A stretch of 36,490 nt of DNA from Bordetella parapertussis (GTDB taxonomy: Bacteria > Bacteroidota > Bacteroidia > Chitinophagales > Chitinophagaceae), in assembly GCA_943331005.2 (NCBI GenBank), contig CALQJX020000031.1:1-36490 (forward strand), given 5' to 3'. Shown piece by piece: positions 1 through 36,490 of this stretch. The position numbers were made by a program, and so were the translations under genes. Position 1 is the first letter of the stretch; each line of letters opens with the position of its first letter. The notes beneath the pieces are model-generated. The model worked only from the letters and a program-made list of their open reading frames with translations. It had not been told where the DNA came from and ran no database searches.

Positions 1-3000
1 GCCATACAGCCTGTTACCGGCAGTACGTAGCTGATGCGGATAACGCCCAGTGATACCGATGTGGCAACGCCTGTTGCTGCATTTATAGTGGCTATCGCAG
101 GGTTGCTGCTTATCCATGAACCACCTGCCATTGCATTGCTGAACGTGTTTGCTGAACCGATACAGATATGCGGGTTGCCGGTGATCGTTGGTGGCGTAAC
201 ATTTACTGTTACCTGTACCCTTGTCAGACAGCCGGTAGCGCTTATTACGTAACTGATATTAGTATGTCCTGCTGCGATACCGGTAACAACACCAGAGAGA
301 TAACCTACTGTTGCTGCTGCTGTGGTATCGCTGATCCATACACCTCCAGGAGTTGGTGTGCTACCCAGTACTATTGTAGATCCTTCACATACCTGAAGCG
401 GGCCTGTGATAGGGGTTGGCAATGCATTTACTGTAAGTGTACGAACATTGAAGCAACCTGTGCTTATTGAGTAAGTGATCACTACAGAACCTGCACTCAC
501 ACCATGTACCATGCCTGTCAGCGGGTCTACTGTTGCACGGGCTGCATTGCTGCTGCTCCATGTGCCGCCTGCTGTAGGGTGGGTGAGTATCGTTGAGTCA
601 TTCACACATACATTACCTGCACCACCAATAACGGCAGGCAGGGTAATTACGGTCACATCGCTCATAGTGCGGCAACCGCTACCTAATGTATAAGTAATAG
701 GAATGATACCTGCAGTTATGCCGCTTACCACACCTGTTATCATATTGATAGTACCATATGGCATAGATGTTGGTGTCTGGCTCCAGGTACCACCTGTTGG
801 AGAACTTGTAAGGTTGGTAGCAAAACCTGCACAAACGCTCAGTGAACCTGAGATTGGCGCCGGATTGTCGTGAACTGTAACCGGAGTTGTAGCCACACAA
901 GCAGTTGGGAGTACATAAGAGATGATGGTATTACCTGCGCTGATGGCAGTGAAAATACCTGTAACACCGTCTATAGTACCTACAGCCGGGTTGCTGCTTA
1001 CCCAGCCACCACCCGGTGTTGGGTTGCTGTATACAGCATTATCACCCACACAAACATCTGTAGGGCCTGAGTTAGGATCTGGCAATGGATTCACAGTTAC
1101 ATTCTCTGTGCGGTAACAACCTGTAGGCAGGGTATATGTTACTACGGTTACGCCAAGCCCCATGAGGCCCGGTGTCATTGCCGACATACCTGTGATGTTG
1201 CCTGTAAGCGCAGTAACTATTGCTACGCTCGGATCGGCTGTACTCCACAGGCCGCCTGTTGATGAAGTAGTAGCGATGATCGCTGAGCCTTCACACACCT
1301 GAAGCGGTGCGCTGATAACACCCGGAAGCGCGTTTACTGTGATCGTCTTCATAGCATTACAGCCTGAACCCAGTGTATAGGTTACTGTAACCACACCTCC
1401 GCTTACTGCTGTCAGCAGACCGCTTGTGGTGTTGATCGTTGCTATTGAAGTATCGCTCGTGCTCCATGTACCACCTGCGGTAGAGTTGCTGTAAGTGGCA
1501 GTATAGCTTTCACACAGCTGGTTAGGGCCTGTTACGCCTACAGGTATCGGGTTCACCGTTACCCCATAAGTTGAAGCACAACCTGTAGAAAGAACATAGG
1601 TAATTGTTGCAGGGCCCAGGTTGTAGCCTGTAACCACACCTGTTGAAGGAACAACATCGGCAATGAAAGGACTACTGCTGCTCCATACACCACCGGAGAT
1701 AACATTACTCAGTGTGCGGCTCTGACCCAGACACATGTCGTGAGGACCGGTGATCGGATATGGTGCCAGTATCAGGAACACACGCTTAGATATGCTACAA
1801 CCTGTAACAGGAGTATAGATCACATCTGCTGTGTCTACTGATATACCGGTAGCAACACCTGTTAATGGATCGATACTAATTATTGAAGTGTCGCTGCTAC
1901 TCCATATACCACCTGCAGGGCTACTCAGGTAAGTTGTAGAGCTCAGGTTACAGAATGCTGCACTACCTGTGATCGGTGATGGCAATGGATGCACTGTTGC
2001 CTGAACGCTCCTGATACATCCTGTAACAGGTAATGTGTAGGATATAAAGGCTGTACCCAATGCTGCACCAGATACAACGCCTGTAGCATCAACCGGTGCA
2101 ACTGCTGTATTGCTGCTACTCCAGGTGCCACCGCTACTTGTTGTTACCAGTGTCTGTGTCCTTCCGATACATACGTTAAGGTTACCAGATATGGCAGCTG
2201 GCTGTGGATTTACTGTAACTACTGTACTTCTGGTACAACCTATACCTATTGTACGAACAATGGTAGCAGTACCTGCTGTAAGACCAGTTACTACACCTGT
2301 AGAAGGATCTACAGAAACCGTAGGGTCAGCGCTTCCCCATGTACCTGTTAGTGGAGTACTACTTACTGTGATAGTTGCATTTTCACAAACCCACATTGGA
2401 GACGGACCTGTAATTACAGAGGGCAATGCATATATAGTTACAACAGCTAAGCTGCTGCAACCCGTTGCCGGAGTGTAACTGATGGTTGTTGTACCGGAAG
2501 TTATACCGGTTACAATTCCTGTTGCAGAAACAGTGCCTACTGCAGTTGTACTGCTGCTCCATGTACCCGATGGTGTTACACATGCAAGTGGTGTGGTCTG
2601 TCCCACACAGGCCTGTAATGTACCTGTTATTGGTGCCGGCACCGGATCTACGGAGATCACTGCTGTAACGCTGCAACCGGTACCTACAGTATAAGTTACT
2701 GTACAGGTACCTGATGCGATACCGGTTATTACTCCTGTTGTTGTATTTATTGTGGCTATCGAAGGGCAGGCACAGTTCCATGTGCCGCCTGGTGTTGCCG
2801 TTGTAAGTGTGCCTGTATTTCCTGCGCAAACCTGCAGCGAACCGGTGATTGATGCAGGCAATGAATATACAGTAACAACCTGCGTTACACGGCAGGTTGT
2901 TGGCAGGGTATAGCTAACTGTGGTAGTACCTGCACTCACACCGCAAAGTGATGTGGTAGCAGAGTTGATAGTTCCTATTGATGGGGTACTGCTGCTCCAT

Positions 3001-6000
3001 GCGCCACCTGCTGTGGTGCTTGCCAGAGCTGCACACTGACCAACACAGGTGGTTGGTGTACCTGTAATGGCTCCAGGCAGCGGATTGATCGTTATTGTTC
3101 TTGTGCTGTAACAGCCTGCACCTGCGGTGTAGGTTACATCTGCAGTGCCTGCAGTGCTGCCCGCCAGTACGATACCGGTAGTAACTCCGATAGTAGCCAG
3201 TGAGCCTGTTATAGACCATGTGCCGCCTGTTGGCGTACAGTTAAGTGTTGTTGTACCTGATGCACATACGTTGGCCGCACCGGTGATGATGCCGGGTAGT
3301 GCATTGATCGTTACGATAGCTGTCTTGCGGCAGCCGGTTGGTAGTGTATATGTTACTGTTGCTGTACCGTTGGTAATACCTGTCACAACACCTGTTGCTG
3401 CTATAACCGAAGCCGAACCTGTGCCTGACGTAATAGACCATGTACCTGTAGCAGGCACGCAGCTCAGTGTGGTGGTCTGACCAACACATACTGAAAGAGC
3501 GCCTGTTATTGCTCCGGGTAATGGGTTCACAGTGATCGGTGAGGATACCAGTGAACAGCCTGATGTTAAAGTATAAGTTACGGTACACGTGCCTGCGGAT
3601 ACGCCACCATAAGTACCTGAACCGGTAGCTATGGTGCCTATACCTGCACATGCTGAACTCCAGGTACCACCTGATGGTGTACCGCTGAGGGTGAGTGTAG
3701 AACCTTCACATACCTGTAGACCTGCACCGCTAGGGGTGATGCCGGTAGGCAGTGCGTTCACCAGAATTATAGTTGTTCTTGCACAGCCCGTTGGCATAGT
3801 GTAAGAAACTGTTGTAGTGCCTGCACTTGTGCCACAGAAAATACCTGTGGTTGCGTTGATAGTACCAACGGCAGCAGAAACGCTGCTCCATGTGCCACCT
3901 GCAGTAGTGCTATTAAGTGTAGTACACTGGCCAACGCAGACGCTGGTAATACCTGTAATTACTGCAGGGAGTCCGTTTACAGTGAATACTGCTGTTCTGC
4001 GGCAACCTGTAGCAAGTGTATAAGAAATGGTTGCAGTGCCGGGTGTGCCGGTAGTTACAACACCTGTACCTATTCCTATTGCGGCAGTGGCAGTGTTGTC
4101 ACTGAACCATGTTCCGCCCGATGGGGTGCTTGTCAATGTTGTAGTAGATCCCTGACAAAGACTTAGCGTACTGCCAATAGTGCCGGGTAAAGCATTTACC
4201 GTTACCACTGCTGTAGTAGTACAACCCGTACCTAATGAATAGGTCATAGTTGCTGTGCCTGATGTTACACCACAGAACAAACCTGTTGCTACATCTATTG
4301 TAGCTACTGCCGGTGTACTGCTTGTCCATGTACCACCCGCTACCGGATTGGTCAAAGTATTGCATGCACCCACACAGGCAGATAGTGTACCGCCTATAGT
4401 ACCTGGTAATGTATTTACAGTTACGTTAAGTGTTGAATAACAACCGGTAGCCCCTATAGTATAAGATATAGTAGCAGTACCTGCTGCTGATCCACAGAAG
4501 AAACCGGGACTAAGCAAAGAACCTACTGTTGGGGTACTGCTGCTCCATGTGCCGCCGGTAGTGGTAACTGTATAAGTGTTACAGTTGCCTACACACATAG
4601 CCAAAGGACCAGAGATCGCAGATGGAGTAGCGTTTACAGTTATTGTAGTTGTTGTATAACAACCTGATGGTAAAGCGTAAGTTATGATTGCTGTACCTGT
4701 ACTTACACCAAACACATCGCCGGTACCTGATATAGTTGCAACTGTTACGTCAGAACTGCTCCAGCCACCACCAAGGGTAGTACTTGAAAGGGTTATTGTC
4801 TGACCCGCACAAACTGCAGAAGGGCCGGTTATTGGCGATGGCGCCAGATCAACAGTTACTGTAGCAGTAGTGATGCAAGATGTTGGCGCCGTATAAGTAA
4901 TAACTGAAGTTCCACCGGTAAGTGCGGTCCACAATCCTGTAGCTGCATCTATAGATGCTACGGTACCCGTTCCTGAAGACCAGGTGCCGGCAGCAGTGGC
5001 ACTGCTAAGTGTTGCAGTTGCACCCTGGCAAAGAGCCAGTGTGCCTGTTATTGCAGAAGGAAGCGGATTGACTGTAATTACTGCAGTAGCAATACAACCA
5101 CTTGGTAAGGTATAAGTAACAACACAGGTGCCTGCACCTACTGCGGTTACAAGACCAGTGCCAAGATCTACAGTAGCTACTGTAGGACAAGCCATGCTCC
5201 ATGTTCCGCTAGGTATGCCATGTGTTAGTGTATTTGTTTGGCCTATACACAGTGGAATGTTACCAACGATTGCTGTAGGTGTAGGTGTAACAGTAATTAC
5301 TGTTGATGTGCTACAACCTGCGCTGAGTGAGTAAGTAACAGTACAAGTACCTGCATTAATACCAGTTACCACACCTGTTGTAGGATTTACTGAAGCTATA
5401 GTAGGACAAGCCATACTCCATGTGCCACCTGTTGACGGGTTTGTCAGCGTGATCGTAGATCCCGCACAAACCGAAGTAGGTCCAACAATTGGTGTTGCTG
5501 CAGAAACTACGGTCATAGTTTTTGTTGCTGCACAACCGGCTACTGTATATTTAATAGTAACAGTACCGGGGTTAACACCGGCCACTATACCTGTTACCGC
5601 ACCTACAGTAGCAATTGTTACAAGCGTACTACTCCATATACCACCTGTAGAAGTGCTGGCAAGTGGTGTGGTAGCGCCCACACATACTGTGCCTGCACCT
5701 GTAATTGCAGAGGGGAAAGGATTGACCGATATGGTTTTGGTAGTAAAGCAACCTCCACCCATATTATATGTAACTATGCAGGTGCCTACCGCAATACCGG
5801 TTACTACACCTGTAGATGAGCCTACAGAAGCTATTGTCGGACAGGCACATACCCAGCTGCCACCCGGAACTGAGTTTGCTAGAGTAATAGAAGTGCCGAC
5901 ACAAACTGTAGAAAGGCCTGTAATAGTTGCAGGTGTTGTAGTGACAGTAACGGTCGTCAATGCCAGACAGCCTAGCACTGTGTAAGACATGGTTACGGTT

Positions 6001-6160
6001 CCCGGCGCAACGCCTGTTACAAGACCGGTAGTAGAACCTATGGTGGCAATAGCAGGAGAGCTACTTGTCCACACACCGCCTGTGGTGGCATTGGCAAGTG
6101 TTGTAGTAAAACCTGTACAGACAAATAAGCTGCCGGTAATAGGGGTTGATAAAGCAAAAA
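1..6160 (-). repeat. About 28 tandem coding repeats of about 220 bp (Ig-like domains)
   Basis: The conserved Trp of the GGTWSSS motif appears on the plus strand as a cca triplet, preceded by ctgctgct in many copies. It recurs near 115, 333, 557, 780, 1000, 1240, 1463 and so on to about 6070. That gives 28 occurrences with a mean spacing near 220 bp (73-74 codons). The copies are clearly homologous but strongly diverged at DNA level, so the array is old rather than freshly amplified. One unit near 1140-1260 is longer than the rest. Many open frames on the plus strand in this region are periodic antisense shadows of the array. Confidence 0.9.
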
Positions 6161-7691
6161 TGGTAACGGTAACAGGGATGCGCACACTTGGGCACCCTGC
6201 AACTACCTGCGATACATAATATGTTGTTGTGCCCACTGTGGATGTTGACGGGGTAGGGGCAGTAGTGCTGCCTACACCACCTGTTGGTGTGGTCCACCAG
6301 TATATGGTGCCTATACCAGAAGCAGTGAGTGCCGGAGCAGTAGACCCCAAACAATAGGACAGGGGTGTTGTAGTTGTTGGTGGCGGAGTAGAACCCGGAG
6401 GCATAACAGTGAGCAGGAATGTTTTTCCTGAACAACCCGAAACACCTGTAGTACCTGTAATAGTATAAGTGATAGGTGCTGTGATAGAACTAACAGATAT
6501 AGTATTGGTAAGACCTGTAGTAGTAGCAAGATAAGTTGATGGCGCCCATGTCCATGTGCTGCCAAACCAGTCTGCTGTAGAACCGTTAATGATGCTACAT
6601 GCCAGAGAGCTACCTGTGAAAGAGCAAGATGTAACGGTATCTGTAGTATCTCTTGCTATGCCGTTTACAACCAATTGAGGATTGGCCATTGCGCTATCGA
6701 TACCGGTAAGACCATTGAAGATGTAGCTATAGTTAATTTCTGTACTATCGCCTGCAGCAATGTTGCCAAGGTTGTATATGAGACCAATAGCAACATCAGA
6801 TGTAATTGTTCCGCTGAATGAATAACCTCCCGCACCAGAGGCATAAAGTGTAGCAAGGTTTGTAGCAGTAGAACTTGGCCAGCCTGAGTGTATGAAACAT
6901 TTGGCACGGCAGTCTTTTGTAGCAAGAGAAAGTGTTTGTGATGTGTAGAAAGTACCGGTACCGGTAACCATTACGCGGTGGTAATAATCGTTCTGGTGAT
7001 TGATGGTATTTGTTGTGGTGAAAGGACCGCCCGCCATCACATCATTATCCGGATCTGTTTCTCTCAGATAATACACACCAACCAATGTAGTAGCCCCTGT
7101 GTTTTTGAATTTCACATTCATTTTTACCCAAGAGGCATTTGTATCAAGCGTAGTGGTCTGTGTGATCTGTAAAGCACCACCAGATGCAGTTCCCTGCCAT
7201 ACACCTATAGTTTTACCAGAAGGATTGAGATAAGCAGTAGTGCTGCCGGTGAGGCCTGCAGCACCTGCAAATCCGGTAGCACCTGATGCTGTATAGTATT
7301 GCATTTGTGCTTCACTATGTGCGCCATTTATCTGAATACCCCATCCTTCATATGGAGTACCTGGCATGGAGTAATCGCCAAAGAATGCTGGTGTGCCGGT
7401 AGTAAAACCGTCATGACCGGCATCATACACCATCATCAACCTTTGGTTGGATGCACCTGTGAAAGCTGCCAGTCCGGGATCCCAAAAGTTGAATGTAGGA
7501 GAACTACAATGATATACACCAGTAGGAGGCAGTCTGGTAGACCCCAAAGAGCCATTGGGGGCTACTCCTACTTCAACCCATTTTCCCTTAAGGAAAATCT
7601 GGTCACCTACCATCTGAGCCTTTGAAGAATGACTGATAGTAAGTGCAATGAAAGCAAGAAAAACGATAAAACGAGTAGATAGTTGTTTCAT
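1..7691 (-). CDS. Giant secreted Ig-repeat surface protein (5' part; C-terminus outside window)
   Basis: The frame is open from the ATG at 7691 to the left edge, at least 2563 codons. Tryptophan codons sampled at 558, 2559 and 4326 all lie in the same frame. The N-terminus (MKQLSTRFIVFLAFIALTI, then SKAQ) is a clear signal peptide. Residues about 27-440 form a head domain I cannot name. Residues about 445-510 match the CHU_C-associated Ig-like type (YWWTTPTGG, TTYYVSQ). From about residue 515 onward there are about 28 Ig-like repeats resembling bacterial Ig group 2. Their core is VCVG near the start, GGTWSSS, IATV, TGVVTG, GTxTVTYT, and GC before TVTVNPLP. Proteins of this build are usually exported by the T9SS and act as cell-surface adhesins or gliding-type proteins. 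The sorting domain would lie beyond position 1, so export route and function are inferred. A terminator of the upstream pit operon separates it from that operon. Confidence 0.88.
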   Translation of the reverse strand, partial: MKQLSTRFIVFLAFIALTISHSSKAQMVGDQIFLKGKWVEVGVAPNGSLGSTRLPPTGVYHCSSPTFNFWDPGLAAFTGASNQRLMMVYDAGHDGFTTGTPAFFGDYSMPGTPYEGWGIQINGAHSEAQMQYYTASGATGFAGAAGLTGSTTAYLNPSGKTIGVWQGTASGGALQITQTTTLDTNASWVKMNVKFKNTGATTLVGVYYLRETDPDNDVMAGGPFTTTNTINHQNDYYHRVMVTGTGTFYTSQTLSLATKDCRAKCFIHSGWPSSTATNLATLYASGAGGYSFSGTITSDVAIGLIYNLGNIAAGDSTEINYSYIFNGLTGIDSAMANPQLVVNGIARDTTDTVTSCSFTGSSLACSIINGSTADWFGSTWTWAPSTYLATTTGLTNTISVSSITAPITYTITGTTGVSGCSGKTFLLTVMPPGSTPPPTTTTPLSYCLGSTAPALTASGIGTIYWWTTPTGGVGSTTAPTPSTSTVGTTTYYVSQVVAGCPSVRIPVTVTIFALSTPITGSLFVCTGFTTTLANATTGGVWTSSSPAIATIGSTTGLVTGVAPGTVTMSYTVLGCLALTTVTVTTTPATITGLSTVCVGTSITLANSVPGGSWVCACPTIASVGSSTGVVTGIAVGTCIVTYNMGGGCFTTKTISVNPFPSAITGAGTVCVGATTPLASTSTGGIWSSTLVTIATVGAVTGIVAGVNPGTVTIKYTVAGCAATKTMTVVSAATPIVGPTSVCAGSTITLTNPSTGGTWSMACPTIASVNPTTGVVTGINAGTCTVTYSLSAGCSTSTVITVTPTPTAIVGNIPLCIGQTNTLTHGIPSGTWSMACPTVATVDLGTGLVTAVGAGTCVVTYTLPSGCIATAVITVNPLPSAITGTLALCQGATATLSSATAAGTWSSGTGTVASIDAATGLWTALTGGTSVITYTAPTSCITTATVTVDLAPSPITGPSAVCAGQTITLSSTTLGGGWSSSDVTVATISGTGDVFGVSTGTAIITYALPSGCYTTTTITVNATPSAISGPLAMCVGNCNTYTVTTTGGTWSSSTPTVGSLLSPGFFCGSAAGTATISYTIGATGCYSTLNVTVNTLPGTIGGTLSACVGACNTLTNPVAGGTWTSSTPAVATIDVATGLFCGVTSGTATMTYSLGTGCTTTAVVTVNALPGTIGSTLSLCQGSTTTLTSTPSGGTWFSDNTATAAIGIGTGVVTTGTPGTATISYTLATGCRRTAVFTVNGLPAVITGITSVCVGQCTTLNSTTAGGTWSSVSAAVGTINATTGIFCGTSAGTTTVSYTMPTGCARTTIILVNALPTGITPSGAGLQVCEGSTLTLSGTPSGGTWSSACAGIGTIATGSGTYGGVSAGTCTVTYTLTSGCSLVSSPITVNPLPGAITGALSVCVGQTTTLSCVPATGTWSITSGTGSASVIAATGVVTGITNGTATVTYTLPTGCRKTAIVTINALPGIITGAANVCASGTTTLNCTPTGGTWSITGSLATIGVTTGIVLAGSTAGTADVTYTAGAGCYSTRTITINPLPGAITGTPTTCVGQCAALASTTAGGAWSSSTPSIGTINSATTSLCGVSAGTTTVSYTLPTTCRVTQVVTVYSLPASITGSLQVCAGNTGTLTTATPGGTWNCACPSIATINTTTGVITGIASGTCTVTYTVGTGCSVTAVISVDPVPAPITGTLQACVGQTTPLACVTPSGTWSSSTTAVGTVSATGIVTGITSGTTTISYTPATGCSSLAVVTIYALPSVITGPSPMWVCENATITVSSTPLTGTWGSADPTVSVDPSTGVVTGLTAGTATIVRTIGIGCTRSTVVTVNPQPAAISGNLNVCIGRTQTLVTTSSGGTWSSSNTAVAPVDATGVVSGAALGTAFISYTLPVTGCIRSVQATVHPLPSPITGSAAFCNLSSTTYLSSPAGGIWSSSDTSIISIDPLTGVATGISVDTADVIYTPVTGCSISKRVFLILAPYPITGPHDMCLGQSRTLSNVISGGVWSSSSPFIADVVPSTGVVTGYNLGPATITYVLSTGCASTYGVTVNPIPVGVTGPNQLCESYTATYSNSTAGGTWSTSDTSIATINTTSGLLTAVSGGVVTVTYTLGSGCNAMKTITVNALPGVISAPLQVCEGSAIIATTSSTGGLWSTADPSVAIVTALTGNITGMSAMTPGLMGLGVTVVTYTLPTGCYRTENVTVNPLPDPNSGPTDVCVGDNAVYSNPTPGGGWVSSNPAVGTIDGVTGIFTAISAGNTIISYVLPTACVATTPVTVHDNPAPISGSLSVCAGFATNLTSSPTGGTWSQTPTSMPYGTINMITGVVSGITAGIIPITYTLGSGCRTMSDVTVITLPAVIGGAGNVCVNDSTILTHPTAGGTWSSSNAARATVDPLTGMVHGVSAGSVVITYSISTGCFNVRTLTVNALPTPITGPLQVCEGSTIVLGSTPTPGGVWISDTTAAATVGYLSGVVTGIAAGHTNISYVISATGCLTRVQVTVNVTPPTITGNPHICIGSANTFSNAMAGGSWISSNPAIATINAATGVATSVSLGVIRISYVLPVTGCM

Positions 7692-7966
7692 TTCCGGACT
7701 TGTATTTATATATAATGTAATCTTAGCTATAAAAATAGGTAATTCTCAGCGAAAAATAAGTTTATACTATTGGTTTTTTCTATTAGTTTATCCACTTTTT
7801 AATTTTCAATTAAATATTAGTTTCCCTGACATTTAATTGTTTCATAATGATGCCATTGTAACTATTGGGTCAAGTGCATAGATATCGTGTATTCCCTCTT
7901 CTTAAAAGGCGTATTTTGAACATATTTTGTTAGTAGATCTTCTGATATTTATTTCTGTAATAAAAT
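7692..7966. other. Intergenic leader of the giant Ig-protein gene
   Basis: This AT-rich, non-coding stretch lies between the giant protein start and the terminator of the phosphate transport operon. It should hold the promoter of the giant gene, but I found no TAnnTTTG match on the minus strand within it. Confidence 0.4.
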
Positions 7967-7990
7967 GGGCCGGATGATGTCATCCGGCCC
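7967..7990 (-). terminator. Hairpin terminator of the pit operon
   Basis: A 24-base palindrome with arms GGGCCGGATG and CATCCGGCCC and a 4-base loop lies about 30 bases past the pit stop codon. On the minus strand it is followed by ATTTTATT. It is very stable and sits between two same-strand genes, so it should insulate the giant Ig gene from pit transcription. Confidence 0.85.
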
Positions 7991-8020
7991 AAAATCAATT
8001 GAAGTATGTTAATCTTTATT

Positions 8021-9220
8021 CTATTTAATGAAGAGATCCACTATCCAGAAACAGATTGCAGCAAGTAATGCACTTACCGGAATTGTGAGTATCCATGCCC
8101 ATAACAGGTTGATAGTAACTCCCCAGCGAACAGCAGAAAGGCGTTTTGTAGCACCAACACCGATAATAGAGCCTGTGATGGTATGAGTGGTGCTTACGGG
8201 TATTTTAAGGTTTTCGGTAAGGAAAAGCGTAATAGCTCCTGCAGTTTCGGCAGCAACCCCTTCAAATGGAGTTACCTTGGTGATGCGGGTACCCATTGTC
8301 TTAATGATCTTCCAACCGCCGCTCATAGTACCCAATGCTATAGCTGAGTAGCATGCCAGTGGTACCCAATAGGGCATCTGATCATGAGAGGCTATTTGTC
8401 CTTCGCACATCAAAGCAGCAGATATGATACCCATAACTTTTTGTGCATCATTGCCTCCGTGCCCTATACTGAAAATACCAGATGATACGAGTTGGAGTCT
8501 TTTTAGGTATAAATTTGCTCTTGCTGTATTAAGAGATCCTAAAATCATGGTAAAGAATCCCATTATAATCATTATCAGACCCAAAAGCAGCCATTTCAGG
8601 TTTTTACTTTCAAGTAGCACATTTGCCAGATAGCTGTCGTGCAGATTTTTTAACTTGTTCGGGTCTGTTTCTAAAGTGTTATATAACAACACACATACAA
8701 TTACAATGATCAGTAAAGAGAAAAGTTTTGGCATTATCCCTTTTCTGAAAGAATATATAAACCAAAGAGAGATAACAAATGCCATTATCATACCCACCAA
8801 AGGAGCCAAAACGATAAAACTTATAGTTTTTATAATAGGTTCTGAGCTGATAGCACCTATACCTCCGTGCGCAATTGCAGCTCCTGCAAAACCACCTATA
8901 AGTGTATGCGATGAACTGGAAGGAATACCAAACCACCATGTGAGCAGATTCCAGGATATTGCCGCGATAAGTCCCGAAAATATTACAGGAAGTGTAATGA
9001 ATTCTTCGTGTACAGTTTTGGCAACAGTTTTGGCTACTCCATGGTCTTTGAAAATGAAGAATGCAACAAAATTGAAAAAAGCTGCCCATACAACCGCCTG
9101 AAAAGGCGTTAAAACCTTTGTAGAAACAATAGTTGCAATAGAATTGGCAGCATCATGGAAACCATTGATATAATCAAATAATAATGCGAGGAAAAGGATA
9201 ACTAGAAGCAGAGCCGACAT
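8021..9220 (-). CDS. pit: Inorganic phosphate transporter, Pit family
   Basis: This 399-residue inner-membrane permease is expected to take up phosphate, as metal-phosphate, with protons. It shows the duplicated Pit signature: DYINGFHDAAN at residues 16-26 and GGNDAQKVMG in the second half. About ten hydrophobic segments are separated by short loops, and it ends in a membrane segment (ICFWIVDLFIK). Length and motifs fit complete Pit proteins. It starts 14 bases after the stop of the DUF47 gene upstream, which is the usual two-gene arrangement, so the two are almost certainly co-transcribed. A strong hairpin terminator follows the stop codon. The alternative of a sulfate permease of the same superfamily is less likely given the DUF47 partner. 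Confidence 0.93.
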   Translation of the reverse strand: MSALLLVILFLALLFDYINGFHDAANSIATIVSTKVLTPFQAVVWAAFFNFVAFFIFKDHGVAKTVAKTVHEEFITLPVIFSGLIAAISWNLLTWWFGIPSSSSHTLIGGFAGAAIAHGGIGAISSEPIIKTISFIVLAPLVGMIMAFVISLWFIYSFRKGIMPKLFSLLIIVIVCVLLYNTLETDPNKLKNLHDSYLANVLLESKNLKWLLLGLIMIIMGFFTMILGSLNTARANLYLKRLQLVSSGIFSIGHGGNDAQKVMGIISAALMCEGQIASHDQMPYWVPLACYSAIALGTMSGGWKIIKTMGTRITKVTPFEGVAAETAGAITLFLTENLKIPVSTTHTITGSIIGVGATKRLSAVRWGVTINLLWAWILTIPVSALLAAICFWIVDLFIK

Positions 9221-9234
9221 GTCCGGGACGATTA

Positions 9235-9882
9235 TTAAGCGTATTTAATGATGATTGATTCAACTACATTGGCTGCGTCTTCGCATTTGTCGGTAACAAC
9301 TTCGAGCATCTGGAAGATATCTTTCTGTTTTATCAGTTCTACTGCGCTTATGTTGGAAGAGAAAAGACGCATCATTGCTGCATCGAGCAGGTCGTCAGCA
9401 TCGTTCTCAAGGCTATTTACTATGACACATGCAGCTGTAATAGCTCTCAGATCTTTCAGATCACGCAGACCATAGATAGCAGTATTAATAGCATTGATCG
9501 ATTTTGAGATCACTTCTGCAAAAGCACCCAGTGTATTGTGCTCATCTTCTATCTGATAATTTACAACCCTTTTAGCTGCACCCCATATGTAATCAGCAAT
9601 ATCATCGAGTGAAGTAGCCAGGTAGTGAATGTCTTCTCTGTCCAGTGGAGTAATGAAGTTACTACCCAACTCTATGAACAGGCGATGAGTAGTTTCGTCA
9701 TTTTTGTGCTCCAGTTCTTCAAGTGTTTTCAGTAAAACATCTCTTTTAGACAGGTCTTTTTCATTCATTGCTTTTTTAAAGGTATCACCCATTAACACCA
9801 GGGTAGTAGAAACCTCTTCGAATAAACTATAGAATACCTTATCTTTTGGAAGAAAGATCTTGAGAACTGAACTAAATGACAT
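9235..9882 (-). CDS. DUF47 / PhoU-like phosphate transport accessory protein
   Basis: This 215-residue, mostly helical cytosolic protein belongs to the DUF47 family, related to PhoU and annotated as Pit accessory protein. Visible features are the N-terminal LPKDKVFYSLFEE segment, the EHKNDETTHRLFIELGSNF stretch followed by TPLDREDIHYLATSLDDI, and the acidic ENDADDLLDAAM motif. These match the family's metal-binding E/DxxxD helices. The family modulates or supports Pit-type low-affinity phosphate uptake. It is the first gene of a two-gene operon with pit. A TAnnTTTG promoter element lies 33 bases upstream of the start. Confidence 0.92.
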   Translation of the reverse strand: MSFSSVLKIFLPKDKVFYSLFEEVSTTLVLMGDTFKKAMNEKDLSKRDVLLKTLEELEHKNDETTHRLFIELGSNFITPLDREDIHYLATSLDDIADYIWGAAKRVVNYQIEDEHNTLGAFAEVISKSINAINTAIYGLRDLKDLRAITAACVIVNSLENDADDLLDAAMMRLFSSNISAVELIKQKDIFQMLEVVTDKCEDAANVVESIIIKYA

Positions 9883-9914
9883 GGAATCTTTTTTATGTGT
9901 AGTTAGTGATTTTG

Positions 9915-9922
9915 CAAAGCTA
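9915..9922 (-). promoter_or_regulatory. Bacteroidota -7 promoter element of the DUF47-pit operon
   Basis: On the minus strand the sequence is TAGCTTTG, a full match to TAnnTTTG, 33 bases before the ATG. No TTTG -33 element is seen at the usual spacing. Confidence 0.6.
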
Positions 9923-10061
9923 TCTGCTTAAGGTCTACTTTAAAAGTGACAATGTAGACTTAGTAATAACTTAACATTGATAATGACTGTAAATTGCGTA
10001 AAAAAAATTGAATTATACAACTCTGCAGACTATTGATTTTATTATAATAATTGCAAATAAA

Positions 10062-10089
10062 AAAGGGAGCAGAAATATCTGCTCCCTTT
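10062..10089 (-). terminator. Hairpin terminator of pckA
   Basis: A perfect 12-bp stem (AAAGGGAGCAGA / TCTGCTCCCTTT) with loop AATA lies about 20 bases past the pckA stop. On the minus strand it continues into a T-rich run (TTTTTATTTG). Confidence 0.88.
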
Positions 10090-10110
10090 CTCAAAATATC
10101 AAATCAAATA

Positions 10111-11727
10111 TTATTGGGCGCTTTCCATAACTTTTGGTGCTGCAGAGCGTATTTCGTCATTTGCTTTGTCGGCATACTTTGCAAAGTTGTTTATGAACAG
10201 TTTTGCCAGTTCATTGGCTTTCTTGTCATAAGCTTCTTTGTCTGCCCAGGTGTTGCGTGGGTTCAGTATTTCTGAAGGAACATCAGCAACAGCAGCAGGC
10301 ATCAGCATTCCGAAAACAGGGTGTGATTCGTATGCTACATTGTCCAGTTCACCCTTCATTGCGGCAGTGATCATAGACCTTGTGTAACGCAGTTTCATAC
10401 GGCTACCTGTGCCATAAGCACCACCGCTCCAGCCTGTGTTCACCAGCCATACATTCACGTCATGGTGCAATTCAAGTTTGTTACCAAGCAACTCGGCATA
10501 TTTTGCAGGGTGCAATGGCAGGAATACGCGACCGAAACAAGCAGAGAAAGTAGTCTGTGGTTCTGTAACACCAACTTCTGTACCAGCTACTTTTGCAGTA
10601 TAACCACTGATGAAGTGGTACATTGCCTGAGCTTTGGTGAGTTTAGAGATAGGAGGCAGTATACCGAACGCATCGCAGGTAAGGAAGAAAATGTTCTTAG
10701 GCTGTCCACCGTAAGATGGTTCTTTAGCATTTTCAATGAAGTCGATCGGGTAGGCAGCACGAGTATTCTCGGTGATGCTTGCATCAGCATAATCAACTGT
10801 GTTAGTGCCTTCCTGGAACTTGATGTTCTCGAGCAGAGCACCTGGTTTGATAGCGCGGAAGATCTGTGGTTCTTTTTCTTCGCTTAGGTCTATACATTTT
10901 GCATAGCAGCCACCTTCAAAGTTGAACACAGATGTTTCTGACCAGCCATGCTCATCGTCGCCGATAAGTGCACGTTCTGGATCTGCGCTGAGGGTGGTTT
11001 TACCAGTACCGCTGAGACCAAAGAACAGTGCAACGTCGCCGTCTTTGCCTTCGTTTGCAGAGCAGTGCATGCTCAGTACTTTGTGATTGTGTGGCAGCAG
11101 GAAGTTAAGAACACCAAAGATGCCTTTCTTCATTTCGCCGGTATAGCCCGAACCGCCGATGAGTATGATGCGACGTGTGAAGTTCACAATAGTAAAGTTG
11201 CCCTGACGTGTGCTGTCAGTAGCAGAATCAGCCTGGAAGCCCGGTGCCTGCAGGATCAGCCAGTCGTGGTTCTGAGTAGCTATTTCAGCTTCATTAGGAC
11301 GAAGGAACAGATCATTACAGAAAAGATTGGCCCATGGTGTTTCGTTTACTACACGAATGTTGAGGCGGTGGGCAGGATCGGCACAAGCATATGCATCGCG
11401 CACCCACACTTCTTTACCTTCCATGTAAGCACAAACTTTATCATAAAGTTTATCGAAAGCTTCTGGTGTAAATGGAATATTTACATCACCCCAATCAACA
11501 CTGTCCTGAGTTATGGCGTCTTTTACTGTAAATTTATCCTTCGGAGAACGTCCGGTAAATTTACCTGTGCTTACACACAAAGCTCCTGTATCGTTGAGAA
11601 CACCCTGGCCGAGTTCTAAAGTTTTCTTTGTAAGTTCTTCAGGGGAAATGTTCCAGTGTGCAATTCCTACATTCAATCCAAGGTCAGTTAATTTTACTGA
11701 AGGATTTTTTCTTCCAAATTCCTGCAT
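10111..11727 (-). CDS. pckA: Phosphoenolpyruvate carboxykinase (ATP)
   Basis: This 538-residue cytosolic enzyme converts oxaloacetate plus ATP to phosphoenolpyruvate, CO2 and ADP, the entry step of gluconeogenesis. The kinase-1a P-loop GLSGTGKTT is at about residues 237-245, followed by the metal-binding IGDDEHGW loop. The N-terminal GRSPKDKF substrate motif and the NTGWSGGAYGTG region are also present. Length is normal for the ATP-dependent family (about 530-540), and the GTP-dependent family is excluded by these motifs. It stands alone, with its own TACTTTTG promoter element 34 bases upstream and a strong terminator downstream. Confidence 0.97.
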   Translation of the reverse strand: MQEFGRKNPSVKLTDLGLNVGIAHWNISPEELTKKTLELGQGVLNDTGALCVSTGKFTGRSPKDKFTVKDAITQDSVDWGDVNIPFTPEAFDKLYDKVCAYMEGKEVWVRDAYACADPAHRLNIRVVNETPWANLFCNDLFLRPNEAEIATQNHDWLILQAPGFQADSATDSTRQGNFTIVNFTRRIILIGGSGYTGEMKKGIFGVLNFLLPHNHKVLSMHCSANEGKDGDVALFFGLSGTGKTTLSADPERALIGDDEHGWSETSVFNFEGGCYAKCIDLSEEKEPQIFRAIKPGALLENIKFQEGTNTVDYADASITENTRAAYPIDFIENAKEPSYGGQPKNIFFLTCDAFGILPPISKLTKAQAMYHFISGYTAKVAGTEVGVTEPQTTFSACFGRVFLPLHPAKYAELLGNKLELHHDVNVWLVNTGWSGGAYGTGSRMKLRYTRSMITAAMKGELDNVAYESHPVFGMLMPAAVADVPSEILNPRNTWADKEAYDKKANELAKLFINNFAKYADKANDEIRSAAPKVMESAQ

Positions 11728-11760
11728 AGATTATTTTTTTATTAAGAATTTTTTAGGCGA

Positions 11761-11768
11761 CAAAAGTA
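11761..11768 (-). promoter_or_regulatory. -7 promoter element of pckA
   Basis: The minus strand reads TACTTTTG, 34 bases before the pckA ATG, nearly the same spacing as for the DUF47-pit operon. No clear -33 element was found. Confidence 0.6.
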
Positions 11769-12124
11769 ATACATAAACGTGTAATTGTCAGTATTAAATT
11801 TTTCAACTACTACAAAGTGATACTATAAAATATTTGTCCCTTTTATTATTTGGTTTGACGGGCTGAAAGTATTGTATTTACTAATAAGTAGCCTTATTGA
11901 TTGAATTTCAAGGGTCATTTACCTGTATTTGTACAAAATGATGATGTTTGAGTGTTGATACTGCACTTCGATATCGTTTAATATTACGTTCATAATTATG
12001 GTATCTGTTGTCGTTTGAGATTTGTTAAAATAGTCTAATTCCTCTTTTTACACAGGCTATTTACTCGCTTGCTGACCTCCTTAATTTGGTTTGGCGCTTG
12101 ATTGAAGACTTGATACTGACTGAA
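11769..12124. other. Intergenic region between pckA promoter and histidine kinase stop
   Basis: About 356 AT-rich bases. I see no gene, strong hairpin or repeat here. It follows the kinase stop on the minus strand and precedes the pckA promoter, so any kinase terminator must be weak or Rho-type. Confidence 0.4.
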
Positions 12125-13519
12125 TTACCGTTCTAAAGGGAAATAAAGCTCAAAAACTGCACCTTCATTAGGTATTCCTTCGCCAATAATATAGCCCTCG
12201 TGGTTCGCCATTACTCGCTGGCAAATTGCCAGCCCTATTCCTTTACCTTCATATTGCGACTGTTCTGCATGAAGACGCCTGAATATCTTAAAAATGTTAC
12301 TCAGGTGTTTGTTGTCAAAGCCGATACCATTATCAATTACAGATATACAACGGAACTTTTGTTTTTGCTGAGCTACATTAATATCTTTTAGCTTGTTGCC
12401 AGTGACTATGGTATAGGTTACATATATCTTGGGAATAGTTCCTTGTCTTGAAAATTTCAAACTATTGTCGAGCAGCGATTTGAACAATATTTTCAATTGT
12501 TGTTCATAACCGTCTATTTCAGGCATTCTTTCAAAATTTACATATGCCTTCTTATTGTAGATCTCTTCCGACATTTCTGAGATAACTTCATCAACTATTT
12601 TATTGAGGTCGCATCCTTTTTTGCTTTCATTGGTTTCGGCCAGATTGGTTAGACTCACCAGATTGGATATCAGTACCTGCATTTTACCTGCAGAGTTGTT
12701 GATACGCTCTAATGTATTCTGGTTGGTTTCTTCATTGCCGCTATTTTTTCGGATCATGAGCATATTACTGAATACCTGGATCTTGCGAAGTGGCTCTTGC
12801 AGATCATGAGATATGGCATAGGCAATATCCTGCAGATCTCCATGAGATCGTTTCAGGTCTATTACTTTGGCCTTCAATTCTTCCTGATAGAGCATACCAG
12901 ACCTGAGCAGCTTCATGAGTAACATGAAAAGTACAAGCGTAATGATACAGAATATAAAAAGTAATGATTTTAAAGTGTTGGTAGCCAGCTGTTCATAGAA
13001 TTGTTGTTTTTTAAAACGTTCAGATAGCAAGGAGTCTTCTACATCATGCATCGCATTGATGGTCTGATTAGATGCTATCATAAATTTGCGACCCTCAAAA
13101 TAGTATGGACTGGCATCCTTAGAGTGGGCAGAATCTATATATGCAAGATTCTTTAGAGCAAATTGTATTCTCGAATCTATACTCTTCTTCAGAAATATAA
13201 TATTCTTTGTTTGTAAAGGATTGCCAATAACCAATCGGCCCAGAATATCGAGAGATGGTTCAAGGCTATCAATAGCACTTTTTACTGTTCTCAGGTAGCT
13301 GGTATCATTGGTGAGTATATATCCTCGTTCCCATCTGTCAATATCTTTAAGGTAAACCTCTGTTTTGTACAACATTCTGATTACCAGATTGCTGTGAACC
13401 ACATCTGCAGAATATTCAGTAAAAGTTGTGTACCGTTCTATTGAAAATAACGATAGGGTCACCATTACTATAAAAGAGGTGCAGAAGGCAATAAATATCA
13501 GTACCAGTTTCCTTTTCAT
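12125..13519 (-). CDS. Membrane sensor histidine kinase with CHASE3 domain
   Basis: This is a 464-residue two-component sensor. The start chosen is the ATG at 13519 (MKRKLVLIF). An ATG at 13537 would lie inside a promoter-like element. The first membrane segment is at about residues 4-24. A helical extracytoplasmic CHASE3-type sensor follows (DRWERGYILTND, then VKSAIDSLEP), then a second membrane segment (LLFIFCIITLVLFMLLMKLL). The HisKA helix carries the phosphoacceptor His238 in AISHDLQEPLRK. The ATPase domain has its N box (LLDNSLKFS), G1 (DNGIGF), F box (FKIFRRLH) and G2 (GKGIGLAICQRV). All catalytic boxes are intact. No response regulator is adjacent, so its partner and signal are unknown. 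Confidence 0.92.
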   Translation of the reverse strand: MKRKLVLIFIAFCTSFIVMVTLSLFSIERYTTFTEYSADVVHSNLVIRMLYKTEVYLKDIDRWERGYILTNDTSYLRTVKSAIDSLEPSLDILGRLVIGNPLQTKNIIFLKKSIDSRIQFALKNLAYIDSAHSKDASPYYFEGRKFMIASNQTINAMHDVEDSLLSERFKKQQFYEQLATNTLKSLLFIFCIITLVLFMLLMKLLRSGMLYQEELKAKVIDLKRSHGDLQDIAYAISHDLQEPLRKIQVFSNMLMIRKNSGNEETNQNTLERINNSAGKMQVLISNLVSLTNLAETNESKKGCDLNKIVDEVISEMSEEIYNKKAYVNFERMPEIDGYEQQLKILFKSLLDNSLKFSRQGTIPKIYVTYTIVTGNKLKDINVAQQKQKFRCISVIDNGIGFDNKHLSNIFKIFRRLHAEQSQYEGKGIGLAICQRVMANHEGYIIGEGIPNEGAVFELYFPLER

Positions 13520-13534
13520 AGGATATTCCTGTAT

Positions 13535-13542
13535 CAAAACTA
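13535..13542 (-). promoter_or_regulatory. -7 promoter element of the histidine kinase
   Basis: TAGTTTTG on the minus strand matches TAnnTTTG and overlaps the ATG at 13537. Transcription from it would begin after that ATG, which supports translation from 13519. Confidence 0.45.
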
Positions 13543-13635
13543 AACTATGTTCCCTACTTATTGTACGTTTTTATTAACACTTCTTCAGAATTCCTGTTGT
13601 CAATAATGTGTAATTTGCGCCAAAGAAGCTGCAAT

Positions 13636-15153
13636 ATGATCCGATTGTCTGGTATATGTATTTTACTACTTTTTATGACCCTGCAATCATTTGCTATAGA
13701 TGCATCTGTAAACCACGGTTTGTTATACAAGTTCGATAGTGCAGGAAAAACTTATATGCCCACTTTGGAGCTATACTGGCAGATCAATCCTCGTTCGCTG
13801 CATTTTGTTACCAATACTTCGAAAAAGATCATAGCCCGTATAAAAACGGATATTTTTATTTATGATGATACAGGGCTGATCAAGGAAGATCACTTCGTAG
13901 CCCAGACCAATCCACGCTCCAATGTAGATGAGCTTGCTTCACTTAATATCCTTGAACTAAGAAAGTATACGGTGAAGAATGGAAAATTGAAGTTTAAATT
14001 CACTTTGACTGATGTAAATGATTCAGCATCAGTTTTTAAATATGAAGATAGTTTGGTGGTTGCTCAAGACAAGGGCAAGCCATTTTACAGCGAAATTCAA
14101 TTGCTCGATACGTTCTTTTCCTTCCCTAATCCTACTCCTTTCGAAAAGAACGGGAAGCAACATATTCCGCTATGTGCCAATTTTCTGGATGATAATAAAA
14201 GAACACTGCATTACTATGCCGAACTGTACGACATAGAATCAGTAAAACCCGATCATTATCCGTTGGTACACAAGTTGCGAATAGCAAAGAAGCAAAATGA
14301 CGGATATTTCCCTGAAATGGGGACATCAGATACAATTCTTAGTAAACGTGTTCCCAATATTCTAGGTAGTATACCTATTGGTAAACTCACTTCGGGCAAC
14401 TACTATATAGTAGCTTCGCTGGAAGATAAGTATGGCGCAGTACTGGCAACAAGCAGTTGTTTTTTTCAGAGGATGAATCTGCACCCCGAAAAATCTACCG
14501 TTGAGAAAAAGGTGATCAAAGACGTACTGGCAGATTCGGCTATGGAGCACGTAACGCTGCTGAATCTGGACAAAACCTTCATGTCAAAATATTCTCTGGC
14601 GCAGGTAAGGGCCATTCTCAAAATGTTACTGCCTGTCAGTGATCCTATGCAGACCAGTACCATCAATAATTTTCTGAAGAACCCGGATGAGATGTATATG
14701 CGTTACTATGTATACAACTACTTTCTGGCATTAAATGAAAAAGAACCTGCCAAAGCATGGAAGGAATATTCAGATAAGGTAATGGATGTGAATAAGAAAT
14801 TTACAGCTCAGGGCACTGCCGGCTACGAAACAGAACGTGGTTTCATATACCTGAGATATGGTGTGCCAACAGATATCATTACTGTTACCAACGAAACAGG
14901 TGCCTTGCCATACGAGATCTGGCAGTACAATAACCTTACACAGTTCAGCAACAAAAAAGAGCTCACCAATTCATTATTCCTTTTCTACAAACCCGGACAA
15001 ATGATTGGCGACTACAGATTACTGCATTCTACTGTGTCTGGTGAGATGATCAATGCTGCATGGCGAATGTATCTCTATGCTACAACCAGTTCCTCTTCGG
15101 GGTCAGGTATCAACACTAATTCAAGAGCAGAGCAGTATTTTGGCAACAGGTAA
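13636..15153 (+). CDS. Secreted GWxTD-domain-type protein
   Basis: This is a 505-residue exported protein if started at ATG 13636, which opens directly into a signal peptide (MIRLSGICILLLFMTLQSFA). The longer frame from 13561 uses TTG and puts 25 polar residues ahead of the signal, so it is unlikely. The central part resembles a beta-rich extracellular domain. The C-terminal 130 residues resemble the GWxTD domain of Bacteroidota, with GYETERGFIYLRYGVP in place of the namesake GWxTDRG, then EIWQY and YRLLHS. Trp to Tyr and Asp to Glu changes make the motif divergent. The molecular function of the family is unknown. It is divergent from the histidine kinase across about 115 bases, which could hint at shared regulation. 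Confidence 0.75.
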   Translation: MIRLSGICILLLFMTLQSFAIDASVNHGLLYKFDSAGKTYMPTLELYWQINPRSLHFVTNTSKKIIARIKTDIFIYDDTGLIKEDHFVAQTNPRSNVDELASLNILELRKYTVKNGKLKFKFTLTDVNDSASVFKYEDSLVVAQDKGKPFYSEIQLLDTFFSFPNPTPFEKNGKQHIPLCANFLDDNKRTLHYYAELYDIESVKPDHYPLVHKLRIAKKQNDGYFPEMGTSDTILSKRVPNILGSIPIGKLTSGNYYIVASLEDKYGAVLATSSCFFQRMNLHPEKSTVEKKVIKDVLADSAMEHVTLLNLDKTFMSKYSLAQVRAILKMLLPVSDPMQTSTINNFLKNPDEMYMRYYVYNYFLALNEKEPAKAWKEYSDKVMDVNKKFTAQGTAGYETERGFIYLRYGVPTDIITVTNETGALPYEIWQYNNLTQFSNKKELTNSLFLFYKPGQMIGDYRLLHSTVSGEMINAAWRMYLYATTSSSSGSGINTNSRAEQYFGNR

Positions 15154-15259
15154 TAACCTCAATGGGGGGATTCTTTAGTTAAAGCGATCTACTTGCTACA
15201 CAAATACACCGAAATACATTTATTTTGGTCATTATTCAGAAAAGGTAAAATTCTTATTT

Positions 15260-17374
15260 ATGAAGGTAAGTACTATTTGTACCACATTTTTATTGACAGG
15301 CATTATGGCGCACGCGCAGCAATCGGCTTTTAAAGGACAATATCCTGCTACCGGCAAAGGAACGCAGGTCGATGATTATTTCGGCACCAAGGTTCAGGAT
15401 CCGTATCGCTGGCTGGAAGATGATATGTCTGAAGATACAAAAAAATGGGTAGTAGCCCAGAATAAAGTAACCAACGACTACCTGGCAAAGATACCGTTCA
15501 GAGATGCTATTAAAAAGCGCCTCACTCAGTTGTGGAATTATGAGAAATACAGTGCCCCTTTCAAAGAAGGTGCGTATACCTATTTCTACAAAAATAACGG
15601 ATTGCAGAACCAGAGTATACTTTACCGCCAGAAGGGTAATGGCACTCCCGAAGTATTTCTGGATCCCAATAAATTCTCTGCAGATGGTACCAGTTCTCTG
15701 CAAGGCATCAGTTTCACCAAGGATGGTTCGTTGGCAGCGTATCAGGTAAGCGAGGGCGGGTCAGACTGGCGCAAGGTGATAGTGATAGATACCAAAACCG
15801 GTAAAAAAGTTGATGACACCCTTATGGATGTGAAATTCAGTGGCACATCCTGGTACAGGAACGAAGGGTTTTATTACAGCAGCTACGATAAGCCGAAGGG
15901 TAGTCAGCTGTCTGAAAAGACACAGATACACAAGCTGTTTTACCACAAACTGGGTACGCCTCAGAATCAGGATAAACTGATATTCGGAGGTGAAACAACG
16001 CCAAGGAGGTATATAGGTGGCGGTGTTACCGAAGATGAGCGTTTCCTGGTGATATCTGCAGCAAATGCCACTTATGGCAATGAGCTGTATATTCAGGACC
16101 TTTCTAAACCCGGCGCTCCTATAGTGCCTGTTGTAACCGGCTTCGATTTTGAGCAGGATGTTGTGTACAATGATAATTCTAAACTTTACATTATTACCAA
16201 TCAGGATGCGCCCAATCGTAAACTGGTGGTAGTAGATGCCGCTAATCCTACCAAACAAAACTGGAAGACCATATTACAGGAAGCTAAGTTTCCGCTCAGT
16301 ATATCTTCTTGCGGCCAGAAATTGTTTGCTTCATACATAGAAGATGCGGTTTCAAAAGTGTATCAGGTGAATCTGGACGGTGTAAGGGAAAAGGAAATAG
16401 TATTGCCGGGTCTGGGTACTGCAGGTGGTTTTGGCGGAAAGATGGATGAAATGGAGACTTACTACACTTACACTTCATACGTTTATCCTCCTACCATTTT
16501 CAAGTATGATATAAGGACAGGAAAGTCTGAGATCTACAAAGTAGCCGGCGTAAAGTTCGATCCTTCTTTGTACGAAAGCAAGCAGGTGTTCTACAACTCT
16601 GCCGATGGCGAAAGGATACCAATGATCATAACTTACAAAAAAGGAGTAAAGTTAAATGGCAAGAACCCTGTTTTGCTATATGGTTATGGTGGTTTCAGTG
16701 TCAGCCTCACTCCTTCATTCAGTGTCAGCAATCTGGTGTTTATGGAAAATGGCGGTGTATATGCAGTTGCCAACCTGCGTGGTGGTGGCGAGTATGGCGA
16801 CAAATGGCATGATGCCGGTACCAAAACCAGCAAGCAGAATGTATTTAACGACTTCATAGCTGCCGGCGAATACCTTATCAAAGAACAATACACTTCTAAA
16901 GATTATCTGGCTATCTCAGGTGGATCTAATGGTGGTTTGCTTGTTGGCGCATGTCTCACTCAGCGTCCCGATCTGTTCAAGGTTTGTTTCCCTGCAGTAG
17001 GTGTTATGGATATGCTGCGCTACAACAAGTTCACCGCTGGTGCCGGCTGGTCATACGACTACGGTACTGCAGAAGACAGCAAGGAAATGTTTGAGTATCT
17101 CTATAAATACTCTCCTGTACACAATGTGAAGAAACAAGCATATCCTGCTACTATGGTCACCACCGGCGATCATGACGACAGGGTAGTGCCAGCACACTCT
17201 TTCAAGTTTGCTGCCGCTCTACAGGCTGGTCAGACTGCAAACAACCCTACACTCATTCGTATAGAAACAAAAGCTGGTCATGGTGCCGGTAAACCTACAG
17301 ATATGATCATTGCAGAGCAGGCCGATAAATGGTCTTTCCTGCTTTACAATATGGGTCTTACTTACAAGGGTTAA
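15260..17374 (+). CDS. Secreted prolyl oligopeptidase (S9A serine peptidase)
   Basis: This 704-residue peptidase should cleave short peptides after proline. A signal peptide (MKVSTICTTFLLTGIMAHAQ) predicts export to the periplasm. The N-terminal hallmark PYRWLEDD follows, then a seven-bladed propeller that gates the active site, then an alpha/beta hydrolase domain. Catalytic Ser556 lies in SGGSNGG, the Asp is in DHDDRVVP (about residues 637-644), and His674 is in AGHGAG. All three are present and the length is typical of the family. It appears monocistronic: 106 bases separate it from the upstream gene, and a hairpin terminator follows. Confidence 0.95.
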   Translation: MKVSTICTTFLLTGIMAHAQQSAFKGQYPATGKGTQVDDYFGTKVQDPYRWLEDDMSEDTKKWVVAQNKVTNDYLAKIPFRDAIKKRLTQLWNYEKYSAPFKEGAYTYFYKNNGLQNQSILYRQKGNGTPEVFLDPNKFSADGTSSLQGISFTKDGSLAAYQVSEGGSDWRKVIVIDTKTGKKVDDTLMDVKFSGTSWYRNEGFYYSSYDKPKGSQLSEKTQIHKLFYHKLGTPQNQDKLIFGGETTPRRYIGGGVTEDERFLVISAANATYGNELYIQDLSKPGAPIVPVVTGFDFEQDVVYNDNSKLYIITNQDAPNRKLVVVDAANPTKQNWKTILQEAKFPLSISSCGQKLFASYIEDAVSKVYQVNLDGVREKEIVLPGLGTAGGFGGKMDEMETYYTYTSYVYPPTIFKYDIRTGKSEIYKVAGVKFDPSLYESKQVFYNSADGERIPMIITYKKGVKLNGKNPVLLYGYGGFSVSLTPSFSVSNLVFMENGGVYAVANLRGGGEYGDKWHDAGTKTSKQNVFNDFIAAGEYLIKEQYTSKDYLAISGGSNGGLLVGACLTQRPDLFKVCFPAVGVMDMLRYNKFTAGAGWSYDYGTAEDSKEMFEYLYKYSPVHNVKKQAYPATMVTTGDHDDRVVPAHSFKFAAALQAGQTANNPTLIRIETKAGHGAGKPTDMIIAEQADKWSFLLYNMGLTYKG

Positions 17375-17407
17375 TTGATTAACATGCAATTTCTTATCAT
17401 TTTTATG

Positions 17408-17436
17408 CAATGCCACACTTCAATAGTGTGGCATTG
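17408..17436 (+). terminator. Hairpin after the prolyl oligopeptidase gene
   Basis: A perfect 11-bp stem (CAATGCCACAC / GTGTGGCATTG) with a 7-base loop starts about 34 bases past the stop and is followed by TTGTTTATGG. The T-run is modest. Confidence 0.7.
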
Positions 17437-17464
17437 TTGTTTATGGGTGGTATATTCACAAAAA

Positions 17465-17490
17465 ATGCCGCACTTTTCAGAGTGCGGCAT
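17465..17490. terminator. Bidirectional hairpin terminator between convergent genes
   Basis: A 10-bp stem (ATGCCGCACT / AGTGCGGCAT) with a 6-base loop. On the minus strand it is followed by TTTTTTG, fitting the aldolase gene. On the plus strand a run of nine T follows shortly. It shares its GCC-CAC arm pattern with the hairpin at 17408. Confidence 0.82.
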
Positions 17491-17515
17491 CCTGTTATGT
17501 TTTTTTTTAATATGC

Positions 17516-18169
17516 TTATTGCATAGATTTTGCATCTTTCAGGAACTGTTCCAGACCCAGGTCGGTAAGCGGGTGCTTCAGCAGACCCAGAATAGAGTTG
17601 AGCGGACAGGTGCAAACATCGGCACCGGCTTCTGCACAACGAACAATATGCAACGGGTTGCGGATAGAAGCAGCAAGTACCTCTGTCATAAAGCCCTGAG
17701 AGTTGTAAATGTTCACGATCTGCTCTATCAGTTGCACACCATCCCAGCTACTGTCGTCTATACGGCCTATGAAAGGAGATACGAATGTAGCACCTGCTTT
17801 TGCAGCCAGTATTGCCTGACCGGCAGAGAATACCAGTGTACAATTGGTCTGGATACCATTGTCGGTAAACCATTTTATAGCCTTGATGCCATCTTTTATC
17901 ATTGGCACCTTCACAACTATATTCTTGTGTATAGCAGCAAGTTTCTTACCTTCTTCTATTATCTCTTCAAAGGTTACACCCAGTACTTCTGCACTTACCG
18001 GACCATCCACCATTTCGCAAATGGTCTTGTAATGAGCGGCAGTTGCTTCTGTACCTTTAATGCCTTCTTTGGCCATAAGCGATGGGTTGGTGGTTACACC
18101 ATCGAGGATACCCAAGTCATTCGCTTCCTTGATCTGGGCAAGATTTGCTGTGTCAATAAAAAATTTCAT
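17516..18169 (-). CDS. fsa: Small transaldolase / fructose-6-phosphate aldolase
   Basis: This 217-residue TIM-barrel enzyme belongs to the short transaldolase family (TalC/Fsa). It starts with the family signature MKFFIDTANLAQIKEA, followed by GVTTNPSL. The Schiff-base lysine is Lys87 in IVVKVPM. Members either transfer dihydroxyacetone units in the pentose phosphate pathway or cleave fructose 6-phosphate. Sequence alone does not separate the two activities, although many Bacteroidota proteins of this length are annotated as transaldolase. It has its own -7 element 20 bases before the ATG and a terminator shared with the convergent peptidase gene. Confidence 0.93.
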   Translation of the reverse strand: MKFFIDTANLAQIKEANDLGILDGVTTNPSLMAKEGIKGTEATAAHYKTICEMVDGPVSAEVLGVTFEEIIEEGKKLAAIHKNIVVKVPMIKDGIKAIKWFTDNGIQTNCTLVFSAGQAILAAKAGATFVSPFIGRIDDSSWDGVQLIEQIVNIYNSQGFMTEVLAASIRNPLHIVRCAEAGADVCTCPLNSILGLLKHPLTDLGLEQFLKDAKSMQ

Positions 18170-18188
18170 GTATCTATATTTTCTTCGT

Positions 18189-18196
18189 CAAAATTA
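18189..18196 (-). promoter_or_regulatory. -7 promoter element of the transaldolase gene
   Basis: TAATTTTG on the minus strand, 20 bases before the ATG, matches TAnnTTTG. Confidence 0.5.
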
Positions 18197-18268
18197 GACA
18201 AATAAAGGGGAAATGAGAATTAAAATAAGCTGATAATTACACAATGTGCAGGATGGTATGTTGCGCCA

Positions 18269-18445
18269 TTACTGTTGGGAGTTTCTCATCATGGCACCTT
18301 TTATCACAAAATACAAACCCACTACGATCCATATCATAGTAGCCATAAGTGTATTTGTAGTAGTACCGGGGGTGTTGTAGCTTATATAGAACGCTCTGAC
18401 ACCAAAGATCAGCAAAATCAGGCCGATGATCATTCTCCATTTCAT
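18269..18445 (-). CDS. Small membrane protein, 58 residues
   Basis: This short gene starts MKWRMIIGLILLIFGVRAFY and has two predicted membrane segments: residues about 5-20, and MATMIWIVVGLYFVIKGAMM near the C-terminus. A longer frame from 18484 begins inside the promoter-like element at 18484-18491, so the ATG at 18445 is preferred. I do not recognise a family beyond a generic two-helix inner-membrane protein. It lies upstream of the aldolase gene on the same strand, but 99 bases and a separate -7 element intervene. The hydrophobic pattern and own promoter support a real gene. Confidence 0.6.
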   Translation of the reverse strand: MKWRMIIGLILLIFGVRAFYISYNTPGTTTNTLMATMIWIVVGLYFVIKGAMMRNSQQ

Positions 18446-18483
18446 ACTGCAAATATGGGCAGTATTGACTGAATACAAAAACA

Positions 18484-18491
18484 CAAATTTA
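18484..18491 (-). promoter_or_regulatory. -7 promoter element of the small membrane protein gene
   Basis: TAAATTTG on the minus strand, 39 bases before the ATG at 18445. Confidence 0.45.
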
Positions 18492-18566
18492 AGTCAAGTA
18501 GAGTATTTGATATTTACTGTTATGTCTGGGTTAATATTATTGCCAAGGTTTTAACAAAGGAAGATG

Positions 18567-18574
18567 TACATTTG
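18567..18574 (+). promoter_or_regulatory. -7 promoter element of the GH3 gene
   Basis: TACATTTG lies 33 bases before the GH3 ATG. A TTG at 18540-18542 is a possible -33 element, but the 24-base spacing is longer than usual. Confidence 0.55.
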
Positions 18575-18606
18575 TCTCTGTTTTTTCTAAACAATTAAAG
18601 GCACAA

Positions 18607-20157
18607 ATGGCAATATTAGGTAATCTGATAGCTCGTTCTATACAATTACGTAAAAAATTCAACCTGCCGGTTGCTACCCCGCAGACTTATCAAAGGCACA
18701 CGCTCCGCCAGTTGCTGGATCGTGGACAATATACCTCCTTCGGAAAACATTATGGTTTCGGTGAGATACTGAGCAAAGAGATCGATTTTGTGAAGGCATT
18801 TCGTGAGCGCGTTCCCATCCATATGTATACCGATATGTATGAACAATGGTGGAGCCGCTGTCAGGAAGGAGAAGAAAACGTATCGTGGCCTGGCAAGGTG
18901 AAATATTTTGCACTTAGTTCGGGTACTTCAGAGTCGGCAAGTAAGCACATACCTGTTACACAGGATATGATCAAGTCCATAAAAAAAGTTGGTTTCAAGC
19001 AGCTATATAGCATGGCCAACTTCAAAATAAAGCCTGTTACTTTCGGCAAAGGGGTTTTGATGTTGGGTGGTACTACCTCTCTCTTCGAGAAAGGTGAATA
19101 CTATGAGGGCGATATGAGCGGCATCAGTGCCAAGAATATGCCCAAGTGGGTGTCTTCGCTGGTATATAAGCCTGGCCAGAAGATATCCCGCCGCCCGCAT
19201 TGGGAAGACCGTATCAAGCTGATCGTAGAAAATGCATCTCAGTGGGATGTGGGTATAGTTTGCGGTGTGCCGGCTTGGGTGCAGATAGTTATTGAGCGGG
19301 TCATTGCTCACTACGGGGTAAAGAACATACATGAAATATGGCCAAACCTTGGTGTTTATATTCATGGTGGTGTATCTATAGAACCATACAGACAAAGTTT
19401 CAAGAAATTATGGGGTAAACCTGTAACTTTCATTGAGACCTATATGGCTTCAGAAGGTTCTTTTGGTTTTCAGGCTCGTCCCAATGCAGGTATCAAACTG
19501 GTACTGAATGCAGGTATATTCTATGAATTTGTTCCCTTCAACAGCGATAATTTTGATGAAGAAGGCAATGTGAAAACCGGAGCCAGTACATATACTGTAA
19601 CTGAGGTAGAAGAGGGTATAGACTATGCTGTTTTGCTCAGTACCTGTTCCGGTGCATGGCGCTACCTGATAGGAGATGTGCTGCGCTTCACTAATGCCAA
19701 AGAATACGAAATAGCTATTGTTGGCCGCACAAAGCAGTTCCTGAGCCTGTGCGGAGAGCATATGTCTGTAGATAACATGAACAAGGCTGTAGAAACTGTG
19801 TCTAAGCAGTTGAATGTCACCATTCGAGAGTTTACTGTGTCTGGCATGAAGTACGATAACCTGTTCGCACATCAGTGGTATATAGGTTGTGATAATGACG
19901 TGGATCCGGAAGTGGTGAAACAGTTGCTCGACAAAACACTTTGCCAGCTGAATGATGACTATGAAGTGGAACGTACTTCTGCGCTCAAAGAGGTTTTTGT
20001 GAAGGTATTGCCTAACGAGGCCTTTATAGGCTATCTGAGAGATAAGGGTAAGGAAGGGGCAATGAGCAAATTCCCGAGGGTACTTAAAGGAACACAGATG
20101 CAGGATTGGGAACAGTATGTAGCTAAATGGACTGCCAAAGCTACATTAACAGCCTGA
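18607..20157 (+). CDS. GH3-family protein (acyl-adenylate/amido-synthetase-like)
   Basis: This 516-residue cytosolic protein belongs to the GH3 family, a branch of the ANL adenylating superfamily. In plants its members join amino acids to auxin or jasmonate; the bacterial role is not established. Family landmarks are the nucleotide-binding loop SSGTSESASKHIPVT, the YMASEGSFGFQ motif in the middle, YAVLLSTCSGAWRYLIGDVLRF, and VGRTKQFLSLCGEHMS before the C-terminal domain. Length is typical of bacterial members. It carries its own -7 element and precedes the radical SAM gene by 75 bases on the same strand. That gene also has its own -7 element, so operon membership is possible but unproven. Confidence 0.87.
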   Translation: MAILGNLIARSIQLRKKFNLPVATPQTYQRHTLRQLLDRGQYTSFGKHYGFGEILSKEIDFVKAFRERVPIHMYTDMYEQWWSRCQEGEENVSWPGKVKYFALSSGTSESASKHIPVTQDMIKSIKKVGFKQLYSMANFKIKPVTFGKGVLMLGGTTSLFEKGEYYEGDMSGISAKNMPKWVSSLVYKPGQKISRRPHWEDRIKLIVENASQWDVGIVCGVPAWVQIVIERVIAHYGVKNIHEIWPNLGVYIHGGVSIEPYRQSFKKLWGKPVTFIETYMASEGSFGFQARPNAGIKLVLNAGIFYEFVPFNSDNFDEEGNVKTGASTYTVTEVEEGIDYAVLLSTCSGAWRYLIGDVLRFTNAKEYEIAIVGRTKQFLSLCGEHMSVDNMNKAVETVSKQLNVTIREFTVSGMKYDNLFAHQWYIGCDNDVDPEVVKQLLDKTLCQLNDDYEVERTSALKEVFVKVLPNEAFIGYLRDKGKEGAMSKFPRVLKGTQMQDWEQYVAKWTAKATLTA

Positions 20158-20172
20158 AACAAATAGAATCTC

Positions 20173-20180
20173 TACATTTG
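20173..20180 (+). promoter_or_regulatory. -7 promoter element of the radical SAM gene
   Basis: TACATTTG, identical to the element before the GH3 gene, lies 52 bases before the ATG at 20233. No clear -33 element was found. Confidence 0.45.
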
Positions 20181-20232
20181 CACTACCTCATAAAAACATG
20201 GGGCTGAATTTTTATATTTAATACTACAGATA

Positions 20233-21519
20233 ATGACATCTCCATACTTGATGTATTCCGATGGTGAGGGAAAGATATTCGAAGATACTTCGTTATATAG
20301 CGTAGGGCGAAGCGGATGGGATGCTATGCCCATTCCTGAAGAAGACTGGATCGAATTGCCTGATGGAGGTAATCTGTATGAATTGCCCGGTCGCAGAGGC
20401 ATAGGTATAGATGTTGCTACCGGTGATATGCGCATTTGCGAAAAAGGATGGGCGGTTGCTGCATTTATTCCTCCTGCTCATACCGGTTTTTATATTGCTG
20501 CCTACGAAACATTGCCCGATGCACCTATATTGCCTCTGTTTTGTTACACGGCAGCGGGCTGGCTCAATGATAAGTTCTATGTACCTGCTGTACGTATAGA
20601 GCGCGATATAAGGCAGGAATGTAGTGGTTATGACCAGAACAAAGTGAATGCAGGTGTAGAAGTATTGGTCAAGGAATATCCGCATAATAGACTGGTGAAA
20701 CACCTGGCAGATAACTGTGCGCTCACTTATCATTGTCCTGCTGCAAGAAATTACTTCCTTGGCAGGTGGGAGTGTCCGGTGCCTACATCGCCTGCATGCA
20801 ATGCAAACTGTATGGGTTGCATTTCTTTTCAGCCGGAGGATGAGACCATTGTTTCTCCTCAGGATCGTTTACAGTTCAAGCCGTCTGCGGCAGAGATCGT
20901 AGAATTTACAGTGCCTCACCTCGAAACAACTCCTTACCCGATCATTAGTTTTGGACAGGGTTGCGAGGGCGAACCATTGCTCATGTGGGAAACCATTCGT
21001 GAAGCGATCGTTGAAATAAGAAAACACACATCAAAAGGCAGTATCAACATTAATACCAATGGTAGCAAACCAGCTGCTGTGGAACAATTGATGCAGGCAG
21101 GACTGAATAGTATCAGGGTTAGCCTGAATTCTGCCCGTGCTGATATTTATACCAAGTACTACAGGCCAAACAACTATATATTCGATGATATAGTGGAAAG
21201 CCTGCGTGTAGTAAAGAAATACGGAGGATGGGCTTCCATTAATTATTTTGTATTCCCCGGCATGACAGATAGTATTGAAGAGTTTGATGCACTCTGTGAA
21301 CTCATTCGTACTACCGGACTGGATATGATACAGTGGCGCAGCTTCAACATAGATCCGGACTGGTATCTTGGAAAAATGAATATAGGCGACACCGGCGAAT
21401 GTATTGGTATCAAACAGATGATGGATCTGATACACGAAGAGTTTCCGAATGTGAAGTTTGGTTACTTCAACCCACCTATAGAAAGAATGAAGAACTATGA
21501 TGTGGACTTTGCTCATTGA
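20233..21519 (+). CDS. Radical SAM protein of unknown substrate
   Basis: This 428-residue protein has a full radical SAM core starting mid-sequence. The 4Fe-4S motif is CNANCMGC (Cys189, Cys193, Cys196), followed by the SAM-binding GCEGEPLL glycine motif, ININTNGS, SIRVSLNSA and a closing barrel strand. About 185 residues precede the cluster, forming an N-terminal domain with several further cysteines (for example CALTYHCPAA and WECPVP). That domain may carry substrate or a second metal site. No SPASM-type cysteine cluster is seen at the C-terminus. I cannot name the substrate. It follows the GH3 gene by 75 bases and converges on the biotin carboxylase gene. Confidence 0.85.
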   Translation: MTSPYLMYSDGEGKIFEDTSLYSVGRSGWDAMPIPEEDWIELPDGGNLYELPGRRGIGIDVATGDMRICEKGWAVAAFIPPAHTGFYIAAYETLPDAPILPLFCYTAAGWLNDKFYVPAVRIERDIRQECSGYDQNKVNAGVEVLVKEYPHNRLVKHLADNCALTYHCPAARNYFLGRWECPVPTSPACNANCMGCISFQPEDETIVSPQDRLQFKPSAAEIVEFTVPHLETTPYPIISFGQGCEGEPLLMWETIREAIVEIRKHTSKGSININTNGSKPAAVEQLMQAGLNSIRVSLNSARADIYTKYYRPNNYIFDDIVESLRVVKKYGGWASINYFVFPGMTDSIEEFDALCELIRTTGLDMIQWRSFNIDPDWYLGKMNIGDTGECIGIKQMMDLIHEEFPNVKFGYFNPPIERMKNYDVDFAH

Positions 21520-21536
21520 GCCACATCATAGTTCTT
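21490..21536. terminator. Long stem-loop spanning the radical SAM stop codon
   Basis: A perfect 16-bp inverted repeat (AAGAACTATGATGTGG / CCACATCATAGTTCTT) with a 15-base loop containing the TGA stop at 21517. It lies between convergent genes. Neither side has a strong T-run, so it may work as a 3'-end stabiliser or weak bidirectional terminator. Confidence 0.65.
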
Positions 21537-21568
21537 GCAATTAATTCAATACAATTTCAAGTAAAACC

Positions 21569-23062
21569 TCATCGGTTTATTTTCCACTTGCTGCGTGCAT
21601 CAGTAGAAGATGTAGTGGCCGCGGTTTCTGTGATTCGGGCACTTTTCTTTTGCCTGTCCCATGCCCATGAAGCAAGTATAGCAGCTACTTCTTCAGCTTC
21701 TGTATCTTCAGTGGTCAGGTATTCGGGTTTGTAATACTTGTCTATAAATTTGGTATCGAAGTTGCCAGAACGGAAGGCCGGTACATTCACTGCCCATTTG
21801 CCAAACTGTAGCGTATTCTTGATCCCTTTTATGTAATACTCATCTATGGCTCTGCACAGACGGTCAATAGCTTCATCGCGCGTAGCACCATGGGCTATCA
21901 ATTTTGCGATCATAGGGTCGTAATAGATCGGAATATCCATTCCTTCTTCATAACCATCATCTACACGTACACCAGGACCTTTCGGTGGCTGGTACATTTC
22001 CAGTGTGCCTGTATCTGGCAGGAAGTTGTTCAGCGGATCTTCTGCACATACACGCAGTTCTATAGCATGTCCGTTTATGGTAAGGTCCTCTTGGGTAAAT
22101 GACAACTTATTACCGCGTGCTACATTGATCTGTTCTTTTACCAGATCTATTCCGGTTATCATTTCTGTTACACAATGTTCTACCTGCAGGCGGGTGTTCA
22201 TTTCCAGGAAGTAGAAATTGAGTTGTTCATCCACCAGAAATTCTACGGTGCCTGCACCATAATAGTTGCAGGACCTTGCGGCAGCTATGGCACATTCGCC
22301 CATTTCTTTGCGAATTTCAGGGGTGAGGCAACTGCTTGGTGCTTCTTCTATAAGTTTCTGATGGCGGCGCTGCACACTGCACTCGCGTTCGAACAGGTAA
22401 ACGTAATTGCCATGCTGGTCACCCATCAGCTGGATCTCAATATGTTTTGGAGAGCCAACATACTTTTCAATGAACACATCATCGTTGCTGAAAGAGTTCA
22501 GAGCTTCGCTTTTTGCTGCACGGATCTGTTCGTCAAATTCATCGTCGCTATTTACCACTCGCATACCCTTGCCACCGCCACCTGCCGATGCCTTGACAAG
22601 AATAGGGTAGCCTATACCTTGAGCAATGCGGCGAGCTTCAGCAACATCAGTTACCGGTTCTTCTGTACCCGGTACCATGGGTACATTGAATTTTTTGGCT
22701 GCTTGTTTTGCACCTATTTTGCTGCCCATTACTTCTATAGAATGAGCAGAAGGGCCTATAAATATCAGTCCTGCATCGGAAACGGCTTTGGAGAAACCTG
22801 CATTTTCGCTCAGAAAACCATAGCCGGGATGTATAGCATCAGCGCCTGTTTGTTTGGCAACTTCTATCAGTTTGTCGCTTCTCAGGTAGCTTTGTGAAGA
22901 AAGTGCAGGACCTATGCAAACCGCTTCATCGGCATAACGAACAAAGGGCATATTCCTGTCTGCTTCAGAAAAAACGGCAACAGTTTTTATGCCCATTTCC
23001 TTTGCTGTGCGCATAATACGCATAGCTATCTCACCACGATTGGCAACTAATATTTTATTCAT
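21569..23062 (-). CDS. accC: Biotin carboxylase subunit of an acyl-CoA carboxylase
   Basis: This 497-residue ATP-grasp enzyme carboxylates biotin on a carrier protein using ATP and bicarbonate. It shows the N-terminal ILVANRGEIAMRIMR motif, the glycine-rich ATP loop (KASAGGGGKGMR), the ECSVQRRHQKLIEEAPS stretch and the biotin carboxylase signature FLEMNTRLQVEHCVTE. The core is about 450 residues. The remaining roughly 45 residues (after about TTEDTEAEE) form a polar, Thr/Ser/Ala-rich tail ending SKWKINR. No biotin carrier or carboxyltransferase gene is adjacent. It could therefore serve acetyl-CoA, propionyl-CoA or another acyl-CoA carboxylase; the symbol reflects fold rather than proven substrate. 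Confidence 0.92.
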   Translation of the reverse strand: MNKILVANRGEIAMRIMRTAKEMGIKTVAVFSEADRNMPFVRYADEAVCIGPALSSQSYLRSDKLIEVAKQTGADAIHPGYGFLSENAGFSKAVSDAGLIFIGPSAHSIEVMGSKIGAKQAAKKFNVPMVPGTEEPVTDVAEARRIAQGIGYPILVKASAGGGGKGMRVVNSDDEFDEQIRAAKSEALNSFSNDDVFIEKYVGSPKHIEIQLMGDQHGNYVYLFERECSVQRRHQKLIEEAPSSCLTPEIRKEMGECAIAAARSCNYYGAGTVEFLVDEQLNFYFLEMNTRLQVEHCVTEMITGIDLVKEQINVARGNKLSFTQEDLTINGHAIELRVCAEDPLNNFLPDTGTLEMYQPPKGPGVRVDDGYEEGMDIPIYYDPMIAKLIAHGATRDEAIDRLCRAIDEYYIKGIKNTLQFGKWAVNVPAFRSGNFDTKFIDKYYKPEYLTTEDTEAEEVAAILASWAWDRQKKSARITETAATTSSTDARSKWKINR

Positions 23063-23207
23063 ATAAATAGTCTACGTAAAACAGAATAACTGGCTATGCA
23101 AGCGGAACTTGCCGGTGCATAAACCGATCTGTAGGTTCATTAAACGCTAAGTTAAAGAGAAATTGGATCAATTGACTATGGTCAACAAACCCGTTTACAG
23201 GCATAAT

Positions 23208-23657
23208 TTATTGCTTTCTGTAAATGCTCCAGTTAGCAGCGCCAGCAGTTGCTTCTTTCAATACCATTTCTTCTGCAGTAATGGAAACGATGGTACGTTT
23301 GCCATTCTCAAGAATATGAGTGTAGTTTGTATTGTCTATAGTTAAAATATTATCGTCCACAGAGTATTTGAATCCTGTGTTATTAGCAACTATTCTTCCG
23401 GTGCTATCTTTATATTTCAGAAAATACATGCCGTTTCTGTCTCTGTTGAAGTAGAAACTATACATAGGAATAGGAGTAGACAGTCTTGTTGTTTCATTAG
23501 AGTCTATACTGCCATTGCCGTTTTTATCTACAGCAACTTTATTTATGGTCCATGAACCCAGAAGTGCCTCAAATACTTCACTTTTCTTTTTCTTACATGA
23601 AGTAGCAAGAATGCATGCGGTCGACAGCAACAGGATCGAATTGAGTTTGAATCTCAT
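23208..23657 (-). CDS. Lipocalin-like lipoprotein
   Basis: This 149-residue lipoprotein starts at ATG 23657 (MRFKLNSILLL). An upstream TTG at 23666 is less likely. The signal ends in the lipobox LATSC with Cys21 followed by four lysines. The mature part begins with LLGSWTINKVAVDKNGNG, the GxW motif that opens lipocalin-like domains. It is beta-rich and contains an EF-hand-like DKNGNGSID stretch, which may bind calcium but is also common as a loop. Related small lipoproteins are abundant in Bacteroidota and lack known function. A TAAATTTG element ends only 6 bases before the ATG. Confidence 0.75.
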   Translation of the reverse strand: MRFKLNSILLLSTACILATSCKKKKSEVFEALLGSWTINKVAVDKNGNGSIDSNETTRLSTPIPMYSFYFNRDRNGMYFLKYKDSTGRIVANNTGFKYSVDDNILTIDNTNYTHILENGKRTIVSITAEEMVLKEATAGAANWSIYRKQ

Positions 23658-23663
23658 GAGAGG

Positions 23664-23671
23664 CAAATTTA
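23664..23671 (-). promoter_or_regulatory. -7-like element just before the lipoprotein ATG
   Basis: TAAATTTG on the minus strand with 6 bases to the ATG. If used, the mRNA would be leaderless or nearly so. It may be a chance match. Confidence 0.35.
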
Positions 23672-23910
23672 TATCGTGTAAATTTACTCCATTTTTTCAG
23701 ACATAAATAATTATGTTGCAAAAATCTTGCTGATATGTAGCATGTGTCATAAGAACGAAAAGATCATCTCTCAGGATAAGAATTTTATATTCTGGAATGA
23801 TATTATTGTTGAATCTGGTGTTGACATGCAACAACTTCATTAAAATTCATTAATCCCGAAAGAGAAAACGTGGGAGATATTATGAATGTTTGTGTATTTT
23901 TTTAATGAGA

Positions 23911-24552
23911 TCAGTCCAGTTGTGGTGGCTGCCAGTTTCCCGGGTCTTTGCGCCACATAGCCAGTATGTCTTTGTCTTCGGGGCGCACTATCTGCTGTTC
24001 TTCTGCAACTTCCATCAATGCGGTATAATTGCTGATAGTATATAATAGTAAGCCTGCTTTTTCGAAGGCCTCGTCGGCCACAGGGAAACCATATGTAAAT
24101 AATCCACACATACCCAGCACTTCTGCACCTTGCTCGCGCAGCACATCTACTACCAGCAGGCTGCTTTTTCCGGTAGAAATGAGATCTTCAACTACTACCA
24201 CTTTCTGACCGGCATTGAGAACACCTTCTATCTGGTTGCCCATGCCATGTTTTTTGGCTTCAGAGCGTACATAGATAAATGGAAGCTTCAGCAGGTCGGC
24301 AGCCATAACACCATGTGCGATGCCTGCAGTTGCTACACCTGCAATAACCTCAGCATCCGGAAACTTTTCCAGGATCATATTGGCCAATTCACTTTTTACG
24401 AAATCGCGAACGTAAGGAAAAGAAAGTACCTTGCGATTGTCGCAGTATACAGGAGAGCGCCAGCCTGATGCCCATGTATATGGAGTTTGCAGGTTGACCT
24501 GCAATGCCTTAATTTGCAGTAGTTTTTCAGCGAAATGTTTTGGTGTGCTCAT
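23911..24552 (-). CDS. pyrE: Orotate phosphoribosyltransferase
   Basis: This 213-residue cytosolic enzyme joins orotate to PRPP to make orotidine 5'-phosphate in de novo pyrimidine synthesis. It shows the N-terminal helix with AEKLLQIKALQVN, the substrate motif YTWASGWRSPVYCDNRK, the GVATAGIAHG loop, and the PRPP-binding motif VVVVEDLISTGKS. Length is normal. It is divergent from the NUDIX gene with 48 bases between the two start codons, so the promoters must overlap closely. No terminator hairpin is obvious in the 240-base gap that follows. Confidence 0.95.
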   Translation of the reverse strand: MSTPKHFAEKLLQIKALQVNLQTPYTWASGWRSPVYCDNRKVLSFPYVRDFVKSELANMILEKFPDAEVIAGVATAGIAHGVMAADLLKLPFIYVRSEAKKHGMGNQIEGVLNAGQKVVVVEDLISTGKSSLLVVDVLREQGAEVLGMCGLFTYGFPVADEAFEKAGLLLYTISNYTALMEVAEEQQIVRPEDKDILAMWRKDPGNWQPPQLD

Positions 24553-24600
24553 TACCGCCCAAACCTACGCCAATTCTGTAAGTTGCCAAAATATAGCGCT

Positions 24601-25236
24601 ATGATTTTCTCTCAAAAGATATATTACAACGATAAGCCACTGATACTGGTAACCGATATGGAAGCCTATCTGGATGCCAATCCCGTGGCAGAGATGTACC
24701 AGTTCTTTTCGGGGGCATCGCTGAAGAGTTTTTCTCAGGCACTGCAATTGCTGGATCGCCCGGGAAGTATGGGTGCAATAATTGAAGACGTATCTGAAAA
24801 GGCACTGGAAGAACAACTGACAGCAATGTATCAGCCAATAATGGCTGGTGGTGGTTTGGTGTTCAATGAGGACCATGCATTGCTGATGATCTTTCGCCGC
24901 GGAAAGTGGGACCTGCCAAAGGGTAAACTGGATGAGGGTGAAGATATTGCTGCCTGTGCGCTGCGCGAGGTAAGTGAAGAGACTGGACTGCAAACACTAT
25001 CGCTAGAAGTTAAACTATGCGACAGTTATCATATTTATCATCAGGATGGGGTGTCTTATCTGAAACATACTGTGTGGTACAGAATGAAGGGGACTGCTGC
25101 TGATAAACTGCAGCCGCAAAAGGAAGAAAACATTCTGGAAGCCAAATGGGTAAATGAACGAGAAATAGGTCCGCTGGCAGCAAGGACCTATGAAGCAGTG
25201 CGTGATGTACTGAAAATAGCCGGTTTGAGGTGGTGA
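24601..25236 (+). CDS. NUDIX hydrolase
   Basis: This 211-residue protein starts at ATG 24601 (MIFSQKIYYND). A longer frame from 24535 would overlap pyrE and is rejected. The complete Nudix box is GKLDEGEDIAACALREVSEETGL (GX5EX7REUXEEXGU), so magnesium-dependent hydrolysis of a nucleoside diphosphate-linked compound is expected. About 80 residues precede the Nudix fold (IYYNDKPLILVTD, DANPVAEMYQFFSG, SLKSFSQAL) and may add specificity. The substrate cannot be told from sequence. It is divergent from pyrE. Confidence 0.9.
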   Translation: MIFSQKIYYNDKPLILVTDMEAYLDANPVAEMYQFFSGASLKSFSQALQLLDRPGSMGAIIEDVSEKALEEQLTAMYQPIMAGGGLVFNEDHALLMIFRRGKWDLPKGKLDEGEDIAACALREVSEETGLQTLSLEVKLCDSYHIYHQDGVSYLKHTVWYRMKGTAADKLQPQKEENILEAKWVNEREIGPLAARTYEAVRDVLKIAGLRW

Positions 25237-25453
25237 TGCGTTGCATTTTTTGTTTTCTGTTTTTTTATGGCAGGTTTTTTTCATTACAGGCAGATTTTCC
25301 TGTTTCTGTCTGTATTAAATAATGCATAGTTTGCATATTTCTCAATGATAAATTTTCCAGGGAAAAAACCTACTACAGTAAGGCTACTATCACAACTTTT
25401 TTGGTGGTTTTCAAGTAGCTTTTTATGTTTATTTTTTATTATTTTTATGTTAA

Positions 25454-25473
25454 TGCCACTAATATAAGTGGCA
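25454..25473 (+). promoter_or_regulatory. Hairpin overlapping the GTG start of the PAS gene
   Basis: TGCCACT / AGTGGCA form a 7-bp stem around AATATA. The GTG at 25468 lies in the 3' arm. The structure may hide this start, or it may argue for the alternative ATG at 25507. Confidence 0.35.
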
Positions 25474-26064
25474 GATTTTCAGGCATTAATTAATAATATT
25501 GCGGATATGGCTCTATTGAATGCGCTGATAAAGGGATGTAATGATGCTGTTTTTATTGCTGAGTCCAGTACCGGAACCATACGGTATGTGAATGAGGCTG
25601 CATGCGATATGACCGGCTATACATTTGATGAATTATCGGGGATGCATCAATCGCAGCTACACCCCAAGGAAGATCTGGAGCATATTACCCAAAAGTTCAG
25701 GGAATTTGTTGGAGACAGCAGTTATATAGAAACACTTGCCAATGTGCTGCACAAGGATGGTAGTACCATACCAGTAAAGATCAGTTCGGCAGATTATTAT
25801 GAAGAAGATGGTATACAATATGTACTTGCTTTCTTCAAAGATCTGACACATCTGGAAAGGTTGGACAGAATAGCGTTCATTCAATCGCACATAGTAAGGG
25901 CGCCTATTGCCAATATACTGGGATTGGTGGAAATGCTGGAAGAAGACTATTTGATGGGCGAAGCAGAAAGAAAACAGGCCTTGAGCGATATCAAACAAAT
26001 GGCTCAGGATTTTGACAACATCATCAGGGATATAGTAAACCATACTTATGTAAAAGTGGCATAG
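25468..26064 (+). CDS. PAS-domain protein with phosphoacceptor helices but no ATPase domain
   Basis: A 198-residue protein if started at GTG 25468, or 185 residues from ATG 25507. A PAS sensor domain spans about residues 15-130 (FIAESSTGTIRYVNEAACDMTGYTFDEL, then LHKDGSTIPVKISS). A helical hairpin follows (IAFIQSHIVRAPIANILGLVEML) that matches the dimerisation/phosphoacceptor helix of Bacteroidota histidine kinases, including the His. The protein then stops after the second helix (NIIRDIVNHTY), where an ATPase domain would begin. No remnant of that domain follows, and a strong hairpin terminator sits 36 bases downstream. It may be a phosphotransfer or scaffold protein or a deletion product. 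Confidence 0.75.
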   Translation: MADFQALINNIADMALLNALIKGCNDAVFIAESSTGTIRYVNEAACDMTGYTFDELSGMHQSQLHPKEDLEHITQKFREFVGDSSYIETLANVLHKDGSTIPVKISSADYYEEDGIQYVLAFFKDLTHLERLDRIAFIQSHIVRAPIANILGLVEMLEEDYLMGEAERKQALSDIKQMAQDFDNIIRDIVNHTYVKVA

Positions 26065-26099
26065 TATTGTTTATTACTTCTGCAACAAGTATAAATTCA

Positions 26100-26133
26100 A
26101 ACAAGGAGGTTGGCTAGTGCTAACCTCCTTGTT
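26100..26133. terminator. Bidirectional hairpin terminator between PAS gene and yceI
   Basis: A perfect 12-bp stem (AACAAGGAGGTT / AACCTCCTTGTT) with a 10-base loop, followed by CGTTTTA on the plus strand, lies between convergent stop codons at 26064 and 26147. Confidence 0.85.
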
Positions 26134-26146
26134 CGTTTTAATAATA

Positions 26147-26695
26147 CTATGCAACCTGCGTTTGTTTTACAAACTGCACTTCTGCGTTGATCTTTACTTC
26201 ATCGCTTACCAGTACGCCACCTGTTTCCAGGGCTGCGTTCCAGTTGAGGCCGAAGTCTTTTCTGTGGATCTTGCCTGAAACAGAGAAACCTGCCTTTTCG
26301 TTGCCCCACGGATCTTTGTTGGTGCCACCGAATTCAACATCGAGGCTTACTGACCTTGTATGGCCCTTGATGGTGAGGTCGCCGGTGAGGACGAATTTAT
26401 CATCATTGGCTTTTGTCATAGAGGTGCCTGTGAAGGTGATCTCTTTGTGGTTGTCGGCATCGAAGAAATCGGGGCTTTTCAGGTGGCCGTCTCTGTCGTC
26501 GCTGTTGGTGAATATAGATGCGACATCTATTGTGAGGCTCACAGAAGCTGTGCTGAAGTCTGTGCCAATGGTGTTAACCTCTGCAGCGAATTTCCTGAAT
26601 TCACCTTTTACATTGGTTATCATCATGTGCTTTACTTTAAAAAGCAGTTCGCTGTGCGAAGGGTCAAGTACCCACTGTGTTTTTGTTGTTTCCAT
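26147..26695 (-). CDS. YceI-family lipid-binding-type protein, cytosolic form
   Basis: This 182-residue protein matches the YceI lipocalin-like barrel: WVLDPSHSELLFKVKHMMITNVKGEF at the start, then SIFTNSDDRDGHLKSPDFFDADNHKEITF, and LTIKGHTRSVSLDVEF. YceI proteins bind isoprenoid-type lipids and are often periplasmic. This one begins METTKTQWVLD with no signal peptide, as in many Bacteroidota members. It lies 51 bases after the receiver-like gene on the same strand, behind the nitroreductase, so the three may be one transcript. Confidence 0.9.
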   Translation of the reverse strand: METTKTQWVLDPSHSELLFKVKHMMITNVKGEFRKFAAEVNTIGTDFSTASVSLTIDVASIFTNSDDRDGHLKSPDFFDADNHKEITFTGTSMTKANDDKFVLTGDLTIKGHTRSVSLDVEFGGTNKDPWGNEKAGFSVSGKIHRKDFGLNWNAALETGGVLVSDEVKINAEVQFVKQTQVA

Positions 26696-26746
26696 TTTAG
26701 TTGGTTTTAGATCTATGATTATTTGTTAAAGCTAATTTTTATGCTG

Positions 26747-27094
26747 TTAGTTGCTGAACGGGTTTTCTATGATATTGTACATGCCGGCAGGATTGTCTTC
26801 GAGCGCAGCAGTGATCTCGTTGAATAAAAGGCCACTGCCTCCGCCAAAGTGCTGAATGATCCTGATATGTGGCTGCTGCATCGTGAAGATCCTGATGAAC
26901 TTCTGTTCCTGAAAACTATCTATGCCGGCACCCAGCAGCACCAGATCGAAGTGTTGCTGATGGCATAGCTCTATGGCTTTCTCATCATCGTCTGTGCCGG
27001 TGGCTTCCCACTCTTCGTTGCCGTTGATGAGCCGAACCACTGTTTGCAGTATGAGCGGCTGCCTGCCTATGACCAATATCTGTTTCCGGCTCAT
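26747..27094 (-). CDS. Degenerate response-regulator receiver-like protein
   Basis: A 115-residue protein from ATG 27094 (MSRKQILVIGRQPLIL). Its start overlaps the nitroreductase stop as ATGA, indicating translational coupling, so longer upstream frames are rejected. The pattern of beta1 (QILVIG), helix, EWEATGT, AIELCHQQHFDLVLLGAGID and HIRIIQHFGG follows a receiver fold. The acidic pair after beta1 is replaced by RQ, and the phosphorylated Asp after DLVLL is replaced by Gly. It should not be phosphorylated in the usual way. It may be a pseudo-receiver acting by protein contact. The family match is by pattern only. Confidence 0.6.
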   Translation of the reverse strand: MSRKQILVIGRQPLILQTVVRLINGNEEWEATGTDDDEKAIELCHQQHFDLVLLGAGIDSFQEQKFIRIFTMQQPHIRIIQHFGGGSGLLFNEITAALEDNPAGMYNIIENPFSN

Positions 27095-27666
27095 AATGCT
27101 TTGGTGAATTCGTTGATGGGTTTTCTGGTGCGTTCTGTGAGTTCTCTTGTTCTGAAAGGTTCTTCGAGATCGTTTGGGTTGCCCAGGTAGCCGAGAGCTA
27201 TAATGCAAACAGGCTCTGTATCTTCTGACAGGTGCAGCTCGCTGATGAGCCTGGTTTTATCGAAGCCACCCATAAGGTGGGCATAAATATCATGCGAAAG
27301 TGCCTGATGAATGAGGTTGCTGTTGGCCATGCCCAGATCGTGTGCGTTCCAGAGGTTTACTGCCTTTGTAGCCTCGAATGTTTTGCGGGCTGCTGCTACC
27401 ATGAGTATGGCAGCATTGCCAGCCCATGCCTGATTGCCGGGTGCCAGACAACTGAAGATCTTATTGAAACCTTCTGTGCCGTTGTGTGCATACATATATT
27501 GCCATGGCTGCTCGTTGTTGGCACTGGCGGCCCAGCGTGCTGCTTCGAACAGTGAATTCAATACATCGTCGGTGATGGGTTGTTTGTTGAATGCTCTGGC
27601 GCTCCATCTGCTGCCTATACTTTCTGTAATGGGGTGGTCGTTTTTGGGGTGTTTTATGTGTTTCAT
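27091..27666 (-). CDS. Nitroreductase-family flavoprotein
   Basis: A 191-residue FMN-dependent oxidoreductase of the nitroreductase fold. It shows the FMN phosphate-binding SRWSARAFNKQPI near residue 20, the AARWAASANNEQPWQYMY helix, AILMVAAA and the GMANSNLIHQAL helix. It ends in CIIALGYLGNPNDLEEPFRTRELTERTRKP, a common C-terminal form in Bacteroidota. Substrates of such enzymes range from nitroaromatics to quinones and cannot be told here. It is the first intact gene after a Crp/Fnr-like remnant and overlaps the receiver-like gene by 4 bases. Confidence 0.92.
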   Translation of the reverse strand: MKHIKHPKNDHPITESIGSRWSARAFNKQPITDDVLNSLFEAARWAASANNEQPWQYMYAHNGTEGFNKIFSCLAPGNQAWAGNAAILMVAAARKTFEATKAVNLWNAHDLGMANSNLIHQALSHDIYAHLMGGFDKTRLISELHLSEDTEPVCIIALGYLGNPNDLEEPFRTRELTERTRKPINEFTKAL

Positions 27667-27715
27667 TTTGTTTGAATGCTTTGTTGTGTGTAGTACTGTA
27701 AGTTAGTTATCTATG

Positions 27716-27886
27716 TTATGATGTTGCGTTTGTGAATGCTGAGCCACTACAAACGTCGTTCTCGTGCAGGAGGAATTGTTTTTTCTTCAGCTTGCGGGCC
27801 TGCAACAGGGATATGAAATGTTCCTGCTCCTCTGGTGTGCGATTGATGTGCTTGCCTATGTTTTGCAGAATGAGCGAGGAATCCAT
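27716..27886 (-). pseudogene. N-terminal remnant of a Crp/Fnr-family regulator
   Basis: A 56-codon frame starts at ATG 27886 (MDSSLILQNIGKHINRTPEE). It reads like the N-terminus of Bacteroidota Crp/Fnr regulators: a short helix, then SLLQARKLKKKQFLLHENDVC, where the family has RKLKKxQFLLxEGDVC and continues into the cyclic-nucleotide-binding barrel. Here the family pattern breaks after VCSGSAFTNATS and a stop follows. Only about 50 bases separate it from the nitroreductase start, so the rest of the barrel and the DNA-binding domain are missing. Such regulators often sit next to nitroreductase and YceI genes, which fits a lost local regulator. A functional small protein cannot be excluded. Confidence 0.6.
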
Positions 27887-28113
27887 GTGCTAAAAGTAGT
27901 GATTTGAGGAATGACAGGGAAAAGGGTGTGGCAGATAAAGTGTGATCATTGAAGGTTATGTATGTGGGTGTGTTCTATGTATGGAAATTGCGCACTTTTT
28001 TAGAAAAATATTTTGCAGGGTATATTTATTGATAATCAATGATCTGTGACAATTTCTTTGCTCAAAAATTTCCCAAAAATTGCTCGCGCGTTATTTTTAA
28101 TATGATAACATGT
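27887..28113. other. Intergenic region before the REP-like repeats
   Basis: AT-rich and non-coding; nothing specific is recognised before the repeat at 28114. It lies upstream of the Crp/Fnr remnant and may contain its old promoter. Confidence 0.4.
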
Positions 28114-28386
28114 GTGATAACTGATATGTATAACTGTTGTTGCTGCTGCGGTATGTAGGGTAGGTGTGTGCATAGGCACTACCAGCCACAAATGCTGTGC
28201 TAATGGGTGGGTATGGCAGTGGGAAGATATTCATAATTTTTGGGGGAGGCAGTTACAAACTGCCCTCTTGCGTGAGGCACGGGTTGGCAGGAATGCAAGG
28301 GCAACGCGCCAAACCCGCGCCAGTGTGGGAAACAGGCGTTACAAACGCCATTCCGCTGCATCCTCGTTGCAAACGAGGACGAGTTG
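28114..28386. repeat. REP-like element, tandem copy A (full)
   Basis: Starts at GTGATAACTGATATG and runs 273 bases to the next copy. It holds three hairpins of one design: GGCAGTTACAAACTGCC at 28248, GGCGTTACAAACGCC at 28335 and TCCTCGTTGCAAACGAGGA at 28361. A further long-range pairing CTTGCGT with ATGCAAG lies between the first two. The region is non-coding. Confidence 0.85.
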
Positions 28387-28608
28387 GTGATAACTTATAT
28401 GTATAACTGTTATTGCTGCTGCGGTATGTAGGGTAGGTGTGTGCATAGGCACTACCTGCCACAAATGCTGTGCCAATGTGTGGGTGTGGCAGAGGGAAGA
28501 TATTCACAATTTTTTGGCGGAGGCAGTTACAAACTGCCCTCTTGCGTGAGGCACGGGTTGGCAGGAACGCAAGGGCTACGCGCCAAACCCGCGCCAGTGG
28601 GATAGTTG
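28387..28608. repeat. REP-like element, tandem copy B (lacks last two hairpins)
   Basis: Direct repeat of copy A with many substitutions. It contains hairpin GGCAGTTACAAACTGCC at 28522 and the CTTGCGT/ACGCAAG pairing. It ends after GCGCCAGTGGGATAGTTGG without the two 3' hairpins. It lies just past the NHL gene stop at 28627 on that gene's downstream side. Confidence 0.85.
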
Positions 28609-28626
28609 GTCTTTGATTGCTTACCC

Positions 28627-29955
28627 TCAATTCTTCATCACCTTATTCACGTATAGCTTATCACCACTCCGCACATATACCAGGTAGATGCCGGAAGGAA
28701 AACCCGAAAGGTCTACTTCAGTACTTCCGCTCGTTATGGTTTGAGAGAGAACGGCCACACCTCCAATATTGTAAATAGTAAGCAACGATATGCCGGCCGG
28801 TACATGCACCGAAAACACACCTGTAGTAGGATTGGGAAACAACTTCGCCTCAACACCTTTGTCTACATCGGTTACAGCGACACCGCTACTTACTTTGCGT
28901 ATTCTATGATTTACATAGTCAGTAATATAAATATTGCCATTGTCATCTGTACATACGTTCGTACATTTTAGTTTAGCGTTGGTGGCAGGACCTCCATCTC
29001 CTCCATATCCTACATTCCCGCCTGCTTCTGTCGTAATTACATTAGTGATTGCGCTAACTTTTCTTATGGCACCGTTGCGATAGTCGGCAATAAATAAGTT
29101 GTTGTGCTTATCAACAAATATTCCGGTGGGCTCATTTAGTTGTGCATTTGCTGCGGGGCCGTTATCTCCCGAATAGCCTACTACACCTGTTCCTACTATA
29201 GTCGTAATCTTGTTAGTGGAAACACTGATTTTTCTTATCACACCATTCCAGGAATCAGAAATAAAAATGTTTCCTGCATCATCAAGATCGACATCTATAA
29301 CTCCATTAAATTGGGCAATCGTGGGATCTCCCCCGTTGCCAGAATATCCCACTACACCTGTTCCTGCTACAGTTGAAATAATTCCAGTCGTTAGATTGAT
29401 CTTCCGGAGTTTGTGGTTTAAGCAATCAGATACATATAAGTACTCATTTCTTACACGCAGTCCTCCCGGACCATTTAACTGTGCACCAGTAGCAGCACTT
29501 CCATCGCCACTCGTTCCCACCGTACCATTTCCTGCAATAGTGATGATTGTACCAGTAGTAGATATTTTACGTATTCTATAATTTCCTCCATCAGCTATAT
29601 AGATATTGCCCGCAGCATCTATGCATATACCTTCTGGAATAAATAGTTGAGCACTAGTCGCATCACCACCATCGCCAAAATATCCCGGACTGCCGGTTCC
29701 TGCTATAGTTGTTATAATACCTGTTGACAAGTTTATCTTTCGTACTACATGATTAGAGCCATCGCAAAAAAGGAGATTATTGTCTAAATCCATGCAAATT
29801 GAGTAAGGATCATTCAATTTAGCGTTTGTTGCAGGCCCACCATCACCACTGTAGCCTGCGGAGTCCTTCCCTGCAATGGTTGTAATAATATTCACCTGTG
29901 CATGCGTAAAAATGCAGGCGTAGGTGAATATTATTGTTAAAACATATCTTGTCAT
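28627..29955 (-). CDS. Secreted NHL-propeller protein with T9SS sorting domain (copy 1)
   Basis: A 442-residue exported protein. The signal peptide (MTRYVLTIIFTYACIFTHAQ) is followed by six NHL-type units of about 55 residues, with GYSGDGGPATNAKL, then GIxxDxxGNIYIAD, then RIRKIS, and TTIAGTG. They should fold as a six-bladed beta-propeller. A type A T9SS sorting domain closes the protein (KLFPNPTTGVFSVHVPAG, then GIYLVYVRSGDKLYVNKVMKN), directing it across the outer membrane, usually to the cell surface. Its ATG overlaps the stop of an orphan sorting-domain fragment as ATGA. It is a paralogue of the gene at 30251-31588. Ligand unknown. Confidence 0.9.
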   Translation of the reverse strand: MTRYVLTIIFTYACIFTHAQVNIITTIAGKDSAGYSGDGGPATNAKLNDPYSICMDLDNNLLFCDGSNHVVRKINLSTGIITTIAGTGSPGYFGDGGDATSAQLFIPEGICIDAAGNIYIADGGNYRIRKISTTGTIITIAGNGTVGTSGDGSAATGAQLNGPGGLRVRNEYLYVSDCLNHKLRKINLTTGIISTVAGTGVVGYSGNGGDPTIAQFNGVIDVDLDDAGNIFISDSWNGVIRKISVSTNKITTIVGTGVVGYSGDNGPAANAQLNEPTGIFVDKHNNLFIADYRNGAIRKVSAITNVITTEAGGNVGYGGDGGPATNAKLKCTNVCTDDNGNIYITDYVNHRIRKVSSGVAVTDVDKGVEAKLFPNPTTGVFSVHVPAGISLLTIYNIGGVAVLSQTITSGSTEVDLSGFPSGIYLVYVRSGDKLYVNKVMKN

Positions 29956-30239
29956 TGTTTTACAAATTTAAAGATAAATGTCCTTCCTTTTGAATCTATT
30001 ACGCTTGCCACATACATTCCGGCAGCAATATTTTCAAGATGTAACTGGTAGCTATTTTCTCGGAATGCTACTGGCTCCTTAAATACACTCCTACCCAAAA
30101 CATCAGAAATGTCAATTGATACAGCCGATGTATCTTGGATCATCTGCACCAGAGTCAGATTACCGTCATTTGGGTTCGGATACAATGAATATATCTGTCC
30201 CTGCCAATCTGTAGTAGTTGGTTTAATAATTGGTCTTTG
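29952..30239 (-). pseudogene. Orphan T9SS sorting domain, 5'-truncated gene fragment
   Basis: The open stretch runs from the TAA at 30240 to the TGA at 29952 (95 codons). It encodes only a sorting domain: QIYSLYPNPNDGNLTLVQ, then ENIAAGMYVASVIDSKGRTF and the basic end FKFVKQ. No ATG or signal peptide precedes it, and a TTG is the only start-like codon. It begins abruptly about 30 bases past the stop of the second NHL gene. It looks like the 3' end of a larger secreted-protein gene left by a duplication junction. Its stop overlaps the ATG of NHL copy 1. Confidence 0.8.
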
Positions 30240-30250
30240 TTAGCTTCCCT

Positions 30251-31588
30251 TCAATTCTTCTGCACCTTATTCACATAAAGCTTATCACCACTCCGCACAT
30301 ATACCAGGTAGATGCCGGAAGGAAAACCCGAAAGGTCTACTTCAGCTGTTCCGGTAGTAATAGTTTGTGATAGAACGGCCACTCCTCCAATATTGTAAAT
30401 AGTAAGCAACGAAATACCAGCTGGCACCTGCACCGAAAACACACCTGTAGTAGGATTGGGAAACAACTTCGCCTCAACAGCTTTATCTATATCTGTTACA
30501 GCCACACCGCTACTCACTTTTCTTATTCTGTTATTCTCATAATCTGCTATAATCAGGTTTCCATAACTATCTACACATATACCCGTTGGAAACAACTTAG
30601 CGTTTGTGGCTGGGCCTCCATCTCCTGCAAAACCTGTTACTCCTATACCTGCAATTGTGGAAATTATACCTGTGCTTACTGATATTTTCCTTACTGAACC
30701 ATTCTGATAATCAGCAACGAATATATTATTTCCTACGTCTACATATATCCCTGATTGCTGATTAAATGTTGCGTGTATTGCTGACCCACCGTCACCAGCA
30801 AACCCATTAGCGCCAGTGCCTGCTATTGTACTTATAACACCTGAAGCAACTGCGACTTTTCTTAAAACACTATTTAACTTATCAGATATGATCATGTCTC
30901 CTGTATTGTTTACATAGACATCAATCACCCCATTTAATTTGGCAGAGAGTGCATCTCCTCCGTCACCTGAATAACCTGCAATACCACTGCCAGCAACAGT
31001 TGAGATTAAGCCGTTTGAATTATTTACCCTACGTACCTTATTATTCGTATAATCAACGATATACAGATTTCCTTGTTTGTCTAAATTTATCCCAACTATG
31101 CCGTCCAATTCTGCATTAACACCTAAACCACCATCGCCATTTTGGCCTTGAATTCCTTTTCCAGCAACCGTGGTAATAATCCCCGTAGCAATATCAATTT
31201 TTCTAACTCTGTAATTGAGTGCATCACCTATGTAAATATTCCCATTAGTATCCAATGCCAAACCTTGAGGTATAAACAACTGAGCAGTTGTAGCTGCAAT
31301 TCCATCTCCATTATATCCACCAATACCATTGCCGGCAATGGTTGTAATTACTCCTGAAGAAAGATCAATTTTCCTAATTCTGTGATTTAGCGCGTCAGAG
31401 AAATATATACTTTCACTTTTTCGACAACATATTCTATAAGGTGCTTTCAATTTTGCATTTGTTGCCAAGCCACCGTCTCCACTATATCCAGTTGAGTCCT
31501 TTCCTGCAATGGTTGTAATAATATTCACCTGTGCCTGCGTTTTAAAGCAAGCACAAGCGAATATCATTATTAGGGTAAACCTTATCAT
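30251..31588 (-). CDS. Secreted NHL-propeller protein with T9SS sorting domain (copy 2)
   Basis: A 445-residue paralogue of the protein at 28627-29955. It has the signal peptide MIRFTLIMIFACACFKTQAQ, six NHL units with the same GYSGDGG and IYIxD motifs, and a type A sorting domain (LFPNPTTGVFSVQVPAG, then GIYLVYVRSGDKLYVNKVQKN). The first 30 mature residues and the last 85 residues are almost identical to copy 1 and the DNA is nearly so, whereas the propeller blades differ widely. This points to tandem duplication with later divergence or gene conversion at the ends. Its ATG overlaps the stop of a second orphan sorting-domain tail. Confidence 0.9.
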   Translation of the reverse strand: MIRFTLIMIFACACFKTQAQVNIITTIAGKDSTGYSGDGGLATNAKLKAPYRICCRKSESIYFSDALNHRIRKIDLSSGVITTIAGNGIGGYNGDGIAATTAQLFIPQGLALDTNGNIYIGDALNYRVRKIDIATGIITTVAGKGIQGQNGDGGLGVNAELDGIVGINLDKQGNLYIVDYTNNKVRRVNNSNGLISTVAGSGIAGYSGDGGDALSAKLNGVIDVYVNNTGDMIISDKLNSVLRKVAVASGVISTIAGTGANGFAGDGGSAIHATFNQQSGIYVDVGNNIFVADYQNGSVRKISVSTGIISTIAGIGVTGFAGDGGPATNAKLFPTGICVDSYGNLIIADYENNRIRKVSSGVAVTDIDKAVEAKLFPNPTTGVFSVQVPAGISLLTIYNIGGVAVLSQTITTGTAEVDLSGFPSGIYLVYVRSGDKLYVNKVQKN

Positions 31589-31683
31589 TGCTTTACAAAT
31601 TTAAAGATAAATGTCCTTCCTTTTGAGTCTATTACACTCGCAACATACATTCCTGCAGCAATATTTTCAAGATGTAAATGAAA
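31585..31683 (-). pseudogene. Second orphan T9SS sorting-domain tail (about 30 codons)
   Basis: The minus strand encodes LHLENIAAGMYVASVIDSKG, continuing to FKFVKQ and TGA, the same residues as the end of the fragment at 29952-30239. Similarity stops at about 31677 and an in-frame TAA follows at 31684. The stop overlaps the ATG of NHL copy 2 as ATGA, as in the other copy. Confidence 0.8.
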
Positions 31684-31805
31684 TTAGTAATAGTGATGAG
31701 GTGATAAAAGGCTACTTATTGATGGTATGGATTATTCCCATATTGGATTCGATTTCAAAATGGTTGACAAAAATTGAAAAAAACATCTTAAGCCAAATAA
31801 TGATT
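31684..31805. other. Unassigned AT-rich junction between CTD tail and REP-like copy C
   Basis: This stretch does not continue the sorting-domain gene and is not part of the repeat. On the plus strand it can be read as NEISNSDEVIKGYLL and on to ILSQI, which looks protein-like but has no start of its own. It may be a relic of an inserted segment. Confidence 0.35.
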
Positions 31806-32012
31806 CAGTTACAAACTGCCATCTTGCGTTAGGCACAGGTTGGCAGGAACGCAAGGGCTACGCGCCAAACCCGCGTCAGTGGGTAGGGGGGCAAGTCGAA
31901 AACACTTGGAGGATACTGGACACAAGTCGAAAAGACTAGCGCCAAAATGGGGGGAAACAGGCGTTACAAACGCCATTCCGCTGCATCCTCGTTGCAAACG
32001 AGGACGAGGGGG
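31806..32012. repeat. REP-like element, dispersed copy C with insertion
   Basis: Same orientation as copies A and B. It has CAGTTACAAACTGCC at 31806 (two 5' G lost), the CTTGCGT/ACGCAAG pairing, then GGCGTTACAAACGCC at 31960 and TCCTCGTTGCAAACGAGGA at 31986. Between them lies an extra segment of about 55 bases, absent from copy A, that carries CAAGTCGAAAA twice (31892 and 31923). It sits downstream of mnmE. Confidence 0.85.
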
Positions 32013-32069
32013 TCTGAAATAATATCTTTCAATTTTACTAACGGTTTTGTGCTCCTGTTTTTCATGCTA

Positions 32070-33461
32070 TTATTTACCGATACAAAACTTTGAAAATATG
32101 TAATCAAGTTTGTCTTCGGTGGTAACGACGCCGGTGATCTCGCCGAGGAAGTGTAGGCAGCGGCGGATATCGGGGGAGAGGAGATCGCCGGGAATGTTGT
32201 TGTCCATGCCGGTCCTGATGTCGGTAAGGGCCTGCAGTACCTGCTGCAGTGCTGCATAGTGGCGGGCATTGGTAACAATGGTGCCTTCCTGCTTTACGTG
32301 GCCACCGGCTACCATGCGGTAGAGGGCATCTTTGAGCTCTATAATATTTTCTTTGTTGCGGGCAGAAATGAGGAGTACTTCTTCGTTCAGTTCTTTTAGT
32401 GCCTGCAGGGCATTGTCGCGGCCTACTTCGTCGGTCTTGTTGCCAACGAGCAGGAATTTGCTGCCGCTGTTGCGGAATTCTTCGATCTGGCGGAGGAGGT
32501 CGGTTTGTTCGAAGTCGGACGAGATGAACTGTGCGGCATCGAAGAGGTAAATGACCACATCGGCTTTGTTCATAGCATCGCGGCTACGGGCGATGCCTTG
32601 TTTTTCTATAACATCGGTAGTGTGCTCTCTGATACCTGCGGTATCTATGAGCCGGAAGAGGATGCCGTTGATGTTGAGGGTCTCTTCAATCGTGTCGCGG
32701 GTGGTACCGGCAATTTCGCTGACAATGGCGCGCTCTTCGTTGAGCAGGGCATTGAGCAGGGTGCTCTTGCCTGCATTTGGCTTGCCGGCTATGGCTACGC
32801 TGACACCGTTCTTGATAGCATTGCCCAGGGTAAAGGAGCTGAGCAGCTGCTGTGTGGCAGTGGTGATGTTGTTGATGAGCTGGTAGAATTGGGTGCGGTC
32901 GGCAAACTCTACGTCTTCCTGACTGAAATCGAGCTCGAGCTCTATGAGTGCGCTGAACTTGATGAGCTGCTCGCGCATGGCGGCGAGGTCGTGACTGAAG
33001 CCGCCGCGGAGGTTGTGCATGGCGGCTTTGTGGGCGCTGCTGCTGTCGCTGGCTATGAGGTCGGCAACGGCTTCGGCCTGTGCGAGGTCGAGCTTGCCAT
33101 TGAGGAAGGCGCGCATGGTGAATTCGCCGGGGCGTGCCATTACTGCTCCGTGTGCTGCGCAGAGCCCCATGATCTGCTGCAGTATGAAGGATGAGCCATG
33201 GCAGCTGATCTCTGCAATATCGTCGCCGGTATAGCTGCGCGGGCCTTTGTAGAGGCTCACGACCACTTCGTCTATAACACGGTCGCCATCGACTATGCGG
33301 CCAAAATGCAGGGTGTGGGTGAGCTGCTGTGTGAGATCCCGACCTTTGAAAATGGCATTGACGATGGTGATAGCCTGTGACCCGGCGAGACGGATGATGC
33401 CGATGGCTCCCTGTCCGGGAGGGGTGGCAATGGCTACAATAGTGTCGGAGATGTGGAGCAT
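32070..33461 (-). CDS. mnmE: tRNA uridine-5-carboxymethylaminomethyl(34) synthesis GTPase
   Basis: A 463-residue tRNA-modifying GTPase that works with MnmG to modify U34 in certain tRNAs. The start chosen is ATG 33461 (MLHISDTIVAIATPPGQGAIGIIRLAG), the usual MnmE N-terminus. A longer frame to 33749 runs through intergenic repeats and is rejected. The folate-binding N-terminal domain includes RPGEFTMRAFLNGKLDLAQAEAV. The G domain has GKPNAGKSTLLNAL, DTAGIRE and NKTD, and the C-terminus ends in FCIGK with the essential Cys. All elements are intact. A TACTTTTG element sits only 4 bases before the ATG. Confidence 0.96.
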   Translation of the reverse strand: MLHISDTIVAIATPPGQGAIGIIRLAGSQAITIVNAIFKGRDLTQQLTHTLHFGRIVDGDRVIDEVVVSLYKGPRSYTGDDIAEISCHGSSFILQQIMGLCAAHGAVMARPGEFTMRAFLNGKLDLAQAEAVADLIASDSSSAHKAAMHNLRGGFSHDLAAMREQLIKFSALIELELDFSQEDVEFADRTQFYQLINNITTATQQLLSSFTLGNAIKNGVSVAIAGKPNAGKSTLLNALLNEERAIVSEIAGTTRDTIEETLNINGILFRLIDTAGIREHTTDVIEKQGIARSRDAMNKADVVIYLFDAAQFISSDFEQTDLLRQIEEFRNSGSKFLLVGNKTDEVGRDNALQALKELNEEVLLISARNKENIIELKDALYRMVAGGHVKQEGTIVTNARHYAALQQVLQALTDIRTGMDNNIPGDLLSPDIRRCLHFLGEITGVVTTEDKLDYIFSKFCIGK

Positions 33462-33465
33462 GGTG

Positions 33466-33473
33466 CAAAAGTA
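33466..33473 (-). promoter_or_regulatory. -7 element placed for a leaderless mnmE mRNA
   Basis: TACTTTTG on the minus strand, then CACC, then ATG. The start site predicted from this element falls at or next to the start codon. No -33 TTTG was found. Confidence 0.45.
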
Positions 33474-33479
33474 AGTTAT

Positions 33480-33627
33480 ATTGGAAAGGTGAAAGCGGGA
33501 AAGGTGAGAGCGGAAAGAGAGCGGGAAAGAGAGCGGAAAGGTGAGAGCGGGAAAGAGAGCGGAGAGCGTTGTTTTGAATTCGTCTGAATCACAGATTAAA
33601 CTGATTCTTGGATTTCGCTGATTGGTT
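33480..33627. repeat. Purine-rich plus GAATTCGTCTGAATC repeat, copy 1
   Basis: About 80 bases of GGTGAGAGCGG / GGAAAGAGAGCGG units, almost all purine on the plus strand, are followed by TTTTGAATTCGTCTGAATC, ACAGATTAAACTGATT and TTGGATTTCGCTGATTGG. The same composite occurs at 34173 and 34320. Confidence 0.85.
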
Positions 33628-33679
33628 TGAGTGGCTTCCTTCGCTGAAAAAGCTACGGCGGCTGAAAGGTGATATGGAG

Positions 33680-33711
33680 TTTGAAATTGTGGGGAGGGGT
33701 TTCTATTTTTG
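33680..33711 (+). promoter_or_regulatory. Full -33/-7 promoter of dtd
   Basis: TTTG at 33680-33683, 20 bases, then TATTTTTG at 33704-33711. Both elements and the spacing match the Bacteroidota consensus. Four bases (GGAT) separate the -7 element from the dtd ATG, predicting a leaderless or near-leaderless mRNA. Confidence 0.55.
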
Positions 33712-33715
33712 GGAT

Positions 33716-34168
33716 ATGCGTGCAGTAATACAAAGGGTTTCATCGGCAAGTGTAACTATTGATGGGGAGCTGAGATCTGCTATAGGAATGGGATTTATGG
33801 TGCTGCTGGGTGTGGAGCCGGAGGATACAAAGGAGGATGCGGACTGGCTGTGTGCCAAAATAGCACTGCTGCGTATTATGGCTGATGAAAATGGTATGAT
33901 GAACAAGGATGTGGTGGAAACGGGTGGCGATATACTGGTGGTAAGTCAGTTTACCTTGCATGCTTCTTACAAAAAGGGTAACAGGCCTTCGTTCATAAGG
34001 GCGGCCCGTCCGGAGCAGGCTATACCGCTTTATGAATACTTTATTGCTGTCTTATCAGAAAAGCTGGGCAAACCTGTTGCTGCGGGTGTCTTTGGTGCCG
34101 ATATGAAGGTGGCTCTGGTAAATGATGGTCCGGTGACGATAGTTATGGATACTAAGAATAAGGAATAA
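33716..34168 (+). CDS. dtd: D-aminoacyl-tRNA deacylase
   Basis: A 150-residue homodimeric enzyme that removes D-amino acids (and glycine mischarged to tRNA-Ala) from tRNA. The start is ATG 33716 ([18 protein letters not shown]), the invariant family N-terminus. The longer frame from 33608 begins inside a repeat. The active-site motif SQFTLHA and the C-terminal [11 protein letters not shown] (GPxT cross-subunit motif) are both present, and length matches the family. It is divergent from mnmE across a purine-rich repeat. Confidence 0.96.
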
Positions 34169-34172
34169 GGTT

Positions 34173-34319
34173 GAAGGTGAGAGCGGAAAGGTGAGAGCGG
34201 GAAAGAGAGCGAAGAGCGGTGTTTTGAATTCGTCTGAATCAAAGATCAAACTGATTATTGGATTTCACGATTGGTGAGAGGATGTGTTTTGAAGACCCCT
34301 CCCTGAAGGGTGACATGGG
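34173..34319. repeat. Purine-rich plus GAATTCGTCTGAATC repeat, copy 2
   Basis: Starts just past the dtd stop: GGTGAGAGCGG units, then TTTTGAATTCGTCTGAATC (34222), then an extra tail AAGACCCCTCCCTGAAGGG that is absent from copy 1. It is tandem with copy 3 at a 135-base period. Confidence 0.85.
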
Positions 34320-34497
34320 TTGAAAGGTGAGAGCGGAAAGAGAGCGGAGAGCGGTGTTTTGAATTCGTCTGAATCACAGATTAAACTGATTATTGGATTT
34401 CACGGATGGTGAGAAGATGTGTTTTGAAGACCCCTCCCTGAAGGGTGACATGGGCTGAAAGGTGAGAGCGGGAAAGAGAAAGAGAGCGGGAAAGATT
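34320..34497. repeat. Purine-rich plus GAATTCGTCTGAATC repeat, copy 3 and partial copy 4
   Basis: Copy 3 repeats the unit, including the CCCTCCCTGAAGGGTGACA tail. From 34456 a fourth purine tract (GGTGAGAGCGGGAAAGAG and on) begins but lacks the GAATTC part. Confidence 0.85.
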
Positions 34498-34511
34498 TAT
34501 GTGTAGAAGCG

Positions 34512-34546
34512 CCTGGCTTTCCAGGGCTCCTTGTAGGTAAACCTAC
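34512..34546. other. Pair of short hairpins after the repeat array
   Basis: CCTGG-CTTT-CCAGG (34512-34525) and GTAGG-TAAA-CCTAC (34533-34546) lie side by side. The design recalls the paired hairpins of the REP-like elements, but the sequence differs. It is about 80 bases past the pterin dehydratase stop on the minus strand and could also act as its 3' end. Confidence 0.4.
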
Positions 34547-34622
34547 GCCGAACTAAGTGAGAAAGATAGAGAGCGTGTAATGGGAATGGATTGTGCAGAT
34601 AATGTTTTGTATTGAAAGTCTG

Positions 34623-34856
34623 TTATTTGATGAGTTTGTCGATGGCGTGGGCGAGGGTATTGTCTTTTTCGGTAACAATATTGCCGGCATCGTGGGTAGA
34701 GAGCCATATCTCTACTGTGTTCCAGGTATTGGTCCATGTGGGATGATGGTCTTGTTTTTCGGCAAGGATGGCCACTCGGGTCATGAATGCAAATGCTTCA
34801 CTGAAATTGGCAAAGGTAAATTTGCGGTATAGTTTATTGTCGTTCTCCTGCCACAT
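34623..34856 (-). CDS. 4a-hydroxytetrahydrobiopterin (pterin-4a-carbinolamine) dehydratase
   Basis: A 77-residue protein of the PCD/DCoH fold that dehydrates 4a-hydroxytetrahydrobiopterin, recycling the cofactor of aromatic amino acid hydroxylases. It begins [18 protein letters not shown], has the active-site region [25 protein letters not shown] (paired His plus Trp), and ends with the helix [11 protein letters not shown]. Length is near the short end of the family. No hydroxylase gene is adjacent. It lies divergent from fumC. Confidence 0.92.
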
Positions 34857-35012
34857 ATGCTGTTGTTTGATGGTAAATCTATCTATCTTAATCGGGCTGA
34901 CAAAATATAATATAGCTATGCACCGATAATGTAAGGATGGGGCGATTGCATGTGTGTTTGTTGAATGTGATGAGGTGGAAGGTTTTACGGTTAAACTATA
35001 AAAATCTCCATG

Positions 35013-35020
35013 TACCTTTG
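35013..35020 (+). promoter_or_regulatory. -7 promoter element of fumC
   Basis: TACCTTTG, 39 bases before the fumC ATG at 35060. It supports that start over the longer frame from 34937, whose first ATG lies upstream of this element. Confidence 0.55.
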
Positions 35021-35059
35021 CAACCCGAAAACGATACTAAACACAAACACATAAAAGTC

Positions 35060-36460
35060 ATGGATTTCAGAATTGAGAAAGACACAATGGGCGAAGTGAA
35101 GGTGCCCGTGAATGCGTATTATGGTGCACAGACACAGCGCTCTATAGAGAACTTCAAAATAGCCCAGGACATCAACAAAATGCCGAAAGAGATCATCAAG
35201 GCATTTGCTTACCTGAAAAAGGCTGCAGCCATCACCAACTGTCAGCTGGGCGTACTGCCACAGGAAAAGTCGGACCTGATAGGTAATGTGTGTGATGAGA
35301 TACTGGAAGGTAAACTGGATAACGAGTTTCCGCTGGTAGTATGGCAGACAGGTTCGGGTACGCAGAGCAACATGAACGTGAATGAAGTGGTAGCCTACCG
35401 CGCACACGTAATGAAGGGTGGTGCACTGACCGATAAAGACAAATTCATTCATCCGAATGATGATGTGAACAAATCACAGTCATCGAACGATACTTTCCCT
35501 ACGGCTATGCACATATCGGCTTACAAAATGCTGATGGATGTGACCATTCCGGGTATCACGAAGTTGCGCAATACGCTGGCAGCAAAGTCTAAAGAGTTCA
35601 TGCATGTAGTGAAAATAGGTCGTACACACTTTATGGATGCTACGCCACTTACTGTGGGTCAGGAACTGGGCGGATATGTGTCTCAGCTGGATCATGGTCT
35701 GCGTGCCATCAACAACAGTTTGGCTCACCTGAGCGAGCTGGCACTGGGTGGTACTGCAGTAGGTACGGGCATCAACACACCAAAAGGATATGCTGTGAAA
35801 GTGGCTGAGAATATAGCTTCACTGACAGGACTGCCATTCGTAACTGCTGAGAATAAATTTGAAAGCCTTGCCGCACACGATGCAATAGTAGAAGCACATG
35901 GCGCACTGAAAACAGTAGCTGTGAGCCTGATGAAGATAGCCAACGATATCCGTATGCTGAGCTCCGGCCCACGTTCGGGTATAGGAGAACTGTTCATACC
36001 AGATAATGAGCCGGGTTCTTCGATCATGCCGGGTAAGGTGAACCCTACCCAGTGCGAGGCGTTGACCATGATAGCTGCACAGGTAATGGGTAATGACGTG
36101 ACCATAAGTATAGGTGGCAGCAATGGCCACTTCGAGCTGAATGTGTTCAAGCCTGTAATGATCTTTAACTTCCTGCACAGCGCAAGGCTGATAGGTGAGG
36201 GTTGTGTATCATTCAACGATAAATGCGCTGAAGGTCTGGCTCCGCTGGAAGATAACATCCGCAAGCACGTGAACAACTCACTGATGCTGGTTACTGCCCT
36301 GAATACCAAGATTGGTTACTACAAGGCGGCTGAGATAGCGCAGACTGCACACAAGCAGGGTAAGACACTGAAACAGACCGCAATAGATCTGGGTTATGTA
36401 TCTGCAGAAGACTTTGACAACTGGGTGAAACCGGAAGACATGGTTGGAGAGATCAACTAA
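35060..36460 (+). CDS. fumC: Class II fumarate hydratase
   Basis: A 466-residue cytosolic, iron-independent fumarase that interconverts fumarate and L-malate in the TCA cycle. The start is ATG 35060 ([28 protein letters not shown]), the standard N-terminus. Landmarks are [13 protein letters not shown], the B-site-like [37 protein letters not shown], and the superfamily SS-loop signature [16 protein letters not shown]. Related aspartase and argininosuccinate lyase differ in these motifs. The gene is complete. The 30 bases left in the window after it contain no terminator. Confidence 0.97.
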
Positions 36461-36490
36461 GCTACTGCTACACGATATAAGAAGGGCGCA

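Follow-up and report, generated by a model that had tools for sequence, protein, structure and literature searches.

Interdomain disulfide chain and optional within-sheet disulfides proposed for the Ig-like repeat stalk of a giant Bacteroidota protein

We have found that the two conserved cysteines of a family of Ig-like repeats, C13 and C64, are lost jointly across the junction between neighbouring repeats, and it is very likely that the giant protein encoded in the window (the whole stretch of DNA analysed, 36,490 nucleotides) forms a stalk, probably exported by T9SS, whose Ig domains are chained by interdomain disulfides and which also carries optional within-sheet disulfides. Single repeats would carry one of several such optional bonds, either 17-47 or 19-45 linking strands B and E, or 33-54 (rarely 32-55) joining strands C and F; column numbers here, and the names C13 and C64, are those of a 73-column repeat alignment. 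The interdomain chain would limit the lengthening of the stalk upon domain unfolding, and the optional pairs, lying off the load path, would more likely stabilise individual domains. Co-occurrence, co-loss, coevolution and fold class are observed directly, and from them we infer the bonds in the living cell, their mechanical part, the placement of the protein at the surface and any role in adhesion. We lean, by a little, towards a wider reading in which giant surface proteins of Bacteroidota, in their thousands, act as covalent tethers that cannot be stretched. In it each Ig junction is spanned by overlapping interdomain disulfide loops that would hold approximately the folded stalk length even if every domain unfolds, and the repeats sample many within-sheet disulfides, a natural record of the cross-links that one fold accepts. 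If this is true, a very common repeat family builds domain-to-domain covalent chains, unlike the usual beads-on-a-string view, and the family's sequences catalogue where on a single Ig fold evolution has tried out disulfides. Counting cysteines within a repeat can mislead, since the partner may sit in the next repeat.

The reading frame and the array lie as follows in the window:

3..7691, minus strand: ORF of the giant, probably secreted protein with the Ig array; 2563 aa are visible, the C-terminal end being truncated at the start of the window
3..6155, minus strand: 28 tandem Ig-like (Big_2-type) repeats, R01-R28, of about 73 aa each; R28 incomplete

The product is a Bacteroidota protein. 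Against Pfam it matches the PF25354 profile at 244.6 bits (curated cut-off 27) over 20 stretches and the Big_2 profile (PF02368) at 167.6 bits (cut-off 22.8) over 14, and its repeats belong to Big_2/PF25354 both by these matches and by their Ig-like beta sandwich. The N-terminus reads by eye as hydrophobic, and a relative with 90% identity (P0003, 3023 aa) has PKD_3 and Por_Secre_tail C-terminal of the array. Judged from these sequence features, the array is probably the stalk of a giant surface protein exported by T9SS, for which an adhesive function may be supposed. One search returned 3,411 protein matches for the repeat family. A profile search of solved structures returned NUP210 and phage and intimin Ig domains.

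Three sets of related repeats were assembled, dropping rows with more than 8 gaps in the 73 columns and then duplicates (set 1: 4,771, then 4,707, then 4,612 repeats; set 2: 1,799, then 1,751, then 1,695 new repeats; set 3: 838, then 717, then 715). Alignment A1 drew on 25 triples from the window and 89 of the 105 from the loci; alignment A2 held 21 of the 28 window repeats, with R17 and R23-R28 left out and R11 trimmed to 73 residues. Junction tests took the rows before filtering, were restricted to contiguous repeats (gap below 12 residues) in which each of the two columns carried a letter, and counted a Cys at column 62 as C64; the tests on 156 proteins left out the loci, which were tested separately.

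In those 156 proteins C13 of one repeat and C64 of the next were lost jointly at 61 of 63 loss junctions ([[5815,1],[1,61]] for C64 lost at i against C13 lost at i-1), and without the runaway protein P0002 at 23 of 25 ([[5805,1],[1,23]]). The opposite orientation without P0002 gave [[5757,52],[31,2]]. Set 3 behaved alike, with 14 of 17 junctions ([[575,0],[3,14]]) set beside [[697,33],[34,2]] for the same repeat. Mismatched junctions were two in P0083, three in set 3 and one of three in the loci. The joint loss at 61/63 and 14/17 junctions argues that every repeat junction is probably stapled by a disulfide. Three of the 27 putative staples between R01 and R28 are:

4221..4595, minus strand: predicted staple of R08 C13 (4593-4595) with R09 C64 (4221-4223), from co-loss
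3555..3938, minus strand: predicted staple of R11 C13 (3936-3938) with R12 C64 (3555-3557), linking a C17+C47 repeat with a C33+C54 one
2457..2828, minus strand: predicted staple of R16 C13 (2826-2828) with R17 C64 (2457-2459), from co-loss

Both cysteines are present in 28/28 visible repeats, as the initial annotation had noted in describing two core cysteines per repeat. It had implied that these form the ordinary internal Ig disulfide, with the extra pairs as further internal disulfides by which stalk stiffness is patterned. We consider this very unlikely, even though C13 and C64 are near-invariant, their same-repeat coupling ranks 10 (coevolution in repeats without extra cysteines), their same-repeat co-loss reaches 41/131 when P0002 is included, and the extra pairs do exist and join neighbouring strands. 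Without P0002 the same-repeat co-loss falls to 3 of 92 ([[6043,55],[34,3]], 55 + 34 discordant), against 23 with 1 + 1 discordant at the junction. Within the domain the coupling partner of C13 is column 72, and those of C64 are columns 3 and 60; in the AlphaFold2 model strand 65-73 has column 64 at one end and 72 at the other. C13 and C64 also couple to columns that hardly vary (27, 29 and 58 among them), and the extra pairs lie off the shortest covalent path. Judged by loss pattern and not by structure, C13-C64 is not a classical internal Ig disulfide; the losses couple C13 of one repeat to C64 of the next, and most likely the two do not pair within a repeat.

Coevolution between repeats places 13(i)-64(i+1) first of 5,314 pairs, and where a repeat pair retains both cysteines, 14(i)-2(i+1) and 16(i)-65(i+1) rank 2 and 3. 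Other inter-repeat couplings also rank high (64-64 at 2, 13-13 at 6 and the opposite 64(i)-13(i+1) at 7); near-invariant columns and the long run of P0002 may lie behind these and behind the same-repeat 13-64 coupling, and the latter was set aside as proof of an internal bond given the junction co-loss pattern. At array ends in the 156 proteins, C13 tends to be missing from the last repeat if no Cys lies within 100 aa downstream (p 3e-7) and first repeats tend to lack C64 if no Cys precedes (p 9e-4). In set 3, which holds many fragments, both trends are weak or absent: first repeats kept C64 in 33/39 with and 62/73 without an upstream Cys, and last repeats kept C13 in 77/87 with and 21/30 without a downstream one. 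On a tree of all 25 lossy junctions and 1,500 sampled from 5,830, contrasts were concordant in 3/3 from C13 and 3/5 from C64, none of them significant.

The repeat alignment and cysteine-column table that the initial annotation had proposed, run on all 28 repeats, shows that the extra cysteines are not independent in the window. Its five repeats with a Cys following the Trp and another in GTC are exactly those with C33+C54, and its four with VGxC and a Cys in the TGxxCG turn are exactly those with C17+C47:

5778..5843, minus strand: C33+C54 pair of R02 by alignment (codons 5841-5843 and 5778-5780; Trp codon 5853-5855; plus C31 at 5847-5849)
5343..5408, minus strand: C33+C54 pair of R04 by alignment (codons 5406-5408 and 5343-5345; Trp codon 5418-5420)
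5124..5189, minus strand: C33+C54 pair of R05 by alignment (codons 5187-5189 and 5124-5126; Trp codon 5199-5201)
3585..3650, minus strand: C33+C54 pair of R12 by alignment (codons 3648-3650 and 3585-3587; Trp codon 3660-3662)
2703..2768, minus strand: C33+C54 pair of R16 by alignment (codons 2766-2768 and 2703-2705; Trp codon 2778-2780; plus C31 at 2772-2774)
4494..4583, minus strand: C17+C47 pair of R08 by alignment (codons 4581-4583 and 4494-4496; Trp codon 4545-4547)
4272..4364, minus strand: C17+C47 pair of R09 by alignment (codons 4362-4364 and 4272-4274; Trp codon 4326-4328)
3834..3926, minus strand: C17+C47 pair of R11 by alignment (codons 3924-3926 and 3834-3836; Trp codon 3888-3890)
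2943..3035, minus strand: C17+C47 pair of R15 by alignment (codons 3033-3035 and 2943-2945; Trp codon 2997-2999)

No half-pair of either kind occurs among the 28, nor does any 19-45 pair. By arithmetic such matching would arise by chance once in 98,280 (33/54) and once in 20,475 (17/47), assuming independent repeats; the window repeats are related and not independent, and therefore family-wide tests weigh more than these odds. The nine extra-pair repeats lie on the N-terminal side, within R02-R16 of the 28 visible (Mann-Whitney p = 0.018), and not clustered in the middle of the array as had been suggested. R02 and R16 also have a column-31 Cys, overlooked earlier, alongside their C33+C54.

Among 7,022 unique related repeats, 59 have C17, 57 C47 and 57 both, the remaining two C17 repeats carrying C43; 54 have C19, 53 C45 and 53 both; 25 have C33, 51 C54 and 25 both. 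The earlier statement that neither partner appears alone thus holds in the window and, apart from shifted partners (2/59 and 1/54), family-wide for 17/47 and 19/45, and C33 never occurs without C54 (25/25), but C54 occurs without C33 in 26/51. Rarer pairs are 32-55, in three repeats, and 21-43, 27-58, 57-67 and 53-71, once each, so the proposal of two alternative extra disulfides on one fold is supported except that the family has more than two kinds. Set 2, unused in naming the pairs, agrees: the partner is present for 21/23 C17, 20/20 C19 and 9/9 C33, its query P0079 itself carrying 17-47 and 19-45 pairs. A tree of 4,612 repeats, from which the extra-Cys columns were withheld, has 19 changes at column 17 and as many at 47, and 16 at column 19 and as many at 44/45. 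Among supported branches the contrasts, few in number for 19/45 (4) and 33/54 (5), are concordant in 8/8 (17/47), 4/4 (19 with 44/45) and 5/5 (33 with 54); starting from 54, 33 follows in 4.3/8. Raw-count p-values are inflated because the repeats share ancestry and swap sequence through gene conversion.

In 4,372 repeats without extra cysteines, 19-45, 33-54 and 17-47 rank 15, 64 and 102 of 2,415 coevolving pairs and sit on antiparallel ladders i+j = 64 and 87; strands 17-19, 45-48 and 52-59 of the AlphaFold2 model fit the pair columns, with column 33 just past strand 28-31. That the ladders are recovered from repeats lacking the extra cysteines makes it well supported that the pairs would form within-sheet disulfides. 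The paired columns might instead travel together only through whole-repeat duplication or gene conversion, with no disulfide constraint. Copying is evident, since R12-R15 are 93-100% identical to the paralogue P0034 and R01-R11 only 45-74%, R16-R18 differ from P0003 at 25-29 of 73 sites, and repeats of one class are slightly more alike (identity 0.457 and 0.480 against 0.409; p 0.034 and 0.009). We nevertheless regard copying as the whole cause as very unlikely, marginally more so than the internal bond discussed above: class members in the window are just 32-54% identical, clusters at 60% identity number 14 (17-47), 4 (19-45) and 13 (33-54), the pairs change repeatedly on the repeat tree, repeats without extra Cys yield the same contacts, 7 of 16 double-Cys kinds fall in the top 150 coevolving pairs (1.3 expected; nine do not), and partners are gained or lost jointly in six orthologous proteins (positions listed), bar two P0103 repeats with C54 only.

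Within-sheet disulfides of alternative kinds on one fold remain our reading, and we note that patterned stiffness is not supported as an account of them. The longest covalent path, by arithmetic with assumed lengths of 0.36 nm for a residue, 0.56 nm for a disulfide and roughly 4 nm for a folded domain, is 733 nm without bonds, 232 nm with intradomain C13-C64 and 111 nm when stapled, and the extra pairs leave the stapled extension at 111.2 nm with or without them. Local fold stabilisation is therefore a better guess than the patterned stalk stiffness of the initial annotation. The optional pairs could tune mechanics solely where the staples are missing or have been reduced, acting as redox elements comparable with the titin cysteine triad, and without staples the window's nine extra pairs would leave an unfolded length of 658 nm in place of 733 nm; this seems to us improbable, less so than the other alternatives weighed here, as outside P0002 only three repeats have lost both cysteines and a secreted protein is generally expected to be oxidised. 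Titin provides the experimental precedent, a long tandem Ig array in which, according to the portion of the source cited, cysteine combinations in only some domains change extensibility (PMC5766482). The likeness lies in variable cysteines in a subset of domains; the difference is that titin's B, F and G cysteines lie within one muscle-protein domain, whereas the window array has extra pairs on the B-E and C-F ladders and constant bonds that would run between domains.

No disulfide chain in a bacterial Ig array was found among the matches listed from the open-licence literature (titles and starts of abstracts). Aureispira belongs to Bacteroidota, and its grappling-hook protein GhpA is likewise giant; six GhpA fragments are among the Foldseek matches listed (TMq 0.42-0.48, 20-25% identity), and sequence searches, including the profile search of solved structures, gave no GhpA match. 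Big_2-CBM56 (PDB 7r3t, 7quz) differs in being a solved Big_2 fragment and not a long array. MAG has an Ig1-Ig2 interdomain disulfide (C37-C165) that its authors, in the part of their account used here, count among the reasons for limited flexibility, and an excerpt on Siglec-6 describes a V-set/C2 interdomain disulfide in an AlphaFold model (PMC10122656). The resemblance is a disulfide between neighbouring Ig domains, predicted here from sequence with no homology claimed; those sources describe one such bond, whereas the window array would have one per junction across 28 Big_2-type bacterial repeats. The giant Mobiluncus mulieris adhesin, a bacterial array of 51 Ig-like domains with several kinds of covalent cross-link, includes a within-sheet disulfide joining adjacent strands 2 and 5; ester and isopeptide bonds inside single domains make up most of its repeated cross-links, and the part of the report cited describes no interdomain disulfide chain (PMC10619420). 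As background only, disulfides link gliding and T9SS parts in Bacteroidota, according to the excerpt cited (PMC12635249).

Lastly, some extra cysteines are solitary, and those of column 22 had been overlooked:

3237..3461, minus strand: solitary C22 codons by alignment, R13 3459-3461 and R14 3237-3239; also R17 2580-2582

Cysteine pairs kept for metal binding or redox chemistry, and not as structural disulfides, are the least probable of the alternatives considered. The fold tolerates unpaired cysteines, as solitary C22, C31 and C54 show, there is coevolution of C22 with S66 and P24 (column 66 being near C64), and Asp or Asn is enriched with some pairs (D22 with 19-45, D36 with 17-47), but columns 17, 47, 19 and 45 have Cys only alongside a partner Cys (three partners shifted) and no His appears among the best enriched residues (up to nine per class). 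Solitary C22, C31 or C54 showed no enrichment of a partner in neighbouring repeats, bar C22 followed by C31 two repeats on (4 against 0.76 expected, one of many comparisons). C13 is missing in 12/171 C22 repeats against 100/6,834 others, and C64 in 8/171 against 137/6,834; substitution of C22 for C64 as the partner was set aside because several of the C22 repeats without C13 looked by eye like last repeats, possibly a lineage effect, which is unproven. An inter-repeat 22-22 coupling was likewise set aside, neighbouring repeats having D, N or S in common there.

We have found that the cysteines of a giant tandem Ig-like repeat protein, 28 repeats of which (R01-R28, about 73 aa each) are visible in the window, are arranged in a way that points to bonds between neighbouring repeats as well as within them. 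Cysteine positions are given below as columns of the 73-column repeat (C13, C64 and so on), and the features concerned are as follows.

3..7691, minus strand: Ig-array ORF, 2563 aa, open at the window start
About 6192-6626, minus strand: ORF residues 356-500, with cysteines at 356, 365, 420, 447 and 500, before R01
3459-3461, minus strand: C22 codon of R13
3237-3239, minus strand: C22 codon of R14
2580-2582, minus strand: C22 codon of R17

Alignment of all visible repeats places the core cysteines C13 and C64 in 28 of 28. The initial annotation had reported two alternative extra pairs, in five and four repeats, with neither partner alone in the copies it had read; we confirm both groups at the positions it gave (C33 with C54 in five, C17 with C47 in four) and find no half-pair among the 28. 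It had overlooked C22 in R13, R14 and R17 and C31 in R02 and R16. Column 22 is the commonest extra cysteine of the family (172 of 7,022 repeats, 141 as sole extra) and is associated with S66 and P24. The family repeats comprise set 1 (4,612 unique repeats from 121 proteins, namely the window protein and 120 listed of 3,411 matches), set 2 (1,695 new repeats from 15 relatives on genome contigs and 35 new proteins among 120 listed of 2,315 matches to P0079, a relative itself bearing 17-47 and 19-45 pairs) and set 3 (715 repeats from shorter proteins, 120 listed of 519 matches).

Repeats with the first cysteine / the second / both
Set 1: C17/C47, 36/36/36; C19/C45, 34/33/33; C33/C54, 15/34/15
Set 2: C17/C47, 23/21/21; C19/C45, 20/20/20; C33/C54, 9/12/9

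Across the family, the rule that no partner occurs alone thus holds for columns 17 and 47, save two C17 repeats that bear C43, and fails for C54, which often lacks C33. The 19-45 pair is found in the family and absent from the window; its one odd C19 repeat has C44. Set 3 contains one 33-54 pair and, among its 715 repeats, no 17-47 or 19-45 pair, and no family repeat combines two of the three classes. On a tree of set 1 repeats built with the pair columns excluded, partners changed together in 8/8 supported contrasts for 17/47, 4/4 for 19 with 44/45 and 5/5 for 33 with 54, whereas 33 accompanied 54 in only 4.3/8 on average when the contrasts were drawn from 54; all but the 17/47 contrasts are too few for significance.

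It is possible that block swapping of repeats, in place of selection, explains the paired cysteines in part. Window repeats R12-R15 are 93-100% identical to the paralogue P0034, as against only 45-74% for R01-R11, and relative to P0003, the closest relative among the matches listed, R16-R18 differ at 25-29 of their 73 positions, as against 1 in R14 and 5 in R15. This unevenness probably reflects swapping in blocks, with the optional pairs carried as units. R12-R18, on the minus strand within 3..7691, have a mosaic ancestry, with R12-R15 P0034-like and R16-R18 replaced relative to P0003, and gene conversion between giant paralogues is its probable source. Identity within the two window classes is in slight excess (0.457 and 0.480 versus an average of 0.409; p 0.034 and 0.009), and cysteine codons are a mixture of TGT and TGC across the 12 window repeats with extra cysteines. 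Block swapping does not, however, account for coevolution in repeats that lack extra cysteines: in 4,372 such repeats, 19-45, 33-54 and 17-47 rank 15, 64 and 102 of 2,415 column pairs, and the paired columns sit on two ladders, both antiparallel, with column sums i+j of 64 and 87. R11-R13 were modelled with AlphaFold2 (pLDDT 96.6, pTM 0.81), and the first repeat of the model has strands at 11-13, 17-19, 28-31, 37-39, 45-48, 52-59 and 65-73; these predicted strands fit the ladders, with column 33 just past strand 28-31. Of the 142 repeats in which two further cysteines, and no more, accompany C13 and C64, 127 have them on either ladder. Of 17 kinds of double cysteine, 16 could be ranked (25-26 being too close together), and seven fall in the top 150 coevolving pairs versus 1.3 expected with reshuffled partners, the other nine falling outside.

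Nor does block swapping account for the behaviour of the core cysteines, whose losses we compared within one repeat and across the junction between neighbours.

Losses of C13 and C64 as 2 x 2 counts, last entry matched losses
156 proteins: C64 at i with C13 at i-1, [[5815,1],[1,61]]; same repeat, [[6057,56],[34,41]]
P0002 excluded: junction, [[5805,1],[1,23]]; same repeat, [[6043,55],[34,3]]; opposite orientation, [[5757,52],[31,2]]
Set 3: junction, [[575,0],[3,14]]; same repeat, [[697,33],[34,2]]
15 genome-contig relatives: junction, [[309,0],[1,2]]; same repeat, [[333,4],[4,0]]

Most same-repeat double losses come from one relative, P0002. Its repeats 16-55 are alternating, near-identical repeats without C13 and C64, except that repeat 16 has lost only C13, an opening that the junction rule predicts; judged from its sequence, this run is a natural array free of the putative staples. 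Without P0002, clustering at 60% identity sorts the 23 matched-loss junctions into 13 groups. On a tree of the 25 lossy junctions and 1,500 sampled ones, 11 and 12 changes were counted, and the supported contrasts agreed in 3/3 from C13 and 3/5 from C64. Set 3 played no part in the test that prompted the junction idea.

Inter-repeat coevolution over 5,587 neighbouring pairs places 13(i)-64(i+1) first of 5,314 column pairs; 64-64 and 13-13 come in at ranks 2 and 6, and the reversed pair 64(i)-13(i+1) at rank 7. When only neighbours keeping both cysteines are used, 22-22 ranks first, because neighbours share D, N or S at column 22, followed by 14(i)-2(i+1), 16(i)-65(i+1) and, in fourth place, 13(i)-64(i+1), the opposite orientation being 14th. 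Within repeats, C13 is coupled with column 72 and C64 with columns 3 and 60, and there is coupling among near-invariant columns, 13-64 itself included; columns 64 and 72 lie at opposite ends of strand 65-73 in the model.

The array ends in the 156 proteins agree with the proposed rule. Where a cysteine follows within 100 aa, 130 of 144 last repeats retain C13, as against 2 of 11 where none does; C64 is retained by 132 of 136 first repeats that have a cysteine upstream and by 12 of 17 that have none. In set 3, which has many fragments, the trend is weak for C13 of the last repeat (77/87 versus 21/30) and absent for C64 of the first (33/39 versus 62/73). In the window protein, the chain could extend through the cysteines at residues 356-500 into the domains preceding R01. 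Taken together, we consider it very likely that the stalk is chained by C13(i)-C64(i+1) bonds, with optional within-sheet disulfides in individual repeats; we do not put this higher because the array ends of set 3 show little of the trend and supported contrasts on the trees are few.

Such bonds would form overlapping loops. If each residue is assumed to span 0.36 nm and each disulfide 0.56 nm, the covalent path between C13 of R01 and C64 of R28 can by arithmetic reach at most 733 nm with no bonds, 232 nm with intradomain C13-C64 bonds and 111 nm once neighbouring domains are chained, a figure that the nine optional pairs leave unchanged. The last value is about 4 nm for each of about 28 repeats, and an Ig domain is usually close to 4 nm long, so the chain should cap extension of the stalk, and the optional pairs would act locally, on domain stability. 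The optional pairs had been thought to cluster in mid-array; as a class they are not central in the family, where mean relative positions, inflated by related proteins, are 0.27 (33-54), 0.20 (19-45) and 0.51 (17-47).

Near precedents are the single interdomain disulfides between Ig domains of MAG and Siglecs (Siglec: PMC10122656), the variable cysteines of titin (PMC5766482) and the mixed cross-links of a Mobiluncus adhesin (PMC10619420). Among the matches listed from a limited literature, none described a bacterial Ig array with a disulfide at each of its junctions.

In a profile search the ORF matched PF25354 and Big_2 Ig-like domains. P0003 (3023 aa), which shares 90% identity with it across the region searched, has at its end a PKD_3 domain and then a Por_Secre_tail sorting domain, and the 15 genome-contig relatives come from Taibaiella, Flavipsychrobacter and other Chitinophagaceae or Bacteroidetes. 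Read by eye, the flanking ORFs resemble ordinary housekeeping genes. We also note two similar adjoining minus-strand ORFs at 28627-29955 and 30251-31588 (442 and 445 aa), which by eye have repeated motifs and near-matching C-terminal ends, and a tandem repeat at 34186-34479 (135-base unit, 2.2 copies, 94% matches).
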